The notes under the pieces were generated by a model. The model did not search any database, was not told the origin of the DNA, and saw only the letters and a program-made list of their open reading frames with translations. Below are positions 1-64,000 of a stretch of 64,000 bases of DNA, piece by piece. The first letter of the stretch is position 1, and every line of letters begins with the position of its first letter. Both the position numbers and the translations under genes were made by a program. Source of the stretch: Niebla homalea (lineage: Eukaryota > Ascomycota > Lecanoromycetes > Lecanorales > Ramalinaceae); contig JAHGAU010000012.1 of assembly GCA_019925105.1 (NCBI GenBank), positions 744,001 through 808,000 of the forward strand, in the 5' to 3' direction.

Positions 1-2970
1 TTGATGCTGAGGCTGACACTTGGAAGGAACGCATGCCTTCTATATGTATTCGTGTGCTTCGGTAAGCATAATAATCTTCTCCGGGAGCAAAAGGAGTTTC
101 CACTTTCCAAGTCCGACTCCAGGATTAGCGTAAGTTCCGGACGAATTTACGATGCTCCGCCCGAAGTACGCTAACGTTGGAAGCTTATGAAGATGGCCAA
201 CTAAGTGGCTTAAGTGGTTTTAGTTGTTGAGACGGGCCAATGATGGGGCCTTGGGGCCACGTTGCTCCCCACGGTGTCACCGTCTGATTGGAAATATGAC
301 TCCAATTGAGTCATGCTCGCACCACATTGCTCTCATTCGCATTCGGCCTTACAGATGCCGTAAGCATTCCTTCCAAGTAACTTTTCCGGGTCCGGTGTCA
401 AAGTGCGCTCCGCAGTCTCAAGCTACAAAATGCTTCGGAGCCGTGCATATTCTTACGGCCGTTTTGGCTGTGACTCTTGACTCTCTTCTCCTGCCGGTCA
501 TATTTCGCGAGTACTGAGTGCGGGATCGCATCATTGCACCTCTTCCGTTCAACAGCCTGCACTCATGATTCTTTGAACCTTTGACCGCTTCCTGAGCTTG
601 GTCATGCCCAACTTTGCATGCGCGTCTGCCTGCATAGCGCCATCAATTCAAATGGTTGCCTGGCACTACTCCGTAAAGGCGTCGGCAATCATATTTCGCC
701 GCGGTCTTTGCTAAGCATTCCCAAAAGTCCAAGCCACGAAGTCTCGCTTGGCCATTTCTAGGCACGCACAATCGACCGCAAGTCCGCAACTTCAAACTCG
801 CAGCCAAGGTTACCCTTGAGATGCAATTCCGCCCTCTACTTGCTCGGGAATACCACGTCCCTTTCTACCGTACTAGGCTTCGACAGTCAATTGTTGTGGT
901 CAATGACAAAGCCACATCAATTGTCCCAATACAAGTTCTTCCAAATTCTTCAATTGTAGAATTGGAAATCATGTTTCGAAACCCCCACCTCGCGGCATGA
1001 TTCATTGCACCAAGGCCTGGATGGTCGTGGCTTTGTTTTGTAATCAAGCTTGAATTTCTCAGCATTGTTTCAAAATGCCCTAGAGGGATCAGCTTGGTCA
1101 GCTTATCTTGCAGCTTTAGCTTCAGTCACATGCTATGTAAGACATTGATGCTTTTGAATCTTATCTTGAGGCGTCGCACTTTGAATCTTGCAAAGCACCA
1201 TGCAGAGCAAGGAAAGGACTTTCTCTCGCCAGGAAGTGTGCGAAGTCGGCAACACGAGCGGCAGCATGACGATCAAAGAAGAGCAAGCACAAGCTCATCC
1301 CATTCCATTATTCTGGCGGCATGTACACCAGTGACTGATGCCGAGAGGTTCGAATAAAGATATCCTCGACCTGATTGGATCTTGAAGCGTGTCTTATCTG
1401 AGGACCTTTTTATCTTTTGGTGCAAAGTTGGCTCTGACTTGTGAAGCAGGTAGTCTTATATCAGAGGAATTGTTTCAGATTGCATTGAATTAATGTTCAT
1501 TCCGCGTTTCACAACTGGGAATGAAGCCCTGACAAGTTTTTTCCACGCTCATCATCAATATGTTGGAAGTTTCGTATTGAGTGTAATAATGTCGGCGCTG
1601 CGTTTCACTTGGGATTCCAATAGGTTCATTTTCAAAATATAGTTACTCTGGCTTTCAAGTCGAAACATGTTGCTACCGACAACTTTTCGGATCACAGTAC
1701 CGAGCCGGCCTGTCTGACTCGGCGCAGTGGACCCAGTACTCCACCCTCAGCGTTCGGTATCTACATGGCTCAACGTGCCGAAAACATGGTCGGATCGTCA
1801 TTCCATCTTCCCAAGATTACACCATTCCAAATGACTCGGAAGGTAAAATGGACTCCTCGTCCAAGGAGTCCAGGTTGGCGGATACGGAAGATGGTGGACG
1901 GCGTAAGCCACAACTGAATGCTTGGACGTAGATGATGCCGGCACATGAGAGCCATGCTTCACCCCTGGTACGATTGGCGAATCGCAACAGGCAGATCTGT
2001 ACCGTCTTCTTCTGAGATCTCTGCCATCGATTGCTGCCCGAAGATCACCATCAGTACAGGCAGGGCGTCCAGGGTAGGAAGACAGAGGCTCGGTTGCAGG
2101 TATAACCCCCGAAAGAGGTACGGCACACCCATCTTTTGCCTTAGCTGGAAGAACGGTGGGCCGGAAAAGCTGAACCTCTCGCTACAGCTGCAACGAAAGC
2201 ATCTTCCACACTTCGCCACCAACGCAGTGGCCTCGAAAACCCCTCATCGGAGCAATTTTGAGGCATGCTCGATGCCCTGGGACGTTCGAATAGTTGCTGG
2301 TGGTGCGACTCCCAGAAATGGACTCATTGCCTTCTTGGCATACCCTTTCCACAGAGCCGCAACCAGTTTATCTGCCAACGAGTGCCTATTTGTCATGTGA
2401 CGAATATCTGATGTACTACTCACGATGTGAGCTCGTTGAGGACAACGGTGTCACTGCCGTGCTGAGGCAAACCAATCTGTGTCTCAGTCCCATAAGCTAT
2501 AGATGTCTGGATTCACGGCCGAAGCCGCATTGGACGCTTGAGGGAATAGATCTGGGGGGATTCTGCCTCACTCTGGGGATTTCTAGCTCCGTTGCCATTG
2601 TCTTAGCACCTGGTGGAAGTTGTTCAAAACGTAAGCATGTCTTATTTACCCTCGTTTGCCAAAATTTTGAAAATCGTAAAAGAGGAAGGGTGGCCTGGCA
2701 AACCATCCCCATCACATTTCAGACATGAGCACAAACCCCATCAAGATGTTACTTCCTCCGAAAAAGCGCTGTGCAGAGGAAGAAGTGATCCAAAGAATAG
2801 AATTCGAGGCTTTGTAATCTCTAGGATCAAGGTGTGTGCGATGGATCAAGCATAATGGATCTGAGGCCTGGGTGTGAGGAACTGATTGGGACGCCAGCAG
2901 GAGAGACGAAAGACTCGTGGCAAAATGATTTAGCAAATCGATGTATGTGTACGAGAAAATCATTACGGCG
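1..2970. other. Gene-free left flank
   Basis: About 3 kb with no reading frame that I can recognise or connect by plausible introns. The longest open frames (151 codons at 1945-2400 and 144 at 2294-2728, both +) overlap each other in different frames and resemble nothing I know. Base composition is mixed and no tandem or inverted repeat stands out. It could be a decayed gene or repeat, or the 3' flank of a gene outside the window. Confidence 0.5.
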
Positions 2971-4557
2971 TCAAGATCTCTTCCCCATCTCAAGCTCGCT
3001 GCCCTCATCATACGCATCGTCCCATTCATTATTCCCACCGATTTGTCTGCCAACCCAGATTCCTACCGTAGTGATACAGACCCCGCCGAGAAACCATCGT
3101 TCGAACCATCCATCGACCCACATCATATTATCCCCTTCTCCTCCCAGACTTTTCAGACCCTCTCCCACCATGTTACCGGGCATCATGCCTCGTAGCATCA
3201 TCGCAGCGCTGATGACGTAGGTCGCACACACCTGAGCGACCACAAGAGCCAAGTTTGCTTGTATCATCTTTAACAGCGAAGGTAAGAAGCGAGCGAACAG
3301 ATGGAATGTCTGCATGACCGAAGAGAAGGAGGCAAATAGGATGATGCCGGATAGCAGGAAAGAGATCTGTCGGGCCCAAGTAGCTTGATCGAGGTGAGGA
3401 TCATAATGCTTGGCTAAAAGGGCGAGAATGTTGTCGACTGGATCGGAAGTGGTGAAGGTTTCCGACGTGTACCTGTGGGAGGAAAGTGATCGGCGAACGA
3501 ATGTCAATGTTGTGGTAGCGATTCGGTAGAGGCAGAAGATGGAGAAGAAATAGGCAATCGTGAGTAACAGCCGTCCCGATGGGCTTTGGGAGCGCTTTTG
3601 CTGACTGAATCGAGCCTGCAAGTTAGACTGAGATGAGGAAAGGGATAGTGCCATGGTCTCCAGCCCTGTTATCTCCAGCATAAGAGTTTGCCTCTCGGTG
3701 TGATCCACATTACCACGGAATGAGCCTATAGCCTTCTGTAGATATGATTCCGTCGGGGCCTCGGAGATCTTGCGCTCAAGCGCACGTAGTCGAGATCTCT
3801 TCGTTAACAGCATGTCTTGGGTGGCCTCGAGCCCGGCTGCTTTTCGCGCAATAGATGCTTCGGTCACTGGTTTTGGGCGCGAGAAAAAATTCTGCCAGGG
3901 AGAGCTAACGGAAGCAAAGCCAGAGAGCAAGGACATGACTGATATTCCAATAACACCAATTCTTTCCAGGGACGCCTCAATCAGACTTTGTATTTTTGCT
4001 GGCTGGCTTCCCACATCGCCTTGCGTGCCCAGCAGATAGTTGCCACTTGCCCAGAAGGCGAGAAGCCACGTCGCGAACCCCAAGATTTGCGCGACCCATG
4101 CCAATCTTAGCTTTCCTAGCCCAGGCCCAGTGAATTGGTATCCAGCTCCGGTGATGACGGAATGTATCTCTAGGAACGGAATGGCTATAATGAGACTGAA
4201 TAGTAAGAGCGACAGGACAAAATGGAACGCCTTTCCGCGAACCTCCGCATTGCCCGTGTTTGAGATTTCAAACAAAATCAACTCGACCAGAACGGCGGCC
4301 AAGCCTATGGTTGAGGAGAAAACGAGTGTCGAAATTCTCTTGATGATGGGTCGAGTGGCAGCCAACGGACGCTCGGATACATGAGACTTGGCCGATGTGG
4401 CTTCTCCTGAGAAATATGGATATAGCTTCTCAAGTACGAGAGCAGCTACGACGAGGAAAGTGGCGATGAACGGAATTGACGAGAATGCAATCGCTCTCAG
4501 GGCCGGCGTGCTGCCTCCCGGCTTGCACTCATCGCAATCCTCGCCACCAGGGAGCAT
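2971..4557 (-). CDS. Golgi pH regulator (GPHR / GTG-GPR89 family) membrane protein
   Basis: A polytopic membrane protein of 528 aa in one exon. The family forms voltage-gated anion channels of the Golgi (animals) and GPCR-type G proteins (plants). The ATG at 4557 was chosen because it gives a short Cys-containing luminal N-terminus (CDEC) just before the first membrane segment, as I expect for fungal members; the frame is open a little further upstream but without an ATG. Visible parts are several N-terminal membrane segments, the conserved loop with the motif SLLSGFASVSSPWQ, a central coiled-coil-like region rich in Arg/Glu/Leu, then the C-terminal ABA-GPCR-type region (LLAKHYDP, followed by more membrane segments and the AMMLRGMMPG motif). 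The ending is acidic. It is divergent from the acyltransferase gene to its right, 326 bases away. The family call is firm; the physiological role is inferred. Confidence 0.85.
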   Translation of the reverse strand: MLPGGEDCDECKPGGSTPALRAIAFSSIPFIATFLVVAALVLEKLYPYFSGEATSAKSHVSERPLAATRPIIKRISTLVFSSTIGLAAVLVELILFEISNTGNAEVRGKAFHFVLSLLLFSLIIAIPFLEIHSVITGAGYQFTGPGLGKLRLAWVAQILGFATWLLAFWASGNYLLGTQGDVGSQPAKIQSLIEASLERIGVIGISVMSLLSGFASVSSPWQNFFSRPKPVTEASIARKAAGLEATQDMLLTKRSRLRALERKISEAPTESYLQKAIGSFRGNVDHTERQTLMLEITGLETMALSLSSSQSNLQARFSQQKRSQSPSGRLLLTIAYFFSIFCLYRIATTTLTFVRRSLSSHRYTSETFTTSDPVDNILALLAKHYDPHLDQATWARQISFLLSGIILFASFSSVMQTFHLFARFLPSLLKMIQANLALVVAQVCATYVISAAMMLRGMMPGNMVGEGLKSLGGEGDNMMWVDGWFERWFLGGVCITTVGIWVGRQIGGNNEWDDAYDEGSELEMGKRS

Positions 4558-4883
4558 CAGCAATAGCTGTCGCAATGTATTGATTGTTTCTTGGGTCTGA
4601 TTGCATCTGGGCGAAAGCTGTTCTAATGATACGACAATGCAATGTGTGAAGCTATTGGCAGGCGCGAAGCAATAAAGACGATACGAGTAACCACCGTTAC
4701 CTTCTTCTTGTCCACATTGGGACTGAGCAAGAAGCCTTCAAATCAACCGCAGTTCATCCGTGGGCCCCTTGTCCGTTTCGCGTGCCAACTTTACGTCATA
4801 CGTCGCGTGCAGCTCCCTATCAGAAACTTGAAACTGCGGCTTCTGCTTTCTTTTGTCGTGAGCATTGTCACTGACAGCACATC
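4558..4883. promoter_or_regulatory. Divergent intergenic region between GPHR-like and acyltransferase genes
   Basis: These 326 bases lie between two divergent start codons and must carry both promoters. I see no clear TATA box or recognisable factor site. Near 4700-4720 on the minus strand there is an open stretch followed by a GT donor-like sequence, so a 5' non-coding exon of the GPHR gene is possible. Confidence 0.4.
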
Positions 4884-6932
4884 ATGGCTGCCTCGCAAGT
4901 TGAATCCTCTTCAAGATATATGCCCTCCACTGATCTCGGTGGAGGGTTGAGTACCAGGGCCGTACCGCCTGTCCCACCCGGTCATGCTCTTAAACCGGAG
5001 CACTCACAAGCTTCTAGGGTCCTCTCACTGGCATCGTACTTCGCCTCTGGTTGCATGGCGTAAGGTTTCGATTTGAGTTGAGAAATGATTCATTACTAAA
5101 ATGAGAGTAGCATCAATGCTTCCCAAGTCCTTGGAACACCTTTATACTTGCTGAATAGAGAGTGGTACAACACTTGGATCGCCTTCACGAAGCAATCATG
5201 GGGAGTGCTCACCATGACAATGACCCAGTGGTGGGCGCCAACCACCATGCGTGTCAGCGGAGACAGTACTATGCGGGGCCAGCTCATCAAGACATCGGAT
5301 GGCAACCTGATATGCAACTTTCCAGAAAGGATGGTGATGGTAGCAAATCATCAGATATATACCGATTGGCTTTATCTGTGGTGGATTGGCTATGCTGCAG
5401 GCATGCATGGGCGCATCTACGTCGTGCTCAAGGAATCCCTGAAGAACATTCCTGTTGTTGGCTGGGGCATGCAATTTGCCCAATTCATCTTTTTGAAGCG
5501 CAAATGGGAATCCGACAAACCTGGTCTCGCGAGGCACATGCAGCGCCTGAATAAACCGAATGATCCCATGTGGCTTTTGATGTTCCCAGAAGGAACCAAT
5601 CTTGCGAGCTGCACACGGGAGACTAGTGCAAAATGGGCCGACAAAAATGGTATCAAGGATATGAAGCACACTCTCCTCCCACGGAGTACAGGATTGCAAT
5701 TCATGCTCCAAGAGCTTCGTGATACCGTCGAGTATGTCTATGATTGTACCATAGCCTACGAAGGCGTACCACACGGGGAATTCGCCCAGGATATCTTTAC
5801 TGTCGGCGCGTCGTACTTTGGTGGTCGACCTCCCAAATCTGTCAATATGTATTGGCGACGGTTTCGTGTCAATGCCATACCTTTGGATGACCCCAGAAAA
5901 TTTGAATTGTGGTTAAGATTACGGTGGAGGGAAAAGGACCGGTTCATTAACTACTACCTCAAGCATGGAGAATTCCCAGCCGACTCTGGAACTAGCCACA
6001 ACTTCAAGGGTGAGCTAGTCCATGGCGCCGGTCACATCGAGACTGAGGTGAGGCCAAAGTACTGGTATGAGTTCATGCAAGTCTTCGCTCCGATCGGCCT
6101 GTTTGCCTTGGTTCTCTATCTCTTCTATGGTGCATTGCCCAAGGATGTAATCAGCAAGATCAGATCGATAGACCACAAGACCGTCATAAAGCAGATTGAG
6201 GCCATACAGAAGGGGGAACTTAGGCTGCCAGAGACCAAGGATCTTGTGGCCACTGCCCCTCAAGATATCCAAGACAGGTTCAGCGCTGTCCAAAAGTTTG
6301 CCGCCTCCCAAAACACAAGCCCTGAGAAGCTTATCGCAGAGACAAAGAAAGCACTGCCAGCTGGTGCTTTACCTGCTGGGGATCCCGGCCCGATACCCCA
6401 GCCAAAAGGCAAAATTCCAAAGAAAGCAGCTCCTTCAAAGAAGCCGAAAGCCCAAGTCTCTGCCACATCAAAACCGCCACCGAAAAGCGCTCCGACCCTC
6501 AAGAAGACTGTTCTACCTGATACGAAAGAGACCACTGTTGCCGCGCCAAAGCGTACGCTTCCTCCAAAAGCACCATTACAGAAGGGGAATGGGAACAGCC
6601 AGCCATCTGGGAAGGAGAGCACCCAGACTAAGCCAACAAGAGCCCCTCTGCAACGCCAAGTCCCCACGAAACCCTCGTCTGCTAAAACCAAGCCCACTGC
6701 TGTCAAGCCAGCTCAGGTAAGAGATGCCAAGGGCCAAGCTCTGCCGGTGAAAACCAAGTTGCCCTCGGCTCCGACGTCAGCCAAAACTACTGCTGCTACC
6801 ACGGCCGAGAGTCAGAAGCCCATAGACAACACAAGCATACGCCATGCTGTCAAGAAAGATCTGAGGCAAGGGAAGCAGGAACCGAAGCGCAAGGTACGGC
6901 GAGCGCTTGAGATGGATGCAGGCAAGGCTTGA
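4884..6932 (+). CDS. LPAAT/LCLAT-type membrane acyltransferase with long basic tail
   Basis: Joined exons 4884-5059 and 5111-6932 (intron 50 bases; GTAAGG...GAGTAG) give 665 aa. The PlsC/LPLAT domain carries the HX4D motif (NHQIYTD, residues about 138-144) and the FPEGTN motif (about 217-222), plus a membrane segment near the end of the domain. The family transfers acyl chains to lysophospholipids or lysocardiolipin in the endoplasmic reticulum; which acceptor cannot be told here. The last ~240 residues are unusual: a Pro/Lys/Ala/Thr-rich, strongly basic, low-complexity tail that is probably cytosolic and disordered. The first exon was found by matching phase: it adds 59 residues and gives a continuous N-terminal helix ahead of LNREWYNTW. 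Length exceeds that of typical LCLAT1-like proteins (around 400 aa) because of the tail. Confidence 0.87.
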
Positions 6933-7100
6933 GGCAAAATTTAAGATGGACATGAGATCTATGCGCACTGAGCGTTCTGATGGCAACTGCGAACGCTTCC
7001 TGCAATTGTGACGATTACATCATTCTTGAGGAGTTGATCCGATGGGATGAATCTGCAAACATTGCTCTCTATTGTCTAAAGCCAAAGCTTCTGACGATGT

Positions 7101-8234
7101 CTAGGCCATAGCATCAACCCCTTGGTTTATCTGGATCGGCTGTTCAACCACAATCAACGGTCCTGCCTTGACACTTTCCGTGGTGGGCGCGCCAGGAGTA
7201 TCCGAAATAAAACCCAAAAACAGGCCTTTTTGCTCAAATTCTGCGGGGATCATTGTGACATTTGTCTTGGTGTCGAACGGTTGAGTGATGTTCAACAGCC
7301 CGTGGAAGAAGACTGCATAGTAGTCGGTCCCCGTCTCGAATGTCGGCTGATTGTCGGGATTCGTGAACGCAAGCTCGACCTCGGAGCCAGGAAGCAGGCT
7401 CGTGTAATTGCCATGGAAGCTCAGCGGTGGCAAGTTCTGGCTGGGAATTGGATAGTCTGGGTTGCCCTTGGGGCAGGATCCAGGGACGACGAAGGCCTTG
7501 GTTCTGTCCAGGATCTGGTTGGCATAAGGGAAAGCGGTATCGACCGGTCCGCCAAACGGAGATTGTTGCCAGATATCAATCAATCCCCAAGCTTGATGGC
7601 GGGATTCGGTCTGAGCGATGGCAACGAGAGCAGCCTTGGAAGAGTTGAGCTGAGCTTCCTGGATCAGGCCGGTCAAAAAGGCCATGCTGGAAATCTCTAT
7701 TGTGGTGTGAGCAGCCAAATAAGCTGTCGGGCTGTTGATGCCGAATTGGTACTTGCAGAGAGCTGGCTTGATGGATGTCGAAGAGATTGCTTCATTAAAG
7801 ATGCGTGCATGGCCTGCCTCATTGTCGCGGATCTCGACGATCCTTTGATATGTTTGAGGTGGGTAGCCAGCCGCAATGAAAGCAGATTCATTGAAGGTCT
7901 CTACGCCATACTGGTAAAAAGCATAGATGATCCACTCAGCGCCCAAGAGGTTCTGGAAAAGTAAGTCGTCCGGCCCTGGTGGTCCAGTGTCTGTGGGCAG
8001 AACGGGCTGTGTGTAATTGGCTGGGAATGGGGGAGAGGTACCATTGTAGCTGCTGTAATAAGGGGACTCTGCTGGGATGGGACCGAATTTCGGGTCGTTG
8101 AGAGCTTGGCTGGAAGCCGTCGATTGCGGGCCAGATGCAGAGACGATGGGCCCACCTTGTGGTAACGCTCGAGCGAAGGGCGCAAGATATAGTAGCAGCG
8201 CTGCCGACAAAATATTCGGTGAACCTTGCAACAT
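7101..8234 (-). CDS. rds1: Secreted ferritin-like stress protein, Rds1 type
   Basis: A single-exon gene of 377 aa. ATG at 8234 is followed by a hydrophobic signal peptide (ILSAALLLYLAPFARA, probable cleavage after ALP or nearby). The mature part holds a ferritin-like (Ferritin_2) helical domain with the expected acidic/His pairs, for example EWIIYAFYQYG, RDNEAGHARIF and QTESRHQAW. It also has several N-glycosylation sequons in the N-terminal and C-terminal parts. In fission yeast the relative Rds1 is induced by stress, and related fungal proteins are secreted or wall-associated; the catalytic activity, if any, is unknown. Upstream, at 147-326 bases from the start codon, lies an 18-unit minisatellite that may sit within the promoter. 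The frame stays open beyond 8234 but without an ATG in good context. Confidence 0.82.
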   Translation of the reverse strand: MLQGSPNILSAALLLYLAPFARALPQGGPIVSASGPQSTASSQALNDPKFGPIPAESPYYSSYNGTSPPFPANYTQPVLPTDTGPPGPDDLLFQNLLGAEWIIYAFYQYGVETFNESAFIAAGYPPQTYQRIVEIRDNEAGHARIFNEAISSTSIKPALCKYQFGINSPTAYLAAHTTIEISSMAFLTGLIQEAQLNSSKAALVAIAQTESRHQAWGLIDIWQQSPFGGPVDTAFPYANQILDRTKAFVVPGSCPKGNPDYPIPSQNLPPLSFHGNYTSLLPGSEVELAFTNPDNQPTFETGTDYYAVFFHGLLNITQPFDTKTNVTMIPAEFEQKGLFLGFISDTPGAPTTESVKAGPLIVVEQPIQINQGVDAMA

Positions 8235-8380
8235 CTTCTCAAAGAGGTGTGATGGAGGACCAATGCAGATAGATGAAATGTATTGAAATGTGGGTTGGGG
8301 ATATGAAAGCGACTTCTGATGGAAAAGCACGAATGCTGCAGGAACTTAAGAGTAAAATGAACTTCGCTTCTTCGTTCTTC

Positions 8381-8560
8381 ACCACTCATCATCACTCATC
8401 ACCACTCATCATCACTCATCACCACTCATCACCACTCATCACCACTCATCACTATTCATCACTACTCATCACCATTTATCACCACTCATCACCACTCATC
8501 ACCACTCATCACTATTCATCACTACTCATCACCATTTATCACCACTCATCACCACTCATC
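8381..8560. repeat. Minisatellite, 18 x 10 bp with a 60-bp higher-order period
   Basis: Eighteen head-to-tail units of consensus accactcatc run from 8381 to 8560. Variant units recur in fixed order: actattcatc at 8451 and 8511, actactcatc at 8461 and 8521, accatttatc at 8471 and 8531. This gives an exact 60-bp (six-unit) higher-order period. The first four units instead alternate as a 20-bp dimer. The array lies upstream of the rds1-like gene, so it is probably in its promoter or 5' region. Copy number is likely to vary between strains. Confidence 0.95.
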
Positions 8561-10420
8561 AGGCGTCCTTCATTACTCATCATTTGATTAAGCATAGCCT
8601 TAGATGGACGGAGCTTTTGCTCATCTCTTAGGACCTCCAGCTAAAACGCGGTGATTTTGGGCGTTTTCTGTAAGAGCATGTAGGTATCAGGCGTAGCCTC
8701 ATCCTGACGGTGAGAATTTACTTGCATTGACAATGTGAGAGCCCTGAGGGTCTTAAGATCAGGGGGAACGTTGTTTCGAATCAGCCACGGCGGCCACCGT
8801 CGCAAAATACCGCCACCAAAGCCATACAAACCATACTTTTGGTGAGTGCACCACTAACAACGGCTCGGATTCGTCTAGGATTTGGGAAGTCGATTGCGAC
8901 AGTGATATGCTTCAACCTTCGACAGCGATGGATGCCTTTATTGTGTCTGCATAGCGCGGAGTGCGTCGAAGGTGTGATTTGTTCTTTGAGATATCATGAT
9001 CTGGGTGTTCGTCACGTGAAATATCCTTCCTTAGAAACGCCTCATAATAGCTTAATGAGCAAGCTTAATATCAACACATTTATTTTCCAGATCTTGGCCG
9101 AGGGTTGGAGGTACTGTACTTCCGCACTTGATCTTGGCGCATACATGTTGCAATGCACCTGATGAGTCACGGTCGGCATTGGCAGCGGTCGGAAATAGTG
9201 GCTTGGCACCCAAACCTCATAATAATACCTACCGAGGTATCATTCTGGACATATAAAATATTCATCAGTGAGCCAAGGCTCCTGACTTGAGCCACACCTC
9301 ATCTACCTCTTGATCCTTCAGATGGAGAGTCTCGGAACTCGTAATGGTCTCATAGCTTCATCGAACGATCGACAATGACGATGCACGACTAACAGGGAGG
9401 CCTACGGCACTAATGCAGGATTTCATGAAATGCATGATGCGGACTTGTGTATGTCTCCCAAATAGGCAATTGCATCTCAGGCCTCTAACTTCTTTTGATG
9501 GGCTCGATCTCAACAATGAGGATGGATCTGTGCATCGGTACACACATGCCAAACTCACTTGATGCACCTGTGGATCCTTTGCGTACCTGTACGCATTGGC
9601 GCTTCGGCTTTTTTCTTTTCGACTCGTGATTTGGTTGAATCTAAGAGATATTGGCGCTTGATTGGAGCAGTGTGCGTCGCCGCTTGGGGGAATCTCCCCT
9701 TGTGGACCCACTCTCTACTTGTTCTGGATGTTGTGGGGACTGATCGGCGGCTGCCCGAGTTGATCTCCAACGGGCCATCTTTTTGGTCTCGCAAGTCAAA
9801 ACTCCTCCTCACGGCTCCACTTTAAGTCACCCGGTACTAGCGGCCCGGTCGGCTAAGCTACTTTTTGGTAGCGACCGTGGCACTGAAGTCGCTGTCTAGT
9901 GTCTATATTCAAAACCGTACCGATACGAGAATGCATTGATGGTGGATTTGGACGCAGCTGGCGCTCCCGTTCCTCTTTCTCAGCCTTCAATACCTTGGCA
10001 CCTGCTCATTTGTCACTCTGTGGTCCTTTTGTGGATGTAACTGCATCGCCGCTACCCAATTGGAGTCGGCCGCTTCTAGCAAATCAGAAAGGGATGAAGC
10101 CTCCTTCGTCAGAGGCGCCAGCGCAGCTGCGCAGGACTGCCTTGTCTGCTCGTGCAAATTCTTGAAAGGTCCGACGCCGATCGCCTTCCACATCCACGGC
10201 TTTGGATAACGGCAATCGTCGGTCGAGCGGCCTCTTGTGTCCATGGCCATGCATGAGGTGTGTTCAGCCTGGGAGGTCAAGTATAAGAAAATACAGTCAC
10301 GTGAATTGACTGTCTGGTCAGGTTTTAGATTACGCAAGACTTCGTGTTAGGTGGATTGCATGTTCGTGAAGTTCTAGCACTGTATCTTCTTTCCCAAAAG
10401 CCTGAGATTGGTCCTTCACT
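8561..10420. other. Gene-free stretch before the CYP52-like gene
   Basis: About 1.86 kb with only short, unrelated open frames on both strands (up to 117 codons). I could not link them into a gene. The last few hundred bases must hold the promoter of the P450 gene starting at 10421. Nothing repetitive was seen beyond the minisatellite to the left. Confidence 0.5.
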
Positions 10421-12397
10421 ATGTGGGGACCGTCAACATTGATACTCATTCTGTTCCTATGTCTTGCAGTATATAAATTCTTTACTTCCCAGCGACGGCG
10501 CAAGCAACACAACGCAGAAGCCACTCGCCGGGGATGTGCGCCATGCCCTTTGCTGCCCAGCAAGGACCTTCTAGGGATCACCAGGTTTCGAGAATCGATA
10601 AGAGCCACGCGCGAAGATCGAGGTCCAAAGTATGTCGTTGACGAGATGGATGCAATGGGCAAAGACGTCCATACTGCTCAAGTGCGCCTGCTCGACTACG
10701 ACCTCAATGTAACTCGCGACCCGGAGAATGCGCGGGCAGTCTTTTCGACCCATTCTGCAGACTTCGACATTGGCGTACACCGAACCCAAAGCTGGAAACC
10801 CCTGCTTGGCGTGGGTATCTTCACCAGTCAGGGCGAGCAATGGAAGCATTCGCGCGCCCTTGTGAGGCCTCAATTCTCGAAAGAGCAAGTCTCCGATCTA
10901 GATCTGGCCCAGCGACACGCCCGTGACCTTATTGCCAAGGTTCAACCAGGGCCAGATGGCTGGACTGACACCATGCAACTGCAACCGCTGCTGTACAACT
11001 ATGCCGTTGACACCGTGTCAGAGTTCGTGTACGGCTACTCGGTGCATGCGCAGAACCCCAGTGCCCGTGCGCACTTACCAATCACCCCTGGTCTCCCTGA
11101 ACCCAACCTGGAGGAATTGGGGGCCAACTTTGATAAAGGAAAGGCTTGGATCGAGGCGCGCGGCGCATTCTACAAATGGTACTGGCTGATCACATCCAAG
11201 GACTTTGATTACCGCTGCCGGGAAATCCACAAAGTGGTCGATTGGTTAGTTCAAACGCAGCTACACAGAGTGGCCAATAACAGCGAGAAAGGCAATGGCG
11301 GGGATGAGAAGATTGATCTGGAGTCGACGAATGCTTCACCGCGCAAGAAGTTTGTGCTTCTCCATGAACTGGCGAAAATATCGCAGAATCGCCTTGAACT
11401 TCGAAACGAGTCATTGAGCCTTTTGTTCGCTGGCAGAGACACCGTTGGTGCTTTGCTTGGATGGTGCTTCTATTTCCTGGCGCGCCACACTCGCGTGTAC
11501 GACAAGCTGCGCACCATCATCATCACGCATTTCGGCAAGGCCACAGACGGCGAAATCACGTTTGCGCAGATCAAGGCTTGCCGCTATCTCGAACATGTCA
11601 TCAATGAAGCCTTCCGCGTTGCGGCCCCTATCCCCTTGAACGACCGTGTCGCGGTCAGAGATACGACCTTACCTCGCGGAGGAGGTCCGCAAGGTGACCA
11701 GCCTATTTTTATCCCCAAAGGCCGCCAGGTGTTGATCGCCACATACGCAATGCAACATCGCGCCGACCTCTGGGGCGACGACGTCGAGGATTTCCGGCCC
11801 GAGAGGTGGGACGACGATGGTGGGAGGAAGACCGGCTGGGAATTCATCCCCTTTGGCGGTGGACCTCGCCGGTGTCCCGGCAGTAAGTTCAACTTTTATT
11901 TGAAATCGGCGAGCCAGGGTGCATGCTATTGCAAAGTGGGCCTTTCATCATCCTGACCCTCCCCGCCCTATCCGTCCATCCCGCCGTTACGTACCAGCTA
12001 CTTTGAGTCGGGAAGTCGCACGTGGGTGCACAAGGATCACCTATGATTGGGGGGGAAGTCATTATGTAACGAAAATTATTCGTGCATTGGCGCGATGGCG
12101 CGATTGATGGTGTGAGCAGCAAATAGTGCACCTCTATTTTGACGTCCTTTCTTCCTGATCTCTTTGACCGCGTTTTTTGACCCGAAAATTAATCCCTTTG
12201 GTGAGACTGACACTGACATCGGGTTTGCAGAGCAATTCGCCCTTATGGAGAGCTCGCTTCTCCTCGTGCGGTTCCTGCAGCGCTTCGACAAACTGGAGAA
12301 TATGGAGGATCCGGCCGCTCCGATTCTTTTGCGACACCAGATTGAGAACAGGAGTGGCTCCGGTGTGTTGTGCAGATTTCATGAAGCCGAGTCGTGA
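10421..12397 (+). CDS. Cytochrome P450, CYP52-like (alkane/fatty-acid hydroxylase type)
   Basis: Exons 10421-11882 and 12231-12397 encode 542 aa. An N-terminal membrane anchor (LILILFLCLAVYKFF) is followed by the P450 fold: an I-helix motif FAGRDTVGALLGW around residue 336-348, the K-helix ExxR as EAFR (about 395) and the haem loop FGGGPRRCPG with the ligand Cys485. The intron follows that loop directly. Joining across it gives CPGKQFALMESS, the sequence expected after the Cys ligand, so the splice is secure despite the intron length of 348 bases, several times longer than most introns in this window. CYP52 and related families hydroxylate n-alkanes and fatty acids at the terminal carbon at the ER membrane; the substrate here is inferred from family only. 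It is convergent with the MFS gene to the right. Confidence 0.88.
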
Positions 12398-12667
12398 ATT
12401 GCCGAGCGTCGAATGAGGCGCCACGAAGGAGTACATTGATCGGAGCATCTCCACGGCCATAGGGTAGCCATAGAATGATAGGAGTATTCTGCACACCAAA
12501 TTGCCCCCCCCCCAAAAAAGCATCACTACTGATACCTGCGTGCCGAAAAGATTAAATGTTGCGTTCGTATATTCCACAATTGAATTGCAATTTAATATTT
12601 CTACGTGTCCAAATGCAGATTCCGTTACCGGTAAAATTACTCCAACTCAACCTTTGGGGTATTATCC

Positions 12668-14869
12668 CTATCCTTCACTCATGACTGACAGTCGTCGCTT
12701 TGCTGCTCCAAGATCACGTCTACCGGAGGGTGAAGGTGACGGTGGCGGAGAAGGCTCCTGGACCATTTGCAAGGACGTCCTAGCAGTCTCGAAGCTGCCT
12801 CTCGATCTGTCGCTTACATCTATCCTCCTTACTTCCTCGCTACGTCTCATGGACCGATACGTGCTTTCACCCACACTGAAGAATTCCGTTGCACCCGGTC
12901 CAATGGCCGCTTCCAAAGCCACTTTCTTCGTCCTCACACTCCTCCACTCTAGGCCAAGAGCCGCAATGAATGAAAGACCAGCGAGGGGTATTGCTGCGAT
13001 GAGGACCTTCTGCAGAGCTGAATTATAGACGGTGAGTAGGGCCGGAAGTGAAGCCTTGGGAACAAACTCCCGGAACTCGGTCGCTCCAGCGGCAATGACG
13101 CGCTTGACATCCACGCCAGGGAGCTCGGCCTGCATCAGGCGGTTTTGCAATATGTTGTTACCGACGGAAATGAAGACGGCTCCACCCAGGCTTTGCATGC
13201 TGACTATGGCCGCGATGCCGACAGGTATTTGGTCGAGTCTGAGCACCGTCTGCACGGCGATGACACCTTGCTGAATAGCCATCCCCATCCCGGCCGATGT
13301 CACGATTTGATAGCCAACCCATTGGCCGACGCTGGCTTCCACCTGGAGTGAAGATAAGAGGCCACAGCCTACTGTACCGATCGCAGATCCAACGATTGCT
13401 GGAGGAGCAAAATAGCCTACTTTGCTCACGAGAGTGCCGGCGAAGACTGAGAAAAGGGCGTTGGCTGCCATGTAAGGGATGAGGTCGACGCCGGAACGGA
13501 CGGCAGTGGCTCCTTTGATAGCCTGAAACCAGATGGGGAGATAGTAGGAATGCACGAGGATCATGCCGTACATGAAGAATGCAGCCAGGCTGGAGACTGC
13601 TACGCTACGTTGCAAGATGATTGAACCTGGTAGGAGCGCTCTATCACCCTGACGCCATTGCCAAAGAACGAAAATGATGGCGAATAACCCTGCACCGATA
13701 AGGAGACCGATGATCTTGGAGTTTTGCCATGGTATGTCTGAAGCGTTAAGTTGGAGGGCGAGGAATAGCATTACCGAGGCGATTATGAGGATGAGATTGC
13801 CGATTATGTCAAGGTTCAGCACCTTCTGCTTGAAGGAGGCAGGCTTGTTTTCTTCGGCGTCTCTATGCGGGTTGAAGAAGAATATCATGGCAATCACGGT
13901 GGCACCGCCAACAGGCAGGTTGAAGTAGAAGCTGCCAACTCTTCAGCACATAGCAAACATACCTTGGAGTAGAATTCTTACCACCACCTCCATGTCACAT
14001 CTTGAGTAAAGGTACCCCCAAGAAGAGGCCCAATGACCGCGCCAACTCCGAACATCATCCCCACCAGTGCAGTGAAGACAGGTCTCCTTTGCAAAGGCAC
14101 GGCATGCGCACTGATCACGAAAGAGCCAGTCAGAATTCCCGCACTCCCCCAACCGGCGATGGCTCTCCCTATAATGAGAGCCATCGAATTTGGTGCAATG
14201 CCGCAGACTAGACTCCCAAGCTCAAATATTGCGAGCGCAGTGAGAAAGGACCACTTGATATTGAACATTGTAAAGATCCTTCCATACAATGGCTGCAATG
14301 CTCCGGCGGTGAGAAGATATGCGCTACCGTACCAACCAACATCGTTATAAGAGTCGAAGTCGTCAGTTATGCGGGGAATAGCCTAAGTCAAATGGTTAGG
14401 GTCTCATTCGAGAATCAAAGCTGCGGGTGAGCCGTACAGTTGCAACGATCGTCCGATCCAATGACACCAAGAACACCGATGCGCAGATACCAAAAGACAG
14501 GATGGCGAGGGTAATGGGACCCGGATACTCTTGCGGATCCTCGGCTCTTTCTACGCGATGTACCTTCTGCCGCCGTGCCCTTGCATGTTTGATGGGCTCA
14601 AAGGCAGAGTGATGAGCCCTTGGTCGAGTGTCGGTGTTTGCTGTGGTCGGCCGCGACGTAAAGAGTGAATGGTCTCGGGGAAAGCTTCGAGCGGTAGCTG
14701 TAGGAGGAGGAGATGCTAGTGAAGCAGCTCCGACGCTGCTCGACTTGTCTAGATAGGCTTGATATTCGGAGGTTTCATCCAACGCAGGGGTAAGAGTTGT
14801 TTCACTGTTTCCCTTAGACTGACGCTTGGAGGCTGATGCAGCTCTTGACGTTCTGTTTGAAGGAGACAT
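12668..14869 (-). CDS. MFS drug:H+ antiporter, DHA2 (14-TM) efflux family
   Basis: Three exons, complement of 12668-13931, 13982-14382 and 14438-14869, give 698 aa with introns of 50 and 55 bases. The N-terminal ~110 residues are a Ser/Thr/Arg-rich cytosolic tail. Transmembrane segments begin at ITLAILSFGICASVFLVSLD. The family motif DRTIVATAIPRITDDF forms exactly across the first junction and RWCFYFNLPVGG across the second. The antiporter motif C (GAVIGPLLGG) and motif-A-like Arg-rich loop are visible. DHA2 transporters export drugs, toxins and small organic acids at the plasma membrane. It sits next to a P450, but there is no backbone synthase nearby to mark a classical secondary-metabolite cluster. 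The C-terminal tail is long, basic and Ser-rich. Confidence 0.9.
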
Positions 14870-15581
14870 CTCGCGTCTTGATCAGGGACTGTCGAAAACA
14901 AAATCAGAAGCCCTTTCCTTCAATCAGAAGATGAGCGACAATATTCATGTGCACACGATTTGATTGATCTAGCGGCTACAATCGGAGTTGTATGCCTCGC
15001 TCGATAAGGTTGTCTGACGATCTCGACTTTGGGACAACAATGAAGTGATTGATCAGCGCCAGGAGAGAGATGGACTGGCCAGTAAGATATGAGTGCAAAG
15101 CAGGTCAGCGGCCAATGAATACAACACAAGATGAGTGAGAATCCGGTTGAAAAGCGGCAAGTGAAAGCGGCATGACGAGGCGAGGAGTTAGATCATCTTG
15201 GAGGAAAGGATTGAGAAGAGCAGCGCATGTATGAAGACAAACAGGGAGAACGACAGAGCCAGGAGAAAGTACGATCATGCACTACGATGACTTATCTAAA
15301 CAAGACAATGACTTGCATGCTACTTGCAGATCTTCGCCAAATACCTCGGTCATTGCGTGGACCATACTGATGGATGTGCAGCATTGTAACAATAATAAGG
15401 AAAGAAATTCGGCTTGGGCGTGGAAGCAGTTGGTTGGTTTTGAAAATTGAGAGGAAATACATTACAAGTGTCATATATCTTAGGGTCTTGACCCTTGAGC
15501 GGGACCGAAGATCCTCCGTTGAGGGCTCCGATCATCTAGATCACGGCGAATATTCACCATTGATAGCAGCTAGGCAAATAG
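14870..15581. other. Intergenic region upstream of the DHA2 transporter
   Basis: About 0.7 kb between the transporter start and the stop of the next gene on the same strand. It should contain the transporter promoter. I see no gene and no clear site. Confidence 0.5.
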
Positions 15582-16804
15582 CTAATAGGTGACCCAAGGA
15601 AACCACCATAGGTCACTATGTTTACCCAGCGCATCCGCTTCCGCCGTAAATTTTCCTGCTAAGCCATCAAGACTCCCAAGTTTTTGAGCGAGGTCCATTC
15701 CTTTGGCGCGCTCTTCTTCCACCTTGGCCCATGTCCAAATGGCCGCCTTTTCATTTGCGGTGCTCTTGGGAGAGCCGTCTCGAGACTCGAGCCGTCTTTG
15801 CTCAGGTGCTGGACTTATAAAATTGCGCATGGCTTCGCAGACAAAGTCAAGATTCTCGAAAAATCTGAAGGGAATATCAAAAATCTCCTGGGCGATCTGT
15901 CTTTTGCGTGGAGCGGGAAATGCCTGGCTCTGTAACAAAGCCTCGCCTTCTGGCCGTGGAGGTAAAAGTCCTGATGCCTGTAACATGATCTCCGGAGGGA
16001 TGGTCAACCTTCCCTTTTTGAAGACGAGTTTGCTGATAGCTGAGGCGATGACGGCATCCTCCTTGTTATCAACATGCCGTGTGCCACCATTGTCATTCTT
16101 CTGTTTTGGATACATTGAAAAGTGTCTGGGTCTCACCTTGCCCTTGCGGACGAAGTGAGTCACCATGTAAAGCCATTTCCGGTCCCAAGAAAGGACCCGG
16201 GTCCAAATTTCATATTTCTCGAAAGGGTTGATTTCTTGCCTGAAGGAGCAGGCTACACCTCCCAGGGCCACTCCAAAAGCATGGGTTCCTCCACCAATCA
16301 TTCCCTGGCCCTTGCTTTTTCTCGCTTGCTCTATGCCCGCAGCGAACAAGGTACAGATCAGGTGAGTCCGTGCAATATCAACGTCTTGAAAGTAGGTGGA
16401 ATTCGATTCTGCGGATAGCATGTCAGCGTCAGGATACAAATGTATTTGCCCTGGGGGCCTCACTGTGCATATTATAGTCAAGTTCCATCATGGAGCCATG
16501 TGACTCCGTGATGAGTGGCTGAAATAGGTGGACTGGAGTCACAGGAACTCGAGACCGCTCGGAGCGTAGAACAAACCGGAAGGCATTCAGCAAACGCATC
16601 TAGACGCCTGTGAGAGATGCTCGGCCGCTTTTGGCAGGGCCAAGTACTTACGTGCCATATCAAGGGTAAGTTCTTCAAGTTTAAAAGCAGGAGAGCGACA
16701 ACGAGAATTTTCCATAATAAAGAGAATGGTAACATGTCAATTGTGAAGCCATCAACTGCTGATTTGAAAGGCATGAGCCCTGAAACAAAGACAGTCGCAG
16801 CCAT
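15582..16804 (-). CDS. THEM6-like thioesterase-fold membrane protein
   Basis: Exons (complement) 15582-16408, 16464-16599 and 16652-16804 give about 371 aa with introns of 55 and 52 bases. An N-terminal hydrophobic segment (LLWKILVVALLLLNLKNLPLIWH) is followed by the 4HBT-like hot-dog domain of the THEM6 family: ELDYNMHKSNSTYF is formed across a splice junction, then VDIARTHL, CSFRQEINPFEKYEIWTRV and LSWDRKWLYMVTHF. In the second junction the acceptor is CTAG directly before ATGCGT; the nearer CACAG would bring in a stop. In fungi such proteins are often labelled capsule or thioesterase superfamily; activity is unproven. The start codon is uncertain: ATGs at 16804, 16777 and 16738 are all in frame. 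The C-terminal 150 residues are less conserved. Confidence 0.8.
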
Positions 16805-18335
16805 TTTCTTAGGCAAGAAGGGGTTATATGTCAGTAACTCGACGGTGAGCAACCACCACAACACCGCGAGGATTGCAGAATGAAACACTTGTTGACATGT
16901 ACCAATTCCTGAGCTAGTGCGTTACTTTACGTGAAAATATCGCAAGTACGAGCGACGACCAGCACCACGCCAAACAGTGCCATGGCAATCTGCCAAAATA
17001 CAGCTGATTGGGAGATGATCGCCCCCTCCAGCGACTGCCGAATGATGGCGCTGTATTCGATTTGATATCAAAGCAATTCTCTTACAAATGATGTCAAATT
17101 CAATGTGATCCGCTTTGTCAGATCAAGCCACCTGGATGCGAGTACTTTCCATGCCAAGAAGATATCGTGGCATTCTGGTCGCCAATCAAGCAGCGGTCTA
17201 CGGAAACCAACAGCCCGCGCCCCTATCCGCAAACGCGGGCCTAGATTTGCCGGTAAGATGCAGCCTATAAACTACTCTGAAAACGAACTACCGAAGAAAA
17301 AGGGAGCCACCTTATCGTTCTTTCGTCTGTTGGCAACGTACCGTTGGAAGGTTGGACTGCTGCGCATACCGAGTACATCATTGCGACTGGAGGGAGTAAT
17401 TACAGTACTTCAGGGCGGAAACTGGACTCACTGCCAGCAAAGAGGGCAAGTTTAATGCAGTCACCGCAAAGTCCCCGACGTGACAAGTTCTAGCACTTAT
17501 CATTGGTAGATTTCACCCATTACAGCACGCATTGCGGCATTCCCCACTTTATTTTTACAACCCATGTGCCCTCCGCCTGCCTTCGAGCTACCGTATGGTG
17601 CGTCTGCAACGAACGATCAAAGCGATCAAAGCCAGACTCTAGTGCTGGAACCTTCAGCGGCCATGCAAGGTTTTGGACCATCCAACAGCATGCATCATCA
17701 GTGTTTCTCGATCCGAGCAGGAGTGGGTCGGCACCTACCATTTTCAGCGTTCTGGAGACCTGTACCAAAGAGGCGGGTCACTTCTTGGATCGTACTTATT
17801 CCCTTGCAGGCGTTCAAGCCGGCTACACGTTCCGATTGAGTCATACTCTCGTCTTCCCGTTTGGATCCTTCTACGTGGGTCTCCTTAATGTGTCGAAGAG
17901 GAAAAACCACCGATGTAATGCCAAATTTGGGACTGGATCTGGCTCATTCTCGCCTATTAGGAAATGACCCTTGTCTATATTGATTCGTCGATCAAAGCGA
18001 GAGGTTGGCCTATGCACCACGTACATTCGATCATCAAACAATTTGCCTCTTTGATCATATGCTGCGAATCGCCTAGCTCTATGTGGGTATGCAGCGTTAC
18101 ATGGGGGCTTGACGCCAAGGCCTCAACATAATGGCAAAAGCAAGACTTGCGACAGCGTGGCTTCGACGGAGCTTTCTGTGTTGCTGATCTTGCATTGCGT
18201 GGCATGTCAAGATGCAGACCAGCTAGCTCTCTCAGCTCCTCTCGATAAAGACCTGACAAAGACCTGACAACGTTCCCTTCATTACTCTTGACACCCCATC
18301 ACATTGGCACATTGTACGGTTCCCTCCTAATAATC
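16805..18335. other. Gene-free region between THEM6-like and elongase genes
   Basis: About 1.5 kb between two divergent genes. The largest open frame (154 codons, 17503-17967, +) overlaps other open frames on both strands and resembles no known family, so I do not call it. The ends must hold the promoters of the two flanking genes. No repeat seen. Confidence 0.45.
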
Positions 18336-19547
18336 ATGTCGTCTCACTACGGGTCTCAAGTTCCTCTCCAAGCCGGATCCGTGCAATTTGGCCAGCTGTC
18401 ACCATGGCAAATAATGAACAGGATCTGGGTATCTGCAAAAGGCTACCCAGCAGATTCTTTAGACATCAGTCCAGAATCCAAGACCCCCATGCTGTCCATG
18501 ACATCAACGTTGGCATTCTTGGCCACCTACTACACGATCATCTTCACTGGTCGTGAATTGATGAGGAGCAGACCGGCTTTTGAACTGAAAGATCCTTTCC
18601 TTGTGCACAACTTCTACTTGACCGCCATCAGCGGCATACTTCTCGTCCTGTTTGTGGAACAGCTTGCCCCAACCATATGGAAACACGGTCTTTTCTTCAC
18701 AATCTGTGATCAAGGAGGCTGGACCGGACCATTGATTACCTTGTACTACGTAAGGCACCAATCAAATCAACACATCTGAAGTTTGGAGCTCATATGGCGT
18801 AGCTCAATTACCTGACCAAGTACCTTGAGCTTCTTGATACTGTTTTCCTAGTGCTGAAGAAGAAGCCTCTAAGTGAGTGCAGTCGCGCAGAGTCAAGACG
18901 TTCACTAAACGCCAACAGCCTTTCTCCATTGCTACCATCATGGCGCCACGGCTTTCCTTTGCTACACCCAGCTGAAAGGACACACTCCCGTGTCCTGGGT
19001 GCCGATCACCCTCAACCTCATCGTGCACGTGGTCATGTATTTCTACTATTTCCAGGCCGCCCGGGGTATTCGCATCTGGTGGAAGGAATGGATCACGCGA
19101 CTCCAGATTGCTCAATTCGTCCTCGATCTAGGTAGGATCCAGGTCCATCAGTTGTGCCCAGTGTTGACTAGCAAAGGCTTTGTATATTTCTGCACATACA
19201 ATTATTACGTCGCGGCATATTTCCATGGACTCCCCCATGTTGGTACGTGTAAAGGCGAGCCATATGCAGCCTTCACAGGATGTGCTGTCCTGAGCTCGTA
19301 CCTTGTCCTCTTCATCTCTTTCTACGCCGCAACATACAAAAAGGCAAGCAAGAGGCAAAAGCGATCTTTGAGCAACGCAGCGACGAATATTCCTCGACAG
19401 GCTGCCATCGATCTTAAGAACACCAAACTACCGACTGCGTCAGAAACGTCGGACGCAGCTTCTGAAGCGCTTCACAAAGCCGAGGATTTGGTGAAAGCTG
19501 CAGGTAATCACATGCATGAGATTGCGTTCCGGGGTGGAGAGCACTAA
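18336..19547 (+). CDS. ELO-family very-long-chain fatty-acid elongase (3-ketoacyl-CoA synthase)
   Basis: Exons 18336-18749, 18803-18872, 18919-19131 and 19177-19547 give 355 aa with introns of 53, 46 and 45 bases. ELO enzymes condense malonyl-CoA with acyl-CoA in the ER, the first step of fatty-acid elongation. The diagnostic motifs are KYLELLDTVF and the His box HCYHH (residues about 165-169), which is formed by joining exons 2 and 3. A later motif (TYNYY) and multiple membrane segments follow. The C-terminal ~80 residues are hydrophilic and Ala/Lys-rich rather than the usual short ER-retrieval tail. The last intron is 45 bases, a multiple of three with no stop, so retention would only insert 15 residues. 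Neighbouring P450, thioesterase-like and acyltransferase genes share a lipid theme. Confidence 0.9.
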
Positions 19548-21438
19548 TGAAGAGGCCGGCCAAATGTCGTTAGGCGCGCTTTGATTAGCTGTGCATGAAG
19601 ATACTTCGTCATCCGACCCCGTGGTGTGAAGTATTGGTGAACAATGCAGGATCTGGCAGGTTGTAGATGAAGCGTGTGTTGTTTGAGACTGATATGACCT
19701 ATGGTACATAAGACAATTCACTTCCTGATTCTGCATAGCAAATAAGGATCTTCACTATGCCGCACGTTTGCCATGCAGATGATAAGATTGATTTCAGCTG
19801 TGATTCCTCGCTGTTGGCCATTGTGGCGTCTCCCCTGTTCTCTCACTCTCTATCCGGAGTCCGTTTGAAAAGTTGGAAGCGCCGAAAAGCCGAAGTGTCC
19901 AATTATTGACTGTAGAATTCATGCCGCCTGCATTGACCATGCAAGCCACTTTTGAATGAATGCACCTCGTCTTTGTACGACCTACTTATGATGTTTGGAC
20001 TATAGGCTCTGCAAAAGTTACGTGTTGATTGATTCTGTAAATTGAACAACCTCATTTGAACAGAAGCATTTCCCTTCCCGACGGTAATTTTAAAAAGTCA
20101 TCTGCGTCACCACTGTATATCATATTGGTCCATTGGTGACGAATTGGTGCAAAGTTTGACAAGATGGGTCAGCACAACGAGTGCTTGCGCCTGTTTACTA
20201 AGAACAAGCCATGAGTACGGAGAGTATCTTGTCTGGGAAGGTTGCTCGCAAGAATCTAGGCCACCAAAGAAGGCGGTCCAAAGAAGGCGGTCCAAAGAGC
20301 ATTGCAGGATAAGAAAAAGTCAAACGGCCTCCGACGCAGGGTCGCGTGCCTGGTACATTGAAAGCGTGCTTGAAGGACCCTCCACAAAGAGTGATCCTCC
20401 ACAAAGAGTGATCCTCCACAAAGAGTGATAAGGCTTGTGTTGTTGCGCAATACGCCGTTGAAGCCTGAACCCAGCGGGAATAAGGGACGTACAGGGACAC
20501 TGTCAGTCTCGCATTCATAATACATTTACGGTGATGTCGACCCCAATAGGGACAAATGAGGACTTTTAGGGGTCCACACTCCTGACGGAAGGTTCCTCGC
20601 TTGGCCATGATAGCAATTGCCAGATTGGCTTACCGAGCCTTACTCGTGCGGAACAAAAGATCTGGGACTAGCATGCGCCAAATCCTTGGTCGCCTTTTCT
20701 AAAAACTAGAGCTTCAGCCGTGACAGGGGTACTGAAGTCGTTATGTCTTGGCACCTGAGTATCCTTCTACAACATACGGATTAAATTACGGTGGCATAAA
20801 AGTTCAGCATCGACACTGCTACCCAGAAGTTGGGGCCTATGTGCCAGCCTCGCGGTCATCGACCATGTCTCAAGCTGAAACTCTAGAGTCTCGCAAGCAA
20901 TTGATAGCTCGCCGATGGTGTGTATCCTGGACAAGCCCCCGGCCTTGGCATCTTACTCGTCCACATGGATGGTTGAAGACCATTGATTGCTTAGGGGCAT
21001 ATTCCAAATGCCACGTCTCAAAGATACCTCTTTCGATGGTGTTCCAGCATCATGCAACCGCTCGAATAGGACGATCAGCACCGTTGGCTCGCTTTTGGTA
21101 CGATCAGACTTTCACACGATTGCATGATCGGCCTTAATCTCCTTCCACTTACCATCCTGGGCCTTCATCCTTGCGACGTGGACTCCGGCTCAATTGTATC
21201 CTTGGGCGTTGGCGGTGTCCATATCCGTCATAGTATGTTTGCTGCCTTGAAGCCCATCATCTCTTCGACTAGGTAATTAAGGAGATCACTTGTGCGTCTT
21301 TCTCTAGTGCTGATCGGTGTGAGTTTAATCTCTGTCCTCTCATCTGTACCACCTTCCCTCTTCTCGTTGCACTTCCTCACCTTCTCTACACCTCTCACTT
21401 CTCTCAAGAAACCACCCCATTGTCCTCACAAGCTCCAC
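19548..21438. other. Gene-free region with a short tandem repeat
   Basis: About 1.9 kb without a supportable gene. It contains a duplicated 14-mer (aaagaaggcggtcc, about 20266-20293) and a three-copy 17-bp tandem repeat at 20379-20429. The right end must contain the promoter of the P450 gene starting at 21439. A pyrimidine-rich stretch (tctctcctcatctg-like) precedes that start codon. Confidence 0.5.
20379..20429. repeat. 17-bp tandem repeat, three copies
   Basis: Unit cctccacaaagagtgat occurs three times without mismatch in direct succession. It lies in intergenic DNA between the elongase and the second P450 gene. Confidence 0.9.
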
Positions 21439-23130
21439 ATGGCTTTACGCTTGGAGGTCTTGCCATGTCTCCTGCTATCAGTAGCAGTATCAGCCGCTGG
21501 ACAGAGAGTCGCCGATGCACCTTTCTTCTTGAGTTTTGGTGGACTTTTTGGACTATGCATGGTTTTCTACTTGACTTACTGGTCTTACATCTACCCCTTC
21601 TACATATCACCCATGAGAGTCATCCCCACAGTGCCGGGTTTCCCGTTGTGGGGTCAGTTTCTCACCATCATCACTCATGAGGTCGGTGTCCCGAACCGTG
21701 AATGGCATCGAACACATGGACCCATTGTGCGCTATTTCTTTCCAATGGGCGCCGAACGCTTGTCCATAGCCGACGACAATGCTTTGACGCATATGTGCAT
21801 CAGGAATCCGTACAACTACCCCAAACCCGACAGGGCTAGGAAGTGGATGGTCCGCATTCTGGGCGAGGGCGTCCTCCTTGCAGAAGGCAATCCACATAAA
21901 CATCAGCGCAAGGCTCTGTCTTCCGGTTTCTCCATTCAAAGCATCAAAGCTCTGACTCCCATCTTCTGGCGTAAGGCGATGCTCCTCTCGAAGCTGTGGG
22001 AGCGCGACATGATCGCCGACCAATCAAACACTAAGCAGATCGAAGTCCTCGAATGGCTCAATCGCACGACGCTTGACATTATCGGTGAGGCCGGTTTTGG
22101 AACAGATCTAGACTCCTTGGAGAATCCGGAGACACCCATACGCGAAGCCTATCGCCTGTGTTTCGCCTTCGACTTTTTCTCTCGCATGCTCCACGGCTTG
22201 GCCGCCTTCATTCCCAACACGAAATATCTCCCGGCGAAGATGAACCGCGATATCCTTCAGGCGCGCAATATCATCATCAGCAAAGCCACGGAAATTGTAC
22301 GCCTGAAACACAAAGCCACGCATGCCAAGGACAAAGACATCATTGCTCTGATCGTCAAAGATAACATGAGACTCGAAGCTGCAGGCGAGCAAGGGCTCTC
22401 CTTTGAAACGATGCGGGATCAGGTGATGACCTTTCTCGGCGCCGGCCATGACACGACAGCGACAGGGGTGGCATGGACCTTGCATCTTCTCTCCACTCAC
22501 CCAGAGATGCAAGAACGGCTTCGGTCAGAGATCAAGCAACACTACCCTTACCTTTTCTCCAATGATGTCTACACCCGCAATGACATCGAACGGCTGACCA
22601 AGTCTGATGCCGACCATCTACCATATCTCGACAATATCTGCCGTGAATCTCTCCGTTACATTCCTCCGATCCCTATGACTGTGCGCGAAACAATCGACGC
22701 TGATACCTTGGGCGGCTACCACATCCCCGCAAAGACGACAGTCTATATACATTCCAATGCTATTCATCGCCTGCCTGATTTCTGGGGCGACAACGCCGAC
22801 GTCTTTGATCCGGACCGATGGGACAATCTACCCAAGGATCACACCCCCAATGCATTCATGACGTTCTTGCAAGGGCCCCGTGGATGCATCGGCCGAAAAT
22901 TCGCAGAAACCGAGATGAAGAGTCTAATTGTCTGCTTGTTGAGCATGTATCGGTTCGAAAGGGATATGAACGTGGCGGACCCAGAGGACTGGAAGATGTG
23001 GCGATTAGTGTTGAGGCCAAAAGATGGCATCCAGTGCAAGGTGACGATGTTGAATGTGGAGGAGAAGGAGTGCATTGTTGCAAAGGGGGACTCAGTAGAA
23101 GAGATTGAGGCGGTGGAGATAAAGGGTTAG
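21439..23130 (+). CDS. Cytochrome P450, CYP4-clan-like monooxygenase
   Basis: A single-exon gene of 563 aa. The ATG at 21439 precedes a leader and a membrane anchor (LFGLCMVFYLTYW). Signature elements are the I-helix FLGAGHDTTATG near residue 333-344, ExxR as ESLR (403-406), the PERF-like DPDRWDN, and the haem loop FLQGPRGCIG with Cys483, followed by RKFAETEMK. The pattern is that of fungal CYP4-clan enzymes that hydroxylate fatty acids or terpenoids. The sequence is unrelated in detail to the CYP52-like protein at 10.4 kb, so this is not a local duplication. No introns are needed. The substrate is unknown. Confidence 0.88.
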   Translation: MALRLEVLPCLLLSVAVSAAGQRVADAPFFLSFGGLFGLCMVFYLTYWSYIYPFYISPMRVIPTVPGFPLWGQFLTIITHEVGVPNREWHRTHGPIVRYFFPMGAERLSIADDNALTHMCIRNPYNYPKPDRARKWMVRILGEGVLLAEGNPHKHQRKALSSGFSIQSIKALTPIFWRKAMLLSKLWERDMIADQSNTKQIEVLEWLNRTTLDIIGEAGFGTDLDSLENPETPIREAYRLCFAFDFFSRMLHGLAAFIPNTKYLPAKMNRDILQARNIIISKATEIVRLKHKATHAKDKDIIALIVKDNMRLEAAGEQGLSFETMRDQVMTFLGAGHDTTATGVAWTLHLLSTHPEMQERLRSEIKQHYPYLFSNDVYTRNDIERLTKSDADHLPYLDNICRESLRYIPPIPMTVRETIDADTLGGYHIPAKTTVYIHSNAIHRLPDFWGDNADVFDPDRWDNLPKDHTPNAFMTFLQGPRGCIGRKFAETEMKSLIVCLLSMYRFERDMNVADPEDWKMWRLVLRPKDGIQCKVTMLNVEEKECIVAKGDSVEEIEAVEIKG

Positions 23131-23569
23131 AAGGACGGCAAATCAAAGTCTTTGAAGATCTAGATCGCTAGTTGTGATCGCAATATCTCAATATTGAAGC
23201 CCGAGGACTTCATTCCCAAGGCATCGAGAAGTTTGAATCTTTCTCTCAACATCTGTTGATTGTGACTCGGCCATCAATTGTGATCTTTCCTTTCACATCT
23301 CCGTGGTTTGAGGTGGTCTAAGGGAATCGCTGCCGACTATTTGAGGTTGGGAAGTAAATACGTGGAATGGTAGAGCGAAGAGCTGAATGGTGCTAGGCTT
23401 TTTCGGGCATCAGCAGGTCATTTTTTGGGTCCCTTGGTGCGTCATTTTGCCAAGCCTTCGCGCGCGTGCTCAAGCTTTCCTGTCCCTGTTTCTGTCAACG
23501 CTTCATCGAGAAATCTTTAAACAACCTCTTCTGCTCCGACACAAAGCTTCGAATCATAACTCATACATC
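23131..23569. other. Intergenic, promoter of the following gene
   Basis: About 440 bases between two genes on the same strand. A pyrimidine-rich tract lies shortly before the next start codon. Nothing else seen. Confidence 0.45.
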
Positions 23570-24285
23570 ATGGATCTCGTCAATCAACTCATGACCTTTA
23601 CGCTGGGCGTGGAGCCCAACAAGGAGGCTCTGCAAGGCCTTGCTAGTACCTTGAACAGCGCTGGTAAGACATCCCTCTTCTCAGGCCAGAAGTCCAAGGG
23701 ATACTGAAGTTTGTATCAGTACTCTCATTGTCCGACAAGCAAAAGGCCCTTTCCGACTACGCCGAAACTGTTGAAGGCCAAAAATTCGTCTCCGGCCCAT
23801 CGGCCCCCCAACCGCAACTCACCCAGCCACAAATCCAATACATCCAAGCAGCACCAACCCAGCAAGCCGCCAAAGCCCGTACAGCTAAGGTCTTACGCAA
23901 TCCCGTGGTATGGCAGATATCCGAGAAGCAGATGAAGGAGCTGCAATGGAAGCGCAAGCAATTGCTGCGCGCACGTGCCGCCGAGCTGGAGCGGAAGAAG
24001 AAGGAAAGGGCGAAGAGACCACCGCCTCCCAAACTAGGTCAGTCCAAGGCCACCTTGAGAAAGCAGGCGGAGCAGGAAAGGAAGGATGCCTTGGAACGGA
24101 TGAGGAACGATAGTGCTAAAGCACCTGCGCAAGCAGGCTCCGCAACGTCGCAGCAGAAGAAGGCGCCGGCAAAGCCATCGCCAGCCAAGGCGCCGGCTAA
24201 GGCACCGGCGAAACCGCAGACCAATGGTGCCAAGGCACCTGCAAAGCCGAAAGGTCAAAGGCCGGCAAAGCTGGATCTCAAATGA
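23570..24285 (+). CDS. Small Lys/Ala/Pro-rich protein of unknown function
   Basis: Exons 23570-23663 and 23720-24285 (intron 56 bases, GTAAGA...TATCAG) give 219 aa. I do not recognise the family. The N-terminal 50 residues are a non-repetitive, probably folded segment (start MDLVNQLMTFTLGVEP, then LSDKQKALSDYAE formed near the junction). The middle is a long charged helix with a probable coiled coil (residues about 95-160, with repeated Arg/Lys/Glu). The last 60 residues are an imperfect APAKAPAKP-type repeat with strong positive charge. This suggests a nucleic-acid- or ribosome-associated protein, but that is only inference from composition. The start codon is in a good context and the splice keeps the frame. 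Confidence 0.7.
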
Positions 24286-24803
24286 TTGTGGTACCGGATG
24301 GTGGAGATTCAGTTCAGGATGAGAAGGAGATGCATGTGCATGTGAGCCCGGACAGCTGTATAATATCTCGTGAGCTTTTGCTGTATGCACTTTGCAATCC
24401 TCATCTAGCTTCACTGCAATCTAGATGCTGTACATTGGCAGGATTCGAAGTTGTATTGCCGATATCGTGTATGCACGTAATATCAATTCCTGACTTCCGC
24501 TTTCTCGGGGTCAGGGTCCTGGTTGATCGTCAAGATAATTTATAATTTGTCTGGTGCCTTACAAGGCATGCACAGTCATCCGGGAACCAACCCGGTGGTG
24601 GTGGTCTTAACAGATTTAGATCGTGCGATTTAGTGCGGGGGACACGGGCATTGTGGAGCGTCGAAAGTCTCCCAAGAAGTACCATATGGCTCAGCATCAT
24701 CATCATCGTTGCCGTCAAATCCCTTCGTCATTCATATTTTCACATGGCTTGGGAAAAGTACTTTCCTGGATAATTCAGATCCATCAGATCCTCGAATTAC
24801 GTC
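24286..24803. promoter_or_regulatory. Catalase upstream region
   Basis: About 520 bases between the previous stop and the catalase ATG. It should hold the catalase promoter and the previous terminator. No confident stress-response element was seen by eye. Confidence 0.4.
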
Positions 24804-26549
24804 ATGGTAGCTAATGATCAAGCCACGGGCACGCTCCGATACAGTGAGAAGCCTATTTACACTACATCTAACGGCTGTCCAATGTAAATAATGGCCTCAT
24901 GCCTCATCCTCCCACCGCCACCCTCCAAAGTTAATGCTAACGGCAAGATGGCAGCAACGATCCAGAATCATCCCAACGGGTGGGTCAGAATGGCCCGCTT
25001 CTCCTCCAAGATTTCCATCTCATCGATCTGCTGGCGCATTTTGACCGAGAAAGGATACCGGAAAGAGTAGTGCATGCAAAAGGTGCCGGCGCATATGGTG
25101 ACTTCGAGGTCCTGGATGACATCAGTGACCTGGTACGGCCGCCTCCCATCAGCTTGACATGACGCAGACACTTACAGCCGCCAGACCTCGTGTGACATGC
25201 TCACCGGCGTGGGCAAGAAGACCAAATGCGTCGCTCGCTTCTCCACCGTGGGAGGCGAAAAAGGCTCGCCAGACTCGGCCAGAGATCCGAGAGGTTTCTC
25301 CCTCAAATTCTATACCGAAGAAGGCAATTGGGATTGGGTCTTCAACAACACTCCCATCTTCTTTCTTCGCGACCCATCAAAATTCCCCATCTTTATCCAT
25401 ACCCAGAAGAGGAATCCCCAGACCAACCTCAAAGATGCGACCATGTGTGTTCAGATCCAATGCCCTTCCCTTCAAAACCAAGTTTGACTCCTCTCTAGGT
25501 TCTGGGATTACCTCTCCACTCACCAAGAGTCCGCGCATCAAGTCATGCAGCTCTTTTCCGATCGCGGAACCCCTTACTCATATCGTCACATGAACGGCTA
25601 CTCCGGTCACACATATAAGCTCACCAAACCTGACGGCACCTTCCACTACGTCCAATTTCACTGCAAGACCGACCAAGGTAGCAAGACTTTCACCAATACC
25701 GAAGCTGGCCACATGGCCGCCGAGAATCCTGACTGGCATACCCAAGACCTCTTCGATAGCATCCAGAACGGCGAATCTCCCTCCTGGACCTGCTACCTCC
25801 AGGTCCTCTCCCCCGAACAAGCCGAGAAATTCCGCTGGAACATTTTCGATCTCACCAAGGTCTGGCCGCAAAAAGAGGTACCCCTCCGCCGCTTTGGCAA
25901 ATTCACGCTGAACCGCAACTGCGAGAACTACTTCGCCGAGATCGAACAGGTTGCCTTCTCCCCCTCCCACATGGTCCCGGGCGTCGAACCCTCCGCCGAC
26001 CCCGTCCTCCAATCCCGCCTCTTCTCCTACCCCGACACCCACCGCCACCGCTTGGGCGTCAATTACCAGCAAATTCCCGTCAATCAGCCGCTCCGCGCCT
26101 TCAACCCTTATCAACGCGACGGCATCATGGCCGTCAATGGCAACTACGGCGCCAACCCCAACTATCCCTCTACCTATCGCAACATGACCTACAAGCCCGT
26201 CAAGCCGTCGCAGGAGCACGAGAGATGGGCGGGCGCGGCAGTGGCGCAGCAATTGCCCGTCAGCGAGGAGGACTTTGTCCAGCCGGGTATGCTGTGGGAG
26301 GTGCTGGGGAAGCAACCGGGGCAGCAAGATAATTTTGTGGGAAATGTGGCGGGGCATCTGAGCGGCGCCAAGGAGGCCGTGAGGAGGCGGACGTACGACA
26401 TGTTTGGCAAGATTGACGGGGAGTTGGGGAGGCGGATCGAGATGGAGACGGAGAAGCTGGCGCCGCATCCGCAGAGCCAGGCGAAGGGGAGTGCGGAGCC
26501 TCGGTTCGAGGTGGAAGCGAGTCGTGGCATGGGGATAGAAGTGCTGTAG
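24804..26549 (+). CDS. Haem catalase, small-subunit type
   Basis: Four exons, 24804-24883, 24955-25132, 25185-25444 and 25499-26549, give 522 aa with introns of 71, 52 and 54 bases. It decomposes hydrogen peroxide. The N-terminus [19 protein letters not shown] is restored across intron 1. The active-site signature [15 protein letters not shown] places the catalytic His at 67, and the proximal haem-ligand motif [14 protein letters not shown] places Tyr at 350. The core is well conserved and the length fits the ~500-aa small-subunit class. The C-terminus ends EVL, not an SKL-like peroxisomal signal, so a cytosolic enzyme is more likely. The first exon was found from the SNGCP motif upstream of a canonical GT and a branch-like gctaac. 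The acceptor of intron 2 (GCCAG at 25184) was chosen because nearer CAGs introduce a stop. Confidence 0.95.
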
Positions 26550-27181
26550 GAAGAGCGACGTGAAGATGGAGAATCCAGGGCAAATCACGATTTTGGTGGT
26601 CCATGCTGGTGAATCTGTCCGCGCAGACCAGCTGCTCTGATTCGAGGCTGTGGTGGTTGCAAAAATGTAAATGCTGATATCCCGAATCCTACAAGATATC
26701 GCCTCAGCCGCTGTGACATGTATGTACGTACTTCAGGCTAACAGATAATTGAAACTCCAGAGAAACATCCTCGCAGCGAGCTGTGGAATGCTTGGGTTCA
26801 ATCTGATTGACCATTTTGAGTCACTATTGTTCTATCATGTTCCTTTGTGCGGCGGCTAGGCCCCAAAGACACTGCCTTCGTTTAGACACTGGCTTCGCAG
26901 ATTGGTGGCCTGCTCCCACTTTCCCGTCCGGCGTTACGTACAGCATGGGATTTCCCAGTCCAGGCTCTCCAAGAATCCTCCTTGCGGTCTTGTCAGATCC
27001 ACTCAGGATGACCGACCGCCGTGTTCTTCACCTCTTCCACCTCTCTCCCCAACGGATTCTCCTCAAGTGGTAGTACTAAAGACAATCGTGGAAAGGGAAA
27101 AAAATTCTGAGCCGCCCCACCCCACCCCCTTCTTTCCTTCTAAAAAAAAAAAAAAAAAAAAAAGACCGATCGAATCACCGC
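26550..27181. other. Convergent 3' region with poly-A tract
   Basis: About 630 bases between the catalase stop and the RER1 stop. Apart from an A-run near 27142-27163 nothing is seen. It should contain the two 3' untranslated regions. Confidence 0.5.
27142..27163. repeat. Poly-A homopolymer tract (about 22 bases)
   Basis: A run of about 22 A on the + strand, which is poly-T just downstream of the RER1 stop codon on the minus strand. It may lie in the RER1 3' untranslated region and is a likely site of length polymorphism or sequencing error. Confidence 0.85.
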
Positions 27182-27948
27182 TCAGTGGCCGGCGCGCGAA
27201 TTATACCTCGTCTTCCCGATCGAAAAGGGCACGTAGCGGTACTTGATCATGTGCTGGATCTGCCGCCTCATGGTCAAGCCGAAGAGGATGATGAAGTAGA
27301 CGACCAGCACGGGCCAGAAGACGGGCACGTTGAAGATCTCGCTCCAGCTGCAGAGGAAGGCCAGGGTGATGGCCCGCGTGGCCGAGTGCCAGAACTTGAA
27401 CTCGGGCAGGCGCCGGATGAAGGGGCGGAATTCCTCCTCGGACTTGGTGGGCAGCGTCGGTTCGCCGCCGTCCTCGAGGGATTCGTCCTGCGTGAGGGAG
27501 GGGTCGAATTTGGGTTGGAGGAAGGCAAGGAAGAGGTTGAGGAGGTAGATGCCGAGGGTGTAGCAGACTGGAGATGAGGTTAGCGGGGCGGTGTTGTGGG
27601 AGCTTTGAGGATGGGTAGGGAGAAGGGGGGAGGGCGCTTCCTGTAGTCGCAAGAGCATCGAGGGCTGGGAAGCTGCTGATCGAGAACGGGAGATGATCCT
27701 TACCGATATACCAGCCCTGGGCATACAATATGCGGGCGAAGAAGAGGGCGAGCAATACCGCTGTGCCTATCCAGCGGTATGCTTTGTATGGGGTGGATTT
27801 GTCGAGATAGGTCTGATATATCTGGCGCACGGAACTCGTCAGCCGCAGATATTCACTGACACTATATCTAATGAGGCCATACCCTGGTGAACTTGGATGT
27901 CTGCGCGCTCACTGCAGCAAAAGGAGTGTCGGGTTCTGGGGCATCCAT
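27182..27948 (-). CDS. RER1: Rer1, retrieval receptor for ER membrane proteins
   Basis: Exons (complement) 27182-27567, 27704-27821 and 27883-27948 give 189 aa, the expected length. Rer1 cycles between Golgi and ER and returns escaped membrane proteins by COPI transport. The first exon supplies [10 protein letters not shown] and the sequence [19 protein letters not shown] forms across intron 1; [17 protein letters not shown] forms across intron 2. Conserved landmarks are [15 protein letters not shown], the four hydrophobic segments and [16 protein letters not shown] near the end. Introns are 61 and 136 bases. It is divergent from the enoyl-CoA hydratase gene. Confidence 0.96.
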
Positions 27949-28280
27949 GATGGGAGGTTCCTTTGCTGGCGCCAAACGCCGATCTCTCGGATTCACTTCA
28001 GCAGATATCGGCTCCCAATTCGCTGCGTGAGCAATTCTTTGCGCTTGGTCTATTGATGTGGTGATCGTAGCAATCGCATTTGTTGACTTGCCAGGCTGAA
28101 GTCAAGGTGTCCCCCAAAATAATTCACCTAGAAATTCCAGACTCCCGAATGGACGAATGGAGTGAATTACAGCCCTAGCATCAAACCTTTTTGGGTCGGA
28201 CCGAGGTGCTCGAAAGTCGAGAGCTCATCCTCTCCAACTCCCCAGCACTCCTTCTCCGCTATCCACCTCACTCTACCAGT
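27949..28280. promoter_or_regulatory. Divergent promoter region between RER1 and enoyl-CoA hydratase
   Basis: A 332-base space between two divergent start codons. It must carry both promoters; no specific site could be assigned. Confidence 0.45.
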
Positions 28281-29349
28281 ATGGCTGCACCGAGGTGTGT
28301 GTTGCGGCCATTGGCAGCTCCATACCTCAGATCTACTCTACCAAGAATCACGAGACACTACTCAGCGGCGACATCCTCAATATATGAGAACATTCTGGTG
28401 GACTCTTCGACACCGGGTGTTGGCCTTAGTACGTCTGCACCGTGCCAATGCTTCCCGTTCATATCGAATGACCGCTCACTAATGACAGCATCCTCGCTCC
28501 AGTCACTCTCAACCGACCTCGAGCCTTGAACGCTCTATCATCCGCGCTGTTCGCCGAATTGAACAAGGCTCTCAACGAATTCGACGATGATAGCAGAACC
28601 GGCGCCATTGTGCTTACTGGCAGTGAGAAGGCATTCGCGGGTAAGACGACTCTAACCAGGCCTTCTGTGTGTCGGCTAATCGATGATGCAAATCCTACAG
28701 CGGGCGCTGACATCAAGGAGATGAAAGACCTCACGTTCTCCGACGCTACCAACACCAACTTCATCGCCTCCTGGTCCTCCACCATCCCTTACATCCGCAA
28801 ACCCATCATCGCTGCAGTGAACGGACATGCCCACGGCGGCGGCTGCGAGCTCGCGCTCATGGCGGACATCATCTACTGCTCTTCCGCCGCCCAATTCTCG
28901 CAGCCGGAGGTGAAGCTGGGCATCATCCCCGGTGCAGGTGGTAGTCAGAGGCTCACAAACATCATTGGGAAGAGTCGGGCCATGGATCTCATCTTGACGG
29001 GGAGAACTTTCAGCGGAGTGGAGGCGGAGAACTGGGGCGTGGCAGCGAGGCGCTTCGACAGTGCGGAGGAGTGCGTGAACGGGGCGGTGGATACGGCGGG
29101 TAAAATAGCGGGGATGTCAAGGGTAGCTATACGTGCGGCCAAGGAGGTGGTGAACAAGAGCCAAGACCTGGGATTGAGGGAAGGGGTAGAGTATGAGAGA
29201 AAGACGTTCCATGGCTTGTTCGGGAGCAAGGATCAGAAGATAGGTACGTGCTTGAATTGTTTTGGCAGCGCTTACTGGTCACTAATAACGCTTGATCAGG
29301 CATGGACGCTTTCACAAAGAAGGAAAAGCCACAATGGACAAATGAATGA
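28281..29349 (+). CDS. Mitochondrial enoyl-CoA hydratase (crotonase family)
   Basis: Exons 28281-28428, 28503-28640, 28701-29243 and 29300-29349 give 292 aa with introns of 74, 60 and 56 bases. The enzyme hydrates trans-2-enoyl-CoA in beta-oxidation. The N-terminus is Arg/Ser/Ala-rich without acids up to residue 34 (a mitochondrial targeting peptide). ITLNRPRALNALSS forms across intron 1 and KAFAAGADIKEM across intron 2, which provides the first oxyanion-hole segment. The second is HGGGCELALMADI. The catalytic Glu region PEVKLGIIPGAGG is present, and the ending KKEKPQWTNE after intron 3 is the usual one for ECHS1-type enzymes. It is convergent with the SDR gene, with only 30 bases between stops. 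Confidence 0.95.
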
Positions 29350-29379
29350 CTCTTATTCCCATCCTAACACCCACATGAC

Positions 29380-30393
29380 TTACAAGACCAACCTCACCTT
29401 CAGCTTTTCCCCTTTCACTATCTCCTCCTCCTTCGCCATCAATTCCGGCATATCCCATGTGCAATTGATATACCTCCCCGCCAACCACTCCCTCTTCTCC
29501 TTGGTCAGATACACTAAGGTATCACCACAGATCTCCGTCGTCTCCACAAATATAAACTTCAACTCCTCGGGCGGCTCCCCCCCACCCAAAATATCCGTGC
29601 CAGGCACATTCCCCGGATGCACCGAGTACGCCAACAGCCCTTCCTTCCCATACTCGGCGTCCAAAAACTCCATCAACCGCAGCGTCGCCAGCTTGGAGGT
29701 CTGATAGCCGCTCAACCCAGGTCCACGCAGGTGCGCGCCGACGCTCGAAATGGCGATGAAGGTCTTGTCCTGCCCTCCTCCTCCTCCTCCTTCTCCTCCT
29801 CCTTCTCCTCCTCCTTCTCCTCCTCCTTCTCCTCCTCCTCCTCCTGCTGCCAGCAGCAACGGCACAAAAGATCTCGCCACGAGATGCAGGCCCTTGATAT
29901 TGACCTCCCAGTTCCGCCACCAGGCGTCCGGATCGCCCTCGACCACCGTCCCGCGCGAGAGCACGCCCGCGTTGTGGATGACAATGTCCAACCGCCCGCC
30001 GAACCGGGCCGACACCTCCTTCGCCCCGGCCTCCACGCTGGCGCGGTCGGTGCTGTCGAGTTCGATGGCGAGGATCTGCGGGTCAGCAGCAGCAGCAGCA
30101 GCAGCAGGAGGTCGTTTCGCCTCCGCGGCGGCGGGTCGCATTTCCCGGATCGTGCTGGAGAGGTCGGAGCGCGCGGCGATGGCGATGCGGGAGGCTCCTG
30201 CGCGGGCGTAGGAGACCGCGATGGCTTTGCCGATGCCCTTGGAGGCGCCCACGATGAGGACGGATTTCCCCGAGAGGTTGGCGGTGAGGGGCGAGATGGC
30301 GGGGTAGGTGTCGCTGTGGACGAGCTTCGTGGTCGTGTAGTCGCCTGGTCCGGCGAGGGGGTTGGGGCGCGGGTCGGTGGGAGAGGGAGGCAT
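29380..30393 (-). CDS. Short-chain dehydrogenase/reductase with repeat-encoded Gly insert
   Basis: A single-exon SDR of 337 aa (ATG at 30393). The Rossmann motif GASKGIG is at residues 49-55, HNAG at about 140-143, the catalytic Ser in ISSVGA near 216 and YQTSK (Tyr230, Lys234). Preference for NADP is suggested by AARS after beta-2 but not proven. Two low-complexity inserts are notable: a run of eight Ala near 97-104 encoded by a CAG/CTG-type repeat, and a Gly/Glu run (residues about 184-207, GGGE units) encoded by a 12-bp repeat. The latter falls in the loop before the strand with the catalytic Ser, where SDRs normally have only a few residues, so the active-site fold should survive. The substrate is unknown. 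Confidence 0.85.
   Translation of the reverse strand: MPPSPTDPRPNPLAGPGDYTTTKLVHSDTYPAISPLTANLSGKSVLIVGASKGIGKAIAVSYARAGASRIAIAARSDLSSTIREMRPAAAEAKRPPAAAAAAADPQILAIELDSTDRASVEAGAKEVSARFGGRLDIVIHNAGVLSRGTVVEGDPDAWWRNWEVNIKGLHLVARSFVPLLLAAGGGGGEGGGEGGGEGGGEGGGGGGQDKTFIAISSVGAHLRGPGLSGYQTSKLATLRLMEFLDAEYGKEGLLAYSVHPGNVPGTDILGGGEPPEELKFIFVETTEICGDTLVYLTKEKREWLAGRYINCTWDMPELMAKEEEIVKGEKLKVRLVL
29775..29846. repeat. 12-bp coding minisatellite (ctcctcctcctt) inside the SDR gene
   Basis: About five imperfect copies of a 12-bp pyrimidine-rich unit on the + strand. On the coding (minus) strand they encode Gly-Gly-Gly-Glu units. Because the unit is a multiple of three, copy-number change keeps the reading frame. 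Confidence 0.9.
30084..30107. repeat. CAG/CTG trinucleotide run encoding poly-Ala in the SDR gene
   Basis: About eight agc/cag triplets on the + strand, read as Ala codons on the minus strand within the SDR coding sequence. Confidence 0.85.
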
Positions 30394-30832
30394 ATCGAGC
30401 AATATGGATCAAATGGGACTTTCGCTGGCAGTATGTGGTGACTGGCTTTAGGGGATCAGAGGTAAGTGGTGGAGCAGTTTGTGACGCAAGACTGAAGAGT
30501 GACACGACCTCGCTTAACGCAAAAAGATTTAGTATACTGATGCATTATTAAGCCGCGTCAAGATCGAGCGCACAATGATGCAACGATTTAACAGATCGCT
30601 GGGCAGAGATGTCATTCGGCACGCGCTGCGGAGTTAAGATCGTCAGCTTTGGCACAGAAGGGCCACGCTCGCCATATTGAGAGGACCCATTAAGCAGTAA
30701 TTGTCTAGCCATTATCGGTTCATTAGCTATCAATCATTCACATATCAGGCCCCCTGTATTGGGTAGCCTGCTCCATCCGATGCCGGAAACCTAAAAGGTG
30801 GCAAGTCAAGCATCGTCGCTTGTTTCTCCCAG
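30394..30832. other. Intergenic upstream of the SDR gene
   Basis: About 440 bases between the SDR start codon and the stop of the RIB7-fusion gene, both on the minus strand. It holds the SDR promoter and the 3' region of the fusion gene; no element recognised. Confidence 0.45.
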
Positions 30833-32638
30833 TCACGATGAAGCAACACCGGTGAATTCTTGCCCGTGTCTCATCGGGACCTGGGATTGCGCCATCTGAG
30901 GAGCAGGTACATGGTTCTGGAACACCATTGGAGCAGGGATTCTTCCAGCCATTACCGCGTCTGGACCCAGGGGCAACCACTTGACGTCCTCGAATCTGAC
31001 GAGTGGATGTGGCCGGCCGGTATGATCAGGCCTTGCCACAGGGTTGACCGCCACACCCCCTCTCCCTAAATACGTTGGGGCAACGGTGACGACCACGGAA
31101 TTGACAAAGCGTGAGTTCTCCGGCTGCAGCAGATCGCTGATTACCATTGCCCCGCCCTCAATCATCACGCTCTTGATGCCTTCTGCGGCCAGAGCCTTGA
31201 GGATGGCTTCCCAACGGAGCCGATAGCGAGTGTCGAACTGTGTCAGACCGAGGTATTTTCCGCCATAGTGCTTGAGCATCTCGAGTCTGTTCGGATCCAT
31301 CGCGAAGCCTGGCGCGATGATGACCCAAGGTGCCCTGCCTTTGCCCTTGGTCACTGTTTGAATGATCTTAGATTGCGGTGTGATCATCCATCTGGCATTT
31401 GGGTCGATGATCACCGGTCTAGGTTGCCCATCCCACCCGAGGCCTCCGTAACCACCAACGCCTTGTAGTCTACAGTTCAGGGCCGGGTCATCTGCTGTAG
31501 CCGTGCCAACGCCAATGATAAGAGCTTCGTGCTTTGACCGTAGATAATGTGTCATAGCTTTGGACTCGAGGCCGGAAAGATGTGTTTGCATGCCGGGAGC
31601 GAGGCTGAGGCACGAGTCCAGCGAGGTAGCATACGTAAGCGTCACATGTGGGAGACCGTCTGGTGAAAGAGAAGTATCATGGGCGGGTAAATATGGATCA
31701 AGGTGTTCCCTTAGGTCTGGCGGAAAGGCTAAGGCATCTGGCGGGTATATGTCTGGTACTGGCAATGAAGCTGGGGCTAACGCTGGTGTGTTTATATTGG
31801 TCAATGCCGGATCCAGGGCCGCTTGCTGTACGTCCATGGGCATAGAGACGTCTTGGTCGTCCCTTACAATTCCGTTCCCGTGGTCATACTTGTAACCTTC
31901 GTGCACCCTCAATTCATCTTTTCGTTCTTGACGCCAGTGTTGTGATGCATTTCTTACGTCATTTCGATTCAGGTACTTTCCTCCAGCATCACAAAGCTTA
32001 TCGTAGTCTTCATTCATGACTGTGAATACGGAGGCGGGCATGTATCCCTTCATGACCTCCGATCGGGCAATGTCCATCAACACGCTCGTCCTCTTGATCT
32101 TGTCGATATGGTCCAAGTCATGGGAATGCTGTGCATCATCGCCGATCCTCATGACTGTATAACCATGATATCCCCCTTCGTAGCGGATGGTCTTGAGTCG
32201 CATCTGACAGGTTCCACCTTCCCTGATCTGCTTCTTTCGGGTAGGCTGCCCTTCCCTCCGAGGTGTGTCGAGCTTGGGTGTGTACGTGGGGCGCTGCAGA
32301 CGACAGGCATAGTAATCTGTAATGTATTTTCCAGTCTTGTCGATGCCAGCCTTGTGTTGCCGCACCCATACATTGTCGACATATGGCCAGTATCGTTCAA
32401 ACTCGTCCACCTGAAGCTCAATCTTCTCCTTGACTTCAAATAATCGTTGCCGCATATCTGCTAGCTGCTGGGGCGGATGGTGTAGATCGCGCAGGGTCCT
32501 GGTGGGGTCTGGCGGTGCGGGAAGCTGTCGTGGGCTCTGTAATGGCTCGATAGAGCTTGTAGGAGGAACACCTTGAGGCGGTGTGTCCAAGCCCATGTCG
32601 GCAGCATCCGAGGTTGAATGAGTTGCAGACATTGTCAT
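30833..32638 (-). CDS. RIB7: RIB7-type riboflavin reductase fused to a putative FAR1/WRKY-GCM1-like zinc domain
   Basis: One uninterrupted frame of 601 aa. Residues about 330-575 are the RibD_C/Rib7 reductase (2,5-diamino-6-ribosylamino-pyrimidinone 5'-phosphate reductase, second step of fungal riboflavin synthesis), with HVTLTYATSLDSCLSLAPG, SKAMTHYLRSKHEALIIGVGT, DDPALNCRL and IEGGAMVISDLL. Residues about 75-260 are not part of normal Rib7: they show VDNVWVRQHKAG, YYACRL (C112), GGTCQMRLK (C144) and AQHSHDLDHIDKIKR (H171, H173). This C-X31-C-X26-H-X-H arrangement resembles the DNA-binding domain of FAR1/Mutator-like transposases and the WRKY-GCM1 group. A Pro/Ala-rich linker (270-310) joins the two. 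Standalone Rib7 is about 250-290 aa. In-frame ATGs at 31843 and 31837 could start a Rib7-only product. The Rib7 call is firm; the N-terminal assignment is by motif only. Paf1 lies upstream on the same strand. Confidence 0.88.
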   Translation of the reverse strand: MTMSATHSTSDAADMGLDTPPQGVPPTSSIEPLQSPRQLPAPPDPTRTLRDLHHPPQQLADMRQRLFEVKEKIELQVDEFERYWPYVDNVWVRQHKAGIDKTGKYITDYYACRLQRPTYTPKLDTPRREGQPTRKKQIREGGTCQMRLKTIRYEGGYHGYTVMRIGDDAQHSHDLDHIDKIKRTSVLMDIARSEVMKGYMPASVFTVMNEDYDKLCDAGGKYLNRNDVRNASQHWRQERKDELRVHEGYKYDHGNGIVRDDQDVSMPMDVQQAALDPALTNINTPALAPASLPVPDIYPPDALAFPPDLREHLDPYLPAHDTSLSPDGLPHVTLTYATSLDSCLSLAPGMQTHLSGLESKAMTHYLRSKHEALIIGVGTATADDPALNCRLQGVGGYGGLGWDGQPRPVIIDPNARWMITPQSKIIQTVTKGKGRAPWVIIAPGFAMDPNRLEMLKHYGGKYLGLTQFDTRYRLRWEAILKALAAEGIKSVMIEGGAMVISDLLQPENSRFVNSVVVTVAPTYLGRGGVAVNPVARPDHTGRPHPLVRFEDVKWLPLGPDAVMAGRIPAPMVFQNHVPAPQMAQSQVPMRHGQEFTGVASS

Positions 32639-33107
32639 GATCGTGATCGTAGTCTGATCTCACAGGAGAGACCTTGGAGATTCTGGTCGAATATTCATGG
32701 CCGGGAGAGCACAGGTCGCAAGTTCTACATCTTTCAATTACCGAGCCCTTGGGTGGCGAAGAATGTTTGGCTCTATCTCGCCTGCACGCCTTCCAACGTG
32801 AATATAGCTTCATGGTCGTCAGCATGCACTTCGAAGAACAGAATCAGGGAGAGGAGGACTGACCTTGAAGAGAAATCGACAAGATTTCGAGGAGTTTGTG
32901 GTGGGCAGAGCGCGAATTTAGCGGCTGTGCAGTCTAAGTTCCCAACCCCTTTTGAAGACGGCCATGATCGGTAAGCATTCACCTTGCACTGAAAAAACTT
33001 TGTCGTTCACTACCGGGTATTGCTAGCTAATATGCTCAAACGCTATGCTCGCTTCATGCAATAATATACGACTAAATCTACTGGATGGAAAGTGCCCCCT
33101 CTTTGGC
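32639..33107. promoter_or_regulatory. Upstream region of the RIB7-fusion gene
   Basis: About 470 bases between the fusion-gene ATG and the PAF1 stop on the same strand. Short open frames exist but none is convincing. Promoter presumed here. Confidence 0.4.
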
Positions 33108-34470
33108 TCAAGCCCCATTTGTGGTTACTGATCCAGGTAATAGCTCGACCTGATGACCTTTTCGTTTCTCAATCTCGTCCTCGTCTGCATCACGTACCAT
33201 CAAGTTGACTTCATCGGGCCTCTCACCCTCATCATTTACAGCCTTCTTCTGAGAACCCATGTTGGCAAGGTTCTTATTCCTTCTGGGCTTTAGCTGCATC
33301 TTCATACTGATGGGGTAGTAATAAGCCCCCTTCACAAGACGGCTTCCGACCAACGTGTCCTCAAGTTCTGGGTCGTGAAGAGCTAGCGCAACCTCCTTGT
33401 AGGGCTGTTCGACTGAGGTCAACTGTCTCCCCATGTCATATGTCCGGTGATGCTGGAATAAGAAGGATCGCGCCCCGCCCTGGCTTGCGGGCCCTTCTGG
33501 CTCTTCTTCATCGTCAATATAATCATATTTGCGTTTGACTCTCTGTGCCGTCTCCACGTCTTGCGGTAAATAGAACTCATAATCATAGTCTTCGCCTTCC
33601 CTTTCAGTCGGCATGATCAGGCCAATGTCCATGCGAGCATCGTGTTCCGCATTGATGTTGGTTGGGTTGCCTTGGAATTTCGATACGATGTAGGCACCAC
33701 CATCTGTGGTCGCACCCAGATCAGGTCTTACCGGGTATGAGTCCAGGAGTCGGAGATCAGGCTTGCTGGGATGCTTGGGACGTCTCCATGCCTCCAATTC
33801 GGCCGGGGTTGGCTGGGCGCCTCGCAAATGCTTAGGGTCGTCCTCACCAGTGTACATGTCATCTGGGTTGGCAATGTCGAAGCCTTTGATGACATGTCTG
33901 AGAATATTGATAGGATCTTCCTTGCTAGTATCGGTCTGCCGCCGTAGGACTTTGGAGACTGGGGACTTTGGTGCGGCCTTGGCAGCGTTGGCGTTGGCCT
34001 CTGCTCGAGCTTTGGCGTCTGATGATATATACTCCGTTCGTCTCAGAAAGCTGTGACCTCCAGTACTGAACTTGGGCTTGCCAAGATCGGATAAAGGGCG
34101 AAGTAGATTTTTGTCTTTGGGATGTATGGGCGGGAGGGACAGTGGTGCTTGAATTGCTGTATAAAGATTAGGCTGGATAATATCCAATGGAGGTGAATCT
34201 TGAGGTCATACAGCTCTCATCGCCATCAAAGATTCCAGGCATTCCCACGAGATCAATGGGCATGCCTAATTCGGCATCAGCTTCGATGTTCAGTGGCTGC
34301 TGTCTAGCCATCCTTGAAGCGAATGCAGCTGATGTATAGTGCTGGAGACCTTCTATAGGTATATTCAGGAGTTTCGGTGCTCCAGGAGGTGGAGGCAGGG
34401 TGTTTTCGTAGCGTATGCGAGCAATATAATCCTGATGGTATCCACGCTCCGCTGTCCGCTGGGAGGCCAT
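33108..34470 (-). CDS. PAF1: Paf1, RNA polymerase II-associated factor
   Basis: Exons (complement) 33108-34156 and 34212-34470 with a 55-base intron give 435 aa. Paf1 is the core subunit of the Paf1 complex that links RNA polymerase II elongation to histone modification. The N-terminus has HQDYIARIRYENTLPPPPGAPKLL, the family hallmark. Joining the exons gives FDGDESSIQAPLSLPPIHPKD, which selected the acceptor TATACAG over the nearer TATCCAG, since the latter introduces a stop. Further conserved parts are WLRR-like RRTEYISSD, the EAWRRPKHPSKPDLRLLDSYPVRPDL region and FLFQHHRTYDMGRQL. The C-terminus is charged and acidic, as usual. Confidence 0.95.
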
Positions 34471-34948
34471 GATCGTGCAAAGTGTTCACAACCTAGGCCA
34501 ATCGATATCGAAATTTTTCACAATATCAATGTAGTGTCATTGACGCACGTCAGCTGGAGAGGGTGCCGAAGGAATCGCGATTCTAGCTACGGCATCTGAG
34601 AAAGAATAAACGGCATGGTTGAATATTATCATCGAGACGCTATACCTCTTTCGGAAAAAATCATCCACAAAACAGTATCCTAGGGAGTCCTTCGAACACA
34701 TTGAGGGCTGGGATATTGAAGGGCAGAATCTATATCTAGTCGAGACATCAAATTCATGACATTGAAATTGATATCACCAAATCCTTATGCACTTGCAAGC
34801 CAAAAGCTTTTCATTAGGAGCCTTGTCTATCGCAACAATATCCGCTCCGCCTGGTATGTCAAAAGCTGCTCGTGATACATCATGAAGGTGTCATCATGCC
34901 TCCAGAAATGTATCAGCCAAAAGCTACCCATGCCGACCTGCTCAAGCA
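34471..34948. other. Intergenic between PAF1 start and ARP8 stop
   Basis: About 480 bases. Presumed PAF1 promoter and ARP8 3' region. Nothing else supported. A short A/T-rich part near 34600-34760 has no coding potential. Confidence 0.45.
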
Positions 34949-37163
34949 TCACCACGCCCACATGCACTTGTAAGCCAAAAGCCTTGCTCCCAATCGATCG
35001 TACTCCATACGTCCAATCCAACTATCACTTGAGCTTCGCAGCTTTCCAAAGATACTGCCGCCTTTCCAAATGACAAATTGAGGATCAAGCTCCCTTGGCG
35101 GTGCTCCAATGAGTATGTCTTTTGCCCAGCCCGGCCGAAGCTCCTTCAAACGTTGTTCCAAGAACACATGGAAGCCTGGTATTTGTGCGCCGCCGCCAAT
35201 TACCATGATCTTTTCAACATACTCGCGCATCTTTCTCTCATCCCCACGTGCTGCCTGGTAAATTGAGGTGAGAATTGCCTGATCGAGGGGCATAACAGGG
35301 AGCACGTCATCTCGGAGGGACGGTGCCAGGTCGCTCTCAGCAGCTTTCTCGTCCCCGGTTGGCATAGCCGGGTCGTCATCATCTGGAGCAGGAGTTCCAA
35401 CAGCAGACGCTGAAGCGCGATCTGCCTCGGCTAACTTAGGTAATAGATTTAAGGACCTCTTTTCGCCCGCTGGCGTCGAGGCGCCATTTGCTCCATCACC
35501 ATTGATGGGACCGTTCCCGGGCAGGGGCGGTGCTATCAACTCAATCACAGTCGATTGCGCTGCAGACGTTGGATCATTGTAACTGTCATCGTACAGATCT
35601 CGTGATGGTCCGATGAGCTTTCTCCTGCCTTTAAGCTTTTCACTCGCATCAAAGAGCGAGGGCTCATAGTAACCTTGTGGCGCAAGGAGGACCTCGTCGT
35701 AGGTTTTGAAATTGTATTTCCTCGTATCTTGTCCAAAAGCGCGCAGGTGAAAATCGAACAGCTGTGGACTGATATCCTGCTCGTTCATGGTACATACCTT
35801 CGCCTTCAATTCTTCAGCCAGCAGGAAGTCATAGCGACGTCGTAGATCGATCTCTTCATAAGGAAAATGGTCGAAGAGCATCATTTTGATGAAAGTCTCT
35901 GTTACATCTGCGCCTCCATACTTGAGATTGAGGCGCGAATTCTCAATGCACAGTCCTTCCTCAACGCAGCAGATTGATGTCTTTTGAGCTCCGACATCGA
36001 CAACGCAACAGGTGATCAAACCTGCGCCAAAAGTGGCTGCGAGGCTTTCCTGAATGAGTGACACCTGCTTGAATCCAAAGTCACGCATTAGCATATCAAG
36101 CGAGGAGGTCACGTAGTCGCGCTCATACAGATCCGGAACTACAAAAACACAGCTGTACTGGCCCCAGTCTCGCTTCTTGCGAAGGCCAAGTTGCGATTTG
36201 ATCGCTTCTTCAATGATTGTGGAGAAATCCTCGTAAAGATCTCTCTTGGATTTGTAGTCGGCTTCATTGAGCCACCCATGCTTCATAGGCCAGAACAACT
36301 TGTATCGGGGATTGGAGTTGTCTGGTATTCGCAATGCTTCCTTACCGCAAACGAAGCCAGGAGCGTGCTTGGGGTCCTTGGGTATCTCGGTCCAGTCGAT
36401 CTGCATCGGATCGTTGTGCGTCGGGATCTCGTCCGGAGGTGCCCGCTTATTGTAGTTGACAATTAATTCCTTGGAATTGGGCAACACTCTGCGCTTGTTG
36501 GCACGCATGTGTATCTTCAGATCTGCACACATCTGGATATATTGCTTTGCGAAGTCGTCCCCAAACATTTTGCTATGCTCCATTTGCGTGCCGTCATCCA
36601 GTCTTCTCCGTTTTGGGCGAGGTTCATCTCCATCCTCCTCAGACTCGCTGTTATTCCACCTTCTCGCAATGACCATTGGTACGGTTTTGGGCAGAGCGTC
36701 ACTTGCCAGTCCAATGCGTAGATTCTGGCTCCCTGGATGTATGACAATCACTTTCGATCCTGATATCTCTTGGTCCGTTTCCGCCTCTGCGCCGTCCTCT
36801 ATGCCCTCATCATCCATATCCACGTCCTGGCCGTCCACGTCCGGATCATTGGGTTGCGGGAAATTGCGGTCTCGATCGCGAGCTATCATCTTATCGGCCA
36901 GAACGCTTCTTCTCGCCTCCTGTATCAAGCGTAGAGGCAGGATCTGATCATCTCGTTTTAGATACTCGGTATAGTAGTTCTTTTGATTGATGGTCGAGAT
37001 CTGAGGCCAGGCCGTCAGATCCATGTTGTTGTCTGTCCGCTCCAGACCTACGCAAGCCATTCGTATCAGTGAAAGCCTCGGGGAAGGGGTTGGAGTTGTG
37101 GAATGTACCTTCTTCTCGCAGACGCGCTGCGCCTGACTTCTTGCCCACCACCTTGACCGGCAT
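34949..37163 (-). CDS. ARP8: Actin-related protein Arp8 (INO80 chromatin remodeller subunit)
   Basis: Exons (complement) 34949-37047 and 37109-37163 with a 61-base intron give 717 aa. Arp8 is a nuclear subunit of INO80 that helps bind nucleosomes. The first exon is MPVKVVGKKSGAARLREE and the junction yields REEGLERTDNNMDLTAWPQIS. Actin-fold landmarks are IVIHPGSQNLRIGLASD (phosphate 1 loop), VVDVGAQKTSICCVEEG (phosphate 2 loop), NSRLNLKYGGADVTE, and the C-terminal VEKIMVIGGGAQIPGFHVFLEQRL and FVIWKGGSIFGKL. Long insertions between these (residues about 80-190 and 520-620) are the mark of Arp8. It is divergent from ARL1. Confidence 0.96.
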
Positions 37164-37644
37164 TGTTGCAGAATAACACCTCGATTTGTGGCAATGAGAA
37201 GGAAAGGTCTCAAGCTTAATACCACTCTACCAGCCTTATTGAGCAGAGCCGGACCATCATGTGTGCAAAGTAATAAGATCTGCTAGAGAGCGTTGCGCGA
37301 GGGATGATTCTGCGGGACAGACCAGCCCCTGCAGCCCTGCTTTGTGGCTTGTTGCCTTTTTGGCCCTTTCCGGACGGAGCACACGAACCCATGATGAACC
37401 ACCATCCGAGGCGATCCTTGAGGCCACCACCTCGGGTCCCGCATAACGCTTACAATAGCAGCTCAGTGTACATTTGACCGTGTCGTGTTATGATACTTGT
37501 CCTTTGCACCCAACTGGCATTGGACCACACTTGCTGAAGGTGACGCCCTGCATAATCACCCTACCCTGTCATCCTAGCGGCGCTCCGTCCAACAAAACAA
37601 GATCTGCTGGCACAAAGCCTCCATCGCAAATCGTACTACAGAGG
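37164..37644. promoter_or_regulatory. Divergent region between ARP8 and ARL1
   Basis: About 480 bases between divergent start codons. Both promoters must lie here. No site could be assigned with confidence. Confidence 0.45.
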
Positions 37645-38450
37645 ATGGGAGGATGGATGTCCCGGCTACAGTCCTTGGTATGGTCGAAGAAAGAGATACG
37701 AATCCTGATCCTCGGCCTTGTGAGAGCGACTTCCGTGTCCATTCTGTCGGGCTTTTTGTACTGAAGCTCATGCCAGGATAATGCGGGAAAGACAACGTTG
37801 CTCTATAGACTCAAGGTACTTAGGAGCGATTGGCCAAAAACCACTGTCTTGACCAGCATTGACGGATCAAGATCGGTGAAGTAGTAACAACAATACCAAC
37901 CATAGGCTTCAACGTGGAGTCCGTCGTTTATAAGAATCTGAATTTCAATGTTTGGGTAAGGCAACCCTCTGACCACTGACATCACTCCTTCGGTCTGCGA
38001 GTCGACGTCTAATCCGTTGCATTCTCCCTTGTAGGACCTTGGCGGCCAAACCTCCATACGGCCATACTGGCGGTGCTACTACGCCAACACAGCGGCCGTC
38101 ATCTTTGTCATCGACTCGACGGATATAGACCGGCTGCACACTGCCTCGGAAGAACTCGCAGCCATGCTGAACGAAGAGGAACTTCAAGACGCCGGATTGC
38201 TAGTCTTTGCAAATAAACAAGATCAACCGGGTGCAAAAGGTGCTGGTGAAATTTCAGAAGCGCTGAACTTGGGAGAACTAAGGGATCGAAATTGGAGTAT
38301 TGTTGCCTGCTCGGCGATAGATGGGAGGGGCATCGACGAGGGAATGGACTGGCTAGTCGTGGGTTTCCTCCCAATTGTCGTTGATATAGGACCGGGGTAT
38401 GAGACCAATGCTAATATTGGTGATAGGGGACCGTCAATGCAGAATCATGA
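37645..38450 (+). CDS. ARL1: Arl1, ARF-like small GTPase of the trans-Golgi
   Basis: Five exons: 37645-37719, 37777-37815, 37872-37955, 38035-38358 and 38427-38450, giving 181 aa. Arl1 recruits GRIP-domain golgins at the trans-Golgi. It starts MGGWMSRL, so Gly2 can be N-myristoylated. The P-loop GLDNAGKT (24-31) is split by intron 1. [11 protein letters not shown] is switch I, WDLGGQ (66-71) forms across intron 3, NKQD is at 126-129, and the G5-type SAI near residue 160. The last exon of 24 bases supplies only GTVNAES; it was found because the previous exon would otherwise read on with no homology, and it restores the usual length. Introns are 57, 56, 79 and 68 bases. It is convergent with the TMEM16 gene. 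Confidence 0.93.
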
Positions 38451-38685
38451 CCTCCAATTGGGAGAGATAACGTCCATATACCCATTTGCATATACGATGA
38501 TTAGCGCCCCTAGATATTTACATCAATCACCATCACCAGTCGTTTCGTTACCAGCATTGCTCGCATCAGAGGATCAGGACGATTAAATGGGTCCATCAAC
38601 CAATCTCAAGCATGTACCAGCGTTTTCCATTGAGTTTCGCGACCAAGACTATCAACTAGCTTTTTGGCTTGTCGGAAATGGAACA

Positions 38686-41018
38686 TTATTGCTGCTTTTT
38701 GCCTTCTCTAGGCGCCATGTGTTCGATCAGCCGCATTCCAACCTTTGCGCTCTCCTCCCAGCTCCTCTGTCTGTTCCAGAACTGGTCCACTGGACTACTG
38801 GCTTTCAAAGTAGATTGACGAGCATCTTCCTCGAGCGACGCGCGAGTGATCTTCTCGCTCTCCATGGGCGGTGGCAACTCCATTGCGTTCTCACCGAGAG
38901 ATTCCTGCAGGTATCGCTTGCGAACTTGGAATCGCTCAGCTCGCTCCTTTTGCATTCCAGGAGAGTCAAGCTTTGATATGGCGATACCTACACCCCAAGT
39001 GACCAATAAGTAGATATGTTCTGAGAAGAAGATTGTGAGCAGAAGCCCCCAGCCTTTGATGTCCGTAGGCCTGCCATCAGGTCCTAAGCCATCATTGCTG
39101 AAAAGATACACCAAAGCCGCTGTAGTGATACTACCAAGCCAAGCTAGGAAGCCTAGGCTGTCAAGCCAAGGCCCGATGCTGTCCGCTCTGTGAGGAATAG
39201 GTCTCTGCATTTCTAAGCAGATCTTTACAGCATCCGAGCGTAACTCTATCCAGTTGTTGACTAGGAACGAGCAAGCCGTGAGCGGCCATACTACAGAGAA
39301 GAGAGCCAAGTAGCCAAATTGTACCACCATTTCGCGGAGATCGGTGGTAACATCGTAGACATCCAGCTCGGCTTCGTTTCGCACTCGGGCAAGGAACTCT
39401 GCCTCCTCCGGCATGTCGTTTGCACCCGCATATGGTGCGGCTCCGCCTTTCTTCGCAGCCCGCTCTGTCTTCATATCCTGATACTTCGAGAAGGCTCTGC
39501 GCTTCACGTACGGAACGATAGTTTCCATAGCGAAGTTGACGATTTGTGCTGTGACGGTGAAATAAATCACTTGTTTCCTCAGTCTCTCAGGATTGATGAC
39601 GAAGGCGCTGGTTGATGGAGTTTCCAGCTGCTTGTCATTGTCCGCGAATGGCTTGGCTGTCAACGAGAACACGTCTAGGTAGGGGACAATAAGTGCCCCG
39701 AAAGGAACATACACGAATGCTGTTAGAAAGACCGGCAGGTAGGACGTTATGAAATTGAGGATGAAAATTTTGGATGTCATGGCAGACTCATAGCTGTCTG
39801 TCGTATCCCAATTCTCATATTCGTTCAATCGAGATGCAAAGTCAGTTAGCAGCGTGGAAATGGTGGGAATCAGCCCCGTCAAAAGTACGGTAGGAAGAAA
39901 TACCTGATTTGATGTTAGACTGACACGAAGAACAAGGCACATCATCCACTTACCAAATAGTTTTTGAATGGCCCGTTGTAAACCTCGGACAGAAATATTT
40001 CGATACCAAAGCAGGTAGCAATGATTGTGCCCAAGGCGGCGGATGCGATGATAGCGAATGGAATTTGAAGAAGCTGTCTCGTCAGTCGTTTCGTCGCTGG
40101 GAAGATCTGAACAACTTCTCCAGTGATAGGATCTTCGATTTCTTTTTCGTGTTTGAATTCTCTCCTTTTCTCCTGGATTGCGGAGACGCCTTTGACACCC
40201 CACCTTACTCCGAGGTCGACTTCTTGACGCTTCCAGTATTCAATGAACACGACGCACCATAATCCATTGATCACCGCGTATACTGGAGAGAAATGTCCCA
40301 AGAGGACCCAGCATGAAAAGCCAAAGGCGGCTGGAAATAGCAAGAAGGAAAAGTAAGATTGCGTGAATGCAAAATAGTAGGCAATCTTTTCGCCGAGTCG
40401 ATTCCGAATCTCGTCCAAATCTTCGACCTTCAGAAAAGTCACAGTAGACCATTTCTTGATCCATTCCTTGTTGTAGGTATGATCATGCAAGGGAAAGATT
40501 GACTCCACATTCTCCCAGGCGCCTTGTTTTGGTGTGATGCCTGCCCCTCCTTCTTCAGGGGGGTTTGCAATCATCCCATAAACAATTCTCAGCCTTTCAG
40601 CTTCGGTCAATGACTGGCTCGTAAGGATGTTGTGGGTCTCGCGGTCTGGCTGCGCGGCACGGACTCCAAAGAGCCAATCCTTGACCCTGGATATTTGTTA
40701 TGCTGATTCTCACAAGCGATTCATCACTCATACCTTGATCTATATACTGCATTGTTGAGACGCTCTTGGGAAGCCGTTCTCACAAATACTAGGATTGAAA
40801 GATTTTGGCCGTTTCGAACTTCAATTGAAAGGCCAACCTTTGCCAGAGCTTGGACAAGCTTTTCAAAGTCAGTGCTTGCCTCTTTTTTTCCTAGATATCC
40901 TGTGCTCAGCGAACGACCTAAATCCGACAGGCAAATACTCGCCAGTCTCGGGGAAGCGGTAGACGATCACATAGTCAACGTCAAGATTCGAACGCAATGC
41001 AGTATTGTGAGGTGCCAT
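38686..41018 (-). CDS. TMEM16/anoctamin family lipid scramblase (fungal Ist2-like)
   Basis: Exons (complement) 38686-39903, 39954-40686, 40734-40874 and 40939-41018 give 723 aa with introns of 50, 47 and 64 bases. Fungal TMEM16 proteins are calcium-activated phospholipid scramblases and ER-plasma membrane tethers. The cytosolic N-terminal domain has VDYVIVYRF, then FEKLVQALAKVGLSIEVR and ILVFVRTAS. The hallmark stretch VESIFPLHDHTYNKEWIKKW follows. Membrane segments include YFAFTQSYFSFL and FITSYLPVFLTAFVYVPFG. Segments around the usual calcium sites are FTVTAQIVNFAMETIVPYVKR, NNWIELRSDA and SEHIYLL. Similarity to the structurally known Nectria and Aspergillus proteins runs along the whole length. 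The 5' splice site of intron 1 was taken as GA|GTATTT; a GC donor four bases upstream in the coding sense would also keep the frame. The C-terminal tail is short, unlike yeast Ist2. Confidence 0.94.
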
Positions 41019-41289
41019 TCTGTAGCCTCCACAGGCGCTTTGCCTCGTTAGAAAAAGGTTTGCTGATAAGTATGAGGGAAGGCAAGCTTGACAGGCTTGT
41101 TTCTCACTGGTGACAGAATCCCAAGGAGCTTGGAACTTGGAACGTTGATCAGACGTCATTGGGCGCGCCAAACGCGGCCGGCGCGTCCGAGCGGTCACTA
41201 CCTGGCCACCAGACTTTCTTGCCGTGATTCGTTGCCCTATCACGATATATAGCTGCCACCAATCCTGCCGTATCGCTACTTCTAGAGTG
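41019..41289. promoter_or_regulatory. Shared divergent promoter region, TMEM16 and ATL1
   Basis: Only 271 bases separate the two divergent start codons, so the promoters must overlap or abut. No specific site assigned. Confidence 0.45.
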
Positions 41290-41969
41290 ATGGCACGTTC
41301 TGATGAGGCTGAATGGTGGTTCAACGCTGTCTATAGTGCCGTGCAAGAGGTTTGCCAGTGCTGCTGTTCGCTTGACACCAGCTCACAGACATGCAAGGTT
41401 CCCTACGGGCGCGTTACGAGCTATGGCCATATTGCCATGCTCTTAGGAAGACGTGCGTGTGTTGATTGAACCCCGTCTATTATTTACTGTCTCAAATGCA
41501 ATGACAGTGCGAACGTTCAGGTCATTGATAATTTTCCAGCCCAATGTCCTCGGTCAGTGCTCATGGTGTGTTTGATAGCGTCGCAATACAATTGTAACCA
41601 AGGACGTTTGCAGTCAAGTCGGCGTCTGCCTGAAACATCTACCAGGCTTTGCTCCAAACAACGATCATCATTTTCATGACCAGAATGTACCATGGCAACG
41701 AGTCATAAACGCGAAAGGCATGATCTCTCCCAGGTATTCATGACCCCAAGCTGATCCTTTGATTGGGCCCTGGGTAATTCTAATATAAGATCAGAGGCCC
41801 TGGAGGTGCTTCAAGGCAAGCCGCTGCTCTGAGGGGCGAAGGAGTCATCGTACAAGCAAGTCCAATGGGTGAATTGGCAATAGATCTCGAAAGCTATGGG
41901 TGGTTCCCGGATATTCTACCTAGTGAAGAAGCTGAAGACAGCGATTCACCAGAAGAGGAGAATGTCTGA
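41290..41969 (+). CDS. ATL1: Atl1-type alkyltransferase-like DNA damage protein
   Basis: Five exons: 41290-41349, 41398-41452, 41540-41552, 41614-41733 and 41795-41969, total 140 aa. ATL proteins bind O6-alkylguanine without repairing it and channel it into nucleotide excision repair. The spliced protein aligns end to end with fission yeast Atl1 as I recall it: VPYGRVTSYGHIAMLLGRP, then RQVGVCLKHL, VPWQRVINAKGMISPRGPGGA and LRGEGVIV. The alkyl-acceptor Cys of true MGMT (PCHR) is replaced by Trp in PWQR, which defines the ATL class. Exon 3 is only 13 bases long (codes PQCPR across its borders) but is required to keep both frame and length. The first intron (48 bases, GTTTGC donor) is in frame and stop-free. 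C-terminus is acidic. Confidence 0.9.
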
Positions 41970-43021
41970 CCGGTGGGTTGAAGGCATCGTCGAATGAGAT
42001 GTTAGAGGGAAATTAAACGGGTGCGATGAGTCAAAGTGCAATCGCGTACCATACAATGCAGATTTACAATAATGAAATCATCCCCTAAGCGAGCCAAGTA
42101 CACCTGTCCGACCTGAAACGGTCCTTTTATCTTTACAGTGAGCGTCAAGGGACAAGTAACATATCGGATATCTTGATGCCATGCCCATTTTGAATCCGAT
42201 GACGCCTTACGTCATCCTCAAGGACCAATCAAACTGCTTAGATGCGGAGATGCGGAGGCTGCGAAACCGGTCGCGGCGAATATCATGCATCACTCCTCAC
42301 CCTGATCCAAACGGAAATCAAGATGGCACAAAGGACAAGAACGGGCCTCAATCCAGGTTCGTCTACCTGTACCTTGCCTCTTCCCCTCTTCTATCTCTGT
42401 AATTTGCCGTAGCCAAGGTGACTGGTCTCATGATCTCCACAGCCTGGAGGCAAGCTAAGCTGGAAGCGCCCAGTCACCTAACCCGAGCTGCGCATGTGCT
42501 TATCTCCCCACCTTTCGTATCAGCTCCCAACGGGTGCAACTCAAGAAACACCAAAACACCCGAAGATCATCCCAGCTGTCCGAAAACCTGTTGAGCTCTA
42601 GGCACAGCCCGGATGGTCTGCAGGCATGGGGTTGATAGCCCGTGCCCGCATTTTCAGCTGCTACTCCGAATTGCCTGACCCTGACTCTTGTGATTGCTAC
42701 TTACTCAGAAGGTCCCGTTGTTGCTCATCGCCCCTTCCTTTGTTGCCCCTGTGACTCAGACGCGTTTCATTGTCACAGCAATAAAGAGCGGCAGCTTTCC
42801 ATCTCCGCTGCCCAACCCAAGCACGTGTAGCACCTCATCTGCCATAAGCGGCACGTCTGACCTTCCTACTGCATTCCTGCCTGCATCTTTTCAATCCTCT
42901 TTAAGCTCTGCCACCGGCTTGATATCCCACATTTGTGTTAGAGTAGGATTGATAGCAGACCATCTCTCGTCAAACGCCAACACCCAAAAACTCATCTTTG
43001 AAACTCGAGCCTTGAATCTTC
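41970..43021. other. Gene-free intergenic with an inverted repeat
   Basis: About 1.05 kb with only small unconvincing frames. It contains an exact 7-base inverted repeat, gatgacg-(5)-cgtcatc, at 42198-42216. The two arms include TGACG and CGTCA, the half-sites used by bZIP factors of the CREB/ATF type; function is untested. Confidence 0.5.
42198..42216. promoter_or_regulatory. Inverted repeat with two CRE-like half-sites
   Basis: gatgacg and cgtcatc are perfect inverted copies separated by five bases. Known ATF/CREB-type sites are TGACGTCA; here the half-sites are split by a spacer, so binding is doubtful. It lies about 230 bases beyond the ATL1 stop and 800 bases before the next gene. Confidence 0.25.
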
Positions 43022-43594
43022 ATGTCTGACTGCAGTCTTAATCACCTCGCGGATCAGCACAAGCTAGACCAAGATCACAGCCGTGAACGCAATCAGAGGA
43101 AGAAGTGGGCGTTGGGAGAGACAGAGGCGACCGCAGATCATCCTCGGAAACGCCCTGTCAAGCCTCTAACAGCAAAGTGAGCTAAAAACCAGAACATACG
43201 TAATGCAAAGCGCGTTAGCTAAGAAGCATCGAACAGGAGGCGAATCGCTATACAGCGAGACCATCTAGCTACGCCAAAGAGCGCAGCCCGAATCTCACGC
43301 AAGCACGCTGCTGGTGACACCGACACCTCGGCTTCAGACTCATCTGCTGAAGAGGACGTCGTCAACGCCTCTGCGACAGTGGAGCCAGATGCCGGCTACA
43401 CGTACTCTTTTGATGCTCCAACGGGCCCTGGCAAAGGAAGCCAAATCCTAGGCCAGGCTCTGGCCAAAGCGGTCGAGAGGTTTGAGACAAAGGCAACCGA
43501 GAAGCTCGTCAAAAGCGAGTACGAGGTGGTCGCTCATGACAAAGAGGAGGAGTATGGCGGCTATAGCACTGTGGACGATTTTGAATTGGTCTGA
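43022..43594 (+). CDS. Small hydrophilic protein of unknown function
   Basis: Exons 43022-43176 and 43237-43594 with a 60-base intron give 170 aa. I do not recognise the family. The N-terminal half is basic and polar (RKRPVKPLTAKRR formed across the junction, a possible nuclear localisation signal). The middle is Ser/Asp/Glu-rich and acidic (SASDSSAEEDVV). The C-terminal third is better structured: YTYSFDAPTGPGKG, a predicted helix with FETKATEKLVKSEYEVV, then the ending YGGYSTVDDFELV. The GTGAGC donor and AACAG acceptor keep the frame, which supports the model, but there is no homology evidence. It is followed at 500 bases by Brr6. Confidence 0.6.
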
Positions 43595-44094
43595 GGCGCT
43601 TTTGACGGTGGCCGACCACTGACAGGTCTCCGGGGGAGGGGTTTCGCTTGAGACCAGATTGAGGCACGGAGCTCGAGACGTTCCTGGCATCTGAGAAGTG
43701 GAGCAGCAATGCGCAACAGGCAGGGGCCATCGGATTGCATGACAGTGCTCAGATAGTTATTGTCCTTTGTTTTCATATATCATCCTAATCCCATATTGCT
43801 TTCTCTTGACACAATGCAATAGTCATACGAACAAAGACACTCATAAAATCCAAAGAGGGTGCCGTAGGCTTTCTGTTCTCACAGCGGATTCTTGTCTTGT
43901 GGTGGAAAGAGGTTGGCTGTTGGTTCAGGTAAGTTTTGCGCTCCTCGGCTGCACTTTTGCACTTTTGCTACCCGGCCAAAGATCTCAGCCCTGCCAGACC
44001 GGATCTACAACAATCAGTTTGTTTACTACATACAGGATCTAAAAGTTCTGTTCTTCTACAGACGAACCTTTTCTTCTGCACCTTAATCTTCATT
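43595..44094. other. Intergenic upstream of BRR6
   Basis: About 500 bases that hold the BRR6 promoter and the 3' end of the previous gene. The BRR6 frame is open upstream to 43936 but has no ATG before 44095. Confidence 0.45.
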
Positions 44095-45543
44095 ATGGCT
44101 CGCCTCAATAATGAGCCTCGTTCAAATGAAAGCCCGATGGACTACGAGTGGGAAAAGGGTCGCGGTCCTGTGGGAGATTCTCCTTTTGTGAGTGGAACCA
44201 GTAACCAAGCACTGCCAAATGGATTCGCTGGTGGCGTCAAGAGTATGTACAGTGACCGAGTACCTATCTCAATCCTTCTCGAATTAAGCTCTGATATCGG
44301 CAAACGTATAGGATCTTCCAGTGAGCTTGATTCCCCAACCAAGTCTTCCCATCCTCGACTTCGTGAACCAAACGGTCAAGCCTGGCTGTTCAATTCTCTA
44401 CCAACCAAGAACCATGCGGTCAATGCATACCGTGACCCCTCAAACTTCACGACCCCACGCAAGCCTATCATTGAGGCTGATGACACCTCGGGCCCTGAAC
44501 AATCCTCTCCCGCCTACGCGGACTCTGAGGCCACTCCCGATCCGCCTACACGATCATCTCCCGTGAAGAACGCAGGGACGTTGGTTCACTTCGAAGGCAG
44601 CAAACCTGACCAGAAATCCAAGATGCCGGGTAAATTTTCAAGCTCTGGCAAAGGCGAGATCCCCAAACGCGCTGGCTATTCAGACATATTACATCGCAAG
44701 GTGGAAAAGCGTCGTCGCCGCACCACTGATCGAGACGTCCAAGACGCGCCCCGCCGCCACAATAACGACTCTGATTCAGAAGAGCGACCTTCAAGCAGCG
44801 ACGATCCGAAACGACCATCGAGTCGCGATCACCGCATGGGCGTCATACCCAGCGTCCTCACATTCATTGATGCGCACCCTTCCCTCCCCAACACGCTCTC
44901 GACCTACATCCAATTCTTCCTCAACTGCGTCTTCGCCTCCATTCTCCTGTATATCCTCTACGGCATCATCTCCACCATCCGCTCCGACATCGCCGAGCGC
45001 GCCGTGATGGAATCCTCGGACATTCTTGCCGAAATGGCCATCTGCACGCGCGAATTCAAGGAAAACAGATGCGAGCGCGGCACCCGCGTCCCCGCCATGG
45101 AGAATGTGTGCAATTCGTGGGAGAAATGCATGGCTCGCGACCCGTACAAGGTGGGGCGCTCGCGCCTCAGCGCCGGCATGTTCGCCGAGATTTTCAACTC
45201 GTTCATCGAGCCGATCAGCCTCAAGGCCATTGCCGTCTCCATGGCTGCCATTGTGGGCTGCTTCTGGATCAACAACCTTGCTTTCAGCACGTATCGCGCC
45301 AGGCACGCATATCATGCTGAACCGTCAGGCCAGCATCCCCCGCAGTCTTCGCATCCTCAGCAACAGGCGTTCTTGGCCTCACCCCCACAGCATCAGCAGC
45401 AGCAGCTGGGGTATGGTACGCCTGGGTACGGGCAGTTTCAGGGCCCGTGGCATGGGCAGATGGGTGGGATGCAGCATCAATCGTACGGAGGGTTTGGATT
45501 GGAAGGGGAAGCATCACCGACGAAGCGGCTGGGATATAGATAG
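44095..45543 (+). CDS. BRR6: Brr6/Brl1 nuclear envelope protein
   Basis: Exons 44095-44242 and 44312-45543 (intron 69 bases, GTATGT donor) give 459 aa. Brr6/Brl1 proteins sit in the nuclear envelope and act in nuclear pore assembly and lipid homeostasis. The C-terminal half has the disulfide-bridge domain: a membrane segment (CVFASILLYILYGIIS), then a luminal part with four conserved Cys (ICTREFKENRC, NVCNSWEKC), then a second membrane segment (ISLKAIAVSMAAIVGCFWI). The N-terminal 250 residues are Ser/Pro-rich and disordered, with a basic KVEKRRRRTTDR cluster. The C-terminal tail is rich in Gln/Gly/Pro/His. The intron is a multiple of three and stop-free, so retention would add 23 residues. 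Confidence 0.92.
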   Translation: MARLNNEPRSNESPMDYEWEKGRGPVGDSPFVSGTSNQALPNGFAGGVKSMYSDRVPISILLELSSDIGKRIGSSSELDSPTKSSHPRLREPNGQAWLFNSLPTKNHAVNAYRDPSNFTTPRKPIIEADDTSGPEQSSPAYADSEATPDPPTRSSPVKNAGTLVHFEGSKPDQKSKMPGKFSSSGKGEIPKRAGYSDILHRKVEKRRRRTTDRDVQDAPRRHNNDSDSEERPSSSDDPKRPSSRDHRMGVIPSVLTFIDAHPSLPNTLSTYIQFFLNCVFASILLYILYGIISTIRSDIAERAVMESSDILAEMAICTREFKENRCERGTRVPAMENVCNSWEKCMARDPYKVGRSRLSAGMFAEIFNSFIEPISLKAIAVSMAAIVGCFWINNLAFSTYRARHAYHAEPSGQHPPQSSHPQQQAFLASPPQHQQQQLGYGTPGYGQFQGPWHGQMGGMQHQSYGGFGLEGEASPTKRLGYR

Positions 45544-45884
45544 TCAGGCAACAGTGACATCTCTGTATGCAATATGATGAGGAACGAACACATTGGCGAG
45601 TGACATTAATGCAATAGCGATCATTTGGTATAAAACATGAAAGAGTATGTTCAGAAAGATTACTTGATTGGTATCGTGAAATACAAATGTTCTATGGATG
45701 GTATGATACTTTTGCCCTCCTGTCACTTTATGCTGATAATTTTGATCTCACACGGGGTCCACATTGCTCCTGTCGCTGATGCATACCAACATTCAATTCA
45801 AAACCAACGAGAAATCATCATAGTCTCCCCACCGCTGGGCTTGCCTGTTCCGATCATTTGCCTCCAATCGCCAACAGCTGCCGC
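45544..45884. other. Convergent 3' region between BRR6 and RCC1
   Basis: About 340 bases that should carry two 3' untranslated regions. Nothing else seen. Confidence 0.45.
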
Positions 45885-47692
45885 CTAGACTCCGCTGGGT
45901 CCAGCCTCCCCGTCGACATCCATGGGATCAATTGGAGCCGCCAGCATCGAAAATTGTCCCCCACAGCCCGCCCATGTAAGCTTCTGATCCCGCACAGCCG
46001 TATTGTCGACCAAAGCAGGGAGGTCCTGATCGTTAGTCGACCCCAAGCCCAACTGATAGTTGACACCTATGCCCCAACTGTACGCCTTCCCCGCCGCATT
46101 GATGAGAATACTATGGTCCACACCCGCGGCGGCGAAAGTGGCGTGCCCAACATTTTGGATGGCGGTGGGTTTGGTGACGATCCGGGGTTTGCCGCCCTGA
46201 GAGGCTGCGTCGTAGATGATGTCTTCGGGAGGGACATTTGCCAAGTCCAGGCCGGATTGCTGGCCATCGACACGGCCGAAGGAGAGGGCGGCGCCGGACT
46301 GTGTGATGACAATGGTGTGGTGCTGGCCGCCGCAGATGTATTTGACGGGATCGTCGGCATTGTTGAGAGAGTTGACTTTGGTTGGGACATAGACGGCGGC
46401 GTTGTCATCGCCGGCGCCTTCGCTGATACCCGTGGCGCCGAATGCGTTGAGACCCCAGGACCAGATGTTGCCCTCTATGTCTTGGGCGAAGGAGTGGTCG
46501 TTGCCGGTGAATACAGCTTGGTGCTTTCGGCGACCGGTGCGGAGGAGTTTGGGGATGAGGCATGCGCGGCCTTCGATGTCGATGCGCTCGTTGATGTGAT
46601 GGCCTAGCTGGTTCTGCTCGCCGCCACCCCAGATGTAGATCATGCCTTTGCTGGTGAGTGCCATGCAGTGGTTAGCGCCTGTCTTGATGTCGACAGCATC
46701 AGATATTTCTTCATAAAGACGAGGGTTCCCTTGGTTTTGAATCCAGCCTTCATCTGAAGGAGCGGCGCGTCGGCGAGTGGTGGGCTGTTCTTGATAGAAA
46801 CCGAGGACACCGGATTGATTCTAGGCAAGTCAATGTCAAAACCCATTCCCACAGTGAAATAGAAACGAAGAGGACGTACTCGGAAGGTACCCCATCCATA
46901 GACCTTCCCTTCGTCAGTGAGGGCAAGAGAGATGCTGTCACCTGCCGCGACTTTGACAATCTCAACTCCTGGCGGGAACTCGACTTTTCCTGGGTTACTC
47001 TCACGCGGGTTCAGACCGGAGTCGTCGTCGTCGTCATCGCTCCCGCTATCGCTCTTGTTGTCATCAATGTCTTTCAGTCCACCCTCCCATTCGGTGGGAC
47101 GTCCCAAGGCTAGGTTGTCATTCACACCCCAAGAGAGGACCGTGCCGTCAAGCGTCAGAGCCAAAGAGTGCATGCCACCAGCTTCTAGATTGACGACTTT
47201 CACATCTGTCGCCCCAAGCAAAGGATTAAGACGAGGCCGCTTGACATCGATGGCCTTCTTCGCAGTGCCGAGACCGAGTTCAGAGTTGGAGCCTTCACCA
47301 CAGACAAAGACGTTGAGGACCTGTGTTGGGCGCTGGTTAATTTTGGGTAGTGGTGCTGGCGTGATGCCTTTCTTGACGCGAGCTTTGGGCTGAGCGGTAG
47401 TAAGATCATCTTTTGAATTTGGAGCTTTTTCGGTAGCTTTGGCTTTGCCTACTGCTTTTGCAGACTTGGGGCGGCTAGAAGCTTTCGCAGCACGTGAGGT
47501 TGCGGCAGTGGCAGACTTGGTCTTTGAGGCGGAAGCTGAAGGAGCAGCGCGAGGCTTGCCCGCAGCTCGGTTGGGCTTTTGAGTGCGACCAGTAGCGTTG
47601 GTAGCATCTGTTTTGTCTTTCGCAGGGGCAGTCTTAGGTCTGGCGCCAGTTTTCTTGACGCCAGCCGGCTGGGTCAAAGGGTTGGAAGCCAT
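45885..47692 (-). CDS. RCC1: RCC1/Pim1, nuclear Ran guanine nucleotide exchange factor
   Basis: Exons (complement) 45885-46820 and 46880-47692 with a 59-base intron give 582 aa. RCC1 charges Ran with GTP on chromatin. The N-terminal ~115 residues are a Lys/Ala-rich basic tail with many AKA/TKS motifs, fitting chromatin binding. Seven-blade propeller repeats follow: NVFVCGEGSNSELGLG, GGMHSLALTLDGTVLSWG, AAGDSISLALTDEGKVYGWG, then TFRNQSGVLGF across the junction, GANHCMALTSKGMIYIWG, CGGQHHTIVITQSGAALSFG and AGVDHSILINAAGKAYSWG. A run of Asp/Ser inserted between blades (about residues 210-230) is a fungal-type acidic loop. The ending MDVDGEAGPSGV is acidic. Confidence 0.95.
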
Positions 47693-48287
47693 GGCTTCGT
47701 TACCAGCGGCTTCCCGAGCTTTGAGAGATGGCGCGGGGGTGCGAGTAGAACTGCGCTGAAGCTCATGTCAATTCATGTCCCACATTCTGGATCAAAACGT
47801 TGCCGCGAGCTGAAGATGCATGCGCGAATCCCTGTCAGATGACTAAGACGTACCATTATGGTTAGCCGATGCGTTAGCGGACACGTCGATATAGCAGATA
47901 TATCCTCGATATCTTCGTTCGTGAAGGCTTGGCAGAAGGGATTGTGGGAATGCTCTGGTCCATAGAGACTCGGGGTCTTGCTCACAGAAGCAGTTGGCCC
48001 GAGGTTATCAATACAATGGAAATGATGTGTTCTGGCCTGCAGAAAGTGGTGTTCTCAATCAACAACTGGAACGCGAAGTGCAATACCTAAGACGAATGAC
48101 CCTAGATGGAGATGTGTAAGACGGAATAATCATTTTGAAAAACAAAGAGGAGACATCTTCCAAGCCCCCAAAAATCGAAAGCCGTTAACTATTCACTGAT
48201 CGGGGAATGTTCGTTCACAAAACACCATACCCAAAACGTTCGCGCTAACCAATCTCAAGTTCTCAACAATGAATCTTTAGATAATTC
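47693..48287. other. Intergenic upstream of RCC1
   Basis: About 600 bases between the RCC1 start and the stop of the next minus-strand gene. Presumed RCC1 promoter; no gene or element recognised. Confidence 0.45.
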
Positions 48288-49253
48288 TCAGACATTGACA
48301 ATTTGCGGCAGATTGCCAAGTTTGCCAGTGGATCCTATCATCAAAGCGGCGTTGACCAGATGCGTCTTACTATCCCTACCACCCCAGACCTTACTCCAAA
48401 TCAGACCGAGCGTGCTGTGAAAAGCCAGCTTCACACAGTCTGCCCAAGCCCAGATTGAAAAGAGGTCTTGCCAGCACCCTCGGTCTCTGGCACATATACG
48501 CTCGTAGATGATTTGTGCCAGATCCCAGTGGACATCTTGTTGGCCATGGCCTAGGTGCACGTGGCCGAAGACATGTACAGCTGGTCTGACTCTCCACAAT
48601 TCCCTTAGCAAGAACGCGCACCCCATACCTTGTGGCAAATCTAGATGATGCCGAGGGGGCGTATGCGTCACTAAAACATCGGTGTCGTCTGGAATCGTCT
48701 CCCGCCACGCATCATTAGCTCTAGGGTATTGGAAAGCATGCTCAGGTCCACCACATTGAGGTAGCTGAGGAGCACCGTAGATTTTCAATTCTCGCCCATT
48801 CTGGTGAGGAAATTGAAGAGTAATGCTTGAATGCTGCAGATAATGGATGCTTCTGAATTCCAATTCCTTGCCTTTATCTTGCGCGGGCCTACTTCGCGGG
48901 TCGAAGTAGCTGTCATGATTACCAGCGATTACTACTTTATGCTGGTAGTCGAGGCCATCAAGCCAATCTAGTTGGTCCTGGATTTCCGCGACAGTGCCCT
49001 TGTTGGTCAGATCTCCAGCGTGCACGAGGACCTCGGCAGGAGGAAGCGCAGCAGGCTTTTGGCAATGTGTATCTGAAATACAAAGTACACGAATACTCTG
49101 TTGCTCAGACGACTCGGCACTGCTTTGGCTACGCAGGTAGATCTGAAGCGAGTAGATCTGTTGGGCAATGAAGCGTATAGGTGAAGAGACTAGACGGTGG
49201 GCAATTGTCGGTCTTTCAAATGGGGATGGCGGAGCCTTGAAATTATCTAGCAT
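48288..49253 (-). CDS. Calcineurin-like metallophosphoesterase (MPPED-like)
   Basis: A single-exon gene of 321 aa. The metal-binding motifs of the metallophosphoesterase fold are in order: VLCISDTHC, VLVHAGDLTN, VVIAGNHDSYF, VLVTHTPPRHH and VFGHVHLGHG. Spacing and the short DTH/GDLTN loops match the MPPED/ser-thr phosphatase-like group rather than classical PP1/PP2A. The substrate is unknown; some relatives act on cyclic nucleotides or phosphodiesters. It is divergent from BUD13 with 290 bases between. Confidence 0.88.
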   Translation of the reverse strand: MLDNFKAPPSPFERPTIAHRLVSSPIRFIAQQIYSLQIYLRSQSSAESSEQQSIRVLCISDTHCQKPAALPPAEVLVHAGDLTNKGTVAEIQDQLDWLDGLDYQHKVVIAGNHDSYFDPRSRPAQDKGKELEFRSIHYLQHSSITLQFPHQNGRELKIYGAPQLPQCGGPEHAFQYPRANDAWRETIPDDTDVLVTHTPPRHHLDLPQGMGCAFLLRELWRVRPAVHVFGHVHLGHGQQDVHWDLAQIIYERICARDRGCWQDLFSIWAWADCVKLAFHSTLGLIWSKVWGGRDSKTHLVNAALMIGSTGKLGNLPQIVNV

Positions 49254-49543
49254 TTCCTCTTACCAGTCCTGATGAAGCTGTACCAAGGAGGGGGAGGCAC
49301 CGCGCATGACTCGTTCATGTGTACAACATAGGTACTTGTCCTTTACCTTAAGGTGTCAAAATGGGCGTTAGGGCATGGACCAAGGCGGTCTCAGCGCCGG
49401 AAGCACCCGTAGACTGTACCCGCTCAAGCCGCTGAACCCTGAAACACTCGTTTTCATGTTCACAACATTCAGTCCCATCTCTTTTCCAGTGACTGGAAGG
49501 ATCTTGAGCTTTTAACGTGTCCGAAAGCCTCTCAAACTAGCTC

Positions 49544-50530
49544 ATGTCTTTAGCGGACTATCTGGCGAAGAATTACCTCACCCCTGACATTGAGACGAGC
49601 AAGAGATCCAAAAAACGCAAAAGAAAAGCAGGCGATTCCGGCCTGACCATTGCAGATGACGACGCATTAGGCTGGGACAGGAGCGGAGTCGGTAAGGAGG
49701 ATGACGACCGCCCTATGGTTACAGAAACCAAAAGCGACCAATTTCGCCGCGCAAAGAAATCAACTTGGCAGACTATTGGCGCTCCTGCACCATCCTCGGC
49801 CGATCAAGCTGCGGCAGATGCAATACTTGCGTCAGCTGCTGCCGAAAACACTGCACGTACACAAGCTACACAGGATGAGGATGCTCCAACCATCGCGGAG
49901 GGATCGGACGCGAAGATGGAGTCAGGTGCTCACGCTGGTCTACAAAGTGCAGATGCTGTGACGGCGCAATTGGAGCGGCGCAAGAAAGAGGAACGCAAGC
50001 GCTTCTTGGAGGATGGAGACGCACACAGCGGGAAGAATGCAGAGACCATCTACCGTGATGCCAGTGGGCGCATCATCAACGTTGCTATGGCGCGAGCAGA
50101 AGCACGCAAGAAGGCCGAGGAGGAGAAACGCAAGAAGCTCGAGGAGGAAGACGCAGCTAGAGGGGATGTCCAATTACGTGAACGTGACAAACGAAGGGAA
50201 GAGCTCAAAGAAGCCAAGTTCATGACCGTGGCAAGGAGCGTAGATGATGTGGACATGAATGAAGAACTCAAAGGGCGAGAAAGGTGGAATGATCCAATGG
50301 CGCGATACGTAGAGAAAGACGGAAAAGCCAGGAGTGGCAAGGGGACCAAAAGTATGAGTGGCAAGCCGTTATACAAAGGTGCAGCGGCGCCAAATCGATA
50401 TGGCATACGGCCCGGCCACCGGTGGGATGGGGTGGATCGAGGGAATGGCTTTGAAGGGGAGTGGTTCAAAGCCAGGAACAAGCAAAGCAGCCTGAGAGAC
50501 TTGGAGTATCAGTGGCAGATGGATGAATAG
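49544..50530 (+). CDS. BUD13: Bud13/Cwc26, RES-complex splicing factor
   Basis: A single-exon gene of 328 aa. Bud13 forms the RES complex with Snu17 and Pml1 on the activated spliceosome. N-terminal MSLADYLAKNYLTPD is the usual start, followed by a basic KRSKKRKRK segment. The middle has a long charged helix (ARAEARKKAEEEKRKKLEEE). The C-terminal conserved part is NDPMARYVEKD, KPLYKGAAAPNRYGIRPGHRWDGVDRGNGFE and a Trp near the end (EYQWQMDE), the segment that binds Snu17. Length and layout are typical. Confidence 0.95.
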   Translation: MSLADYLAKNYLTPDIETSKRSKKRKRKAGDSGLTIADDDALGWDRSGVGKEDDDRPMVTETKSDQFRRAKKSTWQTIGAPAPSSADQAAADAILASAAAENTARTQATQDEDAPTIAEGSDAKMESGAHAGLQSADAVTAQLERRKKEERKRFLEDGDAHSGKNAETIYRDASGRIINVAMARAEARKKAEEEKRKKLEEEDAARGDVQLRERDKRREELKEAKFMTVARSVDDVDMNEELKGRERWNDPMARYVEKDGKARSGKGTKSMSGKPLYKGAAAPNRYGIRPGHRWDGVDRGNGFEGEWFKARNKQSSLRDLEYQWQMDE

Positions 50531-51024
50531 TAAGATTCTCATAAATGCCGAAAATCTTTGCTCAACTTCCTTTTCGATCACGGTACCTATCAACGTCATG
50601 AGATGTGACGTTTGGTGTTGACGCTCCTTGTTCTGATGGCCCGCAACGCCCCCACAAATATGATAGGTAAGGTAGTTTCTATGTTTGTAATCTAACGCTT
50701 TTGAATAAGGTGTGCTTACTCGTGCAAGCTTTCCTTCCGTGGCAGCTAGTCAGCTAATGTCGCCCAGACCAGACAAGTCTCGGTTAAAGTCCTGCACGAT
50801 CCATCTTCCACTGAGACCACTGCAGGCTTGCGGCGCGAGCTGTGAGCTTCGCCAGCCGCGTCCGAGTCTCGAACTTAAGAACCTAACTTAACCTCCAGAA
50901 TGTCCGTACAGTCTCAGCCTTGTTTGGCTGACCGTCGCCATGCTCCCGAAAGAATTTTCCAGGCACCCCTGATCCCACAGGCTCGACCGCTAGCAGCACC
51001 AAATATCGCCCGAGATTAAACATC
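50531..51024. other. Intergenic, Bud13 3' side and promoter of the SH3 gene
   Basis: About 490 bases with no gene. It must contain the promoter of the long gene that starts at 51025. Confidence 0.45.
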
Positions 51025-54000
51025 ATGTCAGCGCTCACCAGTCTTGACCCGACAGGCACCCTTTCCGCTGCAGGTAAGTCGATCTCAGAGACCTGTCGTC
51101 CAACTCTTTGGACGTTCTGGGAGTTTGTATACTACCCCTTTTGGTCGATGTCGTGGGAGTTTCGTATCTGAAGACGCAGGACTGACTTCACCTTCTACTT
51201 AGCCTCTGCTGTCGGGTTTGTCACAGCTGTTCTTCGGTTCGCCCCGGCTTTAAAAAAGGCTTCGGACTCGATAGGCACTGGTAACGCGGTGTCAAATGCC
51301 GCTGGTGCTCCACTTCAGCATACCAACAGCGGAGGGATAAACCTTGCAAGCAAAGACCCAGAACGAGAGAGAAGGGCCTATGAGACCGTCAATTGTATGC
51401 TTCCTGGGCCAAGTATATCAGTGCAATCACATGGGCCTGACCTGCTTGACAGATGTCCTCCGAGAATTTGGGAACCGAGTATGCGCTGCAGGTAAGTAGA
51501 GCTTTCCCTCACTTTTTCAACAACGTCTTGCAGATCTTGAGAGGCGTTTTCTCCGATTCCATCTATGTCTGGAGAGTTGTATACTGCATCAAGAAATACG
51601 GAATGCTCACTCTGCGTCTTACCTAGGCCTGGTGGACGAGCATGCCTTGACACGGGCACTGACTGCAGCGACCAATCATATCGAGGTCAATCTCTTCTCT
51701 GGTGATGCGAACAGATTGTTCGAATCCTTGACGGCCAAATTGGCAGACCCTATCCTGGTCAACAGCGTCTTCACGTCAATCTACTTGTTCGGGGCACTGG
51801 CGGCAGAACTTAGCTCTAGCTTGCCCAATTACAAGGATACTTATGTACCTGTTGACAGGATGCTGGTGCACCAGCTCTTCTTGGCCGCCATTGGTGACGG
51901 TGCATTCAGGGAGAATCGGAGCGCAAATCTGGACGCATATCAAACCCTAGCTTACACCGCAGGACTGTTAAGGCCCACGGATATTGGCTATTCTACTTTT
52001 CCGGGCTTTCCTTCGTTGCAGCCGTCTTCGTACTCGAGTAAATCTTTCAGTGACGTACGCAGTAACAAGTCAGTATATGAGAAACTTGTCAAACATTTTG
52101 ATCGGTATGGATTTCCACAGCCTACTCCGCAACGGCAATCACAAGTTGGCGCTATCCGGGACTGGCGCTTTTTGCACGGGGAAAGCAACTCGAAAAGCTT
52201 CGATGTGGAAAGAGCGGACAAAAACATCGGTGAGAACTTTGGGAGAGTCCTGCACTGGTTGGTCTGTTCGGCGGATAGGATGCCCCCCGGACAGGCCGTA
52301 ATTGGTTATCATGATCAACATATCGAGTTAATCAAATGGATTGGCGGACGGATGGGCTTTGTGATATTAGCTCCAGCAGTGGATTTGGTCATGACAGGCA
52401 ACCATGCGGCGATGGACACAAGATTGAGGGCAACACTCAACAATTGGGTCATTCTCATGTCGTGCGAGCAGGCCAGACTTGCTAGGCAGGTTTCCATCAA
52501 CAAGTGGATCGAGGACAGGGAGCGCGCTGCTCAGCAGATCCGTAAAATGCAAGCATCACAGAACGCAACCAATCAGGCGCCAAATGCGGGCAACGTCCAG
52601 AGGAAGCCCTCCGTCACATCTTCTCCTCCGCCTTCTGCTGAGCAGCCTTATCAACAATCGACGAGGCCGCTTCACACGACATCTCCTCCACCCTCCGCTC
52701 AGCACCCGTATCAACAACCCACGAGGCTGCCCAACACGACGACTCCCCCGCCCTTCGCTCAGCACCCTTATTCACCTTCGACGAGGCCGCCAACCATGAT
52801 GTCTCGTCCATCCGTCACCCCGCAGGCAAATCAGGCCCCCATGAGGTAAGTAAATCTCCGAGGCGATCCTCGTAGCTTTCACCAATGTCTGGATGACTTG
52901 CATCATATATGGTAAAGCTGACTCCACGTTTCTATTGGGGTCAGTATATTTTGGTGGCATATCCCTAGTTCCCCGAATATTGTGCGAACTCTCCAATCGG
53001 TAAAGCAATACTGACTCTGTCTTTCTGTATTTCGCTTAGGCCGCCCAGCACAACAGCCATGCCGCAGCCCGTACAAAGCTCAGTCGTGGAGCAATTCAAT
53101 AAGATCAATAATTGGTTCAATAACGGATTGAAGCCTCAGTGTCAGGGACTTCTGAGGGCACCTCCACCGGACCGTAAAGCACTTGATGCTGAACGTACGC
53201 GATTGATACGTTTGGCGGAAGAAGAGGTCATCTATAAGCTGGATGCCTTGCAAATTCCAGAAGGAACCCAAGGACGGGAGAAGCGAAAGGCCGTCATCAT
53301 GCAAGCGCAGAGCATGATCTCCGCCCTCGAGGCTGTTGGACCGCCTCTCGCACCCCATGTTTTATCCTCGCAGTCCAAGCCTGCGTTCATGCCGCTTCCA
53401 TCCGCTGAAATCGATAAGAAGCCATCAGCGCCTTCAACCCAGGCTTCTCCTGTAGTAGCGCAGCCCTCTGTGGCTGGCGGTATGACTGATGCTAAACCAC
53501 CTCTGATGACCTCTGCAGCAGAAGTCAGCTCGCTCCCATCTGCCTCGACTTTGACGTCTCCCACAATTTCCCCGCCCCCATATTCACCAGGAACGTCTCC
53601 CGCTGGTTCAACAAGCACGACAACATCCGGATTTCCCTTCCATGAAAAGCGAAATACGGTGATACGCCGCAGAGCACCTCCTCCGCCACGGACTGCAAGA
53701 GCGCTTTACGATTTTGAACCAGACGAAGAGGAGGACAACGACGATGAGCTTGCGTTCAAAGAAGGTGACATTCTGGAAATCACCGCGAAGAGTGCAGACT
53801 TAGAGGCTGAAGGATGGTGCAAAGCCAGGATCAAGGGGACGAGAAAGGTTGGACTTGCGCCTTTAGAGTATCTTGAGATGCTTGTCCCTGCACCTCAGCT
53901 GTCAAGCCATACATCAGCACCGGGCGCTTCTGCCAGTCCAAGCCACGTCACAGGTGCAAGTATCAGCAAACCTCCTGATCCAAGTCAATCGCAGATTGGA

Positions 54001-55089
54001 ATCGCTCCTCAAATGACTCCTGGACCTCAGGGCCCGCAGAATGTAGCACAATCATCGATAGAGGGGAACATTTCCATCCAGAACGGGCCGTCCGTCTCGA
54101 GCAGTATAGTGGACCCAGGTAAACCTCCAATCACACATACGGCTTCAAATCAAACTTATGCGCCAACCTACACTTACGCTCCAGCCACTAGCAATGTATC
54201 CGGAAGTGCTGCAGCCAACGTGGTTCAGGATGCTCAGCAACCAGCTGAGACACATACTCAGACGCAGACCGTGCAAGAGCAGCAACAACCAGATGCAGAT
54301 CAGGATGACGGCAACGGCAATAGCCAAAGCCACACCCAATCATCTAACGAGGCCGACCCCAGCTCTTCAAATACTTCAAACAATGCAGGAACTGCAGATC
54401 AATCAAGCGAAAACCAGGGCCAAGGATCCAACCATGACTCCAACGACAATTCGAACCGGACAGCCCATGCCTCCGACCGTGACTCCGATCAGAATACCAC
54501 AAATCAACCATTACAAACCTCGAGCGACCAATCACAGAATGGCACCTCTTACAACGACCCGAACAACGCCAACTCCACTTACAACACCACCTACGACGAC
54601 ACCTACACAACCACGAACACAACAACCACCAACGATTCCTACCTCTCCGACCCCCTGTTCCCTCCAGCAACAGACCTCTCCGCCTTCGGCGGCGGCTTCG
54701 AACCCTACACCGACACCACGCCGGTCGCCCCGATCACCTCCTCAACCGACCCCTACTTCGATTCCTCTTTCCTCAGCGCCTCCAACTTCACCTCCCCGCT
54801 CACACCCCCTGTCATCAACGAGAGCTTGGACAGCTTCGATGCTCCTGCCTCGACGAGTCCATTTGCTGCTACTACCACAAGCCCCTTTGTAGCGGGCGCC
54901 GTACCCATGGATAATACTAATGGTGGCTTGACGAACCCGTTCGCCAGTATGGCTGCGCCGTCGTCGATGGGGGATTATCTGGAGGTGGACGATTCGACGG
55001 TGGTGGTCACCAGTCAGCAGAACCTGGATGGCAGTTCGAGTTGGGAGGCGACCGAGGTTGACGATTCGACATTCTATGATCTGGAATGA
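51025..55089 (+). CDS. Large SH3-domain protein with Gln/Asn/Thr-rich low-complexity region
   Basis: Exons 51025-51073, 51203-51394, 51453-51491, 51534-52845 and 53040-55089 give 1213 aa with introns of 129, 58, 42 and 194 bases. Residues 1-500 form an unrecognised, apparently folded region (AVGFVTAVLRFAPALKK, later LARQVSINKWIEDRERA). Three imperfect repeats of a PPPxAxxPYQQ type follow (about residues 470-530). A single SH3 domain is clear (ARALYDFEPDEEEDNDDELAF, GDILEITAKS, EGWCKARI, GLAPLEYLEML). Downstream is a 300-residue Ser/Thr/Asn/Gln-rich stretch of prion-like composition, then a Phe/Pro-containing acidic tail ending DDSTFYDLE. The last intron (GTAAGT...CTTAG) joins in frame, which is why I treat it as one gene; two adjacent genes cannot be excluded. 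Actin or endocytic adaptors often look like this, but no specific family could be named. Confidence 0.65.
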
Positions 55090-55443
55090 TGGGACACATC
55101 TGCTCGTGGGGACGTGAGAGCGGGACTGCGTTACGTTGGTATGTTGCTCTTCTCTGGATGCGTTATGACGGAGGATGCTGTGATGTTACTGTCCTACAAT
55201 GCGGTAGAAAAAGATCTCAGTTGGTGAATTGTGAATAATATATAGCCTGATCCAAACTTAGTGGGGATATCATCATGCTTTTTTTGTTACAATGTCAAAA
55301 GCAACTTTGAATATGTACAATGATGACCTCGAATATATACTTTGGGTTACCGTCATCCGTTGCTGCTCAGATCCGTTCGTCATATACAACCATGAAACGC
55401 GGAACTGTAGCCAAATCATCAGATCGTTGTTCCAAAGTTCACT
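55090..55443. other. Convergent 3' region
   Basis: About 350 bases between two convergent genes, rich in A/T near 55220-55330, as expected for 3' untranslated regions. Nothing else seen. Confidence 0.45.
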
Positions 55444-58284
55444 TCAAAAAGCACCGCCCTGCCTGCTAACAATATTTATATCGAAATCCTCCTGCATCCC
55501 TGCCATTCTGCCCACCAGACAATTCATTCTGTACAGCACCTCTCCATTGGGCAAACGTTCCCGATGCTCGACCAAATGCGTCATAAACGCGGTCACCCCC
55601 TGAAACGTCGGCGTCGGCCTCCCTTCGGCACAGCAAAAAATGCAACCAAAGTTGGCCTTTGTTGGATCGGGCATCACATCCTTGGAAGGGACATGGCTCT
55701 TGAACAGAAATTCCCACCGGAACTGGATCCCCTCCACCAATTTAAACACCCGCATGTCGAATCCGTGGTGCGCGTTCTTGTTGGTGGCGACGTACCGCCC
55801 TTCAAATTTGCACTGCTTGCACTGCAGATATTTGGTTGCGTTGTACATGCCGCCTGGACGCACCCTTTCTTCGATGGCTTTCTTGCGGTCGCCAATCTGT
55901 TGCCGCCAGGCGCCCTTACAGAACCCGGCGTAGCCGTTGTATTCGCTTGGGAGGAGGTCTTTGGGGTTTATGGAACTAATGGAGCGAGTGGAGGACAGGA
56001 CCTCGATATGCGGATTGGAGTGATTCGATCCATGGGTAGGGGCTCTACGGATGGAGTCCATGGAGACCTTGGTGCGATCCGTGGGGACGCGGGAAGGGGA
56101 AGACTCCGGCGCGACTGGGCTTGTTGGTCTTCGGCTACGGATACTGCTGGCTGGGCTGCGAAGACTGGCCGTGGCAGCGACCTGCTGTTTGTCATATTGG
56201 GCTTGGTAGGCCGGTTGCTGATCGAGGCTATAGAAAGAGCTGCGCGTCGTACCAATCGAGTCATTCGTTGATGGCGGTTTTGAATAGCCTGAATACTGGT
56301 CCTCCCGTGCGGATGCAATGTACTGCTCTACAAGAGGATTTTCACGTGTTTCAGGCACCATTTCTACCTTTTTGCGGCGGAAGCCAAGGAATCCCGTTTT
56401 CTCAGTGGTCGTGGCTATTGGCTTGTACTGGCTATTGCTGGAGCTGCTACGAGTCTCAGAGCTGAAGCGGCTGGTGGAACCTTTCGAGCTTTCCCGCTGA
56501 TGGTTGGATATTGGTACCGATGATGCCGCAGATGGCTGACGCTGATCGGTAGGCGTTTGAGCGTGAGGCTGCAGTTGCCTTTGAGGGGAAAGACGAGGAT
56601 GATTCATACTAGGAGCTGGCTGACTTATAGATGGCGTTGAGACTTGCTGAGTTGGATACTGAACCGATTGCTGCCGGGGGTGTGGGTGCTGGATTGGTGG
56701 CGATTGGGACGGGGGCGATTGGGGCAAAGAGTATTGCAAAGCTGAAGCTTCGCTCTGCGCGTTTGGAACACCAATCACGGGGTTGTAGACCGGTTGACCA
56801 GGGTGGATCGCAAAATTTGGATGAACGAACGACGATTGCGAGCCTGCCAGAGGAGGGCGCTGGTTCTGCTGTGGCGGGTATGGATGTTCAGCAGGAAGCT
56901 GCATTGTCTGACCGCAAGAATTCACCGAAGAGCCTGGTAGAGCAATGGAGCGTTGTTGAGTCGATACTTGTTGGTCAAGAAATCCTTGAAGTGCTTGGAT
57001 TTGCGAGTATACAGGGCTTATAGAAGAGGCTAACGGACTCTGTAGGGGCTGTTGATGCAGATGGTGCTGCTGTTGTAGAGACGGTTCTGAGGGTGCTTGG
57101 ACTTGTGTTACGGGTCTTGAATCAGAGTATGGCGAATGCGGCGGAGTTAGGGGACCAGAATTTGGCCTCATGCCAGATTGGGAGAAGGAGGAATCCGGGT
57201 CACCCTGATCCAGGGATATCGAGGTTGAAGGCGAGGCAAGGACCATACCGCCAGGTTGAGCAGCATATGGATCTGCAGGGATTGTCGGTAGAGCAGGGGC
57301 TGAGGACTGTGGTCGCTGATCATGAATCCCTGGTACGTTTAACGGGGCGGGTGTCAGATTCTGTATTGGGCCTGAGGTGACGATTCGCTGTTGCAATTGC
57401 ATGAGAATGAGGACGCAGCGGTCTTGCGATGAGTCTGACACGTCTTGGAGGGCTGCAAAATCGACGAAGGTATCTTGGTGTAGGTTGAGTTTAAGGTTGG
57501 CAACGACTTGTGTCCGTAGATGGCTTATGAGATCTCTCAAAGCATCACGTGCCATTTCTGAAGGACGGATGAGTATCTATACTTTTGTGAGAATGTACGA
57601 TTGGTACATACGATCTCCGTTGGCGAAAGTCTCGCCAAAGCGTCGGGAGTCACGGTCATACTGTGCCCGTACTGTTCCCTCCCCTCGAACCAATGATTGC
57701 TCCAAGTCTTGCGTCGTCTCATCTAGTTGAGGGGCTTGTCTAGTGGCTTTCTTCGCTCTCCTCTTTGCCTTGATTTGCTGCACCAATTCGAATCCTTGTT
57801 GGTATGTCGAGCATACCGTAGCGATGCAGTCACGAACTGCCAGAATTACTAGGGGCCTTGTTAGCAGTGTCATCATCATCTCCTCGCCATATCCTCGTCA
57901 TATTTAGGATGCAGCAGATGATTGAAACGAACCTGATCCTGACATCGTTTGCTCGCCTAGATCTTCAGACCATTCCGAGAGGCTTGAAGGAGTCTGTAAC
58001 TGCCTTGACCAGCTCTGCCAGCCCTGTGGCTGTACAGCATGTGGTGGGTTCTCAAGGGTTATCAGACTGCTGGGGTCCGGTATGTACTCTCCACCGCACT
58101 CGAAAGGTTGGCGAGATGTGACAGAAGCTGTGGAACTGTCCGTATAAGCAGCAATGAGGGATGATAGAAGAGAAGCATTAGAGCCACGTTGGTGCGGAGA
58201 TTGATGGTCAATGAACAGGTCAAGGCTGGATATTTGGGCAGGTGCTGGGGGGTTGTTGCGGGGGTTAACGGTCTCGATCTTCAT
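55444..58284 (-). CDS. 900-aa protein with C-terminal Cys-pair/His motif, function unknown
   Basis: Exons (complement) 55444-57557, 57612-57848 and 57933-58284 with introns of 54 and 84 bases. I do not recognise the family name. Residues 1-117 are polar. Residues about 118-240 form a helical region with many Leu/Val (VRDCIATVCSTYQQGFELVQQ; later ALRDLISHLRTQVVANLKLNL), which looks folded. A long Gln/Pro/Ser-rich low-complexity region follows. The C-terminal ~180 residues are non-repetitive: YAGFCKGAWRQQIGDRKKA, YLQCKQCKFEGR, FLFKSHVP, FGCIFCCAEGR and FMTHLVEHR. The order CxxC...CxxC...HxxxH suggests a zinc-binding domain. Splice junctions keep frame and phase. A scaffold or regulatory role is inference only. 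Confidence 0.68.
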
Positions 58285-59079
58285 TGCAGATGGCCGAGGC
58301 GGGCCCCTGGCTCCGCAGCCAATCCCGGAACGTAGAGAGAGCAAGCTTAAAAAGCCACAGGCTGCACGCTAGGCTCTTACAGATGCAGGTTGAAGATCCT
58401 TATCCAAACGAGGAAGGCTACCAGACCGGGATGATGGGATCTGCATTCGACATTGCATCTGAGACTTCCGGAATCATTTATTGCGGCTTGCTGCATGCCT
58501 TTCTTCTTGCAGCGCACACCCCCGGGGAATCCACTCCTTTTTGACTTTCAAGCGATTCCACACAGATCTCACCGATCTTGAGGCACGCATTCTTCATCTC
58601 CCGACGTCATGTCTTTGCCTTCCAACTTCCCATGTCATTCAGGATCAAACGTTGCGTCGACCCTTCACATACCTGACTTCTGCAGAATTATGGCGAATCA
58701 CTTTCGGAGGTGCTCAAGAGCGCCCGAGGAGGTCCACAAAGAACGCAGCTTTGGCGCCCTCAGCGATTTACCCATCAACCTGTGTTGGACAGCTCGCGTA
58801 AACGTTACTGTTCCCTCGCAGTAATTGGGCACCACTTGCCAGGCGCCCGTTCTTGATGATTCTGTGAATGTTGCCATCATCAATCCGCATGGCAGTCAAT
58901 GCTTCGGAAGTCCGTATTTCGACACAATGCGGATGCGTGGTTACCACATGTTCTTGTCGTCCGGCCATCCAACCTCTGAAGGCAATAGATTCCCATTTCG
59001 TGTAGTCGAAGCTTCTGGAGCTTTCAGTTGCAAGGCGTTGCGGTTATAGTGCTCCAGCTGCGGACTGAATAAGGAGAAC
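58285..59079. other. Intergenic between the 900-aa gene and the Rab gene
   Basis: About 800 bases holding the promoter of the unknown gene and the Rab 3' region. Short frames on both strands are not convincing. Confidence 0.45.
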
Positions 59080-60037
59080 TCAGCAGCAGCCTCTCCTTCG
59101 TCTCCGTGCATTCGGCTCGCTCCCTTCTCCGCCTGCATCACCCATACCAATATTTGGCGTCGGGAGACCGAGCCAACTCCTCCTCTTGTCACCGTAGCCC
59201 ACTCGAAAGCTGCCTTGGCCATTCGCACCTTGGCCTACGAAATAGCCGCCTTGGCTACTCTTTCCTGATGCAGCCGACCCCATTGCTTGGGCCACCAGCT
59301 CGGCCTCAGCCTTCTTCTGTTTCTGGTCGACCAACTTCCGGGTGATGACACGGAAGACTTCTTCTATACCTTCTCCCGAGCTTGCACTGATTTCGTGAGA
59401 GCAGTCCCACGCGATATCCTGAGTCCAGAAGCCGCTGCTCCTTTTGCTGGTCCCGTCGAGGCTTTTCATTCCACTGTCGCTGGCACTTCCAATCACTGGT
59501 TCTGCGAACTTGTCGGGGAACAAATTCTCGGCAACAAAGGCATTACACCGCTCAAAGGCGACCTTCCTCAAGCCCGGATTGGCTGCTACAACATCACTCT
59601 TGGTCCCCACCACGTGGATGATGACATCTTCGCCTAGATTGTCCTTCATTTCCTTGAGCCAGCGACCCATCTCCTCGAAGCTCTGCTCATCAATGATACT
59701 GTAGACGAGGAGTACGGCGCTCGCGCCGCGATAGTATAGTCGTGATATAGCGCGAAAGCGCTCTTGGCCAGCTGTATCCCATAACTGAAGACGGACAGTC
59801 GTCCCACTCTCCACATCAAGCACCTTCTTCACCAGGAAGGAAGCGCCGATGGTGGAAGCGATGGCGGGAGGGTTGAAAGTTCCTTTTACGTAGCGATGGA
59901 GAAGCGACGTCTTCCCGACTCCTGCCGATGATCAGATTGAATCCCAAAGTACAGTGAAGCTCGCGCCTCGCGACAGAAGGGTCGTAAGTACCTTGGGCGC
60001 CTAGAACGCAGATTTTGGCCTCGCAGCTGTTGGACAT
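59080..60037 (-). CDS. Rab-family GTPase, Rab24-like
   Basis: Exons (complement) 59080-59921 and 59992-60037 with a 70-base intron give 295 aa, longer than a typical Rab (about 200-220). It regulates vesicle or autophagic traffic by analogy. P-loop GAQGVGKTS (13-21) is split by the intron. The effector region is TIGASFLVKK, followed by WDTAGQERFRAISRLYYRGA. The base-binding motif is TKSD (122-125) rather than NKxD, and SASSG is near 194-197. The TKSD and TIGAxF features recall Rab24 more than other Rabs. A ~35-residue Ser/Lys-rich insert lies between G4 and G5, and a long Gly/Gln-rich C-terminal tail ends RRRRRGCC, a double prenylation site. Subfamily is uncertain. Confidence 0.85.
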
Positions 60038-60912
60038 GGTAGAAGAACTTTTCACGCGTGTATGTACGAGTAGCTAATGTTTGTTGATGCAGAAAAGAAA
60101 AAGGCAAGCACAGACGCAAAGACGCAAAGATGCAAGCAGAAGCGTAAGCAGACTGGGTATGAGTAAGAATAGATAGGCTGATGCAGATGACTGTTTGACT
60201 CGGTAAGAGATGGACGATACACGAAAGCTCAGCCCCTCAACCGCCCAATCATCTGACTCGAACGCTTTGCGACAAGGGGGGCGCGTGACGCGATGATCAA
60301 GACGCGAAGCTTATGCATCATACCATACGATCCTTGCGAAGTGTTCGTCGAGAGGACTGGTGGAACCCGCAGGAAAACATCGGATTTGGCCCAATTAAAA
60401 TTACCTTAAATTAGGACCGCTTATCTGAGTCTGGTGGGATCTGGTGGGTCTGGTGGGTCTGGTGGGGTTGTGAATTTATGAAACAGGTGTGGCCTTGGCG
60501 CTTTGTGGGTCCCCACGAGGTCAGTGTGTGGGAACCCCACGCTTTCGCCCCTTTTATCCGAGGTGGCGATTGACGAACCAACTTCAACGGTTCGACCTCT
60601 CTAGTTCGTAGTACTTCATTACTTCTTCCGCTGCGGGGATAACGTCGAGATGGTTGGGCCTCGGGATTCGATCTGGCAGGATTCACTCTTGTCACTCCTC
60701 TGTTCCTACAAGTTTTAGCTTAGGGTATAGGTAGTTTAGTCTTGTTTTTATATCCAGGATCTCTGTCATCGTTGTGCTTTTTGCCACCACAAGTCCCTTG
60801 CTCGTTCTGTTAACCATTTTTTCCATTTGCGCTCCGTCAATTTATATGAAAGATTCATTGCGCGCATCTCCCCGGCCTAGAAGTTTCCCCTTTTGGATAT
60901 TTTCAATCCGTC
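60038..60912. other. Divergent intergenic between Rab and cytochrome b2 genes
   Basis: About 875 bases between divergent starts. It contains a short tandem repeat at 60430-60466 and a few cagacgcaaa-like repeats near 60110-60135. Both promoters are presumed here. Confidence 0.45.
60430..60466. repeat. 9-bp tandem repeat (tctggtggg), about four copies
   Basis: Copies of tctggtggg, the first followed by an extra a, run head to tail in the promoter-side intergenic region upstream of the cytochrome b2 gene. G-rich on the + strand. Confidence 0.8.
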
Positions 60913-62525
60913 ATGAACCACGACACCCCGGACAAGCTCCCCAAGTCCCAGAAATGGTCTGGTGATGATGTCGGGAAGCACTCCACCGACAGTGACTGCT
61001 GGGTCATCATCCACGGCCGCGCCTACGACGTCACCGAGTTCAAGGCCGAACACCCCGGCGGCTCCAAGATCATCATGAAGTTCGCGGGTAAGGACGCGAC
61101 CGAGACTTATGATCCCATACATCCACCCGACACGCTGGACAAGTACCTTGCGAGGGAGAAGCATATGGGTGAGGTCAACATGGAGACGGTGGAGGTCGAG
61201 CATGAGGCCGATCCGGACGAGGATGAGCGCAAGGAGAGGATCAAGAGGATGCCCATCCTGGAGCAATGCTACAACCTCATGGACTTCGAGGCCGTGGCGA
61301 GGCGGGTGATGAAGAAGACGGCCTGGGCCTATTACAGCAGCGGCGCCGATGATGAGATCGTGAGTCGATTTCTTCTTCCTATCCCGCCATCCTGAATCCA
61401 CAACAAGGAAACCAGCTCTCCTGACCCGTGCTGTCTTTTGCACTTCCCCAGACCATGCGCGAGAACCACTCGGCCTACCACAAGATCTGGTTCCGCCCCC
61501 GCATCCTGCACGACGTCGAGACCATCGACCTCTCCACCACCATGCTCGACGCCAAAGTCGACATCCCCTTCTACGTCACCGCCACCGCCCTCGGCAAACT
61601 CGGCAACCCGGAGGGCGAGGTGATCCTCACGCGGGGCGCCCGCAAGCACAACGTCGTCCAGATGATCCCCACCCTGGCCTCTTGCTCCTTCGACGAGATC
61701 TGCGATGCCGCCGAAGGGTCCGGGCAGCCGCAGTGGCTGCAGTTGTACGTGAACAAGGACCGCGCCATCACTGAGCGGATCGTGAAGCACGCCGAGGCTC
61801 GAGGGGTCAAGGCTCTCTTCATCACCGTGGACGCGCCGCAGCTGGGCCGGCGGGAGAAGGACATGAGGAGCAAGTTCGACGATGTGGGGAGCAATGTGCA
61901 GGACACCGGGGGCAACAACGTGGACCGCTCGCAGGGGGCCGCGCGGGCCATCTCCTCCTTCATCGATCCGAGTCTGAGTTGGAAGGACATCCCCTGGTTC
62001 CAGTCCATCACGAAGATGCCCATCATTCTCAAGGGGGTCCAGCGCGTCGAGGACGTGCTTCGGGCGGTCGAGATGGGCGTCCAAGGGGTGGTGCTGTCGA
62101 ATCACGGGGGGAGGCAGCTCGATTTCGCGAGGTCGGGCATCGAGGTGTTGGCGGAGGTGATGCCCGTGCTGAGGGAAAGGGGGTGGCAGGATCGAATTGA
62201 GCTGTATGTGGATGGAGGGGTCAGGAGGGCAACCGATATCATAAAGGCGTTATGCCTCGGGGCGAAGGGCGTGGGCATTGGGCGGCCCTTCCTGTATGCA
62301 ATGAGTGCGTATGGGTTGCCGGGTGTGGACCGGGCAATGCAGCTGTTGAAGGATGAGATGACGATGAACATGCGGTTGATTGGCGCCTCCAGCGTTGATC
62401 AATTAGAGCCGGGCATGGTGGACACGAGAGGTCTCAGCATGCATAGCACGGGTGTACCGAGTGATACGTTGGGACTCAATGTTTACGATCCGCTGGTCAA
62501 TCCGGCGGAGAAGGCCAGGCTTTAG
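60913..62525 (+). CDS. CYB2: FMN-dependent L-lactate dehydrogenase, flavocytochrome b2 type
   Basis: Exons 60913-61359 and 61452-62525 with a 92-base intron give 506 aa. It oxidises L-lactate to pyruvate. An N-terminal cytochrome b5 domain has HPGG (haem His47) and a second His near 70. The FMN-binding alpha-hydroxy-acid oxidase domain follows, with DVETIDLSTTML, PFYVTATALGKLGNPEGEV, the LQLYVNKDR segment and LSNHGGRQLD with catalytic His367. A downstream YVDGGVRRATDIIKALCLGAKGVGIGRPFLY block binds FMN phosphate. True Cyb2 has a mitochondrial presequence; here the b5 domain begins near residue 12 and the first residues (MNHDTPDK) are not a targeting peptide, so a cytosolic paralogue is suspected. 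It is convergent with the ABC transporter gene. Confidence 0.9.
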
Positions 62526-62664
62526 GGGGAAGGATGGAGTCAGTCCTCATTCTTGGAGACATTCTTGGAGACGTGTATGTGTATATGTATGTCATGACTT
62601 GTCAGGAGGATCTGTTCCCGTTCCTGTGTACATAGAAAATGTTCAGATATCGACCTATCATAGC

Positions 62665-64000
62665 TCAGTTCCTTCTCCACCACTTCCGCTTTGTTACTGC
62701 GTTTCCTTCCTCCTCCCCTCCAAACTCTCTCACCACGTTCACGAACACCTGATCCAGCGTCGTCTCCCCAATCGAATAATATTCCACGCCCAGCTCCTCT
62801 CTATGCGCCTCCAACAATCGAAACAGCCTCCCCACCGCCCCTTTCCTCGCCGGCACACTGAAGCGCAGCTGACCTCCATAAGTCTTCTCCTCCATCCTCA
62901 CTTCGCTCCCAACGTTCGCCCTCATCCACCCTTTCAACTGCTCCATCTCGCCATCAGTCGTGTGTGGCGCGCTCCTCGTCACCAGGTGGACGTGATACTG
63001 ATCCCCCCATCTCCTCCTTAACTCGTCACACGTGCCGATCGTGAGGATGCGGCTCGACATGATGGCCGCGCGGTGGGCCAACGCATCCGCTTCCTCCATA
63101 CTGTGCGTGGTGAGCAGAATACTCCTGCCCGGCGAGACGGAGGCAAGGGTGTTCCACATGACCCGTTTACTTGCGGCGTCCAGTCCGCTGCTCGGTTCAT
63201 CCAGCAACAACACGGCGGGATTGCCGGCCATTGCGATGGCTAGAGAGAGCTTGCGCTTCGTGCCTCCGGACAGCTTTCCGGCGAGCTGGTGCCGGTAGGG
63301 TTCGAGTCCGCAGTGGGCGATGAGCTGCTCGACGTTGTGGGAGGTCTCGACGACGCCACGGACTCGAGTGTAGAATTTGAGGTGTTCCTGCACGGTGAGG
63401 ACATCGGTGGCATCAAATTGGGGGCAGACGCCGAGGCGGGCGCGGGCGGCGGAGCGGTGGGTGAGGATGGAGAAGTCTGAGACAGTGATACGGGAGGAGA
63501 GGGTTGAAGGATGGATGTCGCCACGGATGAGGGAGATGGCGGTTGCTGTAATGGTCATAGGTCAGCACTATGGTTCGTTGGCATGCAAAGAGGAGAGGAG
63601 CAAATCTTACATTTCCCGGCACCATTAGGGCCTAATAACGTGACAACCTCTGACTGTTCGACGCCAAAGGTGACATCGTCAACAGCTTTATTCTTGCCAA
63701 ACGTCTTGGTGAGGTTCATGACCCGCAGCCCAGAGGTACTTTGTTGCATACAAGTCATTTCCCCAGATTCATTGCTCGACCTCTCCTTGTCATGTTCGAT
63801 ATTCGTCGCTTTTGACGTTCTACGGAAAGGAGTGGTGAATGACAAGCCGCTATTCCACAGCATCAGAAGACCAAATAGAAAAAAGCACTGAAGGATCAAG
63901 TATAGAATGGGGGAGCCAAATTGGCCAATGGCACCCGGGGTCGACTCATGTCCGCAATCAATGGTAAACTGGTTCAGGGCCACGAACAAAGATCTCATCA
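62665..64000 (-). CDS. ABCA-type ABC transporter, C-terminal part (gene runs off the right edge)
   Basis: Partial gene: exons (complement) 62665-63545 and 63611 to beyond 64000, with a 65-base intron inside the Walker A codons. The visible part has the end of a membrane region (PILYLILQCFFLFGLLML), then a nucleotide-binding domain with LLGPNGAGKSTAISLIRGDIHP (formed across the junction), the Q-loop CPQFDATDVLTVQEHL, signature LSGGTKRKLSLAIAM, Walker B LLLDEPSSGLD and the H-loop TTHSMEEAD. The C-terminal regulatory part matches ABCA lipid exporters. N-terminal half, and whether it has two halves, cannot be seen. Role: lipid export or flipping, inferred from family. Confidence 0.88.

Follow-up and report, generated by a model that had tools for sequence, protein, structure and literature searches.

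Rib7 enzymes are dimers, and the ordinary enzyme stands alone: among the matches listed, 93 of the 116 proteins returned only by a search with a Rib7 part measure 255–300 amino acids. Plant WRKY, GCM and yeast AFT2 domains are treated here as one WRKY-GCM1 zinc-finger superfamily; WRKY proper has the signature WRKYGQK. In archaea, a DNA-binding domain is joined to an enzyme of riboflavin metabolism in RbkR, a riboflavin kinase with an amino-terminal HTH domain, described in PMC8305020 as 'bifunctional as gene regulator and enzyme'. How flavin supply is controlled in the filamentous fungi of the classes compared below seems little known, passages of two reviews treating yeasts, Ashbya and bacteria. 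A discussion of drug targets counts Rib7 among the riboflavin genes that humans lack (PMC6068542), and its true architecture therefore matters to anyone cloning it by homology.

The protein described here shares the whole reductase domain with ordinary fungal Rib7, differing in the approximately 300 residues that precede it. Its closest known parallel in kind is RbkR (PMC8305020): in both, a DNA-binding-type domain stands at the amino-terminal side of an enzyme, and the two enzymes serve one vitamin pathway. The likeness, a single chain that holds both the domain and the enzyme, is one of anatomy. The fold, the enzyme and the domain of life are different from those of RbkR, and regulation is only supposed in our case.

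The fused reading frame and its parts

The window, 64,000 nucleotides of a contig of Niebla homalea, carries on its minus strand a frame of 601 codons running from 32638 to 30836, with the stop codon extending to 30833; read on the plus strand, 30833..32638 contains many stops. The uninterrupted frame had been reported in a preliminary description that gave no strand, and it is borne out. The probability of 601 open codons arising by chance, at the frame's own base composition, is about 1e-11, which excludes chance, and the frame is matched along its full length within its own genome. The protein starts with a variable tail (residues 1–54, 32477..32638, minus strand, as are all features below), which has a mean column conservation of 0.35 in 121 rows and was modelled with low confidence (pLDDT blocks of 35–44 across residues 1–40). 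This is followed by the zinc domain with its helical extension (residues 55–260, 31859..32476), a linker (residues 261–304, 31727..31858) of low identity and with pLDDT below 50 over residues 263–302, and the Rib7 reductase (residues 305–565, 30944..31726).

No Pfam family besides RibD_C (PF01872) matches the whole fused protein at E ≤ 1. The RibD_C match covers residues 330–562, the core of the reductase, with 99.1 bits against a cut-off of 24.1, and spans profile positions 1–196 of 197; the solved Rib7 chains 9l1h, 9l1f and 4ha7 align to residues 307–534 with E-values of 7e-33 or lower. When invariant columns are defined from 23 unfused Rib7 proteins and two solved Rib7 chains, 44 are obtained, of which the window keeps 43, the single change being isoleucine to leucine at residue 373. 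The reductase thus looks complete, as had been proposed. Among fused rows, 18 lichen-type and 12 others, most of the 44 columns have few or no exceptions. Three vary more: column 340 is kept in 5 of the 18 and 3 of the 12, column 335 in 17 and 6, and column 373 in 16 and 10, respectively. The genome of the window (50.6 Mb, 52 contigs) contains one RibD_C match, together with matches to the lumazine synthase, GTP cyclohydrolase II and riboflavin synthase families. With a single match, this genome probably has no Rib7 besides the fused protein, whose Rib7 part then has to work.

A search with the whole protein returned 493 relatives. The 120 listed are 525–631 amino acids long, cover 87–100% of the query and all contain PF01872; aligned with the window they make up 121 rows. 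The same joined protein thus occurs in many related fungi, which shows the fusion of zinc domain and Rib7, suggested earlier, to be real. In a strict text search, three fixed motifs were found together in 99 of the 120, the remaining 21 having at least one of the three not matched letter for letter. Mean identity of the 120 to the window is 79% for residues 60–260, 75% for residues 326–565 and 33% for residues 261–325, and the zinc domain is better conserved than the Rib7 part in 107 of them. The linker drifts while both domains are held, so both halves are constrained as parts of a single frame. The idea that two neighbouring genes have been read as one can draw on the 78 of 121 rows whose linker contains a methionine ahead of the Rib7 part; in the other 43 rows there is none, and in many species there is therefore no independent Rib7 start. 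With the linker cut in a second way, 38 of 109 rows are without methionine, 11 of the 120 relatives lacking the motifs needed. Given also the uninterrupted frame in the window and a frame joined in the same way in each of the 120 relatives listed (of 493), we regard the probability of a gene-model artefact, which the preliminary description had kept as an option, as negligible, and the gene product is almost certainly a real single protein. Nor are the two parts always separate genes in relatives, an outcome that would have pointed to an annotation effect.

The frame is already in databases, where several fused proteins are named Rib7 reductase or hypothetical protein. Among titles and abstract openings of open-licence papers, no account of a fusion of Rib7 with a zinc domain was found, and the extra domain appears undescribed in the searchable literature of this kind.

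The amino-terminal zinc domain

A model of residues 46–262 has a pLDDT of 91.4 and a pTM of 0.83. Its best structural alignments are with WRKY domains, at middling Z-scores, followed by GCM and yeast AFT2; chains of WRKY, GCM, AFT2 and NAC are all among the 50 structural matches listed. The putative zinc ligands are Cys112 (32303..32305), Cys144 (32207..32209) and the H-x-H pair His171 and His173 (32120..32128), with the spacing C-x31-C-x26-H-x-H claimed previously. All four are kept in each of the 121 aligned rows and in all 26 rows of a wider alignment. Ligands and modelled beta-sheet fold agree with what is expected of the WRKY-GCM1 superfamily, and the amino-terminal part very probably has a fold of this type, as had been surmised from the letters.

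The domain is not a WRKY domain proper. The signature WRKYGQK is replaced by VWVRQHK (residues 90–96, 32351..32371), which we place at the position of the WRKY recognition strand, and the cut-off of the WRKY profile (PF03106) is not reached in any of 47 aligned rows. The sole WRKY profile match in these rows is to residues 42–64 of the unfused protein P0142 (E-value 0.18, 12.5 bits against a cut-off of 21), which span the same stretch as VWVRQHK of the window. In lichen fungi this strand is basic and nearly fixed as VWVRQH[KR], with similar residues in most others; a basic, tryptophan-containing strand is kept in most of the 26 wider rows, fused and unfused. Apart from these letters, the domain differs from other members of the superfamily by a long loop between the cysteines, by extra helices after the H-x-H pair and by being joined to an enzyme.

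Two further loci of the genome are related to this domain. A separate protein of 415 amino acids (L004:643-1890; G000:C31:385347-385580) matches AFT with 30.3 bits and FAR1 with 29.0 bits, both above their cut-offs, and is likely a zinc transcription factor of the WRKY-GCM1 superfamily. The zinc domain also has a second, diverged copy (L002; G000:C26:533372-533596), which shows the C, C, H-x-H pattern, is apparently split by an intron and lies away from the only RibD_C match.

Distribution and history of the fusion

The named relatives are lichen fungi, among them Protoblastenia, Psora, Mycoblastus, Puttea, Lecanora, Caloplaca, Xanthoria, Heterodermia, Hypocenomyce, Lignoscripta and others. 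The search with the amino-terminal part, which is restricted to proteins between 0.55 and 1.75 times as long as the query, gave 26 matches of 153–543 amino acids. Fused among them are P0126 of Aspergillus heterothallicus, P0127 of Penicillium waksmanii, which breaks off early in Rib7, and P0123, P0124, P0134, P0138 and P0139; others are pieces. P0141, P0142 (Xylona heveae) and P0143 (Lophiotrema nucula) have the same zinc domain with its four ligands and, unlike the fused protein, no Rib7 part. P0143 is named C2H2-type by its source, its own C2H2 profile matches being below the cut-offs. When P0142 and P0143 are compared with the genome of the window, the best match of each is the fused gene.

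The search with the Rib7 part, under a length limit of the same kind, gave 2196 matches, of which 120 are listed. Unfused Rib7 proteins among those listed come from Aspergillus, Penicillium, Dothideomycetes, Leotiomycetes, one Sordariomycete, Xylona and Sarea. The preliminary description had looked to Dothideomycetes for the same fusion; fused relatives do exist, as Lecanoromycete-type lichen fungi, while the Rib7 proteins found in Dothideomycetes, by a search that spans only proteins of Rib7 length, are unfused. In Xylona, zinc domain (P0142, on a contig of 733,607) and Rib7 (P0171, on a contig of 970,080) are separate genes. In A. heterothallicus, the fused P0126 (contig of 241,641) and the unfused P0221 (contig of 510,839) are on different contigs and far apart in the tree described below, and are thus taken as two genes.

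A maximum-likelihood tree was built from 57 Rib7 domains. In it, the 31 rows designated as fused form one clade with support of 99/99, which includes one row without the zinc domain, a 335-residue Rib7 of Bachmanniomyces sp. (P0153) that has either lost the domain secondarily or been given too short a gene model. Adjoining the fused clade are the unfused Sarea and Xylona Rib7 proteins, with weak support for their mutual order, followed by those of Dothideomycetes. A topology that leaves Bachmanniomyces out of the constrained group of fused rows is not rejected (p-AU 0.10). Comparison of the sequences thus fits one fusion after the Xylona line parted, perhaps with one loss. Unfused Aspergillus and Penicillium Rib7 proteins (P0221, P0157, P0247 and others) group with those of Leotiomycetes and the Sordariomycete. 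A topology that unites them with the fused rows is rejected (p-AU 0.0003, for a group named after the tree had been seen and with Xylona and Sarea left out), and they would go back either to an ancient duplication or to gene transfer from one class to another. The tree of the zinc domain shows branching without resolution. P0159, labelled as a Sphingomonadales bacterium, sits inside the fungal fused clade and is probably fungal DNA within a bacterial bin.

Proposed function

From sequence and model together, the protein is probably an active Rib7 with an amino-terminal WRKY-GCM1-type zinc domain that binds DNA, all in one polypeptide. Rib7, the 2,5-diamino-6-ribosylamino-4(3H)-pyrimidinone 5'-phosphate reductase, would stay active in riboflavin synthesis, and as a dimer it would display a pair of zinc domains, an arrangement shared with many DNA-binding proteins. 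Zinc binding, enzyme activity and presence in the nucleus are presumed for the fused protein; we rate DNA binding by the zinc domain itself as reasonably likely. The simplest reading is of an enzyme that would additionally visit DNA. A bolder and more speculative one has the Rib7 part pairing two DNA-binding domains and sensing its own substrate or NADPH; the protein would then tune the expression of flavin genes, or of iron and redox genes, to flux, much as RbkR. Regulation of this kind we put forward tentatively, at somewhat below an even chance. The same hesitation applies to the wider proposal of a eukaryotic trigger enzyme, in which Rib7 would be a DNA-bound regulator, a WRKY-GCM1-type regulator of the host having been joined to it in a common ancestor of lichen-forming Lecanoromycetes and Eurotiomycetes and kept here, perhaps lichen-wide, as the only Rib7. 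If the fused form is the only Rib7, every molecule of the enzyme would carry a DNA-binding domain.

Three other readings were weighed. The zinc domain may have kept its fold and lost DNA binding, serving Rib7 as a scaffold held by zinc, which would stabilise it, help it to oligomerise or bind a partner, for instance another enzyme of the pathway. Such a role would suit a domain joined to Rib7 in 120 of the 120 relatives listed (of 493) and a fused protein that is probably the only Rib7 of its genome. However, fused and unfused proteins alike keep the ligands (26 of 26), and in most of them the basic strand with its tryptophan, and the unfused P0143 looks like a regulator, going by its source name of C2H2-type and its profile matches, which are below the cut-offs; we consider the scaffold rather unlikely, at perhaps a quarter of the weight. 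A Rib7 part that is no longer an enzyme, only the ligand-sensing domain of a regulator, is conceivable where a second, unfused Rib7 is present, as P0221 is beside P0126 in A. heterothallicus. Against this, the window keeps 43 of the 44 invariant positions, most of the 44 show few or no exceptions across the 12 rows lying outside the main lichen group, and the genome of the window contains no further RibD_C match, which makes loss of the enzyme very improbable. The third reading concerns origin and is compatible with the preferred one of an active, DNA-binding Rib7: that the zinc domain is a piece of a FAR1/Mutator-type transposase captured by the Rib7 gene, as the preliminary description had proposed. 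It found no specific support. Pfam gives nothing for the amino-terminal part of the window's protein, even at E 10. Among 47 aligned relatives there is one FAR1 match, of an unfused protein (E-value 0.042) and below the cut-off, which none of the 47 rows reaches; P0143 scores 15.0 bits against FAR1 (PF03101), with a cut-off of 28.1. No MULE transposase domain is matched in the 47 rows, the window's protein giving RibD_C only, and the matches of the fused protein and its three unfused relatives include no transposase domain. With WRKY domains also being the best structural matches, we judge capture from a transposase distinctly unlikely.

If the preferred reading of an active, DNA-binding Rib7 is true, a vitamin-making step may talk directly to genes. 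Should regulation hold as well, the protein would perhaps be a eukaryotic counterpart of archaeal RbkR, a parallel assembled from unrelated parts, and would provide a direct handle on flavin control in many lichen fungi and in some relatives of Aspergillus and Penicillium.

Elsewhere in the genome, six MULE transposase matches (L011-L016) are present, each interrupted in frame by four or five stop codons, TAA for the most part, as would be seen in old, decayed MULE copies. In the window, the neighbouring minus-strand frame of a short-chain dehydrogenase (29380-30402) contains a long stretch of the type GGGGEGGGE (29740-29860), encoded by TCC-type repeats.
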